This document shows, one piece after another, positions 1-64,000 of a stretch of 64,000 bases of DNA. Position 1 is the first letter of the stretch. Each line of letters starts with the position of its first letter. This stretch comes from an uncultured Eubacterium sp. (GTDB taxonomy: Bacteria > Bacillota > Clostridia > Lachnospirales > Lachnospiraceae). The notes under the pieces were generated by a model. It was given only the letters and a program-made list of their open reading frames with translations. It ran no database searches and had not been told where the DNA came from. The DNA lies in contig CAMWXD010000011.1 of the NCBI GenBank assembly GCA_947178105.1, positions 21,169 through 85,168 on the forward strand, read 5' to 3'. Both the position numbers and the translations under genes were made by a program.

Positions 1-1406
1 GTCAGCATGACGCTCTTTTTGACGCCAATACGCTTCATATCTGCAAGCGCTTCCTTTGCGCCGTCCTTGATCGTGTCTGATATTACGATTGCCCCAAGAA
101 AGCTGCCTTCTTCTGCTACATAAATGACTGTCCCTGCGCTGTCGCACGGCGTATAGGCGACCTGCTCCTGCTGCATCAGCTTTTCATTGCCAAGCAGGAC
201 TTTTCTGCCGTCTACTTGCACGCGCACGCCTTGCCCGGCAGCCTCTTGGGCACCACAAACGCGTCCCATGTCAATTTCTTTTCCATAGGCTTCCTTTAAT
301 GAAACTGCAATCGGATGGTTGGAATACCCTTCGCCGAGTGCCGCGGTCTCCAGCAGCTTTTCTGCTGCAACTGTCTGCGGTTTTGCTGGCAGGATTTTCG
401 TTACTTTAAACTCTCCCTTTGTCAGTGTCCCGGTCTTGTCAAACACAATCGTAGTCATTTCCGCAACGGCTTCCAGGTAATTGCTGCCTTTTACAAGCAC
501 GCCAATTTTCGAAGCTGCGCCGATGCCGCCGAAAAAGCCAAGCGGGACAGAGATGACAAGCGCGCACGGACAGGAAATAACGAGGAAAATACAGGCGCGC
601 TGGATCCATTCCGCCCATCCGACGCCTGCCAAAAGCGGCGGCACAACCGCAAGGACAGCCGCAGCGATGGTCACTACGGGCGTATAATATTTTGCAAAAC
701 GGGTAATAAAGTTTTCCACCTTTGCTTTTTTACTGGAAGCGTTTTCTACCAGTTCTAAAATCTTTGCCACAGTACAATCGTCAAATTCTTTCGTTACCTG
801 TACTTTCAGCGTACCGCTTCCATTGACGCATCCGCTGATTACCTCATCTCCTGCCGCTGCCCTGCGCGGTACGGATTCCCCGGTCAGTGCAGCCGTATCG
901 ATCAAAGACTCTCCTTCTGCCACAATTCCATCTAACGGAATCCGCTCTCCCGGCTTTACTACAATTATGCTGCCCACCTCTACATCGTCCGGGTCTACCT
1001 GCACGAGCCTGCCGTCCTGTTCAATATTGGCATATTCCGGGCAAATATCCATCAAATCCGCAATCGACTGGCGGGATTTGCCGACCGCATAGCTTTGAAA
1101 CAGCTCCCCAACCTGATAAAACAGCATCACGGCAACTGCTTCGGAATACTCCTGCACGCCAAATGCGCCAAACGTAGCGAGCATCATCAGGAAATTTTCA
1201 TCAAATACCTGCCCGTTTTTTATATTGCGGAACGCCTTATAGATAATATCATAGCCAACTACGAGATACGGGACAACATAAATCACAAACAGCACGATAC
1301 CGGCAAGCGGCTCCAGCTTTCCTGTATGCTCGCATACAAGCAGCGCAACGAACATAAGAAACGCAATGATAATACGCGAAAGCATTAATTTTTGTTTTTT
1401 TGTCAT
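1..1406 (-). CDS. Heavy-metal-translocating P1B-type ATPase (Zn/Cd/Pb class), 3' end outside window
   Basis: Membrane pump expected to export divalent soft metals such as Zn2+ or Cd2+ using ATP. The ORF track omits it because it runs off the window; I read about 468 residues from an ATG preceded by AGGAGGGTCATT. Visible motifs are the actuator loop ALTGESVP, the membrane metal site SCPCAL, the phosphorylation site DKTGTLT and the nucleotide-domain SNHPIA motif. The GDGxND hinge lies beyond the window edge. The protein begins directly with transmembrane helices and has no N-terminal metal-binding domain; a free-standing HMA protein is encoded just upstream. The neighbouring ArsR-type repressor fits zinc/cadmium rather than copper control. 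The CPC motif alone does not fix the ion, so substrate is inferred from context. Confidence 0.93.
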   Translation of the reverse strand, partial: MTKKQKLMLSRIIIAFLMFVALLVCEHTGKLEPLAGIVLFVIYVVPYLVVGYDIIYKAFRNIKNGQVFDENFLMMLATFGAFGVQEYSEAVAVMLFYQVGELFQSYAVGKSRQSIADLMDICPEYANIEQDGRLVQVDPDDVEVGSIIVVKPGERIPLDGIVAEGESLIDTAALTGESVPRRAAAGDEVISGCVNGSGTLKVQVTKEFDDCTVAKILELVENASSKKAKVENFITRFAKYYTPVVTIAAAVLAVVPPLLAGVGWAEWIQRACIFLVISCPCALVISVPLGFFGGIGAASKIGVLVKGSNYLEAVAEMTTIVFDKTGTLTKGEFKVTKILPAKPQTVAAEKLLETAALGEGYSNHPIAVSLKEAYGKEIDMGRVCGAQEAAGQGVRVQVDGRKVLLGNEKLMQQEQVAYTPCDSAGTVIYVAEEGSFLGAIVISDTIKDGAKEALADMKRIGVKKSVML

Positions 1407-1514
1407 AATGACCCTCCTGTTTTTCCTTTCGGCACTTCAAGGATATTTTCGTGTACAAAATGGAAAAATCTTATTCTATGCAACTTTTTGGACAGCAGGA
1501 TGCCATTGCCAGCT

Positions 1515-1733
1515 TTAAAATAAAATCTTACAGTCTGGCTCCACCTTTGCGCATACATCCACAACCTGTTTCATAATATCATCAAACTGTGCATCTTCTG
1601 CATCCACCATCATTTTCTGCGTCATAAAGCTTACAGACGCATCGTGGACACCCGGCAGCTTTTTAATTGCATCCTCCATCTTTGCAGCACAGTTTGCGCA
1701 GTCCAAATCTTGTAATTTAAATTTCTTTTTCAT
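1515..1733 (-). CDS. Small HMA-domain metal-binding protein (metallochaperone-like)
   Basis: A 72-residue cytosolic heavy-metal-associated domain with the binding motif DCANCAAKME near the N terminus. The family folds as a ferredoxin-like domain that carries one metal ion between its two cysteines. I start it at MKKKF because GGAAAGG lies a normal distance upstream; the track's longer start adds 12 unsupported residues. It sits between the repressor gene and the ATPase gene, and since the ATPase lacks its own HMA domain this protein probably delivers metal to it. The division into separate polypeptides is seen in the sequence; the delivery role is inferred. Confidence 0.9.
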   Translation of the reverse strand: MKKKFKLQDLDCANCAAKMEDAIKKLPGVHDASVSFMTQKMMVDAEDAQFDDIMKQVVDVCAKVEPDCKILF

Positions 1734-1803
1734 CGTTTTCTTTCCTTTCCTGATGGATTTAAAATCCACAACTTCCTTTCAAGATTGCTTCCTAATCCAC
1801 AAA

Positions 1804-2163
1804 TTATTCTTCAATATGCTCCAACCCCTGGTCAATCATCGCCCTGACATGGCTGTCCGCAAGCGAATAAAAGATCGATTTCCCTTCGCGCCTGCTTTTG
1901 ACCAGCCTGGAGTTTTTTAAAATCTTAAGCTGGTGTGAGATTGCAGACTGTGTCATATGCAAAGCTTCTGCCAGGTCGCAGACACACACTTCAGCCTCAA
2001 ACAGCACAAACAGAATACGGATCCTGGTGGAATCACCAAAGACTTTAAACAACTCCGCAAGGTCATACAATTCCTCCTCAGGCGGCATCTGCCTGTTTAC
2101 GATTTCCAGTAACTCCGCATGTACCTCTGTCGTTTCACAGCATATAGGTTCTTTTTCCTGCAA
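1804..2163 (-). CDS. ArsR/SmtB-family metal-sensing repressor
   Basis: A 119-residue winged-helix repressor expected to leave DNA when it binds metal. The recognition region MTQSAISHQLKILK is typical of the family. Both classic metal sites look present: an alpha3-type site EVCVCDLAE plus N-terminal cysteines ICCE, as in CadC, and an alpha5-type set near the C terminus (DSHVRAMID and a following HIEE), as in SmtB. The start codon appears to be TTG with GGGAGG nine bases upstream. It is the first gene of the repressor-HMA-ATPase run and is preceded by a matching operator, so autoregulation is likely. Zn, Cd or Pb are the likely inducers, which is inference from the ligand set. Confidence 0.94.
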   Translation of the reverse strand: MQEKEPICCETTEVHAELLEIVNRQMPPEEELYDLAELFKVFGDSTRIRILFVLFEAEVCVCDLAEALHMTQSAISHQLKILKNSRLVKSRREGKSIFYSLADSHVRAMIDQGLEHIEE

Positions 2164-2246
2164 ATGGCTGTTCCTCCCTTCTTACTGATTTTTCTTTTTG
2201 ATCAAGTGATCAATTTTCGTACATGTTTCTTTACTTCTTCGCATTA

Positions 2247-2301
2247 TCATATGAACAATTATTCATATGAACATATTAATATTTTTTTACGTTCCTGTCA
2301 A
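2247..2301 (-). promoter_or_regulatory. Metal-operon promoter with ArsR/SmtB-type operator
   Basis: On the minus strand there is TTGACA (2296-2301), 17 bases, then TAATAT (2273-2278). Directly downstream is a perfect inverted repeat, arms TCATATGAA and TTCATATGA around a 6-base spacer (2247-2270). This matches the known AT-rich operator style of SmtB/CadC repressors, where the bound repressor blocks initiation. Confidence 0.85.
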
Positions 2302-2360
2302 GTCATTTTTTCAAAAAACTGCCGCAAAATAAGTACGTTCTGCACACGAAAAAAACTGCC

Positions 2361-2440
2361 GCATTCAGGAACGCATACACCTGCAACAGAATCTTGCAAA
2401 TACAAAAGATCCTGTATGTTGTATGTATCGTCCTGAATGC
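2361..2440. other. Long imperfect hairpin of unknown role
   Basis: GCATTCAGGA at 2361 pairs with TCCTGAATGC at 2431, and pairing continues inward with interruptions (acgcATACA with TGTATcg, then GAATCTT with AAGATC). It lies upstream of the metal-operon promoter and downstream of the hydrogenase-like gene's terminator. It lacks a clean U-tract, so it is not an obvious terminator. It could be a structured RNA or the remnant of a small inverted-repeat element. Confidence 0.5.
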
Positions 2441-2465
2441 AGCAGCCCGTTTTTGTATGACAGGC

Positions 2466-2491
2466 GAAAAACACGGTTTTGCCGCGCCGTG
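2466..2491 (-). terminator. Probable terminator of the hydrogenase-like gene
   Basis: Read on the minus strand, CACGG and CCGTG form a stem around a GC-rich loop followed by TTTTT. It lies about 40 bases after the stop codon of the hydrogenase-chemoreceptor gene. Confidence 0.6.
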
Positions 2492-2531
2492 CCTGCCCGT
2501 CTTTCTATTTATGTATCGCACATTTTATCTG

Positions 2532-4484
2532 TCAAATCTGCTCCACATCATCCCGCAGCTCGTCCGCCATCACCTGCACATTTGCTGTCTGTGCTGCAAT
2601 CTCTTCGGAATTTGCCGCAATGGTAGCGATCCGGTCGCTCATATGGTTGATATTTTCAATTAAATCCCTGATCGCATGGACACCCTCGTCTACGACCGGT
2701 ATCGTCTCCTCCGCCTGCTGGTTGTCTTTTACGATCAGTGTCTTAATCGATGCAGACAGGCTTCGGATCTGTTCTGCCACGACTGCAAATCCTCGTCCCT
2801 GTTCTCCGGCGCGCGCCGCCTCTATGGACGCATTTAAGGACAGTAGGTTCGTCTTGTTTGCAATGTTGACGATGCTCTCGCTTGTACTTTTATAAATATC
2901 GATAAAGTTCAAAATGCTTGCCAGTGAATCCTCCAGGCTGTGGCAAAACTGTGAGATGTCGTTCAGCTTGCCTGCCAGGTCGGTCGCTTCATTGGCGGAA
3001 GCTTCGTTGGCATCGTTCAGCTCTGCCACCGCATCGGATAATGTCGTAAACTGCCCCCTGATCGCATCGATTTTATACATCCGCTGCTCATGCTCGCTGT
3101 TTTGCTCCTGATTGATCCTCTCTAAAGCAACGCTTTCGTTTTCTGCAAGCTCCTTCACATAATGGATACAGTTTTCCTTTGCATTTACCTTATTGAAAAT
3201 CGCACACGCCATATCCTTGCAGGTATCATAGCCGCACGCGCTGCAATTAATATTCTGCTTTTGCGGCGTACTTTTGAGCATACTTTCATAAATCGTTTGC
3301 AGCTCGCTGTCAGACGGTTGCTTGACTTTGATTGCCTTTGCCGTATCATAGGTACGGATAAAATCCGACAGCTCCAATCCTTGAAACGCTTCCATCAGAT
3401 TGGCAAGGCGCTCCTTAGGCGTACTCTTCTCCGTCCACGGGCTTTTCTGTTTCCTGCGGAACAAGCCGCCGTGTTCTTTTTGCGGATCCATATTCCGCAG
3501 CTTGCTCAGTGTAAGCAGCACGTCATCCGTATGCTTCGCCGGATCCGTCGCCGGGCCGTATATGCACCCTTTGCTGCAATTTAAGACATCTACCAGAAAC
3601 GGCAGCTCCGCTTTCTTCTTCACCCGGCTTATATATTCATCCAAATACCGGTAGGCTTCTTTTTCCCCCTCTACCTGGCGCACCACCTGCCCTTTTCCAA
3701 GAAAATGCTCCACATTTTCCCGCAGGCCGCCCGGCATCGGATACAGGGAGCCAAGGCCGTATTCCAGCTCATCGGCATATTCCGGGCTATTTGTATAATC
3801 CCTGCCAATGTGCTGCATCAGCTTGTAAAAAGTCACGTTGTATTTGACATATCCGTGATTGTGTTTATCCATGATCTCGGCTTTTTTTGCCACGCAAGGG
3901 CTGATAAACGCAAGATCGTCATGGATCTTTAAATATTTCTTTACATAAATCGCCATGCACATCATCGGGCTTTGCACCGGCATCATGCGCGGAATCAGCT
4001 CAGGTATGTATTTTTCCACATATTCCACAACTGCCGGACACGGCTGGCTGATCCCTCCTGTAAAATGGTTTTCCGTAATATATTTCAAATATCCCCAGGT
4101 CGTGATATCTGCACCAAACGATACACTGTATATATGGTTGACCCCTAACGATTTTAAATACCCAAATACCCTCTTATATTCTTTTGGGTAATTTGCCAAA
4201 AATGCAGGCGCCACAATCACAGAAATTTTCTTTCCTGCCTTCAAATCGGCAAAAAACGGCTCCGTATCGTCATGGTAAGCTCTTGCTTCATGTCCACATG
4301 CTTCCAGACATGCCCCGCAGGCAATACAACTGTCCCGGTTGACCAGGATCTTTCCATCCAGCGCTATATTTGAAACCAATGTAGGGCAGACACGCACACA
4401 CTTATTACATCCTGTACAATTCTCGTTTGTATAGACCAGCATACCCTTCGTATCAAGCAACGCATTCTTATCTTTCATTTCCAC
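2532..4484 (-). CDS. Sensory [FeFe]-hydrogenase-like protein fused to a methyl-accepting signalling domain
   Basis: A 650-residue protein with no membrane segment. Order: two 4Fe-4S motifs of CxxCxxCxxxCP type (Cys 23-33 and 53-63); a [FeFe]-hydrogenase large-subunit domain with H-cluster-like loops [18 protein letters not shown] and [11 protein letters not shown]; a further Fe-S motif CSACGYDTC near residue 412; and a C-terminal chemoreceptor hairpin containing [18 protein letters not shown]. The cysteine loops differ from those of catalytic group A enzymes and resemble sensory (group C/D) hydrogenases. It probably senses H2 or redox state and signals to CheA or another partner. Start is GTG with AAGGAG upstream; an ATG two codons in is an alternative. 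It appears monocistronic. Loss of catalytic turnover is inference. Confidence 0.88.
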
Positions 4485-4646
4485 ATTTTCTCCTTCTGCA
4501 ATATTTTTGAATGCCTGTTACAGACTGGGTGCCTGTAATTTTGTTTGTCTCTTCCCCTCCCAAATCTCCCGTTTTCCATTTTATCAGATATTCCCACAAA
4601 AGAAAACACTTTTCCACAGTAAATTAGTAGATTTGTTTTTTCACAA

Positions 4647-4682
4647 AAAGCAGGCGTAAAATCCTTTATGGACTTTACGCCT
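4647..4682 (-). terminator. Terminator of the feo operon
   Basis: GGCGTAAA and TTTACGCC pair around TCC-TTTAT-GGA; on the minus strand the stem is followed by a short T-rich run (GCTTTTTG). It lies just downstream of the Cys-rich Feo peptide gene. Confidence 0.75.
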
Positions 4683-4708
4683 TGTTTATAATTTTTTCCT
4701 ATTAATCC

Positions 4709-4837
4709 TTAATGGCAGCCGCGGCATCGGCTACAGTCTCCGCCGCAGCCTTTTCCCTGTTTTTTATCCCGTACCATACTGCGGATAATCAAAATCACTG
4801 CCAGGCATAACCCCGCCAAAACTACGACAGTGCCCAT
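4709..4837 (-). CDS. FeoB-associated Cys-rich membrane peptide
   Basis: A 42-residue peptide with one N-terminal transmembrane helix (VVVLAGLCLAVILII) followed by a basic stretch and a cysteine/histidine tail CGGDCSRCRGCH. The track shows it only as the end of a longer out-of-place ORF; I start at the ATG preceded by GAGGAGGGATTGTGC. Small Cys-rich membrane proteins of this type follow feoB in many Firmicutes and are thought to assist Fe2+ uptake, perhaps like FeoC; the mechanism is unknown. It is the last gene of the feo run and is followed by a terminator. Confidence 0.88.
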   Translation of the reverse strand: MGTVVVLAGLCLAVILIIRSMVRDKKQGKGCGGDCSRCRGCH

Positions 4838-4878
4838 GCACAATCCCTCCTCTTCTCCTTCATCCTTTTTTGAGCCTG

Positions 4879-7032
4879 TTATGATTTTGCCCCTGCCATA
4901 CGGCGCATCTGCATCGTGCCATTTTCCCTGGAAGGGCGAAACAGCAGATAAGCAAATGCTGCCACAAGCACGACTGCCACAATCGTCCCTATGCCAAACT
5001 GCCCGGCAAAGAACAGCATACCAAGCTGATAGATGCACAGCGACACCACATATGCAAGCCCGCACTGATATCCGATTGCAAACCAAAACCATTTCGCATT
5101 GTTCATTTCCCGCTTGATCGCACCCATTGCCGCAAAGCAAGGCGCGCACAGCAGATTAAATACCAGGAAGGAATACGCTGCTGCCCCTGTCATCGAAGCC
5201 GCCAATACGCTCCAGATCTCTTCCCCGTTTTCCGCCACCTCTGCAAATCCAAACAGGATACCGAACGTAGCAACTACATTTTCCTTTGCAATCAGCCCGG
5301 TCACTGCCGCAACTGCCATCCGCCAGTCTCCCCAGCCAAGCGGGGCAAATATTGGCGCAACCACGCCGCCAAGAGCCGCCAGGATGCTGTAGTCTAATTG
5401 TCCTTCTTCCAGCATCGCAAAACTGCCGTCAACCCAGCCAAATCCCTGCAAGAACCATAATACAATCGTAGACAGCAGGATAATGGTGCCCGCTTTTTTA
5501 ATAAATGACCAGCCCCGTTCCCACATGCTCCTTAAGACATTGCCCACTGTCGGCATATGGTAAGCCGGAAGCTCCATTACAAACGGCGCCGGATCTCCTG
5601 AGAACATCTTTGTCTTTTTTAAGATAATTCCAGAACAGATAATGGCTGCAATGCCGACAAAATACGCACTCCAGGAAACCCATCCTGCATTGCCGAAAAA
5701 TGCGCCTGCAATCATGCCGATAATCGGCAGCTTCGCCCCGCACGGTACAAACGTCGTCGTCATAACCGTCATCCTGCGGTCGCGCTCGTTTTCAATCGTA
5801 CGGGAAGCCATAATGCCCGGCACTCCGCATCCGCTGCCGATTAACATCGGGATGAACGACTTGCCGGACAGCCCGAATTTTCGGAAAATACGATCCATAA
5901 TAAATGCCACGCGCGCCATATAGCCACATGCTTCCAAAAATGCAAGGAACAAAAAGAGCACAAGCATCTGCGGTACAAAGCCCAGCACAGCGCCGACGCC
6001 GCCGACAATCCCGTCTGCAATCAGCCCGGTCAGCCAGCCTGCACAATGGACTGCTTCCAAAGCGCCGGTAACGCCTGGTATGATCCACTCGCCAAATAAT
6101 GTGTCATTGGTCCATCCGGTCAGCAAATCCCCGACGGTTGAGACCGATACATAATAGACGCAAAACATCACCGCTGCAAAAATCGGCAGAGCCAGCCACC
6201 GGTTTGTCACAACCTGGTCGATTTTATCAGAAACCGTCAGCTTTTTCGCATGTTGTTTCCTGGAACAGCATTTCTCCATAACCGAAGAAATATAGACATA
6301 CCGTTCATTTGTAATAATGCTTTCCGCATCATCGTCAAAAGCATCCTCCAGCGCTTTGATCTGTGCGGACACATCCGGGATGCTGCCTAGCTGCGCTCCG
6401 ATCTTTTCATCCTGCTCCAAAAGCTTGATTGCAAAAAAACGCTTCTGTTCCTTCGGCACCTGTGTCCCAAGCAGCCCTTCCGTTTCGCTGATCACCTCTT
6501 CCGCCTTATCAGAAAATCTATGTACCGATACCGCCGCAGCCTTTTTCTGTGCAAGAGAGACTGCCTTTTGTGCCGCTTCTTTGATACCGGTTCCTTTTAA
6601 TGCGGAGATCTCTACGACCTGGCAGCCAAGCTTTTTGCTTAACTCGCCAATCTGTATCTGGTCGCCTGTTTTTGCCAGAATATCGATCATATTCACCGCC
6701 AGGATCATCGGAATGCCCAGCTCCGCCAACTGCGTGGACAGATACAGGTTGCGCTCCAGATTTGTCCCGTCCACAATATTTAAAATCACGTCTGGATACT
6801 CGCCGATCAGATAATTCCTTGCCACAACCTCTTCCAATGTATATGGCGACAGCGAATAAATACCTGGCAGGTCTGTAACCGTTACGTCTGGATACCCTTT
6901 TAATTTTCCTTCTTTTTTCTCCACAGTGACACCCGGCCAGTTGCCGACAAACTGGTTGGAGCCTGTCAGCGCATTAAACAGCGTAGTCTTGCCGCAGTTT
7001 GGGTTTCCTGCTAATGCAATTTTAACTGCCAT
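4879..7032 (-). CDS. feoB: Ferrous iron transport protein B
   Basis: A 717-residue inner-membrane Fe2+ transporter with a cytosolic GTPase. The G domain starts with the P-loop GNPNCGKTT (residues 8-16), followed by the G3 DLPG motif and G4 NMID; a helical spacer and Gate/core membrane segments follow, with typical conserved stretches such as GSGCGVPG and PCGAKLP. Length is normal for Firmicutes FeoB. The start has GAAAAGGAG upstream. It follows two feoA genes and precedes the Cys-rich peptide. A palindrome resembling an iron-repressor site lies immediately upstream, suggesting a second control point inside the operon. Confidence 0.98.
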   Translation of the reverse strand: MAVKIALAGNPNCGKTTLFNALTGSNQFVGNWPGVTVEKKEGKLKGYPDVTVTDLPGIYSLSPYTLEEVVARNYLIGEYPDVILNIVDGTNLERNLYLSTQLAELGIPMILAVNMIDILAKTGDQIQIGELSKKLGCQVVEISALKGTGIKEAAQKAVSLAQKKAAAVSVHRFSDKAEEVISETEGLLGTQVPKEQKRFFAIKLLEQDEKIGAQLGSIPDVSAQIKALEDAFDDDAESIITNERYVYISSVMEKCCSRKQHAKKLTVSDKIDQVVTNRWLALPIFAAVMFCVYYVSVSTVGDLLTGWTNDTLFGEWIIPGVTGALEAVHCAGWLTGLIADGIVGGVGAVLGFVPQMLVLFLFLAFLEACGYMARVAFIMDRIFRKFGLSGKSFIPMLIGSGCGVPGIMASRTIENERDRRMTVMTTTFVPCGAKLPIIGMIAGAFFGNAGWVSWSAYFVGIAAIICSGIILKKTKMFSGDPAPFVMELPAYHMPTVGNVLRSMWERGWSFIKKAGTIILLSTIVLWFLQGFGWVDGSFAMLEEGQLDYSILAALGGVVAPIFAPLGWGDWRMAVAAVTGLIAKENVVATFGILFGFAEVAENGEEIWSVLAASMTGAAAYSFLVFNLLCAPCFAAMGAIKREMNNAKWFWFAIGYQCGLAYVVSLCIYQLGMLFFAGQFGIGTIVAVVLVAAFAYLLFRPSRENGTMQMRRMAGAKS

Positions 7033-7103
7033 ATGATTTCTCCTTTTCTATCCTGTTAATTTCGTTTCTTATTTCTACCTTATATTTTATCGAACTATAC
7101 GTG

Positions 7104-7119
7104 ATTAGCACAAGCTAAC
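7104..7119. promoter_or_regulatory. Second palindrome upstream of feoB
   Basis: TTAGC-acaa-GCTAA forms an inverted repeat between feoA and feoB. Its TTAG/CTAA half-sites resemble those of the palindrome over the feo promoter and of DtxR-family iron regulators. Binding is inferred; no experiment is implied. Confidence 0.5.
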
Positions 7120-7147
7120 CATACAGCAAAAAAATTTCCTGCTTTCC

Positions 7148-7375
7148 TCAGGCTACTTCCACCAAAATCATAGCTGCATCTGCTTTCCGCAGCGACAGCT
7201 CATAGCCCCGTACTGTAATTTCCACAGGATCTCCAAGCGGCGCTACTTTCCGCACATACACAGATACCCCTTTTGTAATCCCCATATCCATAATCCGCCT
7301 TTTTACTGCGCCTTCTCCGGCCAGCCTGGAGACGATGACTGTCTCGCCTACTGCTGCATCCTTTAATGTTTTCAT
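7148..7375 (-). CDS. feoA: FeoA domain protein (second copy)
   Basis: A 75-residue SH3-like FeoA protein that is expected to act as a small cytosolic partner of FeoB. It shows the typical core (VSRLAGEGAVKRRIMDMGI, then a V-rich strand and a C-terminal sheet containing VEITVRGYELSLRK). I start at MKTLKD because AAGGAGCAAAGT precedes it; the six extra residues in the track lie inside the upstream gene's end. It is encoded 11 bases after the first feoA. The presence of two FeoA proteins before FeoB is common in Clostridia. Confidence 0.93.
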   Translation of the reverse strand: MKTLKDAAVGETVIVSRLAGEGAVKRRIMDMGITKGVSVYVRKVAPLGDPVEITVRGYELSLRKADAAMILVEVA

Positions 7376-7385
7376 ACTTTGCTCC

Positions 7386-7595
7386 TTATACAAAAATTTT
7401 ATTTGCCATGTCTTTTCCTATGGCTACTCTGGAATCTTTCACACTTACGATCATATTTCCGTTTATTTCAGAAATGACGGTCACAATCGCACCCATTACA
7501 AACCCAAGGTTTTCCAAAAACCTGCGTGTATCTTCTCTGCCGCCGACTTTCTTGACAGTCCCCGGCTGCCCTGCCTGAATCATTGATAATGGCAT
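7386..7595 (-). CDS. feoA: FeoA domain protein (first copy)
   Basis: A 69-residue FeoA-type protein, the first gene of the iron-uptake operon. The pattern GTVKKVGG...FLENLGFVMGAIVTVISEINGNMIVSVKDSRVAIG is diagnostic for this SH3-like fold, although the second FeoA here differs markedly in sequence. GAGGAGGAGTCT precedes the ATG. Its role is thought to be structural or regulatory for FeoB. The promoter with an overlapping palindrome lies about 100 bases upstream. Confidence 0.92.
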   Translation of the reverse strand: MPLSMIQAGQPGTVKKVGGREDTRRFLENLGFVMGAIVTVISEINGNMIVSVKDSRVAIGKDMANKIFV

Positions 7596-7695
7596 AGACT
7601 CCTCCTCTTTTCTTTTTATTTTATTTTATGTTGGTTTGAAAGACATCTTTCAGCAAGCATCTTTATCAAACCGAAACTTTATGTCTCTTACTGTT

Positions 7696-7727
7696 GTTAG
7701 TATATACTAACGAATAGCCGTTGTCAA
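7696..7727 (-). promoter_or_regulatory. feo promoter with overlapping palindromic operator
   Basis: On the minus strand TTGACA (7722-7727), a 17-base spacer and TATACT (7699-7704) form a strong vegetative promoter. The perfect 16-base palindrome GTTAGTATATACTAAC (7696-7711) covers the -10 element. Its half-sites look like those bound by DtxR/IdeR-family iron repressors, which would shut off iron uptake when Fe2+ is plentiful. The regulator itself is not in this window. Confidence 0.82.
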
Positions 7728-7765
7728 GAAATTTTTTCAAACATAACAGCAAAACAGAATGGCAC

Positions 7766-7800
7766 AAAAAACGGCACAGTCCTTTTACAGACTATGCCGT
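7766..7800 (-). terminator. Terminator of the parE-parC-dut-phosphoribosyltransferase run
   Basis: ACGGCA-AGTC pairs with GACT-TGCCGT around a TTTTACA loop; on the minus strand the stem is followed by TTTTTTG. It sits 11 bases after the stop codon of the phosphoribosyltransferase-like gene. Confidence 0.85.
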
Positions 7801-7810
7801 CAATACCTGT

Positions 7811-8452
7811 CTACAGCTTGGAATACCCGTAGCCATTTACAACCGCCTCGATTTTCGTCCCTTTTTTGCAAAACGGACAATCCGCCTTCGGGAACGCCTG
7901 GTAGCCGATGACATCGTTTCCGTCAAACAAAGACTGTACCCTGACATTATTTACCGTACCGACTGTACTGAAAATCGAACCGATCCCCTCGATCACCCCG
8001 CCGTAATACTGGATGCCTTCCATGCTCCTGCGTATAGTCTCTCCGGTTGTCGTCGTTGCCAAAAGCAGGATGACATGCTTTCCTGCGATCATATGTTTTG
8101 TATTGTCGCGAAAGATCATCTGATTGTCGCGGCTCTCCTCCGGAGAGATCACATATACCGTTTTATGCTGGTTGGTCGAAGAAATATGCTCTTTTTCAAA
8201 CTCCTTGGCAAGAAACGCACCGATCACCTCCGTGCCGTCCATGCACACGACGGTATCCACATAGTTCAGATGCCCGAACTTGTGCGCCAAGATCTTTGCT
8301 GCCTCCTCTGCTTCCGTAATACGTGCCCGGATTCCAGTCACATCGATGTAAAAGTTAATATGCGAATTGCTGGTGGCGAAATGCCCTGGAATTGCGTGCA
8401 GGGCAAGCAGGTTGCTTTCTTTGGAATAAAACTTTACTAATCGCTTTTCCAT
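7811..8452 (-). CDS. Phosphoribosyltransferase-like protein, orotate PRTase family
   Basis: A 213-residue protein of the type I phosphoribosyltransferase fold, resembling orotate phosphoribosyltransferase (PyrE). The core sheet and the region VILLLATTTTGETIRR correspond to the PRPP-binding loop, but the two acidic residues normally found there (VVDDVxTTG) are replaced, so ordinary PRPP chemistry is doubtful. The C terminus carries CPFCKKGTK, a possible half zinc knuckle. AAGGAGCAATACA precedes the ATG. It is the last gene of the topoisomerase IV/dUTPase run, which hints at nucleotide metabolism. It could be a divergent enzyme or a binding protein; I do not assign a substrate. Confidence 0.7.
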   Translation of the reverse strand: MEKRLVKFYSKESNLLALHAIPGHFATSNSHINFYIDVTGIRARITEAEEAAKILAHKFGHLNYVDTVVCMDGTEVIGAFLAKEFEKEHISSTNQHKTVYVISPEESRDNQMIFRDNTKHMIAGKHVILLLATTTTGETIRRSMEGIQYYGGVIEGIGSIFSTVGTVNNVRVQSLFDGNDVIGYQAFPKADCPFCKKGTKIEAVVNGYGYSKL

Positions 8453-8560
8453 TGTATTGCTCCTTCCTTTTGAATCAATCAGGATTCTTTTTCATTTTCT
8501 GCTGCTCATCTTATCTTAGACTGTTTTTGCGGATTTCGCAACTATAAATTCAAGCTTTCC

Positions 8561-9001
8561 CTATTTTTTTCCAGTGCTCCCGATCCCGCCGCGGTCAGGA
8601 TTGCCAAGCTGCTCTGTCTCTTCAAAGATAATCTGCGGCTGATGCCTTTGGATGCGGAACTGGCAGATCCGGTCATTGACCTGGATGTTTGTATCGCGTA
8701 CTGCCAGCGCAGGCATCATCCACAGGTCGTTGTCGCCGCAGTAAGCCTCGTCGATCACGCCCATATGGTTCGTCTGGATAATGCCGAAATTTTTATACGT
8801 TGAGCTTCTTGGCACAATCACCGCTTCATAGCCTTTTGGAAGCTGGATAGAGACGCCAAGGCTGATCAGGCGAAACTCTCCTTTTTTCAGCGTGACGTTT
8901 TCTGCGCTCCTTAAGTCGATCCAGTCGCTCTTTCCGGCAATATAAGCCAGCTTTTCAATTTCCCTGGAATGGTATTTGATTTTCAGTACTTCCTGCTCCA
9001 T
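8561..9001 (-). CDS. dut: dUTP diphosphatase (trimeric type)
   Basis: A 146-residue dUTPase that hydrolyses dUTP to dUMP and pyrophosphate, keeping uracil out of DNA and feeding dTMP synthesis. Conserved motifs are visible: [10 protein letters not shown] (motif 2), [12 protein letters not shown] (motif 3, catalytic Asp), and the C-terminal glycine-rich arm RGGIGSTGK (motif 5). Motif 1 ([10 protein letters not shown]) is somewhat divergent from the usual AGYDL form. Its ATG shares one base with the parC stop codon (TGATG), so the two are translationally coupled. Confidence 0.93.
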
Positions 9002-11271
9002 CAGCGTTTTACCCCCTTCGTATCCCTGGATGCGATGCGCAGCCGATTTAACACGACCTTTGCCGGCTCGTATTCTGCTACTTGCTGATCCGGCGCGCCG
9101 TCCCCATTGCCAATCAGATAAATATGCGTCAGCCTGTCGTTTTCCGCAAGGCGCATTCCCCGCACACCGATTGCCGTCTTTTTCTTTTCCGGTATGGAGT
9201 CCGCCTCGATACGCAAAAACATGCCTTTTTCAGACTGCATCACCACTGTTTGAGGAACCGCTTCCTCACCCTCCATTTCAGAAAGCGGGCTGATAAAAAG
9301 AACCTCGTCGCCGTCAGACAGCTTTGCAGCCGCCGTCGTACGCTTGGATACGTCAAATTCTGCGCCGGACACCTGCTTTAGCATCGCAAAAGCGGTGCCA
9401 AACAGCAGCTTCTTATCGGTAATGCAGCTAAGCGGCGCCAAATAGACGCATGTTTCCTGGCTGCTGTCGTAGTTGCTGACATTATCGATCGGCTGGCCCT
9501 TGTCACGGAATTTTCCATACGGCAGGTCTAAGACTTTCAGCATATGGAGCTGCCCTTTGTTTGTAAAAATACAAATCCGGTCGGTATTTTTGCACAGGAA
9601 CACATCTTTGCTTTCGCTGTCGGCAGCTTCTTTATTGCGCTCATATAACGCTACATCCATCGACCTGGCATAGCCGAAGCGGTCGATCAAGACTGCCACC
9701 TCCCTTTCTTCGATTTTATGCTCGACATAGACAGCTTCCGCCACATTGTCGATCACGGTGCGCCTTTGCCTGCCGTATTCTTTTTTCAATGCACGCAGTT
9801 CCTTAATGAGCAATTTTTTCATCGAATCGCGGTTGGACAACAGATCCTCATACAGCGCAATTTTGCGAAGCGTCTCCTCATGGTCTTTCATCAGCGCTTC
9901 GATCTCCAGCCCGATTAAGCGGTACAGGCGCATTTCCAGAATCGCCGTCGCCTGGCGCTCCGTAAAATCCAGCTTTGCGGCACGCTTTTTGGACTGGGCG
10001 CTGCGAAATTTAATATTGCCTGTATCTCCGTTTACCAGGCAGTTTTTGGCTTCTTTGATATTTTTGCTTCCCCGCAAAATCTCAATAATCAGGTCTATGA
10101 CATCGCAAGCGCGTATCAGCCCTTCCTGGATCTCCTTTTTATCCTGCTCCTTTGCCAGCAGGTTGCTGTATTTCCTTGTCGCCAGCTCGTACTGGAACTT
10201 TACATGATGGCGGATGATCGGGACAATGCCCATCGTCTCCGGCTTCCCGTCCGCTACAGAGAGCATATTGACGCCAAACGTATCTTCCAGCTTTGTCTTT
10301 TTGTACAGCAAATTGCATAAATTTTCCACATCGGCGCCGCGGCGAAGCTCCAGCACGATACGGATGCCCTCTTTGGACGACTGGTTCGATATATCTACGA
10401 TATCGTTTGTCTTTTTCGTCTCCACAAGGGCATAGACGTCGTTTAAAAATTTTCCGATATTGGCGCCGATCATCGTATACGGGATCTCGGTAATAACCAG
10501 GCGGTCTTTTCCGCCCTTGCCAGCCTCTACCTCCACCTTGCCGCGGATCTTGATTTTGCCGGTACCGGTCGCATAGATTGCTTGCAGCTCGTCCTGGTTC
10601 GTCACGATCCCTCCAGTCGGAAAATCCGGCCCTTTGATATATTCCATAACCTGCGCCGTGTTGATGTCCGGATTTTTCAGATATGCGATCACCCCGTCGA
10701 TCACTTCGGAAAAATTGTGCGGCGGGATGCTCGTCGCCATGCCGACCGCTATGCCTTCCGCCCCGTTGATCAGCAGGTTCGGCACCTTTACCGGAAGCAC
10801 CGCAGGCTCTTTTTCCGTCTCGTCAAAATTCGGCACAAAATCCACGACATCCTTATCCAGGTCGGCAAGGTAAGCTTCCTGCGTAATTTTTTGCAGCCGT
10901 GCTTCCGTATAACGCATAGCAGCGGCGCCGTCTCCTTCGATCGAGCCGAAATTGCCGTGCCCGTCTACGAGCGGCAGGCCTTTTTTAAACTCCTGCGCCA
11001 TTACCACAAGCGCTTCATAGATCGAGCTGTCGCCATGCGGATGGTATTTACCCATCGTATCTCCGACAATACGCGCGCATTTGCGGTACGGCCTGTCATA
11101 GCGGATGCCAAGCTCATACATATCGTACAGCGTCCGTCGCTGCACCGGCTTTAATCCGTCGCGCACATCCGGCAGCGCCCTTGCAATAATCACGCTCATC
11201 GCGTAGTCAATATAAGATTTCTGCATGATCTCGGAATATTCCGTACGGATCAGGCGGTCTTCTGTCTCCAT
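9001..11271 (-). CDS. parC: Topoisomerase IV subunit A (GyrA/ParC family)
   Basis: A 756-residue type IIA topoisomerase breakage-reunion subunit that relaxes and decatenates DNA. The winged-helix domain holds the quinolone-region motif [12 protein letters not shown] and the catalytic tyrosine in [11 protein letters not shown] coiled coil and a C-terminal beta-propeller follow. I see no GyrA box (QRRGGKG) in the C-terminal domain and the protein is shorter than typical GyrA, which favours ParC. It is encoded 34 bases after the partner B subunit and overlaps dut. In Lachnospiraceae such second gyrase-like pairs are sometimes labelled gyrA; the topoisomerase IV call is inference from these features. 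Confidence 0.9.
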
Positions 11272-11305
11272 ATAATTCCCTTTCTATTTCTGTCATTCCA
11301 TGGTT

Positions 11306-13228
11306 TTAGATATCCAGCTCCGCATCCTGCGCATGTTCATAAATAAATGCCCTGCGCGGCGGCACGTCGTTTCCCATCAGCATTTCAGTTACGTCCGACG
11401 CCATGCGCCCGTCCTCGATCTCCACCTTTTTTAACAGGCGGGTCTTTGGGTCTAACGTCGTCTCCCAAAGCTGCTGCGCGTCCATCTCTCCAAGCCCCTT
11501 ATACCTTTGCAGCGTAAATGCGCCTTTGTGCCGCTTGCGGTATTTTTTCAGCGCTTCGTCGTCGTATAAATATTCCTCTTCGCCTTTGCTCGGCATCGCC
11601 TTGTATAACGGCGGCATCGCGATATACACATGCCCTTCGAAAATAAGCTCCGGCATAAAACGATAAAACAGCGTTAAAAGCAGCGTGGAAATATGCGCGC
11701 CGTCCACATCGGCATCCGCCATAATAATAATCTTATCATACCGCAGCTTGCTGATGTCAAAATCATTGCCATAGCCTTCGGAAAAGCCGCAGCCAAACGC
11801 ATTGATCATCGTCTTGATCTCGGCGTTTGCCAGTACCTTGTCAATGCTTGCCTTTTCCACATTTAAAATCTTGCCCCGGATTGGCATAATCGCCTGGTAC
11901 ATCCGGTTTCTCGCCATCTTTGCCGAGCCTCCGGCAGAATCTCCCTCGACTATAAAAATTTCACACTTTTTTGCATCCCTGGACTCGCAGTTTGCAAGCT
12001 TGCCGTTTGAATCAAAGGAAAATTTTTGCTTGGACAGCAGGTTTGTCTTTGCTTTTTCTTCAGTTTTACGGATTTTTGCAGCCTTTTCCGCACAGCTTAT
12101 AACTGCCTTTAACGATTCCAGGTTTTTGTCAAAATAAAGCTGGACTTCTTCGCTGGCAATCTTTGCCACTGCGCGCGACGCGTCCTGGTTATCCAGCTTG
12201 GTCTTGGTCTGTCCCTCAAAGCGCGGGTCTGGATGCTTAATCGAAATCACCGCCGTCATGCCGTTGCGGACATCAGCGCCGGTAAAGTTTGCATCCTTTT
12301 CCTTTAAAATCCCAAGCTCTCTTGCATACTGGTTGATGACAGTCGTAAAGATCGTCTTAAACCCGGTAATATGCGTACCGCCCTCTGCATTGTATATATT
12401 GTTGCAAAAGCCCATAATATTTTCATGAAATTCATTCGTATACTGGAATGCCGCCTCTACCGTAATGCCGTCTGTCTCCCCTTTGAAATAGACAACGTCA
12501 TGGATCGTCTCACTCTTGCGGTTTAAGTCTTTTACAAAGCCGATAATCCCATCCGGCTCCCGATACTCGATATGCTCTACAATCTCGCCGCGCCTGTCCT
12601 CAAAAATAATCGTAAGCTGCGGATTTAAGTACGCCGTCTCATGCATCCGGCTTTTGACCTCGTCCCCTTTAAACCGGGTCTTTTCAAATATCTCCGGGTC
12701 TGGCAGGAAATTGATTTTCGTCCCTGTCTGCTTTGTCCTGCCGATTTTAGGCAGCATACCGCCTTCCAGGCTGATCACTGGATTGCCGCGCTCATAGCGG
12801 TCATGATGGATATAACCCTCCCTGCTGATCTGTACATCCAGATACACAGACAGCGCATTGACCACCGAAGAACCTACCCCGTGCAGGCCGCCGCTTGTCT
12901 TATATGCCGCATTGTCAAATTTTCCGCCCGCATGAAGCGTGGAAAAGACGACACGCGCTGCCGGGACGCCCTTTTGATGCATCCCGACCGGAATCCCGCG
13001 CCCGTTATCCTCTACCGTACACGAGCCGTCCGCCTCCAGCGTGACCCGGATCGTATCACAGGCGCCTGCCAGATGCTCGTCTACCGCATTATCTACAATC
13101 TCGTATATTAAATGGTTCAGCCCCTTGCGGGACACGCTGCCGATATACATGCCCGGCCTTTTGCGGACAGCCTCAAGCCCTTCCAGGACGGAAATGCTGC
13201 CCTCGTCGTATACTTCTTTTTTCGCCAT
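11306..13228 (-). CDS. parE: Topoisomerase IV subunit B (GyrB/ParE family)
   Basis: A 640-residue GHKL ATPase subunit. The N-terminal ATP site shows EIVDNAVDE and EDNGRGIPVG, with HAGGKFDNAAYKTSGGLHGVG as the lid. The TOPRIM domain has EGDSAGGSAK and DADVDGAHI, the Mg2+-binding acidic residues, and the C-terminal tower region ends in QRYKGLGEM. Encoded first in the run with parC, dut and the phosphoribosyltransferase-like gene. A strong promoter lies just upstream. Sequence alone cannot completely separate ParE from GyrB; pairing with a GyrA-box-lacking A subunit supports ParE. Confidence 0.92.
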   Translation of the reverse strand: MAKKEVYDEGSISVLEGLEAVRKRPGMYIGSVSRKGLNHLIYEIVDNAVDEHLAGACDTIRVTLEADGSCTVEDNGRGIPVGMHQKGVPAARVVFSTLHAGGKFDNAAYKTSGGLHGVGSSVVNALSVYLDVQISREGYIHHDRYERGNPVISLEGGMLPKIGRTKQTGTKINFLPDPEIFEKTRFKGDEVKSRMHETAYLNPQLTIIFEDRRGEIVEHIEYREPDGIIGFVKDLNRKSETIHDVVYFKGETDGITVEAAFQYTNEFHENIMGFCNNIYNAEGGTHITGFKTIFTTVINQYARELGILKEKDANFTGADVRNGMTAVISIKHPDPRFEGQTKTKLDNQDASRAVAKIASEEVQLYFDKNLESLKAVISCAEKAAKIRKTEEKAKTNLLSKQKFSFDSNGKLANCESRDAKKCEIFIVEGDSAGGSAKMARNRMYQAIMPIRGKILNVEKASIDKVLANAEIKTMINAFGCGFSEGYGNDFDISKLRYDKIIIMADADVDGAHISTLLLTLFYRFMPELIFEGHVYIAMPPLYKAMPSKGEEEYLYDDEALKKYRKRHKGAFTLQRYKGLGEMDAQQLWETTLDPKTRLLKKVEIEDGRMASDVTEMLMGNDVPPRRAFIYEHAQDAELDI

Positions 13229-13260
13229 GTTTCTTACTCCTTAACTAACGGAATCGTTCG

Positions 13261-13297
13261 TTCTGCCTGCGCACAGAGCACTTGGCAGCAGGCAGAA
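13261..13297. repeat. Inverted repeat in the parE leader
   Basis: TTCTGCCTGC and GCAGGCAGAA, ten-base perfect arms separated by 17 bases, lie between the parE promoter and its start codon. In RNA it would form a stable hairpin in the 5' untranslated region. It has no run of T after it, so attenuation is only a possibility. Confidence 0.6.
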
Positions 13298-13312
13298 GTT
13301 CAAACATGCTAT

Positions 13313-13342
13313 AGTATACCACATATTTTGAAAAAATGTAAA
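13313..13342 (-). promoter_or_regulatory. Promoter of the parE-parC-dut run
   Basis: On the minus strand TTTACA (13337-13342), 18 bases, then TATACT (13313-13318) with an extended TGG before the -10. It lies about 90 bases upstream of parE. Confidence 0.78.
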
Positions 13343-13367
13343 TAATTTTTTCGAATATTTGTTCGAT

Positions 13368-14291
13368 TTACTTCATGCCCCACACGACCTTCGTATCCCT
13401 TTTGATCAAAGTCCCGTCCTTTGCAGCACAAAAGCTTTCCAATACCCCTTCCGATTCCTGCGTATTTTCACAAATTTCCCTGAAAACCTCTTTCTCTCCC
13501 GCCGGGCTTTCTTTTTCCGTTTCCACAAGAATATACGCCGTTTCTGCCTGTGCATGGAAGGTGTCCGGCACTTCTTCAGGTTTATATGCCTGCTTTTTTA
13601 ACATTTGGTGCTCTGCGTCCATCTGGCAGAGCGCTATCTTTACCGGACGGTACATTGTTTGAAACCTCACGGTAACGTTCGTCCTTTTCACCTTCGTCTT
13701 TCCGTCTACAGTCTGGCTGATCTCACCTGAAAGCGTAGCGGACACCTGCTCTCCTTCTACCGCTTCCCCTCCTGTCTGCAACAGATATCCCGAACCAGGC
13801 AGGGCATAGAACTCCTCGTCCGGTGTCTGATAGACCGGATTGACATAAAAATGAAATTCCTTCTCCGGCTTCCCATACGGCAATACATAGATCGTCCCCG
13901 ACAAGCCGATGGTTTCCTCCTCATCCGATTCAGATACAGAAAAATCCCGCTCACCGATCTTTGCATCGACCACATTATCCCGATAGCTATGCCCATCTGG
14001 CGCGGTCCAAAACGGGGCAAAAAAACGGATGCCTTCGCTCCCTGGAAAAGAAATGCTCCAGTCCGAAGAATCCTCGCTGCCGTTTTTTACGATCGAAGCA
14101 TAGAGCCTGTTCTGGAAGTCTGGCAAATCCTCATCCGAAAACTGCTCTACGTCTATCACCTCCTGCGTAATATACGCACCGATCATCCGGTCTTCCTCCT
14201 TGTCCTCCCCGCCATCCGGCACCGCAAGCGAGCAAGCGCTCAAAAGCATGGCAGGAAGCAGCAGGGAAAAAATACGAAATAGATTCCTCAT
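13368..14291 (-). CDS. Uncharacterised lipoprotein
   Basis: A 307-residue secreted protein with a lipoprotein signal peptide ending in the lipobox LLSAC (cysteine about residue 20). I start at MRNLFRIF because AAAGGAGAGG precedes it; the track's start adds 19 residues without a binding site. The mature part is acidic and rich in beta-strand-like segments, without a family I recognise. It is encoded immediately after the small HTH gene and the DUF2975-type gene on the same strand, with about 57 bases between, so it may belong to the same transcript. Surface location is inferred from the lipobox; function is unknown. Confidence 0.75.
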   Translation of the reverse strand: MRNLFRIFSLLLPAMLLSACSLAVPDGGEDKEEDRMIGAYITQEVIDVEQFSDEDLPDFQNRLYASIVKNGSEDSSDWSISFPGSEGIRFFAPFWTAPDGHSYRDNVVDAKIGERDFSVSESDEEETIGLSGTIYVLPYGKPEKEFHFYVNPVYQTPDEEFYALPGSGYLLQTGGEAVEGEQVSATLSGEISQTVDGKTKVKRTNVTVRFQTMYRPVKIALCQMDAEHQMLKKQAYKPEEVPDTFHAQAETAYILVETEKESPAGEKEVFREICENTQESEGVLESFCAAKDGTLIKRDTKVVWGMK

Positions 14292-14348
14292 AGTATTCCT
14301 CTCCTTTCTTAACGATCTGTGCGGAAATAACTTGACTTGACTTTTCAC

Positions 14349-14570
14349 CTAATCAACATCCTCAAGATTCCCATCAAATTTCAAAATATCCCCGACCTCA
14401 CACTGCAAAAAGTAGCAGATCCGGTTGATCGTATGGAACCGGACGCCCTTTGCTTTGCCGCTGCGCAGCACCGACAGGTTTGCCTCGGTAATATTGACCA
14501 GCCTGCACAGCTCCTTTGAGGTCATCCCCCGCTCTTTTAACACTTCCTCCAGACAAACTCTAATCCCCAT
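14349..14570 (-). CDS. Small Cro/C1-type HTH regulator (YozG-like)
   Basis: A 73-residue, single-domain helix-turn-helix protein: LEEVLKERGMTSKELCRLVNI then a recognition helix region EANLSVLRSGKAKGVRFHTIN, ending in DILKF. This minimal Xre/YozG type is usually paired with a DUF2975 membrane protein and thought to regulate its own operon; the same pairing is seen here. AGGTGG is better spaced for the second ATG, so I start at MGIRV. A 13-base inverted repeat over the upstream promoter is its likely target. Confidence 0.9.
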   Translation of the reverse strand: MGIRVCLEEVLKERGMTSKELCRLVNITEANLSVLRSGKAKGVRFHTINRICYFLQCEVGDILKFDGNLEDVD

Positions 14571-14594
14571 CATTCCACCTGCCCAAAAGCCTGT

Positions 14595-15578
14595 TTATAT
14601 AAACAAATCATTGTCCTGCTTCAAGCTCTGTGCTTCCTGAATATAACGCACCGCCAGCAGAACTGCCACTACAAACAATACTGAAGCGACAGGCACCGTA
14701 ACCGTAATATGAACCTGGTAAAGCCTGTTTCCTGCCGCAAGCTGCAAAATATTAAATATGACGCCTGTTACCACAGTTGCCGCCAGCGCCTTTGCGCAGC
14801 ACCCTGCAAGCCGCGCCGCCGCCAAAACTGCCCCGTCAGAATACCGGTCTTTTTGCAGTTCTCTGACAAAAAGCACCGCCAGGCGGATAATCAAAAGATC
14901 CAGGACATACGGCAATGCACGCACGATAAATTGCAGTACCAAAAAGACATAGCTCCATGTCAAAGATAAGGAGGACACATAGGGGCGCGTCCCCATGCGA
15001 TATCCCATCTGGGGGCGCATCTCTCGCAATGCCTGTATCGAAGAAAGCAGTTCCTCAAAGTATTTCCCAAAGACCGCATAGACAAAAATCACAGCCAAAA
15101 GCCCAAGCAGGCGCAGCAGCCCCTGGTACAGCCTGCCGGCATCCGCAGCAGCATACGCGTGCAGCGCCCGAAGCGCCAGATAGCCAAACAATGCAGAGTA
15201 AAACACAGCCCCCGGCATCCATTTGGCGCTTTCTGATGCAGCAAGCCCAAGCAGTCCAGGATTCACCGCATAATAAAGTACCAGATATAAAAGGACGCTA
15301 AGCCCCGGCAGCAGCAAGTCAATCCTGCAAGCTTTTTTACACAGGCGCAGCAGAACATAGGCTGCACACGGAACCAGCCCAAGCAGCACATACAATGCGA
15401 CGGCAGCCGTGTTTCCTGCCTCTGACGAGAGCGAAAGCGTGCGGAGTGCCTGCCCGAGCTGCTCAAACGGCGCCGCTGATCTGAAAAGCACGCCTGAAAA
15501 CTGGATGTGCAGCACGCCCGCACACAACAAAGCGGCAGCTTCCAGTAAAAGGACACAGATATATTTGCGGTCTTTCAT
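14595..15578 (-). CDS. DUF2975-like multi-pass membrane protein
   Basis: A 327-residue very hydrophobic protein with about seven or eight predicted membrane segments. The C-terminal end AQSLKQDNDLFI resembles the conserved tail of DUF2975 proteins, and the pairing with a YozG-type HTH gene supports that family. The N-terminal part is longer than the usual DUF2975 core (about 150-200 residues), so this could be an expanded relative. Its function is not known; regulation of membrane state or sensing for the HTH partner is speculation. Encoded first in its run, behind a promoter with a large palindrome. Confidence 0.65.
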   Translation of the reverse strand: MKDRKYICVLLLEAAALLCAGVLHIQFSGVLFRSAAPFEQLGQALRTLSLSSEAGNTAAVALYVLLGLVPCAAYVLLRLCKKACRIDLLLPGLSVLLYLVLYYAVNPGLLGLAASESAKWMPGAVFYSALFGYLALRALHAYAAADAGRLYQGLLRLLGLLAVIFVYAVFGKYFEELLSSIQALREMRPQMGYRMGTRPYVSSLSLTWSYVFLVLQFIVRALPYVLDLLIIRLAVLFVRELQKDRYSDGAVLAAARLAGCCAKALAATVVTGVIFNILQLAAGNRLYQVHITVTVPVASVLFVVAVLLAVRYIQEAQSLKQDNDLFI

Positions 15579-15631
15579 TTCCTCATCCCCTTTAAAAAGA
15601 AAGCAAAAACAAGTTTTATAATTATTGTTTT

Positions 15632-15676
15632 ACGATAATTTTATATTTATTGTAGCATAAAATTATCGTTTGTCAA
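15632..15676 (-). promoter_or_regulatory. Promoter and palindromic operator of the DUF2975/HTH operon
   Basis: On the minus strand TTGACA (15671-15676), 16 bases, TACAAT (15649-15654). A perfect 13-base inverted repeat, ACGATAATTTTAT and ATAAAATTATCGT separated by 12 bases (15632-15669), flanks the -10. The placement suggests repression by the HTH protein encoded downstream. Confidence 0.8.
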
Positions 15677-15689
15677 TAATTTTTTCGTT

Positions 15690-15729
15690 AAAAAGCACAG
15701 GGGCTGTCAGGAAATGACAACCCCTGTGC
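15690..15729 (-). terminator. Strong terminator of the der-plsY-gpsA-fol-CPBP run
   Basis: GCACAGGGG-TGTCA pairs with TGACA-CCCCTGTGC; on the minus strand the stem is followed by TTTTTAACG. It lies about 40 bases after the CPBP protease gene. Confidence 0.92.
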
Positions 15730-15766
15730 AAACTGCTGCACAGTTTCCGAAGTCTGCCTTCAGCTA

Positions 15767-16591
15767 TTATTTTCTTTCCTGCCGCTCTCTTAGCATCATC
15801 CGGTTCCCATAAGACAAAAAAATCCCCATCAGCACAAGGCACAGCGCAGTGGCTGCATACAGCCTGCTTCCGCTTTGATTTAGCACCTCCAGCCAGTCTG
15901 TCTCCGTCCAGAGCACCGATACCAGGTTTGCCGCCATATGCGCCGCTGCCGCCGCTAACAGGCTTCCCGTCTGGTACACGATATGCGCTAACAGGATGCC
16001 AAGCACAAACGCATAGACGCACTGCACCAGGTTCAAATGCAAAATGCCAAACAGCAATGCCGACAGCGCCGCCGCCACAGCCTCGCGGTACTGCGCGCGA
16101 AGCCTTTGGTAGACGAAACCTCGGTATACCAGCTCTTCTGCCAGCGGCCCGACCACACACAGCGTCAGGATCTCAAGCCCCAGGTCATGGTTGTAAAAGA
16201 CCTGCACAACCTCCCAGTAGCCAGACGACCGGTTCCTGACAAACGACAGGATCATCGAAAACAGGTAATTATTGACAATCCCGCACATCACAACTGCCAT
16301 CACATAACAAAAAGAAGCCGGATACCGGTAAATCCCCTTTTTCCGGCTTTTTAGCCGGATTCCTGCCCGGTATGCATACCAGCCGAAAACCAGCAGGCAT
16401 ACTAAGACAGACACCGCCTGCATCCATAGCCTGGATGCAGATTTTGACGCAAACAGCCCGCTCCATGCGCACAGGCTGTATACCGCATTCGACAGGGCCG
16501 TATAAAGCAGCGCCGGCGCTGCTGCATACAAAAGTCCTTTCCATGTATATCTTTTGTTTACGCCGCCGGCACTGCCTTTATAACCAGTCAT
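15767..16591 (-). CDS. CPBP-family intramembrane metalloprotease
   Basis: A 274-residue membrane protein with about eight hydrophobic segments. Active-site motifs of the CPBP (CAAX protease and bacteriocin-processing, Abi) family are in place: EELVYRGFVY, FGILHLNLVQ and HMAANL. Family members cleave prenylated or membrane substrates or act in bacteriocin immunity; the substrate here is unknown. Its ATG lies inside the 3' end of folBK (14-base overlap), so it is co-translated with folate genes although no functional link is obvious. A strong terminator follows. Confidence 0.92.
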   Translation of the reverse strand: MTGYKGSAGGVNKRYTWKGLLYAAAPALLYTALSNAVYSLCAWSGLFASKSASRLWMQAVSVLVCLLVFGWYAYRAGIRLKSRKKGIYRYPASFCYVMAVVMCGIVNNYLFSMILSFVRNRSSGYWEVVQVFYNHDLGLEILTLCVVGPLAEELVYRGFVYQRLRAQYREAVAAALSALLFGILHLNLVQCVYAFVLGILLAHIVYQTGSLLAAAAAHMAANLVSVLWTETDWLEVLNQSGSRLYAATALCLVLMGIFLSYGNRMMLRERQERK

Positions 16592-17408
16592 CGTCTTTTA
16601 CCAGCCCGTCGTACAACTGCTGTACCGTTTTATGCAGGATCGGATGCTGATACCACGAGGCAATCTCACAAAGCGGCTCCAGGACAAAGCTGCGGTTATG
16701 CATATCTGCATGAGGAATCGTCAGATCCGGCATATTGACTGTCACATGGTCATAAAATATAATATCCAGATCCAGCGTACGCGGCCCCCAGTGCACCTGC
16801 CTCGTCCTTCCCGCATGTGCTTCGATCTCATGCAGCTTATCTAATAACTGCTGCGGGTTCAATACGGTTTCCACACGTATCACACAGTTTAAAAACGGAT
16901 TTTGCTCCACGCCCCCATAAGGCTCTGTTTCTATTATACTTGACTGCTCGCATACTTTACAGCTATCCAGTGCGTCCAGCTCTCGGATGCCCTGTGTTAA
17001 ATACGCCTGCCTGTCTCCCATATTAGACCCCAGTGCCAAATAGACGCTGTGCCGCGTCCGGTCTACGGACACACAGACATTTTTGATCGGCAGCCCAATC
17101 GGCGCCCATGGTTTTTTCACTTTAATCCGTATTTTTTTAATCTGGCTATATTTTAATAAAATCTCTTCCGCCAGATGCTCCGCCGCAGCTTCAATCAGCT
17201 TAAACGTATGCGACTGCATATATTTTGTCACAAAATGACAGATCTTTCCGTAATCAATCGTATGTTCCAGACTATCCGCCTGCCCGGCCTTGGACAAATC
17301 CAAATCGATATAAACAGACACTAAAAACTGCTGCCCCAAAATGTTTTCTTCCATATATACGCCATGTTTTGCGTATATGCTAAGGTCCTGAATAATAATC
17401 TGATCCAT
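16578..17408 (-). CDS. folBK: Bifunctional dihydroneopterin aldolase / HPPK (FolB-FolK fusion)
   Basis: A 276-residue fusion of two consecutive folate enzymes. Residues 1 to about 118 are dihydroneopterin aldolase (LSIYAKHGVYMEEN with the conserved glutamate, later VKKPWAP); the rest is 6-hydroxymethyl-dihydropterin pyrophosphokinase (YLALGSNMGDR, then RTLDLDIIFYD with the metal-binding aspartates). The product goes to FolP, encoded just upstream. I start at MDQIII because GAGGGGAGTTTT precedes it; the track start lies inside folP. The fusion is common in Clostridia. Confidence 0.96.
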   Translation of the reverse strand: MDQIIIQDLSIYAKHGVYMEENILGQQFLVSVYIDLDLSKAGQADSLEHTIDYGKICHFVTKYMQSHTFKLIEAAAEHLAEEILLKYSQIKKIRIKVKKPWAPIGLPIKNVCVSVDRTRHSVYLALGSNMGDRQAYLTQGIRELDALDSCKVCEQSSIIETEPYGGVEQNPFLNCVIRVETVLNPQQLLDKLHEIEAHAGRTRQVHWGPRTLDLDIIFYDHVTVNMPDLTIPHADMHNRSFVLEPLCEIASWYQHPILHKTVQQLYDGLVKDDDWL

Positions 17409-17424
17409 AAAACTCCCCTCGTAT

Positions 17425-18237
17425 TTAAAAAATGATAGCCTCCGCCATCCGAACTGCACGTACATTTTCCTTCACATCATGCACCCTGACAAACGCACAC
17501 CGCTTTAGCACAGCAAGCACTGTCGTGACCAGCGTCCCCTCCAGCCGTTCCTGTACCGGCAGATCCAGCGCCAGCCCGATTACAGACTTGCGCGAAGCGC
17601 CAAGCAGCACCGGATAGCCCAGCTCCTGCAACTGTTCCAGACAGCGGATTGCCTCCAGATTGTTCTCATATGTCTTTGCAAACCCAACGCCAGGATCCAA
17701 AATGATCCGGTCATTTCGGATGCCTGCTTTTTTTGCAGCCGCAACGGTTTTCTTTAAATCTGCCAGCAAATCCTCCATAAAATTTTGATACGGATGTTTT
17801 GCCAGATCCTTGCGGTTATGCATCAGGCAGCATGGAATCCCTGCCTCTGCGATCACGCCTGCAAGCGCTGCGTCATACCCAAGCCCCCAGATATCATTTA
17901 CCAAATCGGCGCCTGCTTGAATTGCTGCCTTTGCAACGCTGCTTTTATATGTATCGATGGAAACCGGAATATCGAAGTTTTTTTTGATCTGTTCGATCAC
18001 AGGCGCCGTGCGGGCGATTTCCTCTTCATCCGTGACCTGTTCATAGCCCGGCCTTGTAGACTCTCCGCCTACATCGATGATGCCTGCGCCTTCCTGTATC
18101 ATCTGCTCCGTATGCTTTAACGCCGCATCCAGCTTATTCCACCTGCCGCCGTCGGAAAACGAATCTGGAGTGACATTTAAGATACCCATAACATAGGTCT
18201 TATGCTTGCAGTCAAATTCCTTTGTCCCTATTTTCAT
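17425..18237 (-). CDS. folP: Dihydropteroate synthase
   Basis: A 270-residue TIM-barrel enzyme that joins p-aminobenzoate to 6-hydroxymethyl-dihydropterin pyrophosphate. Typical motifs are MGILNVTPDSFSDGG (residues about 17-31), IIDVGGESTRPG, and the sulfonamide-region sequences VNDIWG and DPGVGFAKT. Full length for the family. Start codon ATG with a modest AGGG upstream. It sits between folE and folBK on the same strand. Confidence 0.97.
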   Translation of the reverse strand: MKIGTKEFDCKHKTYVMGILNVTPDSFSDGGRWNKLDAALKHTEQMIQEGAGIIDVGGESTRPGYEQVTDEEEIARTAPVIEQIKKNFDIPVSIDTYKSSVAKAAIQAGADLVNDIWGLGYDAALAGVIAEAGIPCCLMHNRKDLAKHPYQNFMEDLLADLKKTVAAAKKAGIRNDRIILDPGVGFAKTYENNLEAIRCLEQLQELGYPVLLGASRKSVIGLALDLPVQERLEGTLVTTVLAVLKRCAFVRVHDVKENVRAVRMAEAIIF

Positions 18238-18275
18238 ATATTGCCCTGTTCTTCCCTTTCCTATCCTTACCTTAT

Positions 18276-18389
18276 CCTTGCATGTATTCTACCACTTTCT
18301 GGCTGTCCTTTCTCCTTACCTGTATTCTACCACTTTCTGGCTGCCCTTTCTCCTTGCCTGCTTTCCGCCATTGCCTGGCTGTCTGAACA
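18276..18389. repeat. Three-unit 38-bp minisatellite between folE and folP
   Basis: Three consecutive 38-base units start with CCTTGCATGT, CCTTACCTGT and CCTTGCCTGC. Units 1 and 2 are nearly identical (TATTCTACCACTTTCTGGCTG shared in both); unit 3 is degenerate. They are non-coding on the minus strand, filling most of the folE-folP gap. Confidence 0.85.
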
Positions 18390-18429
18390 CCAGATTTTTC
18401 CAGCAGCATCAACAGCAGCAGCGTCTGCG

Positions 18430-18984
18430 TTACTGCTTCACCATCTGAAAAAACCTGCCTTTTAATGCTTCATCGTCTGCAAAGACGCCTCTTGCCGCAT
18501 AGGTCACTGTCCTGCTGCCAGGCTTTTTGATCCCGCGCATCGTCATGCACATGTGCTCCGCCTCCAGCATGACCATCGCACCCTCCGGCTGCAAATGCTC
18601 CATCAGTGCATCTGCAATCTGCGCTGTCATCCGCTCCTGTAGCTGCGGCCTTTTTGCATAGACCTCTACCGTACGCGCCAGCTTGCTTAGCCCTGCGACT
18701 TTTCCGTTCGGGACATACGCCACATGCGCTTTGCCGTAAAACGGCAGCAGATGATGCTCGCAGGCAGAATAAAACTGGATATCCTTTTCCAATACCATAT
18801 CTGTCTGCTGTGTATGAAACGTTTTCGACAACGGCTGCGCCGCGCTTTGTGCCATGCCCGCAAAAATCTCCTGATACATCCTTGCAACCCGCTGCGGCGT
18901 CTCCCTTAGCCCCTCCCGCATAGGGTCTTCCCCTATGCCTTCCAGCAGCAACAAAACCCCTTCCATTATTTTCTTTTCATCCAT
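18430..18984 (-). CDS. folE: GTP cyclohydrolase I
   Basis: A 184-residue enzyme that converts GTP to dihydroneopterin triphosphate, the first step of folate synthesis. Zinc and active-site motifs are visible: [28 protein letters not shown] and [12 protein letters not shown] prefer the ATG at MDEKKI with CAGGCGG upstream, which gives the family's usual N terminus; a GTG 16 codons earlier (18430-19032) is an alternative with a weaker site. Encoded between folC and folP. Confidence 0.96.
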
Positions 18985-19080
18985 ATTTTCCGCCTGCTTT
19001 CCCTGTCCTTTTTCCTTTTTGTCCGCCCGCACACAGCCTGCGGCTTTCGAAGCCTGGATCTTTGGCTCATGCCGCTGTTT

Positions 19081-20418
19081 TCAGAAAACTCTGCCCTGCA
19101 CCGCAGCTTTCAGCTCCTTTAAATAAGAAAACGAGCCAAACGCCAGCACCACACCGTCTGTGCCTGCCGCTGCCTGCGCTGCCGCTGCCGCCTTGCCCAC
19201 ATCCGGCATGTAGGCGGCCATTGCCTGCATATGTTGCACCTTTTGCGCAAGTATTCTGCCATCCAACGCCCGCGGATGGCGCGGCGTCACAGTAAATACC
19301 TGCGCGGCATATGGCAGCAGCGCCTGCAATGCCTTCTCATACTCCTTGTCTGCAAAGACGCCTATAATATATACGATTCTGCGCCCCGCAAGGCAATGCA
19401 TGATGGTTTCCCGCAGACAGTATGCAGCGCCTTCATTATGCGCCCCATCGATATAAAAATCCGGCGCGCCTGCAATCCGCTCCATACGCCCCGGCAGCCG
19501 CACATGCGCCAGTCCTTCCAGTACCGCTTCCCGAGAAATCAAAACCCCGCGCCCGCGCAGCAGGCGCACCGTCTCCAGCACACATGCCAGATTTTGTCTC
19601 TGGCACGCCCCGACAAGCCCAAGCGTACCTGCGATGGCCTCCTGCCGCACGCCTGCCTGTTCCCCGCCTGGTGCTGGCGCCGCAGGATACCAGTCCGCTT
19701 CAAAAAAACTTTGCCTGCCGTCATAAGAAAACCTGCGCAGACTTGCCGGATCCGCGGTATAAAATGCACTTTGCTTTTGTGCTGCCGCCTGTTTCAATAC
19801 TTCCAATACTTCCGGCTTTTGCGCTGCCGACACACACGGGCAGCCAGGCTTTAGAATCCCCGCCTTTGCCGCCGCAATTTCCTGCAGCGTATTGCCTAAA
19901 AATGCCATATGGTCTTTGCTGATCGAAGCAAACACACTGCATACCGGATGCGTAATCAGATTCGTCGCATCCTGCTCCCCGCCAAGCCCGGTTTCCAGTA
20001 CGACATACTCACACGCTTCCTGCCAGAAAAAGCAAAAAGCGATTGCAGTCTCCACCTCAAAAGCCGTTGGATGCGGCAACCCCTCTTTTTGCATATCCCG
20101 GCACGCTGCCTGCACCCTGCCTGCAAGAGCGGCAAACTCCTCCTGTGTGACCGCCCTCCCATTGACTTTCATGATCTCTTCCGGTTCAAATACCGCAGGG
20201 GATGTATACACCCCCGTCCGGTATCCTGCCGCCAAAAGGATATTCGAAAGCATCGCACAGACAGAGCCTTTGCCGTTCGTCCCTGCAACATGGATAATGC
20301 AAAGCCGCTCCTGCACATTTCCAAGCCGCGCCATCAGGCTTTTGATACTGTCAAGCCCGCATACAATCCCATACTTGCCGGTTTCCTCTATAAATTCCCT
20401 TGCCTGTGTGTAATCCAT
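19081..20418 (-). CDS. folC: Folylpolyglutamate synthase / dihydrofolate synthase
   Basis: A 445-residue Mur-ligase-type ATP-dependent enzyme that adds glutamate to dihydropteroate or folate. The P-loop HVAGTNGKGSVCAML, the ETGLGGEQDATN motif and the DGAHNEGA C-domain motif are diagnostic. The GLGGEQDATN form differs slightly from the usual GLGGRLDATN. I start at MDYTQAREF, preceded by GAGGATATTTTT; the track start falls within gpsA. It follows gpsA by about 10 bases and completes the FolE-FolP-FolBK set, with no dihydrofolate reductase in the window. Confidence 0.95.
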   Translation of the reverse strand: MDYTQAREFIEETGKYGIVCGLDSIKSLMARLGNVQERLCIIHVAGTNGKGSVCAMLSNILLAAGYRTGVYTSPAVFEPEEIMKVNGRAVTQEEFAALAGRVQAACRDMQKEGLPHPTAFEVETAIAFCFFWQEACEYVVLETGLGGEQDATNLITHPVCSVFASISKDHMAFLGNTLQEIAAAKAGILKPGCPCVSAAQKPEVLEVLKQAAAQKQSAFYTADPASLRRFSYDGRQSFFEADWYPAAPAPGGEQAGVRQEAIAGTLGLVGACQRQNLACVLETVRLLRGRGVLISREAVLEGLAHVRLPGRMERIAGAPDFYIDGAHNEGAAYCLRETIMHCLAGRRIVYIIGVFADKEYEKALQALLPYAAQVFTVTPRHPRALDGRILAQKVQHMQAMAAYMPDVGKAAAAAQAAAGTDGVVLAFGSFSYLKELKAAVQGRVF

Positions 20419-20428
20419 AAAAATATCC

Positions 20429-21445
20429 TCACTGCGCCTCCCAGGCAAGCTCTTCATTCTCCGCTTTTTTATCCCTCGTCATCAGTTCATAGACCGCATC
20501 CTTTACCGGCTTGTTGTCAAACAATGCCGCATTGACCTGTTCGATAATCGGCAGATCCACGCCGTATTTTTTTGCCAGCCCCATCGCTGCTTTAGCGGAA
20601 TAGACGCCTTCCACGACCATTTTTACCTCGTCCATCGCCTGTTTCATACTGTATCCTTTTCCCATCAGGATCCCCGCCCTGCGGTTGCGGCTGTGCATAC
20701 TCGCGCAGGTAACAATCAGGTCGCCGATCCCAGTAAGCCCGCTTAGTGTCTCATATTTTGCACCCATCGCAAGCCCCAGCCGTCCGATCTCATTGATTCC
20801 TCTCGTGATCAATGCCGCCTTTGTATTGTCTCCGTAGCCAAGCCCATCCGCCATGCCGGCTGCCAACGCGATCACATTTTTTAACGAAGCCCCGATTTCC
20901 ATCCCAACAACATCCGGGCTTGTATAGACCCGAAAGGCTTCGTTCATAAAATAATGCTGCACACGCTCCGCCGTTTCCCGGCTTTTTGCACCTGCCACAA
21001 GCGCTGACGGCATCCCGCGCCCGACCTCTTCTGCATGGGACGGCCCGCACAATACCGCTGTGGCCGACTGCGGAATCTCCTGCTCTATGACCTGCGATAA
21101 TGTCATCAGCGTGTCTTCCTCAATCCCTTTTGCAACACTGATCAGAAGCTGTCCGCCTGCTACATACGGCGCCATGCTGTGCGCTGTCTGCCGCGTATAC
21201 ATGGACGGGACGGCAAGCACCAGCGCATCCATGCCAGAAACCGCCTGTTTTAAATCCGACGTATACCGGATCGTATCCGCCAGCTTGACTCCCGGCAGTT
21301 TCTCGATATGCTCCTGGTGCTCCTGCAACATCTGCACCTCTGCTTCGATCGCAGACCATACCAAAACCTCATGCCCGTTTTTATCCAATACAGCAGCCAG
21401 TGCCGTTCCCCAGCTTCCCGCGCCAATCATTCCAATTTTTGCCAT
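20429..21445 (-). CDS. gpsA: Glycerol-3-phosphate dehydrogenase [NAD(P)+]
   Basis: A 338-residue cytosolic enzyme reducing dihydroxyacetone phosphate to sn-glycerol 3-phosphate for phospholipid synthesis. The Rossmann motif GAGSWGTALA (residues 8-17), the catalytic-lysine region SVAKGIE, GPSHAEEV, and the substrate-binding LKNVIALAAGMADGLGYGDN and SRNRRAG are present. Encoded directly after plsY, whose product uses glycerol 3-phosphate, and before folC. AGGGAGATT precedes the ATG. Confidence 0.98.
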   Translation of the reverse strand: MAKIGMIGAGSWGTALAAVLDKNGHEVLVWSAIEAEVQMLQEHQEHIEKLPGVKLADTIRYTSDLKQAVSGMDALVLAVPSMYTRQTAHSMAPYVAGGQLLISVAKGIEEDTLMTLSQVIEQEIPQSATAVLCGPSHAEEVGRGMPSALVAGAKSRETAERVQHYFMNEAFRVYTSPDVVGMEIGASLKNVIALAAGMADGLGYGDNTKAALITRGINEIGRLGLAMGAKYETLSGLTGIGDLIVTCASMHSRNRRAGILMGKGYSMKQAMDEVKMVVEGVYSAKAAMGLAKKYGVDLPIIEQVNAALFDNKPVKDAVYELMTRDKKAENEELAWEAQ

Positions 21446-21480
21446 AATCTCCCTGCCTTCTGCCTTTCTTTTCCAATCTT

Positions 21481-22134
21481 TCAGGATTGCTTTTCTTCCT
21501 TTACAAACACTTTATTTTCCGTACCGCTTAACAGCCGCCTGATATTTGACTGATGCCGGATAACACCGAGCACGCAGACAATCCCGACTACGGCAAAGAT
21601 CTCCGGCAAAGCCTGCGGGGGCGCCCCAAGCATTCCGTTGTTCCCAAAAATAACCGTCTGTACAAAAAAACCGATACAGACAAGCAGAGAGCCTACGGAC
21701 ACATACCGCTTTACAAAAATACTGAGCACAAACAAAACCAGGCACACCGGCACCGCCCACGGACAAAACGCCAGCATCATGCCCGCTGTCGTCGCAATGC
21801 CCTTGCCGCCTTTCAATTTTAAATGTATCGGAAAATTATGTCCCAGGACAGCTCCAAGCCCTGCATATGCCTCCAGGATCTTCACCTCATCGGCATAACT
21901 GCCGCGAAAGATCAGCCATACGAGCAGTACTGCAAACACACCCTTAAATCCGTCGCCTAAAAATACAAGGATCCCTGCTTTTTTTCCAAGCGTACGGAAG
22001 GTATTTGTCGTCCCGATATTGCCGCTGCCCATACTGCGGATATCCACATGGACGTGCTTTGCGTAAAAATACCCTGTTGTAAACAGCCCGAACAGGTAGC
22101 CGATTGCAACAGCAATCATACGTGCTGCTATCAT
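21481..22134 (-). CDS. plsY: Acyl-phosphate:glycerol-3-phosphate acyltransferase
   Basis: A 217-residue membrane enzyme that transfers an acyl group from acyl-phosphate to glycerol 3-phosphate, the first step of phospholipid synthesis in most Gram-positives. Motifs are the conserved GSGNIGTTNTFR, the loop HNFPIHLKLKGGKGIATTAG and a C-terminal RHQSNIRRLLSG. Five or so membrane helices. Its ATG overlaps the der stop codon (ATGA), indicating coupling, and gpsA, the source of its substrate, follows. Confidence 0.97.
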   Translation of the reverse strand: MIAARMIAVAIGYLFGLFTTGYFYAKHVHVDIRSMGSGNIGTTNTFRTLGKKAGILVFLGDGFKGVFAVLLVWLIFRGSYADEVKILEAYAGLGAVLGHNFPIHLKLKGGKGIATTAGMMLAFCPWAVPVCLVLFVLSIFVKRYVSVGSLLVCIGFFVQTVIFGNNGMLGAPPQALPEIFAVVGIVCVLGVIRHQSNIRRLLSGTENKVFVKEEKQS

Positions 22135-23459
22135 TTTCCGCCCTCCTTCCGCTCACGGATCAAAAATTTTAACGCCGTCCCGCGAAATCCAAACGCATCC
22201 CGGATCCTGTTTTCCAGATATCTCGTATACGAAAAATGCATCAGCTCCTTGTCATTGACAAATATAACAAACGTAGGCGGTTTTACCGACACCTGCGTGA
22301 TGTAATAAAGCTTTAACCGTTTCCCTTTGTCATACGGCGGCTGCTGCAGCGCTACGGCTTCTGCCATAATCTCATTTAAAACGCCTGTCGCTACGCGCAT
22401 ACTGTTATTCTGCATGACCAGGTCGATCATACTGTAAAGCTTTTGCAGCCGCTGCCCGGTCTTTGCCGAGATAAACATAATCTCCGCATAGGACATAAAA
22501 CTCAGGATCTGGCGGATTTTCTCCGTCTGGCGGTAAATGGTCTTATCATCCTTTTCCACAATATCCCATTTATTGACAGCAATAATCATTCCCTTGCCCC
22601 GCTCATGGGCGATCCCTGCGATCTTGGCATCCTGCTCGGTCACGCCTTCTGTACCGTCGATTAACAAAACGACTACATCCGCACGCTCCACAGCAGTCAC
22701 TGCACGGATAATGCTGTAACGCTCGATCTCTTCCTTAATCTTGCTCTTGCGCCGTATCCCCGCCGTATCAATAAAGACGTATTCCTGTCCCTGATAGGCT
22801 ACCGCCGTATCGACTGCATCCCTGGTCGTACCCGCAATATCCGATACGATCACGCGGTCTTTGCCGCACAGCTTATTTACCAGAGAGGATTTGCCGGTGT
22901 TCGGCTTTCCTACAATGGCGATTTTTGGCCGGTCATCGTCCGCCTCCTCCTGGCTGTTTGCTGGAAAATACTGGACAACCTCATCGAGCAGGTCTCCAAG
23001 CCCCAGCCTGGACGCGGCTGAAATCGGCACTGGTTCCCCAAGCCCTAGATTGTAAAACTCATACACGTCCATCATATATTTTTGAAAATTGTCTACCTTG
23101 TTCACTGCCAGCACGACCGGCTTTTTGGAACGGCGCAGCAGATCCGCCACCTTTGCATCCGCATCTACAAGCCCCTGTCGCACATCTGTGATCATTACAA
23201 TCACATCCGCTGTATCAATCGCGATCTGCGCCTGTTCCCGCATCTGTGACAATATAATATCTTTGCTGTCAGGCTCAATCCCTCCGGTATCGATCATGGT
23301 AAAGTCTCTGTCTGTCCACGATACATCTGCATAAATCCGGTCTCTCGTGACTCCCGGCGTATCCTTTACAATCGAAATCCTGGAACCAGCCAGCGCATTA
23401 AACAGCGTAGACTTTCCGACATTCGGACGCCCTACAATTGCTACGATTGGTTTACTCAT
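22131..23459 (-). CDS. der: Ribosome-biogenesis GTPase Der (EngA)
   Basis: A 442-residue protein with two consecutive G domains and a C-terminal KH-like domain. First P-loop GRPNVGKSTLFN (residues 10-21) with DTGG; second GKPNTGKSSLVN with DTAG. It acts in maturation of the 50S ribosomal subunit. Normal length. It is encoded 9 bases after the DUF512 gene, a pairing often conserved in Clostridia, and overlaps plsY. AGGAGATAAAG precedes the ATG. Confidence 0.98.
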   Translation of the reverse strand: MSKPIVAIVGRPNVGKSTLFNALAGSRISIVKDTPGVTRDRIYADVSWTDRDFTMIDTGGIEPDSKDIILSQMREQAQIAIDTADVIVMITDVRQGLVDADAKVADLLRRSKKPVVLAVNKVDNFQKYMMDVYEFYNLGLGEPVPISAASRLGLGDLLDEVVQYFPANSQEEADDDRPKIAIVGKPNTGKSSLVNKLCGKDRVIVSDIAGTTRDAVDTAVAYQGQEYVFIDTAGIRRKSKIKEEIERYSIIRAVTAVERADVVVLLIDGTEGVTEQDAKIAGIAHERGKGMIIAVNKWDIVEKDDKTIYRQTEKIRQILSFMSYAEIMFISAKTGQRLQKLYSMIDLVMQNNSMRVATGVLNEIMAEAVALQQPPYDKGKRLKLYYITQVSVKPPTFVIFVNDKELMHFSYTRYLENRIRDAFGFRGTALKFLIRERKEGGK

Positions 23460-23468
23460 CTTTATCTC

Positions 23469-24812
23469 CTATTCTGGTTCATCGCTACAACACATTGCTT
23501 TATATAAATCCTGTCCGTTAGAGTTTACAATAACTATCTGAACTTGTAAAGCATTTTTAAGCTCGCGTACCGACATATCATCCAAAAAGACCTCTTCCCC
23601 GCTGCGCAGCAGGCTGCACGGCAGCAGCAGCCGCTCCCCCAGGTCTTTGCCCTTTAGCTGCCTGTATAAGTCCTGTCCTGTCAGCAGGCCTGCCACCGTA
23701 ATCTGTTCGCCGAAAAAATCGTTTTTTACTGCAAAGACCTCAATTTTTTTATCTGGATGGCGCTGCATAAATTCCTGCGCCAGTACCCTGATAAACGGCG
23801 CGGCAAGCATCCCCGTCGCAATCGACACCTTCTGCTGCATGTTCGCCGCGATCCTATACTCCTTGCCATCTTCCTTACGCAATGCCTCCCGAAACTCATC
23901 CAGCAGCAGGCGCAGCATTCCCACACCGTTTTCCAACTGCACATATCCATCGTAGCTTTCCCCAGACGGCAGCTTCTCATCCGCCAGCAAATACCATTCG
24001 TCCGACGCATGGACAAAATGCGTGCCGAAGCGCTCCATGCACGTATCCTGCCACTTGTGAATCATACGGATGGCCTGCCTTGCTTCCTCCTTTGTAAACG
24101 GCTCTAAAGGATACAGCCCGTCCCTGTATTTCGTCAGCCCCGCAGGCACGACAGATACGCTTTTCATATGCGGGAAATATCCAGTAAGCTCCCTGATGCT
24201 GCGTTCCAGCTCTTTTCCATCATTCACCCCTTTGCAGAGCACGATCTGTCCGTTCATCTCAATGCCCGCTTCATAAAGGCGCCGCATCTTTTTTAACGCT
24301 TCCCCTGCAAAACGGTTGTTCAGCATCTTGCAGCGAAGCTGCGGATTCATCGTCTGCACCGAAATATTAATCGGCGCCAGCTTATACATAATAATCCTTT
24401 CAATATCCGCATCCTTCATATTGGTAAGCGTCACATAATTGCCCTGCAAAAAAGACAGCCTCGAATCATCATCTTTAAAATAGAGCGTTTCGCGCATACC
24501 AGGCGGCATCTGGTCGATAAAGCAAAAGATGCACCGGTTTGAGCACGACCGATACTCATCCATCAGCCCGTTTTCAAACTCCAAGCCAAGGTCTTCTTCA
24601 TATTCTTTTTCAATCTCATACTCCCATTCTTCCCCATCCGGCTTTCGCACCACGACAGTCACATATTCTTCGTTTAACTGGTAATGATAGTCAAATACAT
24701 CCCCGATCTGCACATCATTCACACTGACCAGGACGTCGCCCGGCTCGATCTTTAGCTCCTCGGCAATGCTGCCGGGAAGAATATGGGATATCCTATGTTC
24801 TTTTTTTTGCAT
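23469..24812 (-). CDS. DUF512 radical SAM-like protein with N-terminal PDZ domain
   Basis: A 447-residue protein. The N terminus (about residues 5-60, ILPGSIAEELKIEPGDVLVSVN) is a PDZ-like domain. It is followed by a cysteine motif CSNRCIFCFIDQMPPGMR of radical SAM type and then the C-terminal DUF512 region with GVGMLRLLLDEF. The family is a conserved neighbour of der in Firmicutes and cyanobacteria; its reaction is not known to me. Encoded first in the long der-plsY-gpsA-fol run. A candidate promoter (TTGTCG, 17 bases, TAGTAT) lies upstream. Confidence 0.9.
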   Translation of the reverse strand: MQKKEHRISHILPGSIAEELKIEPGDVLVSVNDVQIGDVFDYHYQLNEEYVTVVVRKPDGEEWEYEIEKEYEEDLGLEFENGLMDEYRSCSNRCIFCFIDQMPPGMRETLYFKDDDSRLSFLQGNYVTLTNMKDADIERIIMYKLAPINISVQTMNPQLRCKMLNNRFAGEALKKMRRLYEAGIEMNGQIVLCKGVNDGKELERSIRELTGYFPHMKSVSVVPAGLTKYRDGLYPLEPFTKEEARQAIRMIHKWQDTCMERFGTHFVHASDEWYLLADEKLPSGESYDGYVQLENGVGMLRLLLDEFREALRKEDGKEYRIAANMQQKVSIATGMLAAPFIRVLAQEFMQRHPDKKIEVFAVKNDFFGEQITVAGLLTGQDLYRQLKGKDLGERLLLPCSLLRSGEEVFLDDMSVRELKNALQVQIVIVNSNGQDLYKAMCCSDEPE

Positions 24813-24865
24813 CCTGTATTTTCCTTTATACTAACTATTTTAACGGCAGCCGACAAGGATCTTTC

Positions 24866-26578
24866 TTATTTTCCATAAAAATCTGCAAGCCACCCGCCGC
24901 CAATCAATACTTCCTTCCCCCGAAACGCAAAGCCGTAAATCCGTATCCTTCCCTCTGGGATCCCCTTTGACTCCAGCTTCACCGAATACTTCTTTTCTAT
25001 AATCTGCGAAAGAGCAGCCGACACCGTATCCTCAAGACTCTTTTCTTTCGAGGGAGCATGTACCTTAAACTCTATAATCATTCCATTTCCAAAACTGTCT
25101 GTTGGTTCAAACATCACGTCATATCTCCCAAAACCGCTTTCCCGGTTGGAAGTGACCGTATACCTGTCCGACAGCTCTACGGACAGTCCAAGAAAAAATC
25201 CATGATAAAACCGTTCCGGCTCAGAGCCTTGCGACGGCTTTATGCCAGCATCAAACATACTAAACGTAGCAAGCGCTACCCGATTCATATAGGCATTCAT
25301 AGCTTCCAAGTCTCCCACCAGCATTGCTTTTATAAAATCATTATAATTGGAGCTGCATACAGAAAACCAGTTTCTGACCATCCTGCGAAACATACAGACA
25401 ACCTCTCTATTGGTAAGAGCCAGAACATACTCCTTTTCTCCGCTGGAATTCTTAACACAATTTTTTACCTTTAAATACCCGCTTGCCAAAAGCAGGCTCC
25501 AAATCGCGCCTTCATCTGTATGCAGATCATGATAAACAATATTTTCATCCATTTTTGTCCGAAAATCCCTGCCCTTTAAAAGCTCCTCCACAATCCGCTT
25601 CACATTGGCACTGCCCTTGCCAATCAACTGCTCCACCAGTTTATTTGAGCTTGTGTTAACCCAATAATCGTCAAATTCGCGCTCATCTAAATAATTGATG
25701 ATCGACCAGGGATTATAAAGATTGCCGCAATTTCCAAATTGAAAGCCATCATACCATAGCTTCACTTCCTGCTTTCGATCTGCCAGCCCATACTCTTCTA
25801 AGGCAGAAAATACTTCCTGTTCCGTAAACCCAAAGGCCGACTGGTACTTTCTGGATGTCGTCGTAACGACTTTCAAATGATTCAAGTCAGAAAAAACAGA
25901 TTCTTTACTAACCCTTGTAATCCCTGTTAAAAGTGCTCGCTCCAGATATGGATTATCCTTCAACGCTGCGGCAAACATACTTCTGATAAAATCTGACATC
26001 TCTTTCCAGTAACCATATATATACGCTTCCTGCATCGGCGTATCATACTCATCCAAAAGAAGAATTACCTTTTTCCCATAATAACGCACCAAATACTCAG
26101 AAATCCTGTTACATGCAACTCCCGCTACCGCATCATCCATCTTATCTGTGACCTGATGAAAAAATTCTTTTTCCGAATCCGAAAGCAAATCCCCTTCCAG
26201 CAAAAACGTATGCCGCTGGTACACTTCCGCAAGAATCTGGCAGATTTTTTCCCTGACAAGCTGAAAATTGCTTCCCTTTACCCTGGAAAAGCTCAGATTC
26301 ACTACTGGATACGTCCCCTGCAAACGCTGGTATTTTTCTTCCTTCCAGATTGCAAACGGTTCAAACATCCAGCCACTGTCTCTATATTTGACTGAAAAAA
26401 ACTGCTCCGTCATGCTGAGCGTAAGTGTCTTTCCAAAACGCCTTGGACGCGTTATCAGCGTTACATCATCCTGGCTTTCCCACCATTCCTTGATAAAAAG
26501 CGTTTTATCAATATAAAAACAATCCCGCTCCACCACTTTTCGAAAATCCTGTATTCCAATTCCTACTGTTTTCGGCAT
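24866..26578 (-). CDS. AAA-ATPase-like / PD-(D/E)XK nuclease-like protein
   Basis: A 570-residue protein of the widespread 'predicted AAA-ATPase plus PD-(D/E)XK' family. N-terminal Walker A-like motif TRPRRFGKTLTLS (about residues 42-54), Walker B VILLLDEYDTP, then ALLTGITRVSKES typical of the family; C-terminal nuclease-like fold with FGRYDVMFEP and the MIIEFKVH core. Family function is unknown; proposals range from defence to mobile-element origin. AGGAGGTGTCAT precedes the ATG. It is transcribed away from a distant homologue (26821-28512) from a region with repeated CAGCCG boxes. No terminator is apparent downstream. Confidence 0.9.
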   Translation of the reverse strand: MPKTVGIGIQDFRKVVERDCFYIDKTLFIKEWWESQDDVTLITRPRRFGKTLTLSMTEQFFSVKYRDSGWMFEPFAIWKEEKYQRLQGTYPVVNLSFSRVKGSNFQLVREKICQILAEVYQRHTFLLEGDLLSDSEKEFFHQVTDKMDDAVAGVACNRISEYLVRYYGKKVILLLDEYDTPMQEAYIYGYWKEMSDFIRSMFAAALKDNPYLERALLTGITRVSKESVFSDLNHLKVVTTTSRKYQSAFGFTEQEVFSALEEYGLADRKQEVKLWYDGFQFGNCGNLYNPWSIINYLDEREFDDYWVNTSSNKLVEQLIGKGSANVKRIVEELLKGRDFRTKMDENIVYHDLHTDEGAIWSLLLASGYLKVKNCVKNSSGEKEYVLALTNREVVCMFRRMVRNWFSVCSSNYNDFIKAMLVGDLEAMNAYMNRVALATFSMFDAGIKPSQGSEPERFYHGFFLGLSVELSDRYTVTSNRESGFGRYDVMFEPTDSFGNGMIIEFKVHAPSKEKSLEDTVSAALSQIIEKKYSVKLESKGIPEGRIRIYGFAFRGKEVLIGGGWLADFYGK

Positions 26579-26603
26579 ATGACACCTCCTGCACTTACCT
26601 GAA

Positions 26604-26761
26604 AGTATATATCATATACGGCTGAAAAATCAATATCCATATCCTATGAAAATAACGGCTGAAAACGGCTGTTTCATATGCTATTTTCTTCTCTTTCTCC
26701 AAAAATAATGCCTAAAACGGCTTCTGTTTGTCTTTACACCTTTTGTTCTTTCTATTATAAT
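26604..26761. promoter_or_regulatory. Divergent promoters with repeated TTTCAGCCGT boxes
   Basis: Minus-strand promoter: TTGATT (26628-26633), 18 bases, TATACT (26604-26609). Plus-strand promoter: TTTACA (26733-26738), 17 bases, TATAAT (26756-26761). Copies of CGGCTGAAAA (reverse TTTTCAGCCG) occur at 26619 and 26656, with CGGCTG at 26666 and a partial CGGCTT at 26718. One copy lies between the minus -35 and -10 and the partial copy precedes the plus -35, so a shared regulator is plausible. Confidence 0.65.
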
Positions 26762-26820
26762 AACTATAATATTGCGTATTCCAAACAAACATACTGCAAC
26801 CGAACAAAAAGGAGCCGCCA

Positions 26821-28512
26821 ATGGGATTTTATCTAAACAGCAAAAAACCATATCTGATGTTTCAGGAAGGCCGTTCGTCCAGATATTTTGTAGACAAGAC
26901 ACGTATCTTAGAAGAACTAATTTGCGCAATCGATGCAGAGCCAGGCGCAGCGGCAGACGACACGGAGCCGGCAAAGCGGACGGGCACTCCCGGTAAAGAC
27001 CCAAAATACATCTGCGTCACAAGGCCCAGGCGTTTTGGGAAGACAATGGCTGCCAATATGATTTCTGCTTATTTTGGAAAAAGCCATGACAGCAGCGCTT
27101 TGTTTCAGGGGCTTTCTGTGTCACGCTTCCCATGGTTTGCAAAGCACTTAAACAAACATCATGTCATCCATATTATGTGCAACGAGCTGCCCGATGTGTG
27201 TACGTCTTATGCGCAGTATATCTCGCGCATCAAAAAAAAGCTGCTTGGCGACCTCGCACGGGAATTTCCAGATACCCCGATGGAAAGCACTGACGCTTTA
27301 TGGGATGCTTTTAACAGCTTGATCGAATTTGGTTCCAACGAAAAATTTATTTTTATTCTGGATGAATGGGATTATATTTTTCACAGGGATTTTATCACAG
27401 AACATGACAAAAAAGCTTACCTGGACTTTTTAAGCAGCCTTTTCAAAGACCAGCCGTATGTGGAGCTTGCTTACCTTACAGGCATCCTTCCGATTGCAAA
27501 ATATTCCAGCGGTTCGGAGCTGAATATGTTTTGTGAATATACCATGGCTACCGAAGAAAAATATGCAGGATATTTTGGCTTTACCAATGCAGAGGTCGAT
27601 CTTTTATACCAAAAATATCTGGAGCAGGAAAATGCCTGCCAAAAAGTCACACGGGACGGCCTGCGCGCCTGGTATGACGGATACTGCACAAAATCCGGCG
27701 AAAGAATCTATAATCCCCGTTCTGTAGTGCTTGCCCTTACAAACAACCAGCTTGGAAACTACTGGACAAGCAGCGGCCCATATGACGAGCTGTTTTTCTA
27801 CATTGATAAAAACACCGATGCTGTACGGGACGATCTTGCCATGCTTGTATCCGGCACGCCGGTTCCTGCGAAAATCCAGGAATATGCTGCTTCCTCCATG
27901 CGCTTGTCTACAAAAAACGAAATCTTTTCCGCTATGGTCGTTTATGGTTTTTTAAATTATGCGCAAGGGTATGTGTCCATCCCAAACAAAGAATTGATGA
28001 ACCAGTTTGCTGCAATGCTCAGTAAAGAACCATCCCTCGGATACGTATACCGGCTTGCAAAAGCATCAGAACAAATGCTTGCTGCTACCAAAGCTCTGGA
28101 TACAAAAAAAATGGCTGAGATCCTGGAATATGCGCACAATACAGAAAGCCCGCTTCTGTATTACAATAACGAAGCCGAGCTTACTATGATTGTCAATATG
28201 GCATATCTTTCTGCAAGAGACCATTACCGGATCGAACGGGAAGACAAAGCTGGAACTGGTTATGTGGATTTTATTTTTTATCCGCTGAGACCTACAGATG
28301 ACTGTATGATACTGGAATTAAAAGCCGGACAAACAGCGGAAGCTGCCATTGCCCAAATCATAGACCGCAACTATGCCATGAAATTTTATGGTATGGCTGG
28401 GCAGCAGCCACAGTATACCGGCAGGATTTTAGCCATTGGCATTGCGTATGAAAAAGGAACAGGCAAAAAACACTGCTGCAAAATTGAAATCCTAAGGAAC
28501 AGGCAGGCATAA
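26821..28512 (+). CDS. AAA-ATPase-like / PD-(D/E)XK nuclease-like protein, divergent copy
   Basis: A 563-residue member of the same superfamily as the neighbour on the other strand but clearly divergent. Walker A-like TRPRRFGKTMAAN (about residues 68-80) comes after an insertion rich in Ala, Asp and Pro near the N terminus; Walker B is FIFILDEWDYIF; the C-terminal nuclease-like core is GYVDFIFYP and MILELKAG. The family usually has FxVDKT near the N terminus, seen here as YFVDKTRILEEL. AAGGAGCCGCCA precedes the ATG. One of only two plus-strand genes in the window. Function unknown; anti-phage or genome-maintenance roles are guesses. Confidence 0.9.
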   Translation: MGFYLNSKKPYLMFQEGRSSRYFVDKTRILEELICAIDAEPGAAADDTEPAKRTGTPGKDPKYICVTRPRRFGKTMAANMISAYFGKSHDSSALFQGLSVSRFPWFAKHLNKHHVIHIMCNELPDVCTSYAQYISRIKKKLLGDLAREFPDTPMESTDALWDAFNSLIEFGSNEKFIFILDEWDYIFHRDFITEHDKKAYLDFLSSLFKDQPYVELAYLTGILPIAKYSSGSELNMFCEYTMATEEKYAGYFGFTNAEVDLLYQKYLEQENACQKVTRDGLRAWYDGYCTKSGERIYNPRSVVLALTNNQLGNYWTSSGPYDELFFYIDKNTDAVRDDLAMLVSGTPVPAKIQEYAASSMRLSTKNEIFSAMVVYGFLNYAQGYVSIPNKELMNQFAAMLSKEPSLGYVYRLAKASEQMLAATKALDTKKMAEILEYAHNTESPLLYYNNEAELTMIVNMAYLSARDHYRIEREDKAGTGYVDFIFYPLRPTDDCMILELKAGQTAEAAIAQIIDRNYAMKFYGMAGQQPQYTGRILAIGIAYEKGTGKKHCCKIEILRNRQA

Positions 28513-28533
28513 AAACTGACCATCATGCACAAA

Positions 28534-28562
28534 GACAGGCAGGCTCAAAAAACCTGCCTGTC
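28534..28562. terminator. Convergent hairpin between the AAA-ATPase-like gene and the PII-like gene
   Basis: GACAGGCAGG and CCTGCCTGTC form a perfect ten-base stem around CTCAAAAAA. The T-tracts on both sides are weak, so termination is probable rather than certain. It lies between two converging genes and may serve both. Confidence 0.65.
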
Positions 28563-28577
28563 CTTAATGCCCATGCT

Positions 28578-29267
28578 TCAATTTACCCCGACAATCCCAT
28601 CCACCGGAAGCGACAGCACGATGCCCTGCGCCTTGCCCTGCATCCCGCATTCTTTGTTAATTGCCTGCATAATCGCCTTTTTATCCTCTTTTTTTGCCAG
28701 GATCAGCACGACTTCCCGTTCCTGCTGGATACTGATATTCCAAAATTTCATCGCCTCTTCGCTGCCGATGCGCCGGCTGTGGAACACCGTACCGCCGGTG
28801 GCGCCCATCGGCCTTGCCGCGTTCATGACCTCTTCGCTGAATCCCTGGTTGACGATTGCCATAATTGCACTGTATTCGTTGTCCATCTCCAAAACTTCCC
28901 TTCCTGCTTTTTCTTCTTCCTGTGGCTGTGCGCTTTCCATCAGCCGGATCATGTGGCCGCTGCAGCTCGACATCGTAACGGTAAAGGCAATTCCCGTATT
29001 CGGCATCCCCAGATGCAGCGTTTTGCGCAGCTTTTTTAACATTTTATCCGCCAGTACTTTTGGCAGCATACTTAGCATCAGGTCTTTTTCCACCCCGCCA
29101 AGCCCCAGCATATCCATAATCTCACTTGAAGCCGTGCCCTGCGCGTGCATGATGTACTGCACAGGCACCATGCCTTCCTTAAACAAATCGACTGCCTTAT
29201 GCACCAGCTTCGGCGCACCAATTAAAAACAGCATCTGAAAAGCCGGTTTCTGATTATTGGTCGTCAT
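28578..29267 (-). CDS. PII-like signalling protein paired with DUF1538 transporter
   Basis: A 229-residue protein whose segments (MLFLIGAPKLVHKAVDLF and, later, GMPNTGIAFTVTM; second half EYSAIMAIVNQGFSEEVMNAARPMGATGGTVFH and EVVLILAKKEDKKAIMQAI) read as two PII/GlnB-like ferredoxin folds in tandem; GATGG corresponds to the usual PII loop region. Such proteins accompany DUF1538 membrane proteins and probably bind a nucleotide or metabolite to gate them; the ligand is not known. I start at MTTNNQ, preceded by GAGGAGGATATGGAAG; this ATG lies inside the end of the DUF1538 gene, giving coupling. Confidence 0.8.
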   Translation of the reverse strand: MTTNNQKPAFQMLFLIGAPKLVHKAVDLFKEGMVPVQYIMHAQGTASSEIMDMLGLGGVEKDLMLSMLPKVLADKMLKKLRKTLHLGMPNTGIAFTVTMSSCSGHMIRLMESAQPQEEEKAGREVLEMDNEYSAIMAIVNQGFSEEVMNAARPMGATGGTVFHSRRIGSEEAMKFWNISIQQEREVVLILAKKEDKKAIMQAINKECGMQGKAQGIVLSLPVDGIVGVN

Positions 29268-30831
29268 CTTCCATATCCTCCTCAAAGTCAAAGATATCAT
29301 CTTCCTCAAAATCATAAATCGCATCCTCAGCAAATACCGGCTGCTCCGTCATAACGCCTGCCGCAGTTTCCCTGCCGGACTGCTTCGTCACGATCTGATA
29401 CTGGATACCCATGATCTGTACAGCGATAAGCGGCGTTAGCGCAACGAGCGCCACCACGCCGAACGCATCTGTCATAATATTCCCGCCTACTGCTTCACAA
29501 GCGCCGATACTAAGCGGGATTAAAAAGGTCGTCGTCATCGGCCCGCTTGCCACTCCGCCGGAGTCAAACGCAATACCTACAAACATGTTCGGTACAAAGC
29601 GGGACAGCACAAGTGCAATCACATAGCCAGGTATCACGATCCAGTAAATCGGAAGCCCGGTTAAAACCCGCAGCATTGCCAGGCCCACGCTGGCTGCCAC
29701 GCCGATGGACAGGCAGCGGTTCATTGCCCTTGCCGACACTGCGCCGTTCGTAACCGATTCTACCTGATGGTTCAGCACCTGGATCGCAGGCTCCGCTTTT
29801 ACAATATAATAGCCGATCAGCATACCTAGCGGGACTAACAAAAATCGCCAGCCTGCCGCGCCGATTTCTTTGCCGAGAAAGGAACCGACCGGCGCAAAGC
29901 CTACATTCACGCCGCATAAAAACAGCACCAGCCCTATATACGTGTACGCAAAGCCGATCAGGATACGCTTCACCTGCCTGTGCTGGTAACGGCGGCTGAA
30001 CAACTGAAAGATCGCAAACACGCCGGCTACCGGTATCAGCGATACAAAGACCTCTTTGATATACGGCGGCATACTCGTTAAAAATTCCCAGAGCAGGTCT
30101 CTCGTCGTCACAACGTCTGCTACCGTAAGCGTCGTATAAGCCGCCTGCGTCGGGTTGAAAAAACAGCCCAGGATCATGACCGCCAGCACCGGCCCGACAC
30201 TTGAGAGCGCTACCAGCCCAAAACTGTCGCTGGAAGCATTTTTATCGCCTCTGACCGATGCAAGCCCGACACCCATAGCCATAATAAACGGTACTGTCAT
30301 TGGGCCTGTCGTCACACCGCCGGAGTCAAACGCGACTGCCATAAATTCCTTCGGCACCAAAAACGCCATGCCGATCATCAGGATATATAATACAATCAAA
30401 ATCGTAGACAGGCTGATCTGGAACAAAATCCTGACAATCGCTAACGCAAGGAAGATCCCGACGCCGACCGCTACGGTTAAGATCAGCGTCATATTCGGAA
30501 TGGAAGGCACCTGCTGTGCAAGCACCTGCAAATCCGGCTCTGAAACCGTAATGATTGCGCCCATCGCAAACCCGATTGCAATAATGAGCACAATCAGCCT
30601 TGTCTTTGAGATCTGGACGCCAATCCCTTCCCCAAGCGGCGTCATGGACATCTCCGCGCCAAGCTGGAAAAAGCCCATTCCTACGACGAGCATAATGGCT
30701 CCTGATAAAAACATAAACATCGTCCCTAGCTCCAACGGTACCAGAAAAATACTGATAAACAGCACAATCCCCGTGATCGGCAGCACCGCAGAAAGCGATT
30801 CCATAATTTTTTCTTTTAATTTTTGATTCAA
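29254..30831 (-). CDS. DUF1538 multi-pass membrane protein, probable transporter
   Basis: A 525-residue protein with roughly a dozen hydrophobic segments arranged as two homologous halves. Each half carries a signature AFDSGGVxxGPMT (first: AVAFDSGGVTTGPMTVPF; second: GIAFDSGGVASGPMTTTF) followed by a DxFGxVAL motif. The C terminus ends in a strongly acidic tail (DFEEDMEDDDQ). The duplication suggests an inverted- or parallel-repeat transporter; substrate unknown. Start appears to be TTG with AAAGGAGCGG upstream. It overlaps the PII-like gene and follows a chemoreceptor gene by 18 bases. Confidence 0.85.
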   Translation of the reverse strand: MNQKLKEKIMESLSAVLPITGIVLFISIFLVPLELGTMFMFLSGAIMLVVGMGFFQLGAEMSMTPLGEGIGVQISKTRLIVLIIAIGFAMGAIITVSEPDLQVLAQQVPSIPNMTLILTVAVGVGIFLALAIVRILFQISLSTILIVLYILMIGMAFLVPKEFMAVAFDSGGVTTGPMTVPFIMAMGVGLASVRGDKNASSDSFGLVALSSVGPVLAVMILGCFFNPTQAAYTTLTVADVVTTRDLLWEFLTSMPPYIKEVFVSLIPVAGVFAIFQLFSRRYQHRQVKRILIGFAYTYIGLVLFLCGVNVGFAPVGSFLGKEIGAAGWRFLLVPLGMLIGYYIVKAEPAIQVLNHQVESVTNGAVSARAMNRCLSIGVAASVGLAMLRVLTGLPIYWIVIPGYVIALVLSRFVPNMFVGIAFDSGGVASGPMTTTFLIPLSIGACEAVGGNIMTDAFGVVALVALTPLIAVQIMGIQYQIVTKQSGRETAAGVMTEQPVFAEDAIYDFEEDDIFDFEEDMEDDDQ

Positions 30832-30849
30832 ACAGCCGCTCCTTTCCTG

Positions 30850-32436
30850 TTACAGATTTGCAAATATTTCCGTCTGCTTGCGCAGCTCTTCCACAATCTC
30901 TTTGTTAACATCCATCCTACTTGTAATATCCGCCATATTTCCGACAAGGCTTTTCGTGCTTCCTGCAACGCCGCTGATATCTCCTGCGCCTTCATCGATC
31001 GCATTTGTGATTTTTTGGATCGATACGACGATCTGTTCCATCGAACTGCGCAGATGCTGGGATTTTTGATGGAATTCCTCCATCTCCTTTTCGACATACG
31101 AAGCATCCTCCTTATACTGCTGCCCGGCATAAATAAAGATCTGGAATTGTGCCAGTATCGTATCGTTCATATAGTTGATCAGATCCTGCGCGTGTTTGGA
31201 AAGGTCGTGCACCGCTTTTGTAACGACCTGGTTGACCTCCTGGATCCTCGTCGCTGTCTTTGCACAGGAATCTGCCAGATCACGGATTTCTCCCGCGACG
31301 ACTGCAAATCCCCTGCCCGTTTCCCCTGCACGGGACGCTTCTACAGAAGCATTCAGCGCGATCAGGTTCGTCGACATGGAAATAGAGAGGATCTCTTTTG
31401 TCAAAGTATTGACCTGGCCGATGCTCTTGCTGTTTTCAATCGCTTCATTTAATTCTACGAGGATATGCGACGCTTTGCCACGCATCACCTCCGCGTTTGT
31501 CTGCGCCGTCTGTTCCATTTCGCTTGCCCGCTCTTTCATTGCAGAAGTATAAGCAGTAATTGCGCCGCATTCATTCACCATGCCGTTCACATCCTGGTTA
31601 ATTTCCGAAGCGTTGCTGCTGATTTTGGAAGCGTTATGCGCCACTTTTTGGATCGCGGCAGACAAGGCTTCCATCAGGGAATGCAGGTTTTTCGTACTTT
31701 TGCTGGAAGTCCGCGTCTTTCCCAGGACATCGCCGACAACGGAATTGATGCGTTCCGAGCTGCCCTGCAGCGTATGCATCATATTTTTAATCGGTTTTAC
31801 GACGTATTTCAGTATTATGCTGACCGACACTGCGACAAGCAGCAGTCCGGCTGCAATCGTAATCCCGGAAATAAGAATGGACGAAAGATACACCCTGGAA
31901 AGCTGCTGCCTCGCAGCAGCAGTCCGGCTGGTGATCGCTTCCGCCAGCAGCGAAATATTCTCCTCGGCGGACGTAGCGAACACAGCCACTTCCTCATTCG
32001 CATATGCATACGCCTCCTGCGTCTTGCTGTCCGCGCTTGCACAGATAAGCCTGACGAGCGAATGTTTAAAGTCGCTGTAATTTTCTAAAAGCGCTTGATA
32101 AGCTCTCTCTTCTTGCGCCATAACATAGCCTTGAAAAGCTTCCAGGCTGCGGTCGAGCGCTGCTTCCTCCTCCTTGATTTGTGCTGTAATTGCAATCATC
32201 GTCTGATAATCCGCCGCAACAATATGGGACAGCGCCATTTTATGTATATTTAGCATATTGCAGCGGATTTCCGCTAATTTTGAAGCCCCTGCCATCTGGT
32301 CGTCTACAATCTGCGCCGCCTTTGCATTGACATGGTTGATATGATATACCGATAAAATATTGGAAACAAACGCCACAATCCCCAGCAAAAGGATTGGTAA
32401 AATCAGGCGTTTTTGAATGCTGAGCCTGCTGTTCAT
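30850..32436 (-). CDS. Methyl-accepting chemotaxis protein
   Basis: A 528-residue transmembrane chemoreceptor. Order: N-terminal membrane helix (about residues 12-30), a helical extracytoplasmic domain of about 150 residues resembling a four-helix-bundle sensor, a second membrane helix near 185-210, a HAMP-like linker, and a cytoplasmic signalling hairpin with NLIALNASVEASRAGETGRGFA. It lies 38 bases after the gene for a substrate-binding lipoprotein, which may deliver the ligand, and just upstream of DUF1538. GGAGGGTAGAAGAATC precedes the ATG. Confidence 0.93.
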   Translation of the reverse strand: MNSRLSIQKRLILPILLLGIVAFVSNILSVYHINHVNAKAAQIVDDQMAGASKLAEIRCNMLNIHKMALSHIVAADYQTMIAITAQIKEEEAALDRSLEAFQGYVMAQEERAYQALLENYSDFKHSLVRLICASADSKTQEAYAYANEEVAVFATSAEENISLLAEAITSRTAAARQQLSRVYLSSILISGITIAAGLLLVAVSVSIILKYVVKPIKNMMHTLQGSSERINSVVGDVLGKTRTSSKSTKNLHSLMEALSAAIQKVAHNASKISSNASEINQDVNGMVNECGAITAYTSAMKERASEMEQTAQTNAEVMRGKASHILVELNEAIENSKSIGQVNTLTKEILSISMSTNLIALNASVEASRAGETGRGFAVVAGEIRDLADSCAKTATRIQEVNQVVTKAVHDLSKHAQDLINYMNDTILAQFQIFIYAGQQYKEDASYVEKEMEEFHQKSQHLRSSMEQIVVSIQKITNAIDEGAGDISGVAGSTKSLVGNMADITSRMDVNKEIVEELRKQTEIFANL

Positions 32437-32474
32437 GATTCTTCTACCCTCCAGTATTGTATGAAATTCACCTG

Positions 32475-33764
32475 TTATCTCTCTGTTACCTTTTCCACCA
32501 TTCGGTCAAGCTGCTTTTGCAGGTCTTCTCCGGATGCATTGCCCTGTGCCATATTCCCCGCAAACGTCTCCACCGGTTCCCAAAATTTTCCGCCAACCCG
32601 CTGGAGCTGCGAAAATTCTGCCTGCGCCAGCAAAGCGGCAATCGCCGGGGAGTCCTGCACCTGTGCAGAAGCAGCCGCACGCTTATTGGACGGGCCTTGC
32701 CCGCGCATCTCAAAGCGCAGATTCTGATTCTGCTCGCTGATAATCCATTCCGCTAATTTTGCCGCCCACTTTGGATAGCTGGAATAGGCGTTGACACCGA
32801 TCAGCTTGCAGCCGGAAAAAGACGCCATCTGTACCTGCTGCCCTGCACAGGCAAACGACGGCAGCTTTGCCGCTCCCATCTGCTCTTTCCATGCATCCTG
32901 GAGCGCAACTGCGTTCCATACGCCGCTGACGCCTGCGATCACTGACCCGTCCAGTACGCCCTCCAGAAATTCCGTATCTGTACGGTTCGAAAATCCGGGG
33001 CTTTTTGCAAGCTCCAGCATAGACTGCGCCACATCAGTTCCCTTGATCCCGCCGTCTTTTCGGTTCCATGTACAAAAATTAGTAATCCCGTCTTCGTTCA
33101 AGCCGACTTCCATGCCGGTATTTCCAAAAAACGCATAGACATACCATGCCGATGACCAGTCCATCGCCAGGTATTTACCGTTATCCGCAGCAATTTCCAG
33201 CATCCGCTCTAATGATGAAACATCTTCCTCTGAGAAAAACTCTTTATTATAATACAAAAAATATCCATTGTCCGCCGTCAGCGGATAAGCATACATCGTA
33301 TTCCCGACCGATGCCGCCTCCACAGCCGTCTCCAGATGCTCTGCCCGTATTGTATCCGCAGCTTCCACCGGATCAACCGCCCCTGCGGCAGCCAATGCAT
33401 TCAACTGGTCATCCGCAAACGCAAACACATCCGCGCCTTCCTCCAGCCCGCCAAACAGCGCGTCTTTACAGCCAGATTCACTCTGCACCTCGTATGTAAT
33501 CTGAAAATCCGCCTGCTCCTCATATTCCTTTTGGAAGCTTTCGATCAACTGCCCCATAAGCTGCGTATCCTCCTCGGCTCCCCAGACAGTCAATTCCACC
33601 GATTCCCGTTGTGCAGCCTGATTCTCTGCAAGCTCCTCCTGTACCGGCTCGCCGCCATCCTTTCCGCATCCGGCAAGCAGCGCTGCGCCGACAGACAATA
33701 CCGCACATACACGCCGGATACTTTTGCTTTTGCGTATGTTCTGTTTCCCATATGCATTTCTCAT
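32475..33764 (-). CDS. Extracellular solute-binding lipoprotein (family 1)
   Basis: A 429-residue lipoprotein with signal peptide and lipobox LLAGC. The mature protein resembles the sugar-binding components of ABC importers: LTVWGAEEDTQLMGQLIESFQKEYEEQ early, and repeated aromatic and glycine-rich segments such as YLAMDWSSAWYVYAFFGNTG. No permease or ATPase genes accompany it; instead a chemoreceptor gene follows. It may therefore feed ligand to that receptor or use permeases encoded elsewhere. I start at MRNAYGK with AAAGGAAAT upstream. Substrate class (oligosaccharide) is inference from family. Confidence 0.9.
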   Translation of the reverse strand: MRNAYGKQNIRKSKSIRRVCAVLSVGAALLAGCGKDGGEPVQEELAENQAAQRESVELTVWGAEEDTQLMGQLIESFQKEYEEQADFQITYEVQSESGCKDALFGGLEEGADVFAFADDQLNALAAAGAVDPVEAADTIRAEHLETAVEAASVGNTMYAYPLTADNGYFLYYNKEFFSEEDVSSLERMLEIAADNGKYLAMDWSSAWYVYAFFGNTGMEVGLNEDGITNFCTWNRKDGGIKGTDVAQSMLELAKSPGFSNRTDTEFLEGVLDGSVIAGVSGVWNAVALQDAWKEQMGAAKLPSFACAGQQVQMASFSGCKLIGVNAYSSYPKWAAKLAEWIISEQNQNLRFEMRGQGPSNKRAAASAQVQDSPAIAALLAQAEFSQLQRVGGKFWEPVETFAGNMAQGNASGEDLQKQLDRMVEKVTER

Positions 33765-33932
33765 TTTTGTATTTCCTTTCTGCATTCCCTTTCCAGGCAC
33801 TGTTCCGTTTTGTCCTGATTTACTAATATGATAACATAACCACCGCTGTATTGCTACAAATTTTACAAAAACCATGCCAATTATGAAATTTTTATTTTTT
33901 TCATAATAAAGTAGGAAAATCTATCAAAATAT

Positions 33933-33940
33933 GCTAGAAT
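33933..33940 (+). promoter_or_regulatory. Extended -10 promoter candidate for the nitroreductase gene
   Basis: ATGCTAGAAT gives a TG-extended -10 (TAGAAT at 33935-33940) about 85 bases upstream of the ATG. No good -35 is evident, which is tolerated for extended -10 promoters. Confidence 0.5.
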
Positions 33941-34024
33941 AAGGAATGTCATTATAAAACAGCCATCATTGAGTCCGAGGGAGCCCAGCTTTCCTGACAG
34001 GCTCTAAGAAAACAGGAGGAATCT

Positions 34025-34903
34025 ATGTCAGATTTTAATTTCAATAGCGATGAAGAATGTTTAAACGTATCTGTGCGTTCAGACGGCGTGGACGACAGCG
34101 GCAGCTACAAATTCGTATGCAAACTGGAGCATTTCGGGCACCAGTCCTACGGCCAATCCTTTGGCATTTATTTTTCCAGGGATATCTCGATTGTAGAAGT
34201 ACCTGGCGATATCGAGGCTACAGCCGAAGGCAACCATCTGCACATCCGGCGCAACAACCAGCTCAACGACAACGGGCTTGTAGAAATCTGGGTCAAACTG
34301 TCCGCCGATGAATCGCCGGAAGTGACCGGTATTACGGACATTGCCTGCCAGCCGGAGGAAAACGGCAAAGAAATGCTGGAAATCGGCGCTGTCCAAAGAG
34401 CGATCTATGCAAGAAGGAGCACAAGGAGCTACAAGCCTGACCCGCTTCCAAAGGAGACCATCGACCGGATCTTAAAAGCAGGCACTTACGCAGCAACAGG
34501 CATGAACCAGCAGTCACCGATTATCCTTGCCGTGACGAACAAGGAAATGCGGGACAAGCTTTCCGCCATGAATGCAAAAATCTTAAGAAAAGACGATGAC
34601 CCGTTTTACGGTGCGCCTGCCGTACTTGTCGTACTGGCGGACAAAGATATGCCGACCTACCTGTATGACGGCAGCCTTGTTATGGGAAATATGATGCTGG
34701 CAGCAGAAGAGCTCGGCGTCGCAAGCTGCTGGGTACATCGCGCCAAAGAAGAATTTGAGTCCCAAGAAGGCAAAGAAATCTTAAAATCACTTGGCATCGA
34801 AGGCAATTATGAAGGGATCGGCCATCTGATCCTTGGTTATGCAGAAGGTGAAAAAGCGGAAGCAGCGCCGCGCAAAGAACAGTATGTTTATTATGTGGAA
34901 TAG
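34025..34903 (+). CDS. Nitroreductase-family protein with an extra N-terminal domain
   Basis: A 292-residue protein. Residues from about 125 onward are a nitroreductase domain: AIYARRSTRSYKPDPL (FMN-binding arginines), AATGMNQQSP, and GVASCWVHRAKEEF; the compact size suits the flavin-dependent subfamily found in Clostridia. The first ~120 residues form a separate beta-rich, acidic domain (GSYKFVCKLEHFGHQSYGQSF) that I do not recognise in other nitroreductases. AGGAGGAATCT precedes the ATG. Likely reduces quinones, nitroaromatics or similar with NAD(P)H; the physiological substrate is unknown. Encoded alone on the plus strand. Confidence 0.88.
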   Translation: MSDFNFNSDEECLNVSVRSDGVDDSGSYKFVCKLEHFGHQSYGQSFGIYFSRDISIVEVPGDIEATAEGNHLHIRRNNQLNDNGLVEIWVKLSADESPEVTGITDIACQPEENGKEMLEIGAVQRAIYARRSTRSYKPDPLPKETIDRILKAGTYAATGMNQQSPIILAVTNKEMRDKLSAMNAKILRKDDDPFYGAPAVLVVLADKDMPTYLYDGSLVMGNMMLAAEELGVASCWVHRAKEEFESQEGKEILKSLGIEGNYEGIGHLILGYAEGEKAEAAPRKEQYVYYVE

Positions 34904-34913
34904 TTTATGACTC

Positions 34914-34952
34914 AAAACCCCTTCTTTCATATTTCTTAAAAGAAGGGGTTTT
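34914..34952. terminator. Bidirectional terminator between nitroreductase and LacI genes
   Basis: AAAACCCCTTCTTT and AAAGAAGGGGTTTT form a 14-base perfect stem flanking an 11-base loop. Ends in TTTT in both directions, so it can serve both converging genes. Confidence 0.93.
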
Positions 34953-35013
34953 CATATTCTTATGGATGATATTTTTATTCAGCGTTCAGCATGTTTTGTT
35001 GTTCAAAATGTTG

Positions 35014-35988
35014 TTACGAAGCTTCCACAATGTAATACCCAAGCTTCACTTCTTTTACCGCAGCCTCCCCTTTTTCGAGTACTTCCATCAGCATCTGGAC
35101 AGCAATCTCCCCGCTTCGTTCATACGAAAAATGGACGGTAATCAGCGGCGGCGCCGTAACCCTTGCCATATCAGAATCACCCTGCCCGGCGACTACGATC
35201 TGTTCCGGGACTCCGATCCCATGCTCGCACAAATACTGCATCGCACCGGCAGCCATCGTATCGGTTGCACAAACCAGCCCGTCCAGCTCTTTGCATCGCT
35301 CCAGCAATTCTTTCGTCTTTTCATACCCTGATACAATGCTGAACTCTGCTGTGACCGCGTTTTCTTTCAGGCTGCTGTAGCCCATATCCGTGACCGCATC
35401 GCAATATCCGCGGTAGCGTTCAGCACCGACTGCTTTATCCTGCTGGAGCGCGCCAATATACCCCAGCCTCTTTCTGCCTTTTTTTAACAGCAGCTTCGTC
35501 AGGTCATAAGCGGCATGGTAATCGTCATGGAATACACAATGGTACCCGGCTAAACGCTGTCCGACAATCACAACCGGAACAAGCATATTTTTCAAAATGC
35601 GCTTATGGTCTGTCGTAAATACCGTCGCGACCAGAATTACCCCGTCTACCTGCTTGTCGTTAAAAGCGACCAGATATTCAGATTCCTTATTCGGATCATT
35701 CTGGGTGACCGCAAGCAAAGTCTGATATTTGCTCTTATTCAAAATGGACAAAATACCTTCCACAATCCTGCCAATGGATGCAGAAGCAACCTTTGGGACA
35801 ATCACGCCGATCATTTTTGTCTTTTTTGTCCGTAATGTCTGTGCCTGTACAGAAGGACGGTATCCTGTCTCTTCCACAACCTTGCGTATCGTCTCCCTCT
35901 TTTCATCTGAAATATGTCCATTATTAAAATAACGTGAAACAGCCGCGCTGGATACCCCTGCAAGCTTCGCGATTTCTGCTATATTCAT
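35014..35988 (-). CDS. LacI/GalR-family transcriptional regulator
   Basis: A 324-residue repressor. The N-terminal HTH reads IAEIAKLAGVSSAAVSRYFNN, followed by the hinge RPSVQAQTLRTKKT and a periplasmic-binding-protein-like ligand domain (MIGVIVPKVASASIGRIVEGI). AAGGAG has correct spacing only for the second of two close ATGs, so I start at MNIAEI. It is encoded downstream of an HPr-like protein lacking the catalytic histidine, reminiscent of the CcpA partnership with HPr-Ser-P, but the HTH alone does not show that this is CcpA. Sugar ligand unknown. Confidence 0.93.
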   Translation of the reverse strand: MNIAEIAKLAGVSSAAVSRYFNNGHISDEKRETIRKVVEETGYRPSVQAQTLRTKKTKMIGVIVPKVASASIGRIVEGILSILNKSKYQTLLAVTQNDPNKESEYLVAFNDKQVDGVILVATVFTTDHKRILKNMLVPVVIVGQRLAGYHCVFHDDYHAAYDLTKLLLKKGRKRLGYIGALQQDKAVGAERYRGYCDAVTDMGYSSLKENAVTAEFSIVSGYEKTKELLERCKELDGLVCATDTMAAGAMQYLCEHGIGVPEQIVVAGQGDSDMARVTAPPLITVHFSYERSGEIAVQMLMEVLEKGEAAVKEVKLGYYIVEAS

Positions 35989-36113
35989 TTGCATCGCTCC
36001 TTGTAACCTTGTAACTATAATACCTCTTTCCTTATCATAACACAGGACTGTAAATTTTTCCAGAGTAAAAGTTACAAAACCCAAAAAGAAGGTTAACAAA
36101 TAAGATGGAACAA

Positions 36114-36347
36114 TCACTCATGCCTGTAAAGAAACGGCTCAATTTTCTCGATAAGCACCGCATCCTTAGAAGAATAACATAAAGATAGCGGCTCCGAAAG
36201 ATCTAACGCAAATACTCCAAGTATGGATTTTGCATTTACAACCTTCTGCCCAGATTCCAAGTCGAAATGTGCTTCAAATTGTTCAATAATGTTTACAAAC
36301 TGCTCGATCTGCTTCACATTGTTGAACTTGACATTCACCTGCTGCAT
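36114..36347 (-). CDS. HPr-like protein lacking the phosphorylatable His15
   Basis: A 77-residue HPr-fold protein. The segment VNAKSILGVFALDLSEPL aligns with the regulatory Ser46 region of HPr (VNAKSILGIMSL), but the N-terminal active-site loop (LHARPA in true HPr) is absent; this region reads VKQIEQFVNIIEQFE. It therefore cannot be a PTS phosphocarrier, and resembles the Bacillus Crh situation in which only serine phosphorylation remains. GGAGGGTTTTTC precedes the ATG. Encoded about 125 bases upstream of the LacI-type regulator on the same strand. Confidence 0.82.
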   Translation of the reverse strand: MQQVNVKFNNVKQIEQFVNIIEQFEAHFDLESGQKVVNAKSILGVFALDLSEPLSLCYSSKDAVLIEKIEPFLYRHE

Positions 36348-36480
36348 GAAAAACCCTCCTTTATATATTTGTTATCGATTTCACTTTTCGAAAACATCAT
36401 ACACTCCGAATGCTTATTTGTAAATTGGCATTTCCTACTAATTTTTCATGCACTTTTTGTAGATAATGATGAAATCCATT

Positions 36481-37977
36481 TCACTTTCGTCCCATCAGGC
36501 CTATCAGCTCCTCATCCTCTTTTGCATCTCCTGCCGCAAAGATCTCATGCACCCCGATTCCCAGCCAGCCGCAGATCCTCCTAGCTCCCGCCGCTTTCCC
36601 TGCTTCCGCCGCGACAACCTGCATACAATGCCCTTCAACAAGAAAACGCACCCGATTTCGAAGCCTGTCCGGCAGGAGCCCTGCCGCCTGTGCCGCCTCC
36701 TGCGCACTCCATGGCATATGCCGCGCTTTTAGCAGCGTAATTTTATAGCACCTCCCGCCGTTTTCCCGATACACGAGCATACGTGCATGGTACTTGTGCA
36801 GCAAAGGCTTGAAATGCCCAGCCATCTCTTTCTCTTCATCCAGGCTATGAAAAAACTCTCTTCTCTGCAAACCCTGGCCGCCGCAGAAAAGCACCTGCGC
36901 GCCAGCCGCAAAAACACCCCCGGAAAACAAATGCCAGATCGTGCCGCACCTCTTCTTTGCGTCCGCATACGGAAGTGTCGTTGCAAAAAAAAGAAGCGTC
37001 CCTTCCCTCTCTGCCAGCACCTCCAATGCTTTTTTTACTTCCCCGGATACCTCTCTTTGTTTGGCTGTAAGTCCATTCCTGCCGTAAGAAGGCAGCAGCG
37101 TCCCCTCAATATCCAAAAAAACGGCTTTTGGCCGCCTTGGTATTCGAAACAGCGGAAAAGACCCAAACAACATCTGATTTACCAGACGGCTCCTTCCGCC
37201 GTAAGCCAGATAGCAGGAGCACCGCTTCCTGCGGCACGGCAGTGGCAGCGCCTTAGGTGAAAACGGCTCAGCTTTTTTTGCCGGGCTAAGATTGCAGAGC
37301 CGCACCCTTCCATCCCCTTCTGCAAACAGCCTTCCTCTGCACTGTGCTGCATCTGCCGGATGCGGCTGCAATTCCCGGTAAAAATACGGGTCAATTTCGC
37401 AAAACAGCCGTATCTCTTCTTTTGTATAAACGCGCCCTAACCCATCCATACGATTGACCCACAAATAAATATCTTTTGGAAGCGCCATGCGAAGCTGCCG
37501 CAACAAACCTGCATGTTTCGGCACGCCCACAGCTCCGGCACACAGCGTAACCCCTGCCTGCATAAGCTGACTGCATGTATTGGCAAACTCCGTTACGGTT
37601 GTCATTTCAGGATGAAAGGTTGCCCAAAGGCGCAGCTTGTTTATCTTTCCATTGTTTTTTACAAATAGTTCCAGTGATTTTTCAAGCGAAAAGCTTAAGT
37701 TTGTCTGTGCGCCTGCTGCCTGCGTCCAAGAAAGCGCGCTGATACGCGCCAGCCCTTCCCAATACCATGGATGCACCAGCGCTTCACCATAAGGCGTCAC
37801 CATCACGCCGCAGATCTCCAGCTCCTGCGCCCGCTCTATATACTGATCCACAAAAGAAAACCACTGCTCCCTGTCCTTTGCAAGCTCGTTTCTGGCTGCG
37901 CCATGCTTGGAAAAAGGACAGTATGAGCAGCGGTAATTACAGCTTTTCAGACTGCCTCTGTATAAGGCAATATCCAT
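36481..37977 (-). CDS. STM4011-family radical SAM protein fused to a HAD-type hydrolase
   Basis: A 498-residue fusion. Residues 1 to about 275 match the STM4011 radical SAM family: CNYRCSYCPFSK (Cys 13, 17, 20), VTPYGEALVHPWYW, LWATFHPEM, LPKDIYLWVN, and C-terminal auxiliary cysteines (213, 228, 248, 253, 255; CRRKRCSCYLAYGG) that may hold a second Fe-S cluster. From about 282 a HAD hydrolase follows: AVFLDIEGTLLP, with Glu in place of the usual second Asp, and IFAAGDAKEDEEL near the end. I know of no STM4011 with this partner as standard. Last gene of the STM4012-STM4011 pair; GAGGAGACCGCAT precedes the ATG. Substrate and reaction unknown. Confidence 0.9.
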   Translation of the reverse strand: MDIALYRGSLKSCNYRCSYCPFSKHGAARNELAKDREQWFSFVDQYIERAQELEICGVMVTPYGEALVHPWYWEGLARISALSWTQAAGAQTNLSFSLEKSLELFVKNNGKINKLRLWATFHPEMTTVTEFANTCSQLMQAGVTLCAGAVGVPKHAGLLRQLRMALPKDIYLWVNRMDGLGRVYTKEEIRLFCEIDPYFYRELQPHPADAAQCRGRLFAEGDGRVRLCNLSPAKKAEPFSPKALPLPCRRKRCSCYLAYGGRSRLVNQMLFGSFPLFRIPRRPKAVFLDIEGTLLPSYGRNGLTAKQREVSGEVKKALEVLAEREGTLLFFATTLPYADAKKRCGTIWHLFSGGVFAAGAQVLFCGGQGLQRREFFHSLDEEKEMAGHFKPLLHKYHARMLVYRENGGRCYKITLLKARHMPWSAQEAAQAAGLLPDRLRNRVRFLVEGHCMQVVAAEAGKAAGARRICGWLGIGVHEIFAAGDAKEDEELIGLMGRK

Positions 37978-38010
37978 ATGCGGTCTCCTCTCATATGATC
38001 CATATGCTGT

Positions 38011-39300
38011 TTACTCCCATGCTTCCATTGCGGCAAGTACTTGCGGAGAAATCAGCATCGGCCCCAGATAATCAGATAATCCCAGCCCTTCCTGCGTCAG
38101 CGCAAGGAAGGTATCGCCGCCTTCTTGTACCTTTTGCTCAACAAATCCTCTGTCCAGCCATGTTTGAAGAACCGGAAAATCCTCCACTGCCCCGCTCCCA
38201 AATGCTTCCTGGTACCTTTCCAAAGAAAGCCCTGGCATAATCAAAAGATGGCGGATCACATAGCGCCGCTTCATCTCTTCTTCGGAAAGCAGGAAGCCAT
38301 GCGTGATCTTGGTATAATCCTGCGTCTGTTCATATTCTTCCAGCCTTGCCAGGCATTGTGCCTGCTGCGTTGCATAAGGGCTGCTAAAATGCAGGTTTCC
38401 AAGATAGCTCCTCCCGCCGCAGCCTAACGCAAGCAGCGTGCCAAACCCGCACTCGCTGTAAGCACGCTTCTGTGGGCTGCGCACAAACCTGCGCATGGAA
38501 TCCTGGCGATAGCCTGCATCCTTTAAAAAAGCGCTCGCCTGCTGATACTGTAAATAAGCCCCGCTTTGATCCCAAACGTCACCGCGCTGCTTTAGCCAGG
38601 CGCCGCGGTTGATATATAGCGGATACAAAAAGATCTCATCCGGCTCAAACGTAAGCGCTTCCTGCAGCGATGCCAGCAGGCTTTCCACCGTCTGCCCCGG
38701 AATCCCGTATATAAAATCAACATTGACACAGGCAAACTCCGCCTCCTTTAATAAATGCAGCGCTTTGCGTGCCTGTTTTGCCTGATGCTGCCGTCCGAGC
38801 GAGCGCAGCTCACTGTCGTGAAAGCTCTGGATCCCCATGCTTACCCTGGTAACGCCTGCCTGTTTTAAAACGCCCAGCTTTGGCGCATCCGTCTGGTTCG
38901 GCGCTGTCTCGATCACAACCTCGCGCTGCCTGGAATACCGGAAATGCCGTTCCAGCATCCCAAACATCTGCTCCAACTGGTTTACTGCCAGACATAAAGG
39001 CGTCCCGCCGCCAATGGCAAGTTCGCCAAACTCTGCCTGCACTGTCTCAAGCAGCCCTTCATACTGCATACACTGGCGCTTTACCGCATCCAGATATCGT
39101 GCGGCGTCCACTTCTCCCTGCCCTGTCACCGAAAACAGATTGCAGTACCCGCATTTCGCCTGGCAAAACGGGATATGCAGGTACAGCCCGTTGCCGCTGC
39201 CTTTCAAAAAATGGATATAGTGCTCCAGCGAGATCCCCTGCAAAGGCCGGTAAGCCGTTTTATGCGGGTAACTATACATATACTGCACATATGGATTCAT
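38011..39300 (-). CDS. STM4012-family radical SAM protein
   Basis: A 429-residue HemW-like radical SAM protein. The N terminus [17 protein letters not shown] is the family's hallmark; the SAM cluster motif is [11 protein letters not shown] (Cys 46, 50, 53), followed by [43 protein letters not shown] and a C-terminal winged-helix region ending [15 protein letters not shown]. This matches STM4012 rather than coproporphyrinogen dehydrogenase. I start at MNPYVQ (AGGGAAG upstream), whose ATG overlaps the chemoreceptor stop (ATGA). STM4011 and STM4013 homologues are in the same locus. The joint reaction is undescribed to my knowledge. Confidence 0.92.
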
Positions 39301-41117
39301 AGCCGAAACTTCCCTGCTTCTGCATTCTGCCGATGGCTCAGCTCTACCAAGTCCTGCGTATCCTCGTTGCATTCGCTGATCGTCTGGGACAGGATCGTCA
39401 TGCTTGCACTCGTTTCCTCGGTAGACGCTGCGTTTTCCTCTACCACGCTGGCAAGGTTATTAACCGAATCGGTCACGATTTCCTTTAGCGAATTTAAAAC
39501 CTCTGTCTGGCTGCCGATTTCCTGTGTCACCTCTTCTACAAGCGCCACCTCCTGGCTCAGGCAACGGAATGCTTCTCTCGTCTCATCTAGGCACTGCTGC
39601 TGCTTTTGCACATTGCCTGTTACTTCCTGCATCTTTTTTACAGATACTTCGACATTTTCGATCAGTTCCTTGACGATCTCTTCGATCTCCTGTGCATTGC
39701 CAGAGGATTCTTCTGAAAGGCTGCGGATCTCTTCCGCCACAACGGCAAACCCCCTGCCTGCCTCTCCGGCTCTTGCAGCCTCAATGCTGGCGTTGAGGGA
39801 AAGCAGGTTTGTCTGCGCCGCCAGCCCCTTGATGATCTCTACCGCCTTGTTGATATTGGCAGCAGAATCGTTGTTTTTATTCGTCTGATGCGATACTGTG
39901 TCGATCGTATCGATCGTCACCCTCGTGATCTGATCCAGCTCCTCAATGCTGCCGGAAGCCGCCTTTGTATGCTGGATCATGGAGCTTACGGTTCCCTCCA
40001 GCTTATTTACGCCGTTCTTTTCGACTTCAATCACGCCGCCCAGCTCTTTGATCTTGTCATTCACAATCTCCGTCTCATTCGCCTGGCTCGTAGCCCCCTG
40101 CGCCAGATCGTCGATTGCCTGGTTCGTATTCTGGATGCTCTCGGAAATATGCCCGAATTTCTCACTGAACTTTTCACTGCTTTCATTCAACGCTTTCCCG
40201 GTATGTACGACACTGCCGAGCATACTTGCCAGAGACTGGCGTACATTGTCCAGTGAACGCGCCATTTCCCCGATCTCATCCGCCCGCCGCAGCAATCTTG
40301 GGCTGACCGCAAAGCTCAAATCCCCGGAAGCCGCCTGCCGCAGGTTGCCTTCGACCATCTTGATGCCCCTGGTAATCCGAAGGCCGCCTATCGTCGAAAT
40401 AATCATAGCCAATACAAGCATCAAAACCGCTGAAACACCATAGATCATAAGCATCCCGGAAAATTCGTCCTCAATGCGTACCTTCATGCTGTCAATCTTG
40501 GCATTCATATCATCCACATAATTTCCCGTAGCGACTGCCCATCCCCACGGCTCAAACATCTGCGCATAAGCGATCTTTGGCGCAACCGTCACGCCGTCGG
40601 ATTTGGTAAAAGAAAATTCCAGATAATCCCCGCCGGATTCTGCCGCAGATACAACGCTCTGCGTCACCTTCACACCGTTTTGGTCGGTCAGCTCACTCCT
40701 GTTTGTCCCTTCCTGTTCCGTCAGGATCGGATGCATGACGAGCATACAATCCTTTCCGTCAATCCAGATATACCCAGACGCATCATCCCGGTAACGCATC
40801 GTACGAACCGCTTCCGCCGCCAGATTTTGCGCATCCTCTGCGGACAGCTCGCCGTTCTGGCTCATGTCATAATACCTCTGAATCACAGCCAGCGCCCCCT
40901 GTACCTGTGATTTGATCTCCATTTTATAGCCGTCTGTCATAGATTCCTCATATAATTCCACAGACTCATTCATCGACTGCCTCAGATAATGTACGCCCAA
41001 AACTGCCAGCCCGACCGTCGGAATGGAAATCATAATAAATATAATCGAAATCAGCATCGCCGTAAGACTTTTGAATCCTTTCGTCCCCTGCGCTTTCGCC
41101 CTATTTTTCTCATCCAT
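39297..41117 (-). CDS. Cache-domain methyl-accepting chemotaxis protein, coupled to STM4012
   Basis: A 606-residue chemoreceptor. Transmembrane helix near 15-38; extracellular single Cache domain ([20 protein letters not shown], then [12 protein letters not shown]); second helix near 225-250 ([18 protein letters not shown]); HAMP; and a long cytoplasmic hairpin with [22 protein letters not shown]. Such sCache_2-type sensors bind small carboxylates or similar ligands. I start at MDEKNRA with GAGGAGGAGTTTG upstream. It interrupts the STM4013-STM4012 gene order but its stop overlaps the STM4012 start, so it is co-translated with the radical SAM genes from its own promoter. Confidence 0.94.
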
Positions 41118-41159
41118 CGAACAAACTCCTCCTCTTTGCTTTTTTCTGTCGACAATTTC

Positions 41160-41187
41160 ATTATACATGATTTCGACTCAAAGTCAA
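41160..41187 (-). promoter_or_regulatory. Promoter upstream of the Cache chemoreceptor gene
   Basis: On the minus strand TTGACT (41182-41187), 16 bases, TATAAT (41160-41165), about 40 bases upstream of the ATG. It would drive the chemoreceptor together with the STM4012 and STM4011 genes. Confidence 0.78.
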
Positions 41188-41256
41188 GGAACAGAGGAAA
41201 AAGAGTTGGCATTTTCAACAATTTTTATCTCATTTTTGCAATTATATTATGCAATT

Positions 41257-42075
41257 TCACGTTCCATTCTGCAAAAAAAAGTGTTTATATGGGACAATAT
41301 CCACCATCGGATGGCTGATGCCATGATACAGGCAGCCGTCCTCCCCATAACAGGTGCCATGGTCTGAGCAGCAGATTACAAACGCATCTTTCCGCAGGCT
41401 CTTCCACGCATCAAACAGGCGCCCAAGCTGCCCGTCTGCATAGCAAAGCGCTGCTGCATGCGACGCAAGGCTGTCCCTGGACGCCCCCTCGATATAATAA
41501 TAATTTGGATAGTGGATCGCGTCCACATTGACATACAAAAAAATCCTCCGCTCCTTTGGCGCTGCTTCTAATTTCCGCAATAGAAAGTCCACCTGGTTTT
41601 TGGTGCTCTCTTTTACCAGGCATCCAAACGATGGATGCCAGTAGCTTTTTTGAAAATACCCCGGAAAAACCCTGCCAAGATCTGAGCGTTTGTCAAAAAA
41701 AGACACTCCGCCGACACACCACGTATCGTATCCGTCCTGTGCAAGCCCCTCCATAATCGTACTTCCGGAAAATGCATACGCCCCCGCCGGAACCTTCCTG
41801 CGCAGCCCAATCGCCGTCGGGTAAAACAGCATCTCCCGCTGCGCCTGGCATTTCGTGTCATACCTGCACGGCAAAAACCCTGCAAACATCGCGTGATGGG
41901 AAGGATACGTAAAATTGCCCGGCGCCTGGCACTTCACCCACCTGCCATAACGGTTTAATACCGGCGTCAAACCCGCCGCCTCTTGCTGGACTGCCACATC
42001 ATAACGCAGCGTATCCAGGCAGATAAACAGAATATCCAGCGTCCCAACGACCTTGTTCATATCGATTTCACACAC
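41257..42075 (-). CDS. STM4013-family hydrolase (alkaline phosphatase/sulfatase superfamily)
   Basis: A 272-residue protein matching STM4013/SEN3800 hydrolases: DILFICLDTLRYDVA with the metal-binding aspartate (residue about 21), the catalytic-nucleophile region PGNFTYPSHHAMFAGFLP, VGGVSFFDKRSDLGRV, IFLYVNVDAIHYPN, and SDHGTCYGEDGCLYHG. It belongs to the phosphatase/sulfatase fold, expected to hydrolyse a phosphate, phosphonate or sulfate ester. Start appears to be GTG with GAGGATCG upstream, placed in the stop region of the DUF4253 gene; an internal ATG (MNKVV) is an alternative. The co-occurring radical SAM partners suggest a shared substrate, not identified. Confidence 0.9.
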   Translation of the reverse strand: MCEIDMNKVVGTLDILFICLDTLRYDVAVQQEAAGLTPVLNRYGRWVKCQAPGNFTYPSHHAMFAGFLPCRYDTKCQAQREMLFYPTAIGLRRKVPAGAYAFSGSTIMEGLAQDGYDTWCVGGVSFFDKRSDLGRVFPGYFQKSYWHPSFGCLVKESTKNQVDFLLRKLEAAPKERRIFLYVNVDAIHYPNYYYIEGASRDSLASHAAALCYADGQLGRLFDAWKSLRKDAFVICCSDHGTCYGEDGCLYHGISHPMVDIVPYKHFFLQNGT

Positions 42076-42087
42076 TTTATACGATCC

Positions 42088-42807
42088 TCAATCCCACCAG
42101 AAATACCATACGCTCGACTCCGCAAGCCCTGCCGCCAGCTCCGACACCTTGTACGTCCTCGTCCCCTGGTCGATCCGGTCTGTGCAGAAAGCATAATGCT
42201 CCTTCGCAGCTTCCACCGGGTCTTTTCCGTTTAGTCCGTTCGGCGCGTAAAACTCCATCACATCATGGGTAAAGACTGCCGGGATTGCCCCATATTTCTC
42301 ATACCAGTATTTACAGATCGCAATCATCTCATCCGGCGCCGGGCATTCATTCCATCCGCCCATCGGGACGTAAGCAATGATTTCCCACGGATGCTCTACC
42401 GGGATTTCCAACAGCAGCGTATCTGCTTCCAAAGACCCGTCCGTAAAGGAACAGTAGCCGCAAAACTCCCGCAGCACATCGCCTTCCTTTTCCTCTCCGA
42501 TAAAGTCCGCCAGCTCTTCTTCTCCCATCTCCTGCGTATATTCCCCGAACCGTTCCTTTAACAGCTCTTCCCCGCGATCTTCCCATTCCGCAAGAAGCTT
42601 GTCTTTATCATAGTCTGCCTGGATATCCGAAAACCACGCAAGCGCATATTCATCCAAACAGACCAGCGCCGGATAAAAACCGCCCTCCTGCCCGGCTTTC
42701 AGCGCCTCATGGTACGCCTCCTCCAAAAGCTTTGGGTCTGAGCCCTTTTCAAACACTTTATACCCGCATTGAAAACGCTCTGCGATCTGTTTTATTTGAT
42801 CGTTCAT
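42088..42807 (-). CDS. DUF4253-domain protein
   Basis: A 239-residue cytosolic acidic protein. The C-terminal portion LEIPVEHPWEIIAYVPMGGWNECPAPDE followed by ICKYWYEKYGAIPAVFTHDVMEFYAP matches the DUF4253 core seen across bacteria, of unknown function. Its ATG overlaps the stop of the small membrane-protein gene (ATGA) and the STM4013 gene begins 12 bases after its stop, so all three look co-translated. Four residues of W/F at the very end (VWYFWWD) are unusual. No catalytic motif that I recognise. Confidence 0.82.
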   Translation of the reverse strand: MNDQIKQIAERFQCGYKVFEKGSDPKLLEEAYHEALKAGQEGGFYPALVCLDEYALAWFSDIQADYDKDKLLAEWEDRGEELLKERFGEYTQEMGEEELADFIGEEKEGDVLREFCGYCSFTDGSLEADTLLLEIPVEHPWEIIAYVPMGGWNECPAPDEMIAICKYWYEKYGAIPAVFTHDVMEFYAPNGLNGKDPVEAAKEHYAFCTDRIDQGTRTYKVSELAAGLAESSVWYFWWD

Positions 42808-42989
42808 GATGTAACCGCCTTTCTCTTCCTGTCAAACGCCGATAAAATCAAATCTGTCGCAAAAGCCCCAAGAAAAGAAACCCCTGCCTTTTGCAGGGAA
42901 GCCTTCTTTCCCAGTACGCATGTCGCCAGTGTCATCCCAAAGGCGATGGATGTTCCCGCTATCATTGCGTTTCGTAAATCATGATTCAT
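42804..42989 (-). CDS. Small membrane protein of unknown function
   Basis: A 61-residue protein with two likely membrane helices, MIAGTSIAFGMTLATCVLG and AGVSFLGAFATDLILSAF, and a basic C terminus RKRKAVTS. AAGGAAAGGG precedes its ATG, which directly follows the stop of the upstream gene; its stop overlaps the DUF4253 start (ATGA). Positions in the operon and the clear ribosome binding site support it as real despite its size. I do not recognise the family. Confidence 0.7.
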   Translation of the reverse strand: MNHDLRNAMIAGTSIAFGMTLATCVLGKKASLQKAGVSFLGAFATDLILSAFDRKRKAVTS

Positions 42990-43934
42990 TTATATCATCC
43001 CTTTCCTTTTTTGTTGTAATTCCCAAGCGTGAAGCCTTGCAGCATTGGCTGCAACTTCAGCCTTGAACTTCTTTTGGAACTCCTCGGCTGTGTAAAACTC
43101 ATTTCCCGGCTTGTTCAGATACTTTGCCCACTGCATCTTTTCCCTGTCTACATGCAAAGAACCATCTACGGTAACCAAATAATCCGGCACCCCCTGGTTC
43201 GTCCCTTTCATAAATTCCAAAAAGCCTTCCGTATCGAGCCTGCCCTCCAAAAAATCCGTCCAGAAATTCTTATGTGCCGCAAACCGCAGATTCCAGTCAG
43301 AAGGGAACTTGCCAATCAGCTCCATTACCCTGTCATACTGCCCGTCATCATCAAACGTAACAGACCATTCGTAGCCGTCCGCCTGCCCCATCTTACGGCA
43401 GAAAATCCCGTCCTTCGTGTACCAGGTAAGATACCGCGTATCCTCCTGCCCCGCATTCTCAGCCGGATACACACACGAGGTCGACTCAGCAACAAGCAGG
43501 CTGCTTTCAACTGCTCCTGCCAGAAGTTCTTTTTTCAGCCGCTCTGCTTCCTTTTTTTCCTGTTCCTCGCGCATCAGCTCCCGGATCGCATCCTGAATGG
43601 CGTCAAATTCTTCCAGAAATTTATTCCATTCTTTTTCTGTGAAGGAAATCGCGCCGATCTGAAAGCTTGGCTCGGTATCCCCGCTTTTGACTTTGACATA
43701 GATTTCGTTAATCTTATCCTGGAAAAACTCGTGATAGTCAAAAACAGCCTTTTCCTCTGCTTCTGTATCCGAAGCTTCCTCTTCCTGTTTTTGCGCCTGC
43801 GCCTGCTTCCTCACAGCTCCCAGCTTCTCCCAAAACAATGTTTCGACGCCAAACGCTCCTGCCTGTGCAGCTTTTTGCGCCGGCACTGGATATCCCATGC
43901 TGCCCGGCACGCTGCTAACTGTTCCCAATGCCAT
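42990..43934 (-). CDS. Unrecognised cytosolic protein, first gene of the STM4013 run
   Basis: A 314-residue protein with no signal or membrane segment. The N terminus (MALGTVSSVPGSMGYPVPAQKAAQAG) is Ala/Gly/Pro-rich; a charged coiled-coil-like stretch follows (EEEASDTEAEEKAV, later REEQEKKEAERLKKEL); the C-terminal half holds aromatic segments such as YLTWYTKDGIFCRKMG and FPSDWNLRFAAHKNFWTDFLEG. AAAGGAGTATGT precedes the ATG I choose; the track start adds 38 residues. No family recognised. It ends right where the 61-residue gene starts, so it likely belongs to the same operon. Confidence 0.65.
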   Translation of the reverse strand: MALGTVSSVPGSMGYPVPAQKAAQAGAFGVETLFWEKLGAVRKQAQAQKQEEEASDTEAEEKAVFDYHEFFQDKINEIYVKVKSGDTEPSFQIGAISFTEKEWNKFLEEFDAIQDAIRELMREEQEKKEAERLKKELLAGAVESSLLVAESTSCVYPAENAGQEDTRYLTWYTKDGIFCRKMGQADGYEWSVTFDDDGQYDRVMELIGKFPSDWNLRFAAHKNFWTDFLEGRLDTEGFLEFMKGTNQGVPDYLVTVDGSLHVDREKMQWAKYLNKPGNEFYTAEEFQKKFKAEVAANAARLHAWELQQKRKGMI

Positions 43935-43995
43935 ACATACTCCTTTCCGCAGCCCTTCTGTCAATTCAGGCTGCCCACTCTCCTGAAAGGTCCGA

Positions 43996-44033
43996 GTGGT
44001 ACTTTTTGTAAACCTACAAAAAAAGTATACCAC
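43996..44033. promoter_or_regulatory. Hairpin and extended -10 upstream of the unrecognised protein gene
   Basis: GTGGTA-CTTTTTGTA pairs imperfectly with TACAAAAA-AGTATACCAC. On the minus strand this region includes TGGTATACT, an extended -10 (44024-44032). The hairpin would then sit at the start of the transcript or act as an operator. Confidence 0.5.
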
Positions 44034-44102
44034 ATCCGATACCAGCATTCCAGATCCAGTTACAAAATAACCGCACTCGCCAACGTCTATTCATTACATT
44101 TG

Positions 44103-44906
44103 TCACAAAAACATGCCGCTGTGAATCTCCACCAGCTTGTCTCCCATAACTGGCGCCATCAGCGCAAGCGCTTTGTCCCCGGTACAGTGCCCGGTATAAA
44201 ATACCGTATCCATGCCGCTAAGCTGCCTTGCCGTCTCAAGGACAACATCCGCTTCCTCTTTTGTATAGTCCCCCTTTTTCATCATATGAAACCCGCTGAT
44301 AACAGCCGCAGGATCTTTCTGGTACAGCTTTTGGTACTTGCTTAAAATATTTAAAATCCCATTGTGCGCACAGCCGGAAACCAGCGTATGCTCCTGCCCC
44401 TGTGTAATGACAAGGCACTGTTCATGTGCAAACGTGTCCTGGATATTTTTCCCATCAACCCTTTTCGACAGCAGCAGATTACTTTTTGCAAAATACTTCC
44501 TGCCTGTGATATTGGAAAATAAATAAAGCTCGTCATCAATCCTGTAATCGCCATCCAGCAAACGTACGCCAGACAGCCCTGCAATCCGCTTGTCTATGCC
44601 GATATAGCGCTCGCCATGGTAATAATCCTCACATGCTGAGCGCTGCATATAAATAACCGCATCCGGGTTCCTCTCATGAAATGCCAGAATGCCGCCCGCA
44701 TGGTCATAATGCCCATGGCTTAACACAACCGTATCCACTTTTGCAAGGTCAATCCCAAGCGCATCCGCATTGCTTAAAAACGCATCCGTCGCCCCGGTAT
44801 CGACAAGCAGCCTATGTTTTTTCGTCTCCACATAGACCGACAGCCCATGCTCACAGGCACAGGATGTGCCGCAGCATGTATCCTCCATCAAAATCACGAT
44901 TTTCAT
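44103..44906 (-). CDS. MBL-fold metallohydrolase
   Basis: A 267-residue metallo-beta-lactamase-fold enzyme. Metal motif SHGHYDHAGG (about residues 63-72) and later VSGCAHNGILN and FYTGHCTGDKA. The N terminus begins with TCCGTSCACEHGLSVYVE, typical of the subfamily annotated as dihydropterin ribosyl-aminobenzene phosphate synthase-like, which in most bacteria has no proven function. The ribosome binding site is weak (GGAAGGACAG at a long distance). Encoded 68 bases after upp on the same strand; no functional link evident. Confidence 0.9.
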   Translation of the reverse strand: MKIVILMEDTCCGTSCACEHGLSVYVETKKHRLLVDTGATDAFLSNADALGIDLAKVDTVVLSHGHYDHAGGILAFHERNPDAVIYMQRSACEDYYHGERYIGIDKRIAGLSGVRLLDGDYRIDDELYLFSNITGRKYFAKSNLLLSKRVDGKNIQDTFAHEQCLVITQGQEHTLVSGCAHNGILNILSKYQKLYQKDPAAVISGFHMMKKGDYTKEEADVVLETARQLSGMDTVFYTGHCTGDKALALMAPVMGDKLVEIHSGMFL

Positions 44907-44974
44907 GATAAAGCGTCACTGTCCTTCCCTGATTTTCTGCAAACAATGCTTCCAAAAAGCTACATTGATCCGGC

Positions 44975-45604
44975 TTATTTCGTACCAAAAATCCGGTCTC
45001 CCGCATCTCCAAGCCCCGGACAGATATACGCATCCTCATTCAGGCACCGATCCAGGCAGCCGCAGTAAATCTGCACATCCGGATGCACGTTATGCAGCCG
45101 CTCCACGCCCTCCGGCGCCGCAATAATACATAAAAATTTAATATGTTTTCCGCCATGGGCTTTGATAAAATTGACTGCCGCCACCGCAGACCCGCCCGTC
45201 GCCAGCATCGGGTCAAGCGCGGCAATCGTGCGCTCCTCAATCGGGCTTGGCAGCTTGCAGTAATATTCCTCCGGCTCATGCGTCTCATGGTTGCGGCACA
45301 GCCCGATATGCCCTACCTTCGCACTCGGCACGAGCGTCAGGATCCCGTTTACCATGCCAAGCCCCGCACGCAGAATCGGGACAACCGCCAGCTTTTTCCC
45401 CGCAATCATCGGCGTCATGCACGTTTCCATCGGCGTTTCGATCTCCACCGGCTCCACCGGCAGATCCCGCAGCGCCTCATACCCCATCAAAACCGCAATC
45501 TCCTCCACCAGCTTGCGGAACTCATTCGTACCCGTCCTCTTGTCACGCAGCATAGAGATCTTGTGCTGGATCAGCGGATGCTCCATATAAAATACATTCT
45601 CCAT
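44975..45604 (-). CDS. upp: Uracil phosphoribosyltransferase
   Basis: A 209-residue salvage enzyme forming UMP from uracil and PRPP. Motifs are [15 protein letters not shown], the PRPP loop [14 protein letters not shown] (aspartate retained), and the C-terminal [13 protein letters not shown]. Full length. GAGAGGAGAAATACG precedes the ATG and a good promoter lies about 45 bases upstream. Followed by the MBL-fold gene. Confidence 0.98.
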
Positions 45605-45646
45605 CGTATTTCTCCTCTCAATATGGTAAAATTTCCTTTGTCCTCC

Positions 45647-45675
45647 ATCTTACCATGGTATTTTGAGCGAGTCAA
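45647..45675 (-). promoter_or_regulatory. upp promoter
   Basis: On the minus strand TTGACT (45670-45675), 17 bases, TAAGAT (45647-45652), about 43 bases upstream of the upp start codon. Confidence 0.7.
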
Positions 45676-45760
45676 ATGAAAGTCATCATAATTTATAGTG
45701 ACAAATTCCTCCTTCGTATGATTGACTTAACTTGTATTGACCTTGCCACACCTGAAAACA

Positions 45761-45814
45761 GGAACCATACGCAAGCACCCGCGCCGCTTTCACAGCCTGC
45801 TTGCATACAGTTCC
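45761..45814 (-). terminator. Probable terminator downstream of the superoxide dismutase gene
   Basis: GGAAC...GCAAGCA (45761-45777) pairs with TGCTTGC...GTTCC (45798-45814) with a few mismatches. On the minus strand it is followed by a short TGTTTTC. It lies just after the SOD stop codon. Confidence 0.6.
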
Positions 45815-45822
45815 TCAGACAT

Positions 45823-46497
45823 TTAATTTTGTTCTAAAAATTCGTTCGGGTGATCAAAACACCACTGCGCCCAGTCCCAGTTTACAACAAAAAACCAGTC
45901 TGTCAGATAATCTGCCCGCAAATTTTTATGTTTGAGGTAATAAGCATGTTCCCATACATCCACGCATACGATCGGAACGAGATTGTGGGCAATCGGCGTA
46001 TCCTGGTTTGCAGTCTGTATGATTTTGAGGTTTTTTTCTTCGTCCGCAGCAAGCCATGCATATCCAGAGCCAAATACCGCCATTGCCGCCTTATTCATTT
46101 CTTTTTGAAAACTGGAAAAGCTGCCGAATTTCCAATGGATGCTTTCAGCCAGCGTTCCCTGCGGCCGCTGCGCTGGCTGCGTGGACAGCCCGTTAAAATA
46201 AAACCAATGGTTGAATACGCCTCCGGCATTATTTTTTACATTTGTCCTCATAAAATCTGGAATGGCATCCAGATTGCATAAGATCTGCTTTAATACTTCA
46301 AAGCCGCAGGTAGGACGATCTGTATAGACCAGCGCCTGCAATGACGGGCACTCCTTAATCAGACGGTTTAATTGGTCGATGTATGCCTGCAAGTGCTTGG
46401 CATGGTGCAGGTACATCGTCTGAATGTCAATGTATGGCTCCATTGCCTGATAGGGATATGGCAAAGGCTCATTTACAAATTCGCAGTATTCCGGCAT
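45823..46497 (-). CDS. Iron/manganese superoxide dismutase
   Basis: A 224-residue enzyme that dismutates superoxide. Metal ligands are recognisable: the first His in MYLHHAKHLQAYID, the second in GGVFNHWFYF, and Asp/His in VDVWEHAYYLKHKNLRADY. I start at MPEYCEF with CAGGGGAACAT upstream; the track start adds 40 residues without a binding site. The metal (Fe or Mn) cannot be told from sequence with confidence. Oxygen defence in an anaerobe fits. Last gene of a run that reaches back to addB; a hairpin follows. Confidence 0.95.
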   Translation of the reverse strand: MPEYCEFVNEPLPYPYQAMEPYIDIQTMYLHHAKHLQAYIDQLNRLIKECPSLQALVYTDRPTCGFEVLKQILCNLDAIPDFMRTNVKNNAGGVFNHWFYFNGLSTQPAQRPQGTLAESIHWKFGSFSSFQKEMNKAAMAVFGSGYAWLAADEEKNLKIIQTANQDTPIAHNLVPIVCVDVWEHAYYLKHKNLRADYLTDWFFVVNWDWAQWCFDHPNEFLEQN

Positions 46498-46574
46498 ATG
46501 TTCCCCTGAATAAAAACGCTTTCCTTTATTATATGGCAAACGCTTGTCAGGTTCCCGTACGAAAGTGTGATTCA

Positions 46575-47573
46575 TTAAATTTTTTCTACTTTTGTAATCT
46601 TGCGTGACGCACTGCAATAATATCTGTAATTCCCAACGGTTACCCAGCGGCTGCTCACAATATACCCGTCAGAATCCGCATAGTACCGCTCGCCGTCAGA
46701 CATAAATACTTCATCTGCCATCAGCTCCCCAGAATCCTTTGCAAATACCTTTTTGCCTGGTTTTACCGTATAAAAGCCGTCCCGGATCAGCGCGCCGGAT
46801 TTTTTTGCATAATAAAGCCTGCCGTCTACAAAAAACCTCCGGTTTGCAGCGACAACGCCAAAAGGATCTGCATAGATTTTGCTGCCCCGTTCTGTCATAC
46901 AAAAACCATTTTTTGCGATTGCGCCGGACAATTTTGCATAATATAGATTTCCGCCGGCGCGAAACATCTTTCCGGTAATCAACACCCCGTCAGACCGTGC
47001 ATATACATGGCTCCCTTTTGCGGTCTTATAAAAGCCGTCTGCTGCAAGCGTATAATCCGATGTAATATAATACCTGTTTCCATTTTTGCTGATGGATCGA
47101 TCCCGTGCAAGCGTACCGTCCTTTGTCGCAAATACCATTTTGCCGTCTTTCATCGTGCAGATCTCATTGATCGCGATGGAACCGTCTTTTTTCGCATAGT
47201 ATTTGCCGCCGTTATAGTCAAACATCCGGCTGGCCGCCACCTGCCCCCGCTCATCTGCATAGCAAGGCTGCCCTCCAACGAGGACTACGATCATATCATA
47301 TACAAATTCCCCGTTGCTGTCCACGATCTGTAAAATGCCTTCCTCCCGCTCATATACCGAATATGTAACATCCAGATTCGATACCGGGCTGTCCGTCCCG
47401 CCAGGATACATTGCCTGCTCCCCGCCCGTATTGGAACGTGTTGCAGCAGCCGCAAGCTCCCTGCCGCTGTCTGCGGACAGCCACGCCTTCGCCAGTAGTA
47501 CAGCCAGGCATACCGCTGCTGACAGCAGACGAAGGAATGCTGCTGCACAGCGCTGCTTTTCCTCATCCATCAT
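46575..47573 (-). CDS. Secreted protein with ~20-residue cell-wall-binding-type repeats
   Basis: A 332-residue protein with an N-terminal membrane anchor or signal (LLSAAVCLAVLLAKAWL). From about residue 100 it consists of roughly ten repeats of about 20 residues of the form Gxxx(F/Y)xxxxGxxYYAxxxG, e.g. MFDYNGGKYYAKKDG and RFFVDGRLYYAKKSG, like glucan-binding or choline-binding modules. No catalytic domain is visible. It may attach to the cell wall or bind surface glycans. It begins 28 bases after the low-complexity protein gene. Confidence 0.85.
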   Translation of the reverse strand: MMDEEKQRCAAAFLRLLSAAVCLAVLLAKAWLSADSGRELAAAATRSNTGGEQAMYPGGTDSPVSNLDVTYSVYEREEGILQIVDSNGEFVYDMIVVLVGGQPCYADERGQVAASRMFDYNGGKYYAKKDGSIAINEICTMKDGKMVFATKDGTLARDRSISKNGNRYYITSDYTLAADGFYKTAKGSHVYARSDGVLITGKMFRAGGNLYYAKLSGAIAKNGFCMTERGSKIYADPFGVVAANRRFFVDGRLYYAKKSGALIRDGFYTVKPGKKVFAKDSGELMADEVFMSDGERYYADSDGYIVSSRWVTVGNYRYYCSASRKITKVEKI

Positions 47574-47601
47574 AAAAACTTTGCTCCTTCCACAAGAAAA
47601 T

Positions 47602-48450
47602 CTATAATTTCAGCACATTTTTATCCCCATACAGCACCCGGTGCTTTTCTGTCTCATCCATCTCGACAAATTTTCCACGGCGGTCATAGTATGTCAGCAA
47701 ATCCGAGTTATGTGCCAGGCGCTTTGTGCCGTTCTGCGTCAAAAACCGCTCCACCTGGCGCAGGTCGCCGGATTTTAACACCTGCTTTGCAAGCGCTTCT
47801 TTTTTCTTTGCTTCTTCTGCCGGATCCAACTTTGCCAATGACAAGCCTTCTTCAGACAAGCCAAGCGCGCTTAACTCCATGCTTTCTTCGAGCAATGCAG
47901 CGCCGCTTAACTCCTCGCTTTCTCCAAGCAATGCAGCGCTGCTTAACTCCTCGCTTTCTCCGGGCAATGCAGCATCGCTTAACTCCAACTCCTCGCTTTC
48001 CCCCGCCTGCATCTGCTCTGGCGCAGCGATTCCTTCACTGTCTGCCGCCTGTGCGTCGGACTGGGACGGATCCATTGCCGGCTGTTCTATGCCAGCCTGC
48101 CCTCCTTCAAGCGCCTCCTGCTCAGAACGGCCAGGCCCCCAAAAAGCTTTCAGCCACTGGATTACAGGAGTAAGCAGTTTGCGCAGCGCACCAGACAGGG
48201 AGGATTCTTTTTTCTGCCTGGATACAGATGCTGCCCGCTGCCTGCCTGCATGTTTCGACAGGTCCAGTACGACGCCGGGATCCTGTTTGCCATGCCCAAG
48301 CGCATCCTGTTTTTTTGCAGCGCCCGCGGCGCCTTTGCGTGCTTCCCCTCCTGCCCCAGGCGTATTTTCATAAGCCCTGACTGCCGGATTTTTTCTCTTT
48401 TTTCCGCCCGGAAACTCATAGTTTCCATTTCCGCTGATTTTATCAATCAT
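47602..48450 (-). CDS. Low-complexity Ala/Glu/Ser-rich protein with internal repeats
   Basis: A protein of about 282 residues without recognised domain. Basic N-terminal third (GGKKRKNPAVRAY), a proline/tryptophan-containing middle (VIQWLKAFWGPGRSEQ), then repeats of LGESEELSxAAL type, then a more ordered C terminus (KSGDLRQVERFLTQNGTKRLAHNSDLL) predicted helical. I start at MIDKISG; upstream GTG codons (to 48462) remain possible because the AAGGAACGG site suits them better. Function unknown; the C-terminal segment looks conserved enough to be a real domain. Confidence 0.6.
   Translation of the reverse strand: MIDKISGNGNYEFPGGKKRKNPAVRAYENTPGAGGEARKGAAGAAKKQDALGHGKQDPGVVLDLSKHAGRQRAASVSRQKKESSLSGALRKLLTPVIQWLKAFWGPGRSEQEALEGGQAGIEQPAMDPSQSDAQAADSEGIAAPEQMQAGESEELELSDAALPGESEELSSAALLGESEELSGAALLEESMELSALGLSEEGLSLAKLDPAEEAKKKEALAKQVLKSGDLRQVERFLTQNGTKRLAHNSDLLTYYDRRGKFVEMDETEKHRVLYGDKNVLKL
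47881..47994. repeat. 36-bp in-frame repeats in the low-complexity protein gene
   Basis: Two consecutive 36-base units starting GCTTTCTTCG and GCTTTCTCCA, then a third unit expanded to 42 bases, each containing AGCAATGCAGC or GGCAATGCAGC and GCTTAACTCC. They encode the ESEELSxAAL motif on the minus strand. Confidence 0.8.
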
Positions 48451-48529
48451 ACTCAACACCACCGTTCCTTGTACATCGTGAAAGAAAGCGACAGGATTTC
48501 CTTACCAAAGCCGTACAGGCAGTCGCAGC

Positions 48530-49309
48530 TTATCTGCGGGGCCGGGCACGCTTTATGCCGCGGATTTTCACTTTCCACTCGTTTGACACACGGTACGATT
48601 CACAAGTCTTTTGAATCGCTTTATTATGGGTAAAATCATCCATCTGATCCTGCTGCAAATACACATACGTCTCCTCTGGAAATTTCACAAAACACATCGA
48701 AACAAGCCATGCCTGCGCCATCCTTGCATAATATCCCTGATGACGTACCTGGCCGCAGACAGCAAAAATCCTCTGCAAATACACCTCATCCACAAAATGC
48801 CCAAGCATCGCCACAAATGCAAAGCGGATACCAAACTCCGTATCTGAGAACAGCCACTCTTGCAAATAGCCCCACCAGTATTCCGGCTGCTTTTTCATCC
48901 ACTGGTACGTCATGCAGCAGCTATCGCAGACACCCCAGTTATCAATCACCGGCACAAACGCATCCAGCCATCGCCGGTACTGCGCCGCTTCCATATCCGC
49001 ATATCCGATCACCAGGCCGTACAGCATCTTTTCCTCATAGGAGGCTCCCTGTATCGGTTCAGGCTGCCTGCTGTCCTCATTAGGCAGTACGTTTATATGA
49101 GACAGCTCTGTTTTCTGACATGCCGCCTGCATCTGCTCCAAAAATATCCCGGCATCGTTTTTTGCAATCCGTTTTGCGATTTCCCGAAGCTTTGGCAGGC
49201 GCACGCCCAAGATCCCTTCCACTCCCGGCAGCAGCTTTGCCTGAAATGCCTGGTAATCAGCCTGCGCTGCCTGCTCCAGCTCTTTCCTTACCTGCTGTCT
49301 TAGCGTCAT
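48530..49309 (-). CDS. AlkD-like DNA alkylation repair protein
   Basis: A 259-residue alpha-helical HEAT-like protein. Segments GILGVRLPKLREIAKRIAK, SYEEKMLYGLVIGYAD, DNWGVCDSCC, WLFSDTEFGIRFAFVAMLGHF and DDFTHNKAIQKTCESYR match the DNA alkylation repair (AlkD/AlkC-like) superfamily, including the conserved tryptophan/aspartate DNW motif. Likely removes or recognises alkylated purines. I start at MTLRQQ, whose ATG overlaps the foldase stop (ATGA) and has GGGGAG upstream. The C terminus is very basic (RGIKRARPRR). Confidence 0.9.
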   Translation of the reverse strand: MTLRQQVRKELEQAAQADYQAFQAKLLPGVEGILGVRLPKLREIAKRIAKNDAGIFLEQMQAACQKTELSHINVLPNEDSRQPEPIQGASYEEKMLYGLVIGYADMEAAQYRRWLDAFVPVIDNWGVCDSCCMTYQWMKKQPEYWWGYLQEWLFSDTEFGIRFAFVAMLGHFVDEVYLQRIFAVCGQVRHQGYYARMAQAWLVSMCFVKFPEETYVYLQQDQMDDFTHNKAIQKTCESYRVSNEWKVKIRGIKRARPRR

Positions 49310-50304
49310 GAAAACAACTCCCCGCAATATTCCTGATACACAGCGAAAAAGCTGTCTGTCAGCATTTCTTTGGAACGCCCGACATCCAGGCTTTGCCATG
49401 TATCCTGATAGATTTTTTTGGAAATCGTCCTGCTGTAAGCGTCATAAACATCCCCAAAAGCTGCTTTTTCCCTTTTCTGCACAATCTTTATTTTATTTGC
49501 ATCTGTTAATTCTTCATTAAATTTATTAACACAATAAATAAAATAATAGCCGTTGTCCGTCTTGATACTGCTTGTAGCTGACCCGTTGTCCAACGCGAAG
49601 GCTGCTTTTTCCACTTCCTGCGGCAGCTCGCCTCTGCCAAACTGGATCTTGACCTCTTCTGCTTCATTATAAGAGCTTGCAAGCGTGGAAAAATCACCGC
49701 CGCCCTTCAGTGCCTTTTTTACTTCCCGTGCCGTTTTGGCATCTGACACGACGATCTGCATCGCGTCCATAATCCGCGCTTCATCGTCGCTGACCTCACT
49801 ATTAATATCCACTGTCAATGATTTGTAAAGCTTTTGCGCCAAAGCATAATCTTCATATAATTTTTGGATATCTGTTTCATTTACTTCCAGATATGCCAGC
49901 TCTGTGTCATTTAAAGATTCATAATATGCCTTTGCCGCTTTTGCGACTTCGGCAACCTCCTCTTCCTCCAGCACGATATCACGGCTCTTTGCCAGGGAAT
50001 CCATGCTTAGAATCTTTGTCATCTGCGCGATTGTCAGGTTTTTAATATAATCCTTTAACAAATCCTCCTGGCTCTCCTGCTGCCACAAATCGACCCCGGC
50101 TACCGTTCCATAAAGATTCTGGTAATTCAGCAAATACACCTTTGCTTCTGCAAGCGAATAACTTTCTCCGTCTACCTTTAACACCTGCCTGGACATAATC
50201 TGGGGTACATGAAGCGAATCTCCTTTTCCGCATCCAGCCATACATGCCAAAAGCATTCCTGTGCACAAAACTGCAGCGATTCTTTTTTTTCCCTTTTTTT
50301 TCAT
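49306..50304 (-). CDS. Peptidyl-prolyl isomerase-type lipoprotein (PrsA/SurA-like foldase)
   Basis: A 332-residue lipoprotein with signal peptide and lipobox MAGC (Cys about 25). The N- and C-terminal helices form a chaperone module; the middle (about 180-260: MDAMQIVVSDAKTAREVKKAL, GGDFSTLASSYNEAE, FGRGELPQEVEKAAFALDNG) is a parvulin-type PPIase domain. Expected to assist folding of secreted proteins outside the membrane. Encoded right after an 87-residue protein (gap 3 bases) and coupled to the AlkD-like gene. GAGGTTTAGTGC precedes the ATG. Confidence 0.9.
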   Translation of the reverse strand: MKKKGKKRIAAVLCTGMLLACMAGCGKGDSLHVPQIMSRQVLKVDGESYSLAEAKVYLLNYQNLYGTVAGVDLWQQESQEDLLKDYIKNLTIAQMTKILSMDSLAKSRDIVLEEEEVAEVAKAAKAYYESLNDTELAYLEVNETDIQKLYEDYALAQKLYKSLTVDINSEVSDDEARIMDAMQIVVSDAKTAREVKKALKGGGDFSTLASSYNEAEEVKIQFGRGELPQEVEKAAFALDNGSATSSIKTDNGYYFIYCVNKFNEELTDANKIKIVQKREKAAFGDVYDAYSRTISKKIYQDTWQSLDVGRSKEMLTDSFFAVYQEYCGELFS

Positions 50305-50307
50305 GCA

Positions 50308-50571
50308 CTAAACCTCTACAACAAGATATCTTCCGTCTGGAAGTGAAAATACCTCGCTTGCCTCTTCAATTTCCTTAAGGCTCATATCCGCTACATCAGC
50401 GCCGCTTTCATCCAGATATTCCTTTACTTCCGCAAGGCTCCCACAGACAACTGCCAGGCAGTCTTCCAAAAACTCCTCTGCTTCCTCCTGTGTAGATGCC
50501 ACTTCTTCGCGGAATAACTGCGTCTGATGCTCCAAAAAATAATTGAGACATACTTCATCATACTGATTCAT
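50308..50571 (-). CDS. Conserved small acidic protein
   Basis: An 87-residue strongly acidic helical protein (EEVASTQEEAEEFLEDCLAV; KEYLDESGADVADMSLKEIEEA) without a recognised domain. AAGGAGTGGCGAAAG precedes the ATG. Encoded between maf and the foldase gene with short spacing, so it is probably co-transcribed. Function unknown. Confidence 0.75.
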   Translation of the reverse strand: MNQYDEVCLNYFLEHQTQLFREEVASTQEEAEEFLEDCLAVVCGSLAEVKEYLDESGADVADMSLKEIEEASEVFSLPDGRYLVVEV

Positions 50572-50624
50572 CTTTCGCCACTCCTTGCTTATAATCTAAA
50601 CACTTTCATCATAGTAGAAAACGG

Positions 50625-51323
50625 TCAAAAAGGCAATGCAATTTCATCAATTTTCTTGAAAACCTGATAAAGCTTTGCCACCGGAAGCCCGACGACGTTT
50701 TGGTAGTCTCCCTCGATCCCCTGCACAAACCGCCCGCCAGTCCCCTGGATCCCATAAGCGCCAGCCTTATCCATCGGCTCGCCGCTTTGCACATACGCCT
50801 CGATTTCCTGCGCAGACATCGGGTAAAAGCGGACGTTGGTACAATCCGCAAATTCGATGCACTGCCGTTTTCCATGCAGCACAAGAATAAGTGCAACACC
50901 AGTATAAACCTGATGCACATTTCCTGCAAGCATTTGAAGCATTTCTTTTGCGTGGGATGCATCCTCTGGCTTTCCTAAAATCTGCCCGCCAAATGCGACG
51001 ACTGTATCCGCCCCGATAATCAGCATATCCTGGCGCGCGCCTGCCGCCTGCCCGCAAAAATCCTGCTTTGTTTCCGCCGCCTTGTGCACCGCCAACTGCT
51101 GCTTCGTTTCCGCCGCCTTGTGCATCGCCAACTGCTGCTCAATTTCCGCCGCCTTCTGCATCGCCAACTGCTGCACGATTTTTTCCGGATCCTGTTCCGT
51201 ATAGGCCTCTCTTCCCTTTGCAGGGATAATTTCAAAATCAGCAATTAAATTTTTTAACAGCTCTTTCCTCCTCGGCGATCCAGACGCCAGAATCACTTTT
51301 ATCTCTTTTTGCCCTACTGCCAT
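50625..51323 (-). CDS. maf: Maf-family nucleotide pyrophosphatase with a repeat insertion
   Basis: A 232-residue Maf protein, a nucleoside triphosphate pyrophosphatase acting on non-canonical nucleotides such as dTTP/UTP analogues. Start MAVGQKE has AAAGGAGCGG upstream. Conserved SGSPRRKELL, IGADTVVAF, LGKPEDASHAKEML and the YGIQGTGGRFVQGIEGDYQNVVGLP motif are intact. Between the first conserved block and IGADTVV it carries three 12-residue repeats QQLAM(or V)xKAAExx, encoded by a 36-base minisatellite, making it about 35 residues longer than usual Maf. The insertion probably loops out from the catalytic fold. Confidence 0.94.
   Translation of the reverse strand: MAVGQKEIKVILASGSPRRKELLKNLIADFEIIPAKGREAYTEQDPEKIVQQLAMQKAAEIEQQLAMHKAAETKQQLAVHKAAETKQDFCGQAAGARQDMLIIGADTVVAFGGQILGKPEDASHAKEMLQMLAGNVHQVYTGVALILVLHGKRQCIEFADCTNVRFYPMSAQEIEAYVQSGEPMDKAGAYGIQGTGGRFVQGIEGDYQNVVGLPVAKLYQVFKKIDEIALPF
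51071..51178. repeat. Three in-frame 36-bp repeats inside maf
   Basis: Units at 51071-51106, 51107-51142 and 51143-51178, each beginning TTTCCGCCGCCTT and containing GCCAACTGCTGC; almost identical. They encode three copies of a 12-residue helical repeat. Confidence 0.92.
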
Positions 51324-51412
51324 AGCTGCCGCTCCTTTCCCTGTCTGCACGCCTGTCTGTACTTTCCACTTGCAAATGCGGCCTTTGCCCACATTCTGTA
51401 CCGGCTATTTTC

Positions 51413-54400
51413 CTATGCGGTCTCACATCCAAGCTCCACCGGCTTATGCAGAGAAAACGAATAAATTATTTTTTCTTTGACTTTTTTCCCCGTAGCCTTT
51501 TGCAGCGCTTCTCCATACAGATCCAACTGTGCTTGATAACGTTTCGTCAACTGTTCTTCTTTTGTAACCGCATCCGTCTTATAATCCAAAATGACCAGCT
51601 CGCCGCCTTCTACCCAATATACGTCCACGATCCCCTGGATCAGCACGAGCTCCCCGCTGCCTGCCTCATATACCTGCGATGCCGGGATCCCCATTACAAA
51701 CGGCTGCTCCTTATACAGCTCTCCGCGCTCCTGTGCCTGCGCCATGCGCGCGGCAAGCGGGCTGTCCAGAAAGCGGCCCAGCATCCTTGGATGCACCAGT
51801 TCTTTCATTTCTTCTGTAATCCGCCCTTCCGCCAGCATATGCTCCATCTGCATTCGGATATCTGCCGTCCGGTCGCCGCTGTTTGCACTCCGTACAAAAT
51901 CCACCTCTTCCATTACCTTATGCACAGCGCTCCCGCGCATCGCCCCGTAATTTTCCTGTTCTGCCTGTGTACGCAAAAATGCCGGAACGAGGCTTTCCCG
52001 CTCCTTCGCAAACCATTCCTCCTGTGCCGGCGTATCCTCCTCCAGCACCATCGCCTGGCGGCGCTTTAATTCTGTCACAGAGATTTTGGTCTTTAAATCC
52101 GTATCTGATGCATACGGATAGCTCCAGGACAGCTTTGCGTCCAGTTTTTCATACAGCGCTTTGTCAGCCGTTTGATACAGCTTTTTCACCTGCGCCTCAT
52201 CAAGCCGCAGGACGGCTGCTTCCACGGCTTCCTGCAACGCCAGGTCACCGGCGCGATACAGGCGGATGGCATACAAAAGGGTGTTTCCTGCCGCACACGG
52301 ATATACCCAGTCCAGATAAGACGCCGCATGGTATCTGGAAAAATAACGCATCGGGCTGCTGTCTGACACGCCTGGCTGCTGCGCTGCCTGGCTGCTGCCC
52401 GGATCTTCTTTTACAGCCCCTGTCATAATCAGCTTTTCCTTTGCCCTGGTGAGCGCTACATACAATACCCGCAGCTCTTCCCCCTGATTTTCAATCCCTA
52501 TTTCATTTTCCAATATTTTCTTGATAAATCCAGATTTACGGATTCTTTTTTCTGTATCGATATAATCCAGCCCAATGCCGTACTCTGGATGCAAGATCAT
52601 ACGGCTACGGATATCCTGTTTATTAAACTGCTTGCCCATGCCGCACACAAATACGACCGGAAACTCCAGCCCCTTGCTCTTATGAATGCTCATGATACGT
52701 ACAACATCTTCGTTTTCGCTTGTAATATCAGCTTCTCCAAAATCGATCTCGTATTTTTTTAATTTTTCAATGTACCTGACAAAATGAAACAGCCCCTTAT
52801 AGCTGGTCTTTTCATATGCGACTGCCTTTTCGAGCAGCATATCCAGATTGGCAAGCCGTTTGCTGCCTGCCGGCATAGCCTGGATATATGAGGCATACCC
52901 GGTTTCCTCCAACACAATGCGGATCAGCTTGTGGATCGGCGTAAAAGAGGTAAGCCTGCGCAGCCGCCGGTACAGTTCCAGAAAAGAAGCCGCTTTTTCC
53001 CGCAGGCTTCCATCCCCGTACTGTGCATACTCCTCCAGCGCCAGAAAATAAAAATGCTCTTTGCTCGCCGCCCGGATGCGCGCCAGCTCTTCCCCGCTCA
53101 TCCCTACAATCGGAGACGCAAGCACTGCGGCGGCAGGAATGTCCTGTAGCGGATTATCCAGGATAGACAGCATACTTAAAATCGTCTGGATCTCCACCGC
53201 GGCAAAATACCCGGACTGCGTCGAGGTATGCGCCGGAATCCCCGCTTCTGTCAGTACTTTCAAAAAAGTATCCGCCCATCCGGTAATGCTGCGCAGCAAA
53301 ATCACAATGTCCCGGTAACGCACCTTGCGCAGCGTGCCGCTGTCCCGGTCTGTGACAAGCTGGGCCTCCATCAGCTCACGGATGCGCGCTGCCGCCATCC
53401 GCGCTTCCATCTCCTGAGCGTTTTTGCATCCAGCCTCAGCAAGCTCCTCCTGGGAAGCCAGCGCCAATAAAAGCTCGCTCTGAAACATGCCGGCTTCTTT
53501 GCATTCTGGATACGCAGCGCCCGGATAAAGCGCCGCCTGTTGATCATATTCCACATTTCCCAAATCCCGATGCATAATTTTATAAAAAACCTGGTTGATG
53601 CTTTCTATAACTTGCGTACGGCTTCGGAAGTTTTTATGCAGGTCAATCTTCTGCCTGCTGCTTTCCTCACTTGTATAGGTATGGTACTTTTCCATAAACA
53701 GCTCCGGCCTCGCCAGGCGGAACCGGTAAATACTCTGCTTGACGTCCCCGACCATAAAGATATTGTACTCGCCCAGCCCTTCGCGCGAAACTGCTTTTAA
53801 AATCGTCTCCTGCACGTAGTTGCTGTCCTGGTACTCATCAATCATGATCTCCTCAAACATCTCGCGCAGCTCCCTTGCCGCCGCTGTCGGCTCCTTTGTC
53901 TTTTCATCGACCAGGATGTTCAGTGCAAAATGCTCAATATCCGAAAAATCAAGCAGCTTGCGTTCTTCCTTTTTTTCGGCATACGCCTTGGCAAACGACT
54001 GTGCCAGCGCCGCCAGCGCCTTCACATCGGGCAGGATTTTTTCGATATCCGACTGCATCTTTTGCAAATCCTGATAAAAATAAGAATCCTGCACCTTAAT
54101 AAGCGCATCCTTTACTGTATTGCGGATACTTTTCACCTGCTCCTGCTTTTCTTTGCTGCCTTCATATTTGCGGTTGACGCCCAGCTTTTGGAAGGAAAGC
54201 TGCAACAGGCATTTGCTGTATGCCTCATAGCTGCTGCAAGAGCACAATCCCTCCAGCCTGGCAAGGTCGTCCTCCACTGCCGCCAGATACATCTGCGGCC
54301 CGTCGTGCTCGCTGCACAGCCTGGCTGCGTATTCCATCTGCCGCTTCAAATCTGCCATCAGAAAGCCCAGATACCGCAATAATCCCTGCATCCATGCCTG

Positions 54401-55021
54401 CCCGTCCAGCTCGCCGGCGTCCCGGTAAGCATCTGGCAGCGAAGAAAGCCATTCCACAGGCCATGGATAGCTCTGCGAAAAATCATAAAGGCGCAGCATA
54501 AAATCCACAAGGGCATCGTCGCTCTTTGCCGTCGCATAGCAGTCGGCAAGCCGCAAAAAGCCTTCCTCCTTTTTTTCATAATGCCGCTCCATCACCTCTC
54601 TTGCCACGTCCGCCTTTAACAGCTCCAGCTCTCCCGGGTCTGCAATCCGAAACGAAGGCTCCAGCCCAATCGTCTGAAAATAATTGCGCACAACATACAG
54701 GCAAAAGCTGTCGATCGTCGTAATCTGCGCATTGTGTACAAGCGTCGCCTGCCGCTGCAGGCGGCTGTCGTCAGGCTGTGCGTCCAGGCGCTTTTCGATC
54801 GCCTGGCTGACGCGCTCGCGCATCTCTGCTGCCGCTGCCTTTGTAAACGTCACAATCAGCATCCGGTCAATATCGACCGGATGCTGCCCATCCAAAACCT
54901 TTTGCACAATACGCTCCACAAGCACCGCTGTCTTTCCCGACCCTGCCGCCGCAGAAACTAAAAGGTTCCGGTTTCTTAATGCAATGACCTGCTGCTGCTC
55001 TTTTGTCCACGTTACTCCCAT
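51413..55021 (-). CDS. addA: ATP-dependent helicase/nuclease subunit A
   Basis: A 1202-residue UvrD-type helicase with a C-terminal RecB-type nuclease, forming AddAB with the adjacent addB product; processes double-strand breaks for recombination. Walker A VSAAAGSGKTAVL, motif TFTKAAAAEMRERV, Walker B region IMIDEYQDSNY, and the nuclease motif LVILDYKTDAV near the C terminus. I start at MGVTWTKEQ, 44 bases after addB; upstream candidates overlap addB and lack good sites. The stop is followed closely by maf. Confidence 0.96.
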   Translation of the reverse strand: MGVTWTKEQQQVIALRNRNLLVSAAAGSGKTAVLVERIVQKVLDGQHPVDIDRMLIVTFTKAAAAEMRERVSQAIEKRLDAQPDDSRLQRQATLVHNAQITTIDSFCLYVVRNYFQTIGLEPSFRIADPGELELLKADVAREVMERHYEKKEEGFLRLADCYATAKSDDALVDFMLRLYDFSQSYPWPVEWLSSLPDAYRDAGELDGQAWMQGLLRYLGFLMADLKRQMEYAARLCSEHDGPQMYLAAVEDDLARLEGLCSCSSYEAYSKCLLQLSFQKLGVNRKYEGSKEKQEQVKSIRNTVKDALIKVQDSYFYQDLQKMQSDIEKILPDVKALAALAQSFAKAYAEKKEERKLLDFSDIEHFALNILVDEKTKEPTAAARELREMFEEIMIDEYQDSNYVQETILKAVSREGLGEYNIFMVGDVKQSIYRFRLARPELFMEKYHTYTSEESSRQKIDLHKNFRSRTQVIESINQVFYKIMHRDLGNVEYDQQAALYPGAAYPECKEAGMFQSELLLALASQEELAEAGCKNAQEMEARMAAARIRELMEAQLVTDRDSGTLRKVRYRDIVILLRSITGWADTFLKVLTEAGIPAHTSTQSGYFAAVEIQTILSMLSILDNPLQDIPAAAVLASPIVGMSGEELARIRAASKEHFYFLALEEYAQYGDGSLREKAASFLELYRRLRRLTSFTPIHKLIRIVLEETGYASYIQAMPAGSKRLANLDMLLEKAVAYEKTSYKGLFHFVRYIEKLKKYEIDFGEADITSENEDVVRIMSIHKSKGLEFPVVFVCGMGKQFNKQDIRSRMILHPEYGIGLDYIDTEKRIRKSGFIKKILENEIGIENQGEELRVLYVALTRAKEKLIMTGAVKEDPGSSQAAQQPGVSDSSPMRYFSRYHAASYLDWVYPCAAGNTLLYAIRLYRAGDLALQEAVEAAVLRLDEAQVKKLYQTADKALYEKLDAKLSWSYPYASDTDLKTKISVTELKRRQAMVLEEDTPAQEEWFAKERESLVPAFLRTQAEQENYGAMRGSAVHKVMEEVDFVRSANSGDRTADIRMQMEHMLAEGRITEEMKELVHPRMLGRFLDSPLAARMAQAQERGELYKEQPFVMGIPASQVYEAGSGELVLIQGIVDVYWVEGGELVILDYKTDAVTKEEQLTKRYQAQLDLYGEALQKATGKKVKEKIIYSFSLHKPVELGCETA

Positions 55022-55065
55022 ATCCTTCACCTGTCCCATCATTCTAACTATCTCACAACAATCTC

Positions 55066-58000
55066 CTAACAATCTCCTAACGACCGCATCCTCTCCAGGA
55101 TCTCGTCTGCCTGGTCAAATTTTTCCAGCCTGCGGTAGGAAAAGCCGTCAATTTTTTCATCAAACCCGCACACGCTCCGATACGGGCAGTATCCGCATGG
55201 CGTCCGGTCAGAAAGCTCGTAAGGGTTCACTGCGATCTCCCCGCGCATCATACGAAGCCCAAGCTCTGCGATTTTGCGGTTTACAAAATCAGAAATCACT
55301 GCGAACTGCTCCTGGGAAGCTGCCTTTGAGTTTTTCCGCAGTGTCCCGTCTTTATTTTCCGTGATTGGCAGTATTTTTGAGGTAGACTGCATATGATGGT
55401 CCATCGCATGGTAGACTTCCGGGTCGGAGTTGACATATCCGTCCAGCTTTAGCTTCGCAAAGACCTGATCCCTGATTTCTTCTTCTGACAGCTCTTCATC
55501 CGTTTCCAACAGCGGGTCGTCGATATGGTAATAAAAAATGCCTGCCGGCTTGACTTCTTTTCCCGGATATTTTGCCCGCACCAGCTCCATTGCGGCGTTC
55601 AGATATACGACCAACTGCAGCTGCATTCCATGGTACAGGTTTAACAACTGGAAGCTGGTATTGCCGGATTTATAATCAATGACCCTGACATATACCTCCT
55701 GTTCCTTTTGCCATAGATCCATCCGGTCGATCCTGCCCCGCAGCCGCATCTTCTCTTCTTCGCTCAATGTAAAATGAATCGCATCCAGCCTGTCCACATA
55801 CTGGAACGCCACCTCATAATTTTCCGGTATAAAGCTGCCGCTCCTGATCTGGCGCCCAAGCACGTCCACCGTCCGGTTTAACACCTTTTCCATCCGGCGT
55901 ACGAGATACAGGTTGCGCTCGCCGTCCGCAAGCGCCGTATTTTTGCACGCCGCGATCGCCTGTTCTATCGCTTCCTTCGCATACTGCCGCTGTTTTTCCG
56001 GCGTAATCAAAAACCAGTCGTCTCCTGCCTGCTGCATCCGCCTGGCGAACCGCTCCAGCGCGTCATGCAGGATGCTCCCAAAATCCACCGCTTCAAATTC
56101 GTTCATCTGCCGCTTCGCCAACTGTAAGCCGTACTGCAAAAAATGTGCAAACGCACATCCGGCAAAGCGTTCCAGGCGGGTTACAGAATTTTCCAGCACA
56201 AGCCCATACAACTGGCGCGCAAGCTCTGTTCCAAGCCCGGAGTCCTGATGTACGAAAAATGCAGCCTGCAAATAGCGCGGCACAAGCTGCGCCCATGGCT
56301 CATGCTGCAAATACCATGCATACAGCGCCTTCCATTCCTCGGACTCCTTATGCTCCTTTGCATCGGCAAATCCGCTCAAAAAATACTGCATACTGCTTTT
56401 TGGCGTTGCCGCCGCATCCTCCTTTGGCGTCTCGGCAGAAAGCTTTGGAAACATCTTTAATATCGTGCCAATCAGGTACGACCTGCGCCTGGTACTCCCC
56501 TCCTGCCCAGACTGGGAATAGGTCAGGTACAGCCTTTTGGAAGGCTTGGTCAGATTTAAATACAGATAAAACTTTTGGATAAACGCGCGCTCCCTGGCAG
56601 TCGGCGCCAGCGTCAGGTCAAGACCGGCAAGCTTTTCCCGCTCAAACTGCGAGAGGATTCCGCTGCCAGCCTCATTTTTCGGTATCAAGCCGTCGTTTAC
56701 CCCGATAAAAAACAACACCTTGATATGCTCCAGCCTTGTCCGCTCGATATCCCCAAACAATACCCGGTCAAAGCCCGGAGGGATAATGCCGACTCTGGAA
56801 GCCTCAAAGCCCGCGTCCAGAATCTCGGCAAACTCTTTCCCCGACGCCTGCTCAGATCCTAACAATTCTGCCAGCTTGTCAAACAGCTCTATGATAATTC
56901 CGTAGATCTGCTCGTTTTCTTTTGCTTCCGCCAGCATCCCTTCTGCCTCAAACTGTTCCTTCTGCGCTTCGATCTGTTCCTCCACATGCAGGCTGACAAG
57001 CAGCCCGTATAAAGCCGTTGTCATCTCCAGCACCGTCGCCCCTTTTTTATGGAACACCTCATGAAACGGGGCAAATTGGCTGACAAACCATTCCCGCGCT
57101 TCATTTAATGTTTGAAGCTCCGCCTCTTCCAGCCAGGACACCGGACGCACCCAGCTTTTTTTCCATCTGGAAAAACCGCGGATGCCAAAAGCCAGCAGAT
57201 AATTTTCCAAAAGATCCATCGTATCAGAATCCATCCCGCTCAGGCCGCTTTTCAAAAACCGCATGACGCTTTCATACGAATAGTCCGCCGTCTCCATCTC
57301 CAGCACAGCCCGCACAAGCTCCGTCAGCGGATGGAACAGGATATTTTTTTTCTGGTCAATAAACAGCGGGATCCCGTACAGTTCAAAGATCTCCTCCGCA
57401 TAATTCGCATACGACGGCACATCCCCCGTAACAACCGCAATATCAATATAACGCAGATGCTCCTGCGACACAAGCCTGCGGATCTCTCCCGCTGCAAACC
57501 GCAGTTCATTTTTCGGCTGAAACAGCCCATAGATCTGGATTTCATTCTGCTCCTGTCTGTATTTTGCCGGATTTTTACGAAACAGGTTCTGCTCCAGATG
57601 GAAAATTGCCGGCGCATCCGCATACCGCCTGTCCTGCCCATGCCCAAGCAGTACCGGTTCCGCGATTTCCACCTGCTGCTTTTTTGCAATCTCCTGCAGC
57701 GACCAGACGGTTTTTTTGCTTAGATAAAACAAGTCCTGGATCTGCGGCTCTCCGTAAAGCGGCTCCCGCACATCCATCGTGACTGCCACAAGCACCTGCT
57801 CTGCAAGCACAAGCAGCTCTTTTAAAAACTCATTCTGTACAGGTGTAAATCCTGTAAAGCCATCCAGCACAACCACGCTTTCCCGCAGCATTTGCGATTC
57901 CGGTGCCGCCTTTGTCAAAAGGCTGATAATCTCATCCGCAGTCACATATTTCCCTTCCAGAAATTCCTGAAAGCCGCGGTAAAGCGTTACAATGTCATGC

Positions 58001-58467
58001 AGCTTATACCAAAGCGCATTTTTGCTTTCCAACGTATCCCTTACCTGCTCTAAGTCTTGCAAAGACACATGATACTGCACCAGTTCAGAAAGCAGCGACT
58101 TAACCTCGCTGATATAGCCCACCTTGCGGATGCTTCCGCCCAAAAGCTCCAGGTTTTGTTCCTCCTGGGCTGCCACCTTGCGCAGCACCAGATTTTTTCC
58201 ATTCTCCTCCAATACGACAAAATCCATCATGCCAAGGTCGTCAAACACACGGTAAGCTAACCTCTGGAAGCTTAGCACATCGATATTTAAGATCGCATGA
58301 GCCGGGTGCCTGTTTACAAACTCCTTTTGTGTCTGCATCGTAAACTGCTCCGGCACAAGGAACAAAAAGTCCTTCTGCGGATGCTTCTGCGCCTGCTTTA
58401 ATACATATTCATACAGCCATGTAGACTTTCCGCTGCCGGAATTGCCAAAAATAAATTGCAGTGCCAT
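55066..58467 (-). CDS. addB: ATP-dependent helicase/nuclease subunit B
   Basis: A 1133-residue AddB. N-terminal Walker A FIFGNSGSGKSTWLYEYV (residues 6-23); inactivated helicase-like body; C-terminal nuclease with RVIDYKSGNTSF and a 4Fe-4S cluster formed by one cysteine in CAFAHFLQYGL and three in CGYCPYRSVCGF. Usual length for Clostridia. AAAGGGGAAAAAC precedes the ATG. First gene of the addB-addA-maf run. Confidence 0.97.
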   Translation of the reverse strand: MALQFIFGNSGSGKSTWLYEYVLKQAQKHPQKDFLFLVPEQFTMQTQKEFVNRHPAHAILNIDVLSFQRLAYRVFDDLGMMDFVVLEENGKNLVLRKVAAQEEQNLELLGGSIRKVGYISEVKSLLSELVQYHVSLQDLEQVRDTLESKNALWYKLHDIVTLYRGFQEFLEGKYVTADEIISLLTKAAPESQMLRESVVVLDGFTGFTPVQNEFLKELLVLAEQVLVAVTMDVREPLYGEPQIQDLFYLSKKTVWSLQEIAKKQQVEIAEPVLLGHGQDRRYADAPAIFHLEQNLFRKNPAKYRQEQNEIQIYGLFQPKNELRFAAGEIRRLVSQEHLRYIDIAVVTGDVPSYANYAEEIFELYGIPLFIDQKKNILFHPLTELVRAVLEMETADYSYESVMRFLKSGLSGMDSDTMDLLENYLLAFGIRGFSRWKKSWVRPVSWLEEAELQTLNEAREWFVSQFAPFHEVFHKKGATVLEMTTALYGLLVSLHVEEQIEAQKEQFEAEGMLAEAKENEQIYGIIIELFDKLAELLGSEQASGKEFAEILDAGFEASRVGIIPPGFDRVLFGDIERTRLEHIKVLFFIGVNDGLIPKNEAGSGILSQFEREKLAGLDLTLAPTARERAFIQKFYLYLNLTKPSKRLYLTYSQSGQEGSTRRRSYLIGTILKMFPKLSAETPKEDAAATPKSSMQYFLSGFADAKEHKESEEWKALYAWYLQHEPWAQLVPRYLQAAFFVHQDSGLGTELARQLYGLVLENSVTRLERFAGCAFAHFLQYGLQLAKRQMNEFEAVDFGSILHDALERFARRMQQAGDDWFLITPEKQRQYAKEAIEQAIAACKNTALADGERNLYLVRRMEKVLNRTVDVLGRQIRSGSFIPENYEVAFQYVDRLDAIHFTLSEEEKMRLRGRIDRMDLWQKEQEVYVRVIDYKSGNTSFQLLNLYHGMQLQLVVYLNAAMELVRAKYPGKEVKPAGIFYYHIDDPLLETDEELSEEEIRDQVFAKLKLDGYVNSDPEVYHAMDHHMQSTSKILPITENKDGTLRKNSKAASQEQFAVISDFVNRKIAELGLRMMRGEIAVNPYELSDRTPCGYCPYRSVCGFDEKIDGFSYRRLEKFDQADEILERMRSLGDC

Positions 58468-58576
58468 GTTTTTCCCCTTTATTCATATTGTACGCTTTCA
58501 TTTTTCTCTATGTGATATCATAACAGATGTGAGATAAAAACACCACTGTCTTTTGTGTGTTTTTATTCTGTAGATA

Positions 58577-58628
58577 AAAGAAGCTGTCAGAAAATGATAG
58601 AAAAATTTCATTTTCTGACAGCTTCTTT
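58577..58628 (-). terminator. Terminator of the retropepsin-like cassette
   Basis: AAGAAGCTGTCAGAAAATGA pairs over about 20 bases with TCATTTTCTGACAGCTTCTT around a short loop; on the minus strand it continues into TTT-rich sequence. The stem begins in the stop codon of the retropepsin-like gene. Confidence 0.85.
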
Positions 58629-59097
58629 AATTAGTAATAAATGCTGAATGACATAGAATATGCAATCTGCCATTTGAATCCTCGATCTTAAGAGTTCTTA
58701 CCTCACTCTCTCCATCTGGTATCGTGACATTGAATTTGTGGTTCTTATCATCAATTTCGTAAATCAGGTTTTGAAACATCGTCGCGCTTAATACAATATG
58801 ATAAGGTACGTCTTTTAAATCTTTGCAGGAAACAATAGCCATTTCTGGAAAAATCAGTTTTCCAATACACACACTCTTTAACTTATACAAATTACCAGAT
58901 GTTTCTCCGCCAAATCCACGAAACGTAATATTTTTTTGCATCATTATTCCGCCAAGGCTTGCCAATACCTTTTCAGATGCTGTCCATACTGGAAATAACG
59001 CTCCTGTATCTAATAACGCATTTAAACCATGCCAGTTATTCAAGTAGATGATTGGCCTTTGAAAGCTATCATTTAATCCCATCGTAAACTGAACCAC
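58627..59097 (-). CDS. Retropepsin-like aspartic protease-family protein
   Basis: A 156-residue protein with the single-domain aspartic-protease motif ALLDTGALFPVW (active Asp about residue 31), a flexible-loop region RGFGGETSGNLYKL, and a C-terminal hydrophobic strand YHIVLSATMFQNLIYEID. Retropepsin-like proteins work as dimers; the substrate is unknown. Start is uncertain: GTG at 59097 follows the previous stop (GGGGTGCTGAG), or ATG six codons later. It follows a 74-residue protein gene; the two probably form a module. Not a retroviral or phage context. Confidence 0.78.
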   Translation of the reverse strand: MVQFTMGLNDSFQRPIIYLNNWHGLNALLDTGALFPVWTASEKVLASLGGIMMQKNITFRGFGGETSGNLYKLKSVCIGKLIFPEMAIVSCKDLKDVPYHIVLSATMFQNLIYEIDDKNHKFNVTIPDGESEVRTLKIEDSNGRLHILCHSAFITN

Positions 59098-59098
59098 C

Positions 59099-59323
59099 TC
59101 AGCACCCCGCTATTCCTAACTGAAATACATTGTCAGGCGTTGTATAACAACTGAAAATTTCATTATTGATCTGCATCATAAGCAATTCTTCCTTCGATTT
59201 ATCTGTATATCTTACAACAGCCGAATCTATGTTAGAATCATTTCTCCAACGGATATCTACCAGTCCCACCCACTGATCTGGATATTTTTCTTGTATCTGT
59301 TTCCACGTTAATCTTTCAGACAT
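59099..59323 (-). CDS. Small partner protein of the retropepsin-like gene
   Basis: A 74-residue protein, MSERLTWKQIQEKYPDQWVGL at its N terminus, then IDSAVVRYTDKSKEELLMMQ and EIFSCYTTPDNVFQLG. GGGAGGTTTTGT precedes the ATG, so I discard the longer track start. Its sequence reads like a compact alpha/beta domain often found next to retropepsin-like genes. I do not know its function; it could be the substrate or inhibitor of the protease, which is inference from adjacency only. It begins about 28 bases after prfA. Confidence 0.7.
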   Translation of the reverse strand: MSERLTWKQIQEKYPDQWVGLVDIRWRNDSNIDSAVVRYTDKSKEELLMMQINNEIFSCYTTPDNVFQLGIAGC

Positions 59324-59351
59324 ACAAAACCTCCCAACGATTTTACTTAAA

Positions 59352-60437
59352 TCAAGAATTCCCATTCTTATCTTCAAAGTTGCTCAGCTTCATCGCCTGA
59401 TCCGCTGCGATGCACGCATCTATAATCTCCTGAATATCCCCGTTCAAAATCTTATCCAGCTTATACAGCGTCAGGTTAATCCGATGGTCTGTCACCCGTC
59501 CCTGCGGGAAGTTATAGGTGCGGATCTTTTCCGAACGGTCGCCTGTCCCGATCTGGCTGCGGCGCGCTTCGGACTCTGCATCCTGTTTCTTTTGCAGCTC
59601 TAAGTCGTACAGCTTGGCACGCAGCAGTGCAAATGCCTTTTCCTTGTTCTGCAGCTGCGATTTTTCTGTCTGGCTGTAGATCACAATGCCCGTCGGATAG
59701 TGCGTCAGGCGTACTGCGGAGTCTGTCGTATTGACGCACTGCCCGCCGTTTCCAGACGCCCGCATGACATCGATACGGATATCCTTTTCGTCAATCTGGA
59801 CATCCACCTCCTCTGCTTCCGGCATCACAGCGACCGTAATCGTAGACGTATGGATGCGCCCCTGAGACTCTGTCTCCGGCACACGCTGGACACGATGGAC
59901 GCCGGATTCAAATTTCAGCCTGGAATAAGCGCCCTGGCCGGACACCATAAAGTTTACGGATTTCATGCCTCCAATCCCAATCTCTTCGATTTCCAGCGTT
60001 TCGATCTTCCAGTGGCAGCTTTCTGCATAATGTACGTACATCCGGTAGACTTCCGCTGCAAATAAAGCTGCTTCATCGCCGCCGGCGCCGGCGCGGATTT
60101 CCACAACTACGTTTTTCTCATCGTTCGGGTCTTTTGGAAGCAGCAGGATTTTCAGCTCGTTTTCCAGCTTCGCAACTGCCTCTTTGGATTCGTTCAGCTC
60201 TTCCTTTGCAAGCTCACGCAGCTCGTCATCCGATTCTTCCTCCAGCATCAGGAGACTGTCCTCAATGCCCTGCTTCGCCTTTTTATACGCCCCATATGCC
60301 TCCACTATCGGCGCTAAATTGCTCTGCTCCTTCATCAGGTTCCGAAAGCGCCTTGTATCATTTGCCACATCCGGCTCACTGAGCTGGTTCATGACCTCTT
60401 CATACCTTAGCAGCAAGTCCTCTAATCGATCAAACAT
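59352..60437 (-). CDS. prfA: Peptide chain release factor 1
   Basis: A 361-residue class I release factor reading UAA and UAG. The codon-recognition motif appears as [10 protein letters not shown] (PxT element), and the catalytic loop as [18 protein letters not shown] with the invariant GGQ. Full length. GGAGGAAAGAT precedes the ATG. It follows prmC, whose product methylates the GGQ glutamine. Confidence 0.98.
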
Positions 60438-60464
60438 ATCTTTCCTCCAACTTTCACAACTATC

Positions 60465-61292
60465 TTAAATCCGCCCCTTCACAACCCGCTCATGGTGTGC
60501 AAGGTCTTTAATGACCGCTACCTCCCGGTATCCAGCCGCACACATCATATTGGTCACCGCCGGCCCCTGGTCATACCCAATCTCCATATACAGGTATCCG
60601 TCCTTATTCAGGTAATCTTTGCTCTGTGCAACGATCTGGCGGTAAAAATCCAGCCCGTCCGCACCGCCGTCGAGTGCGCCAACCGGCTCAAAATCGCGCA
60701 CCTCCGGCATCAGGTTCAGGATATCTGCCTGTGCGATATAAGGGGGATTGGATACGATCAGGTCAAACCTGCCGCTTATATTTTCATACAGGCTGCTGCG
60801 TACCCAGTCAATTTCTACTTCATGCAGCTTCCCGTTTTCCTTTGCTACGAGCAGTGCCTGCTTGGAAATATCACTGCCGGTGGCAGACATCCCAGGGGCA
60901 TTTTTCATCAGGCTGATAATAATACACCCAGACCCGGTGCCGACGTCTAAGACGCGCATCCCCGGCTGGCAGATTTTTAGCGCCTCTTCTACAAGCGTCT
61001 CCGTATCCTGCCTTGGGATCAGCACATTCGAATTCACTTTAAAATTCAGCCCCATAAATTCCTGCTCGCCGGTAATATATTGCAGCGGAATCCGTTCCGC
61101 CCGCTTGCGTATTGCAATCTCATACTCAGACTGCTGCTCCAACGTCATAGCTTCTTCCATATGAGAATAATAAAATGTCAGATTGATCTTACACACTGTC
61201 TCCAGCAAAAGCCATGCATCCAGCTTTGCCTCCGCGACACCTGCCTGTTCTAACACTGTGCTTCCCCAATCCGTCGCTTCGCGATATATCAT
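60465..61292 (-). CDS. prmC: Release-factor glutamine methyltransferase
   Basis: A 275-residue SAM-dependent methyltransferase that modifies the GGQ glutamine of release factors. SAM motif VLDVGTGSGCIIISL and the substrate motif LIVSNPPYI are clear; an N-terminal helical domain precedes them. GGAGGGATGGC precedes the ATG. Encoded between DUF1385 and prfA. Confidence 0.97.
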   Translation of the reverse strand: MIYREATDWGSTVLEQAGVAEAKLDAWLLLETVCKINLTFYYSHMEEAMTLEQQSEYEIAIRKRAERIPLQYITGEQEFMGLNFKVNSNVLIPRQDTETLVEEALKICQPGMRVLDVGTGSGCIIISLMKNAPGMSATGSDISKQALLVAKENGKLHEVEIDWVRSSLYENISGRFDLIVSNPPYIAQADILNLMPEVRDFEPVGALDGGADGLDFYRQIVAQSKDYLNKDGYLYMEIGYDQGPAVTNMMCAAGYREVAVIKDLAHHERVVKGRI

Positions 61293-61320
61293 GCCATCCC
61301 TCCATCCTTGACCGTGGCAG

Positions 61321-62247
61321 TTACGTTTTTTTATTTTCTTCTATATATGCTTTCCAATCAAAGACTGCTTCCACTGACGCGATCCCGACCTCAATCATCG
61401 CATCGTCCGGCTCCTTTGTCGTCATCCTTTGCAGCGCCATGCCCGGCATACTGACCGCATTCACCAGTATGTGATCACTCCTGCCGGCAATACGGATCAC
61501 CTCATAAGCACATCCGGCAATCAAAGGAACAAACAGCAGCCGGATTGTGATCCGCGCAATGCCGGAATCTGTGCGGATAAAGAAAAAGAAAACCATACTG
61601 ATACAGACTACAAGAAATAAAAAACTGGTTCCGCAGCGTTTATGCAGCCTGGAACTTTTTCTTACATTTTCCACATTCAGCTCCATGCCGTGCTCGATAC
61701 AGTTGATGCATTTATGCTCCGCGCCGTGGTACATAAATACCCGCTGAATGTCCGAAAGCCTGGAGATCAGCAGAATATATACAAAAAAGACCGCCATGCG
61801 CACAACACCCTCCAAAAGGGCAAGCACAGCCTGTGACAAGATCCATCTGCGAAACAGGCTGCAAATAAAATATGGAACCAGCATAAAGATCACGACCGCC
61901 GCTACGACAGAACATGCCATTGTGACGCCCATTGCCACAGATTCCTGCTTATGCTGATCGGCAGCCTGCGTTTCATTTTCTTTCCCGGCGCCGCCTTCCT
62001 CCTCTTCGTAAAAGGAAGCCGAATATGCCAATGTCTGCATCCCAAGCATAAGCGACTCTATAAAATTCACAACCCCGCGTACAAACGGCAATTTGCGGAT
62101 GCCCATGCCGGACAGGATCCCTTTATATTCTTTTTTATCTACAATAATCTCTCCGTCAGGCTTGCGTACAGCAACCGCATACTGCGTCCCGTTTTTCATC
62201 ATAACGCCTTCCATCACAGCCTGTCCGCCAATCCCAGAATATCTCAT
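61321..62247 (-). CDS. DUF1385 membrane protein
   Basis: A 308-residue protein; typical N terminus YSGIGGQAVMEGVMMKNG, several membrane helices (about residues 105-130, 150-175, 205-240), the motif YHGAEHKCINCIEHG and C-terminal SVEAVFDWK. Members are conserved near prfA and rpmE in Firmicutes but their function is unproven. I start at MRYSGIG with AAGGAGCGGCGG upstream. A cytosolic N-terminal region likely precedes the first helix. Confidence 0.93.
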   Translation of the reverse strand: MRYSGIGGQAVMEGVMMKNGTQYAVAVRKPDGEIIVDKKEYKGILSGMGIRKLPFVRGVVNFIESLMLGMQTLAYSASFYEEEEGGAGKENETQAADQHKQESVAMGVTMACSVVAAVVIFMLVPYFICSLFRRWILSQAVLALLEGVVRMAVFFVYILLISRLSDIQRVFMYHGAEHKCINCIEHGMELNVENVRKSSRLHKRCGTSFLFLVVCISMVFFFFIRTDSGIARITIRLLFVPLIAGCAYEVIRIAGRSDHILVNAVSMPGMALQRMTTKEPDDAMIEVGIASVEAVFDWKAYIEENKKT

Positions 62248-62274
62248 CCGCCGCTCCTTAGTCCAAATCAATCG

Positions 62275-62307
62275 TAAAAAAGGTTGAGATTTCACAACCT
62301 CAACCTT
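62275..62307 (-). terminator. rpmE terminator
   Basis: AAGGTTGAG pairs with CTCAACCTT; on the minus strand followed by TTTTTT. Lies between rpmE and the DUF1385 gene, so rpmE may end its own transcript with partial readthrough. Confidence 0.88.
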
Positions 62308-62326
62308 GCCTGCCTCATTTTATGTT

Positions 62327-62527
62327 CTATTTCATGCCATATTTCTTATTGAACTGCTCGATACGTCCACGAGCCTGGCTAGCCTTCTGCTGGCCTGTGT
62401 AGAATGGATGGCACTTGGAACAAATTTCAACGTGAAGCTCTTTTTTTGTCGAACCTGTCACAAACGTGTTGCCACAGTTGCATGTAACGGTTGCCTGGTA
62501 GTATTCTGGCTGAATATCTGTTTTCAT
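62327..62527 (-). CDS. rpmE: 50S ribosomal protein L31
   Basis: A 66-residue zinc-binding-type L31 with cysteines in [13 protein letters not shown] and [13 protein letters not shown], matching the C+ form that needs zinc. I start at MKTDIQ with GAGGTG upstream; the track start (GTG) overlaps the binding site. Encoded between rho and DUF1385, as usual in Firmicutes. A TATAAT lies upstream but no good -35. Confidence 0.96.
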
Positions 62528-62671
62528 TATTTTCACCTCGCATGTATCATAATCAGTAAATCTCGCTCAAAAAATTAACAGCGATATTATAGTAGCATAT
62601 TCATATTCCATATGCAAGAGGTTTTTTTATATTCCTGTAAGATTTCCAAAAATTTTTAAAATCCTCTTTTC

Positions 62672-63910
62672 TTATACCCTGCGTTTTTTCACAAGCTGGA
62701 TAAAATCACGGTTGTTGCTCGTATGCGAGAACATATTTAAAATATTTTCCACCGCCTCGTCTGTCTTCATGCCATTGATTCCCTTGCGCATGATATCTAC
62801 TGCTTCCCGCTCCTCCCGGTCAAGCAGCAGGTCTTCCCGCCTTGTGCCGGATTTTACAATATCGATCGCCGGGAATACCCTCTTTTCCGATAATTTGCGG
62901 TCGAGTACCAGCTCCATATTTCCGGTTCCTTTAAATTCTTCATAAATCACGTCATCCATCTTGCTCCCGGTATCTACAAGCGCTGATGCAAGCACAGTCA
63001 GGCTTCCGCCCTCCCGCATATTTCTCGCCGCGCCAAAGAAACGCTTCGGCATATGCAGCGCCGCCGGGTCAAGGCCGCCGGAAAGCGTACGCCCGCTTGG
63101 CGGGACAGTCAGGTTATACGCCCTTGCCAGGCGCGTAATGCTGTCTAATAAAATCAGGACATCCTGCTTATGCTCGACAAGGCGCTTTGCGCGCTCGATC
63201 ACCATTTCCGATACCCGTTTGTGGTGCTCCGGCAGCTCGTCAAACGTAGAATAAATAACCTCTACATTTTCCCCTTCGATCGCTTCTTTAATATCCGTCA
63301 CTTCCTCCGGGCGCTCATCGATCAGCAAAATAATCAGATGGATCTCCGGGTTGTTCACCTTGACTGCCTGCGCGATCTGCTTTAACAGCGTTGTCTTACC
63401 CGCTTTCGGCGGAGATACGATCATCCCGCGCTGCCCTTTGCCGATCGGTGACACCAGGTCTACGATACGCATGGAAGTTGTTGTACGGTTCGTTTCCAGC
63501 CTGAGCCTCGCATTTGGAAAGATCGGCGTCAGGTCCTCAAAGTTCCTGCGCTGTGCAACGACAGACGGATGGTAGCCGTTAATCGTCGTTATATACAATA
63601 ATGCGCTGAATTTTTCCCCCTGTGTCTTAATCCTTGTATTGCCGCGGACAATATCCCCTGTTTTCAGCCCAAAACGGCGGATCTGGGACGGCGATACATA
63701 GACATCATGCTCCCCCGGCAGATAATTTTCACAGCGGATAAAGCCATACCCATCCGGCATTACCTCTAAAATGCCGTCGGCTGTCACACCACTGTCCAGT
63801 TCCGAATTGATCTCTTCCTTATTATCATTTTCCTGCCTGCGCGGCCGGTTTTCTATCCGTTCCTGCCTGTCCGTACGGTTTTCGCTGCGGCTGTCATTCC
63901 GGCTTTCCAT
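62672..63910 (-). CDS. rho: Transcription termination factor Rho, 5' end unresolved
   Basis: At least 412 residues of Rho: N-terminal low-complexity (SRNDSRSENRTDRQERIENR), RNA-binding domain GILEVMPDGYGFIRCENYLPG, P-loop KAGKTTLLK, DERPEEVTDI, and SITRLARAYN with C-terminal QLVKKRRV. In-frame codons continue upstream as NDTRSENR, but a TGA is reached at 63940 and no ribosome binding site precedes the ATG. Lachnospiraceae Rho proteins usually have a longer N-terminal extension, so the true start is missing or the sequence is broken there. Confidence 0.93.
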   Translation of the reverse strand: MESRNDSRSENRTDRQERIENRPRRQENDNKEEINSELDSGVTADGILEVMPDGYGFIRCENYLPGEHDVYVSPSQIRRFGLKTGDIVRGNTRIKTQGEKFSALLYITTINGYHPSVVAQRRNFEDLTPIFPNARLRLETNRTTTSMRIVDLVSPIGKGQRGMIVSPPKAGKTTLLKQIAQAVKVNNPEIHLIILLIDERPEEVTDIKEAIEGENVEVIYSTFDELPEHHKRVSEMVIERAKRLVEHKQDVLILLDSITRLARAYNLTVPPSGRTLSGGLDPAALHMPKRFFGAARNMREGGSLTVLASALVDTGSKMDDVIYEEFKGTGNMELVLDRKLSEKRVFPAIDIVKSGTRREDLLLDREEREAVDIMRKGINGMKTDEAVENILNMFSHTSNNRDFIQLVKKRRV

Positions 63911-63934
63911 ACGGTTTTCACTGCGGGTGTCATT

Positions 63935-64000
63935 AAGTCAATCTATGAGGGTTTCGACGAAGATGAAATTGACGCTCTCGAGGGTCTCTTAATTAGTGAT
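63935..64000. other. Apparent breakpoint at the 5' end of rho
   Basis: After 63934 the repetitive Arg/Asn/Ser/Glu-coding sequence of rho stops. The last 66 bases read, in a plus-strand frame that stays open to the window edge, KSIYEGFDEDEIDALEGLL, which looks like real protein but has no start here. This may be a rearrangement, another gene's fragment or an assembly join. Confidence 0.55.

Follow-up and report, generated by a model that had tools for sequence, protein, structure and literature searches.

The STM4011–STM4015 protein families and the five-gene cassette that they form are already named in NCBIfam (NF038073, NF006067, NF038075, NF038074, and NF038076). In the literature searched for a function of this cassette, no functional paper was found, and there were two passing mentions only. 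In Salmonella and Escherichia coli, a HAD protein is encoded separately at the STM4011 end of the cassette. The folds involved are better described. Motif I of enolase-phosphatase E1 (MtnC) contains Asp-x-Glu. HAD-IIB/Cof phosphatases such as BT4131, YidA, and PfHAD1 have a C2-capped fold with a nucleophilic Asp, a Thr, a Lys, and a motif IV acidic residue. The second Asp of motif I is the acid/base of HAD phosphatases (PMC8069645), and for the base in HAD enzymes an effect of 10^2–10^4 on dephosphorylation is cited (PMC6321591). The twitch/SPASM domain of radical SAM enzymes such as SkfB, BtrN, and PqqE has also been described (PMC9012708), as has the LysW/LysX carrier chemistry, which uses a C-terminal Glu (PMC4490483).

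The window analyzed here, a stretch of 64,000 nucleotides from an uncultured Eubacterium sp., carries part of a cassette of the same five families, in which STM4011 again has a HAD at its end. It differs from the Enterobacteriaceae cassette in that the HAD is fused to STM4011, shortened, and carries Glu at position 291, in that a methyl-accepting chemotaxis protein (MCP) gene is inserted, and in that STM4014 and STM4015 are carried by a different contig. The genes and the two domains of the fusion protein are as follows.

36481..37977, minus strand: STM4011::HAD fusion gene, 498 aa, a single open frame from ATG to stop with no internal stop (NF038073; HAD-IIB fold by profile and structure).
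37138..37965, minus strand: STM4011 radical SAM domain, residues 5–280 (NF038073; Foldseek matches to viperin-like enzymes and SkfB).
36490..37128, minus strand: HAD-IIB (C2-capped) domain, residues 284–496, short after motif IV, with 10 residues after D488 (Pfam Hydrolase_3; profile match to BT4131, 1ymq, and others; AlphaFold2 model).
38011..39300, minus strand: STM4012-family HemN/HemW-like radical SAM gene (NF006067, 512 bits), its ATG overlapping the stop of the upstream MCP gene (ATGA).
39297..41168, minus strand: MCP gene between STM4013 and STM4012 (sCache_2 and MCPsignal).
41257..42075, minus strand: STM4013/SEN3800-family hydrolase of the alkaline phosphatase superfamily (NF038075, 385 bits), with Thr at the nucleophile position as read from the translation.

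The fusion gene is the last gene of the cassette, and STM4012, the MCP gene, and STM4013 all lie upstream of it on the same strand. The MCP insertion is common only to the nearest relatives (L027, L028, and L067), in the same place. STM4014 and STM4015 were located outside the window, adjacent to each other on contig C87 of the same assembly (G000:C87:15115-17018; L123:4089-6121), which has an estimated contamination of 8%. STM4012–STM4015 all accompany the fusion in this assembly, two in the window and two on C87. Most relatives have the five genes arranged as 4015-4014-4013-4012-4011::HAD. On a Bacteroides finegoldii plasmid (L115:5566-5944), the STM4013/STM4012 region is cut to short fragments, and 4015, 4014, and 4011::HAD remain. 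In another locus (L066:2473-3621), a gene that by eye is AAA-ATPase-like is inserted at the STM4013/STM4012 junction, which seems prone to insertions. Several other neighbors were observed. On C87, STM4014 and STM4015 adjoin a LytTR/GHKL two-component pair, and STM4015 there ends EYNGTIYFNAMLTE. Directly downstream of the fusion gene, at about 36120-36350, a short frame (MQQVNVKFNNVKQIEQFVNIIEQFEAHFDLESGQKVVNAKSILGVFALDLSEPL...) resembles by eye an HPr-type protein; a DUF4253 protein, not found in the related loci compared, is encoded at 42088-42807 immediately upstream of STM4013. A DUF6745 gene lies at the cassette edge in Deinococcus, Streptomyces, and Methylobacterium plasmids (L118, L119, and L120), and STM4015 is duplicated in Deinococcus (L118).

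The initial annotation of this DNA had read a single frame encoding an STM4011 radical SAM domain and a HAD domain with the motif LDIEGTLLP. Both points stand: the frame runs uninterrupted for 498 residues on the minus strand, which that annotation had not given, and the motif is present, its Glu being E291. The NF038073 model (rSAM_STM4011) scored 284.7 bits over residues 5–280, above its curated cut-off of 200. The HAD models were weak on residues 284–496, where Pfam Hydrolase_3 reached 22.2 bits against a cut-off of 20.9 and TIGR01484 (HAD-IIB) reached 23.5 bits, below its cut-off of 41.8. The structure prediction that had been proposed as a check was performed for the whole fusion protein and gave a confident AlphaFold2 model (mean pLDDT 91.7, pTM 0.91). 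Among PDB structures, the C-terminal half matched C2-capped HAD-IIB phosphatases best, and the N-terminal half matched viperin-like enzymes and the RiPP maturase SkfB (Foldseek). A PDB search with a profile built from 58 sequences likewise retrieved HAD-IIB phosphatases, BT4131 and YidA among them. A search of the fusion protein against a viral structure library returned nothing beyond generic radical SAM or HAD matches.

A scan of genome contigs yielded 80 loci, most of them full-length fusions, and the fusion was found as an unbroken frame in about 75 independent loci, nearly all from Lachnospiraceae. Within the same genus, STM4011 scored above the cut-off in 10 of 13 genomes, nine of which have a frame long enough for the HAD. 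Fused versions were also found on the B. finegoldii plasmid (521 aa) and in two other Bacillota genomes, and several of the fusion-bearing relatives are cultured isolates. STM4011 stands alone in Paenibacillus, Deinococcus, Streptomyces, and Methylobacterium. There is only a negligible chance that an assembly error or frameshift joined two separate genes here. The one relative that would fit such an origin is E. plexicaudatum ASF492, in which the frame is broken in the HAD region and the STM4012 frame is broken as well; against it stand the unbroken fusions, several in cultured isolates, the smooth codon composition along the fusion gene, with even GC3, and the single confident structure model that spans both domains. 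The initial annotation had named an interruption between the domains of related proteins, by frameshift or stop, as the sign of an artefact. None was found: the break in ASF492, the only broken relative, lies within the HAD. Because the same fusion recurs unbroken in about 75 independent loci, chance and artefact can be set aside. The fusion is genuine and old, with the two domains in one conserved polypeptide.

In two Salmonella records and one E. coli strain examined (the latter drawn from the 94 genomes, of 5,426, that matched the query), a separate HAD gene overlaps the STM4011 end. Both separate proteins are annotated as Cof-type hydrolases, and the Salmonella one has the canonical DLDGT. 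Because the fusion recurs in about 75 loci and a separate overlapping HAD occurs in E. coli and Salmonella, the HAD is a recurrent sixth member of the STM4011–STM4015 cassette. The association with STM4011 has seemingly arisen in two ways, as a fusion and as a separate gene, which supports a shared pathway. Orthology between the fused HAD and the separate Salmonella HAD was considered and not supported, the Salmonella protein lying nearer to generic Cof HADs in another Cof branch. The membership of the HAD in the cassette pathway, shown by the fusion, is a pointer to a phosphorylated intermediate. The initial annotation had proposed that the fusion links two activities and hints at a phosphorylated product or intermediate; the link is conserved and gains support from the separate HAD after STM4011 in Salmonella and E. 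coli, and the phosphorylated intermediate is plausible, though unproven.

The cysteines of the radical SAM domain fall into two groups.

37918..37941, minus strand: radical SAM cluster motif CX3CX2C (C13, C17, and C20), invariant in 99 of 99 aligned rows.
37213..37341, minus strand: twitch/SPASM-like cysteines C213-x9-G-x4-C228-x19-C248-x4-C253-x-C255, kept in 98–99 of 99 rows, in fused and stand-alone proteins alike.

The Gly of the second motif is G223 (C213-x9-G223-x4-C228). We take the spacing from C213 to C255 to fit the twitch/SPASM auxiliary-cluster signature (C-x9-15-G-x4-C plus further cysteines), the domain name being presumed from family knowledge. With this signature, the five cysteines form a putative auxiliary Fe-S cluster site. 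The protein thus resembles SkfB, BtrN, and PqqE in its CX3CX2C motif, its C-x9-G-x4-C motif, and its further C-terminal cysteines, with SkfB also among the Foldseek matches, but differs from them in its C-terminal HAD; no gene for a precursor peptide was noticed. The extra C-terminal cysteines pointed out previously are indeed there; they are a family-wide trait of STM4011 and not special to the fusion protein.

The HAD motifs were placed as follows.

37099..37113, minus strand: motif I, D289-I-E291-G-T293, with E291 at the acid/base position and D289 present in 80 of 80 fused HADs.
36979..36981, minus strand: motif II, T333, kept in 76 of 77 aligned fusions.
36595..36597, minus strand: motif III, K461, kept in 76 of 77 aligned fusions.
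36514..36531, minus strand: motif IV, G483-D484-x-x-E487-D488, with D488 in 76 of 77 and D484 being D or N.

Compared with HAD phosphatases, the fusion protein therefore has the nucleophile Asp (D289), the Ser/Thr residue (T333), the Lys (K461), and the motif IV acidic residues (D484 and D488), but E291 in place of the second motif I Asp. As a family, the fused HADs share the fold and these residues with the HAD-IIB/Cof phosphatases, whereas they have no conserved second motif I Asp, mostly lack the segment after motif IV, and are joined to a radical SAM domain. D289 is invariant in the 77 aligned fusions. Position 291, by comparison, takes six states among 80 full-length fused HADs: D (37), E (25), A (5), Q (5), M (4), and V (4). 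It changed at least 25 times on the radical SAM domain tree and at least 24 times on a two-domain tree built without column 291, on which the median per HAD site is 26, and 14 of the events are switches between acidic and non-acidic residues. On the same two-domain tree there were no changes at 289 and one each at 333, 461, and 488; K412 also stayed within 0–1 changes over 80 sequences. The variation is confined to 62 members, 44 with an acidic residue and 18 with A, Q, M, or V, and all of the other 18, deeper-branching fusions carry D291. Among the 18 non-acidic members, 17 retain T333, K461, D484, E487, and D488, the exception being the degenerate L063. N484 occurs almost only together with D291, in few independent pairs.

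These distributions bear on the suggestion that the D-to-E change is like that of the enolase-phosphatases and may alter the chemistry. The Asp-x-Glu of this fusion protein does match motif I of E1; however, there is no family-level similarity beyond it, the closest folds are C2-capped HAD-IIB proteins, and a profile search of the fusion protein against enolase-phosphatase models gave no match at 0.01. Because position 291 changes at about the median rate of the domain and may be D, E, A, Q, M, or V in relatives, with Glu never fixed, DIEGT is out as an enolase-phosphatase signature, and the D-to-E change is one state of a freely varying position. The position is not wholly indifferent, since acidic residues are still found in 44 of the 62 derived members.

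Selection on the HAD domain was estimated from dN/dS (NG86), which ranged from 0.11 to 0.45; an E/A pair and an M/V pair gave 0.31 and 0.25, respectively. Because the ratio stays within this range even for the E/A and M/V pairs, the HAD is constrained. It was higher than that of the radical SAM domain in 18 of the 19 pairs computable for both, and, judged from these substitutions, the HAD domain is under purifying selection but less constrained than the radical SAM part. The HAD usually ends 5–25 residues past D488, and the segment after motif IV is missing in most members. Stand-alone STM4011 proteins are nested inside the fused clade (e.g., L104, L105, and L106), so the HAD was lost more than once; with the domain lost in several lineages, it is not indispensable. 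In one locus, an additional complete HAD gene (DYDGT) lies between STM4013 and STM4012 (L049:2684-3514), and the fused HAD there has Q at the acid/base position.

The remaining cassette proteins offer a candidate target. STM4015 is a leucine-rich-repeat protein of ~300 aa with one close solved homologue (2RA8), and it ends in Glu in 70 of 71 sequences; the remaining one comes from a gene that is interrupted ahead of the tail. The most frequent last residue reaches 9 of 72 in STM4014, 47 of 79 in STM4013, and 44 of 90 in STM4012. In most Lachnospiraceae, the STM4015 tail reads ...(Y/W)xGx(I/L)(Y/W)xxAMLTE; elsewhere it is NAMYTE (Salmonella), PMITE (Bacteroides), PSLTE (Paenibacillus), VALGE (Deinococcus), VAVAE (Streptomyces), or IAVSE (Methylobacterium). 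The STM4015 model shows a confident repeat fold, at the end of which the final nine residues are predicted with lower confidence (pLDDT about 67). In L099 (L099:600-900), the STM4015 frame is interrupted by stops ahead of its tail (VDV*DGIGPGEEYD*YNDFFIALLTE), and STM4011 of that locus also has no HAD. The invariance of the C-terminal Glu suggests that the STM4015 C-terminus is modified or loaded. Beside the ATP-grasp protein STM4014, it recalls the LysW carrier with its LysX/ArgX ATP-grasp ligase, by analogy only: STM4015 is a ~300-aa leucine-rich-repeat protein and no small carrier, and STM4014 showed no RimK/LysX match. As a candidate RimK/LysX homologue, STM4014 found no PDB profile support, with only weak matches to biotin-carboxylase-type chains. 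The Thr of STM4013 sits where sulfatases have the formylglycine precursor, which suggests that the reaction is of the phosphohydrolase type and not that of a sulfatase. Because the cassette has two phosphate-handling folds, the HAD and STM4013, a phosphorylated intermediate is indicated.

Because all catalytic residues are kept except the acid/base one, the fused HAD probably handles a phosphorylated partner in a manner unlike ordinary phosphatases. Our preferred reading, held tentatively, is that it serves as a phospho-ligand-binding or phosphoryl-accepting module without the turnover of an ordinary phosphatase, in a cassette that modifies the STM4015 C-terminus. We infer that a phosphoryl group is bound or transferred, and we likewise infer what STM4015 does and in which order the steps occur. 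The cassette would build or attach a modification on the C-terminus of STM4015, with STM4014 ligating or activating, STM4012 and STM4011 performing radical chemistry, and STM4013 taking off a phosphate-type group. The fused HAD would bind the phosphorylated substrate and at most accept the phosphoryl group on Asp289 beside the radical SAM site, holding or positioning the substrate for that site. Without a dedicated base, a phospho-aspartate on D289 would be slow to hydrolyse, and a hydrolytic acid/base at 291 would no longer be needed. Against such a non-hydrolysing HAD, a water-activating residue could be supplied by the cap, and the deeper-branching D291 fusions may be ordinary phosphatases. 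The acidic residues at 291 in most derived members, the losses of the HAD, the missing RimK/LysX match of STM4014, and the placement of STM4014 and STM4015 on a second contig also weigh against this reading.

It is also possible, if rather doubtful, that the protein is a bifunctional enzyme whose HAD is a working phosphatase, removing phosphate from what the radical SAM domain produces or else generating the substrate of that domain. E291 would then serve as the acid/base, as the Glu does in enolase-phosphatase, and non-acidic relatives would draw on another proton donor from the cap or the partner domain. The intact nucleophile, Thr, Lys, and motif IV acidic residues would suit this, as would D or E at 291 in 62 of the 80 fused HADs, the Cof-type annotation of the separate Salmonella and E. 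coli proteins with the canonical Salmonella DLDGT, and the sugar-phosphate phosphatases among the nearest solved relatives; yet nearly all of the derived members with A, Q, M, or V are otherwise intact, position 291 turns over at the domain median, and the segment past motif IV is gone in most fusions. That last feature, the truncated HAD C-terminus, would also fit a decaying passenger, retained chiefly because it helps STM4011 to fold or stay stable once the original phosphatase step had disappeared or passed to another enzyme. Such decay would agree with the repeated outright loss of the HAD within the fused clade, with its higher dN/dS, and with the extra complete HAD gene in L049, but it is unlikely given the 0–1 changes at D289, T333, K412, K461, and D488 over 80 sequences and a dN/dS well under 1 even between members bearing A, M, and V. 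More speculatively still, and with little expectation that it is right, STM4015 might be a carrier whose C-terminal Glu is loaded by STM4014 and on which the radical SAM pair builds the product, while the HAD forms a phosphoaspartate without hydrolysing it, in a P-type-ATPase-like logic, and so gates a phosphorylated intermediate or delivers it to the radical SAM site. If that is true, the cassette would represent a carrier-protein pathway of a new class.

In the literature searched, no description was found of the fusion, of the free acid/base position, or of the invariant STM4015 C-terminus. The cassette ranges over E. coli, Salmonella, Bacteroides, Paenibacillus, Deinococcus, Streptomyces, Methylobacterium, and gut Lachnospiraceae. 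Its fused clade is a natural experiment, in which a HAD has kept its nucleophile and not its acid/base residue, and the invariant C-terminal Glu of STM4015 offers a concrete guess, checkable by mass spectrometry, at the modification target of the cassette.
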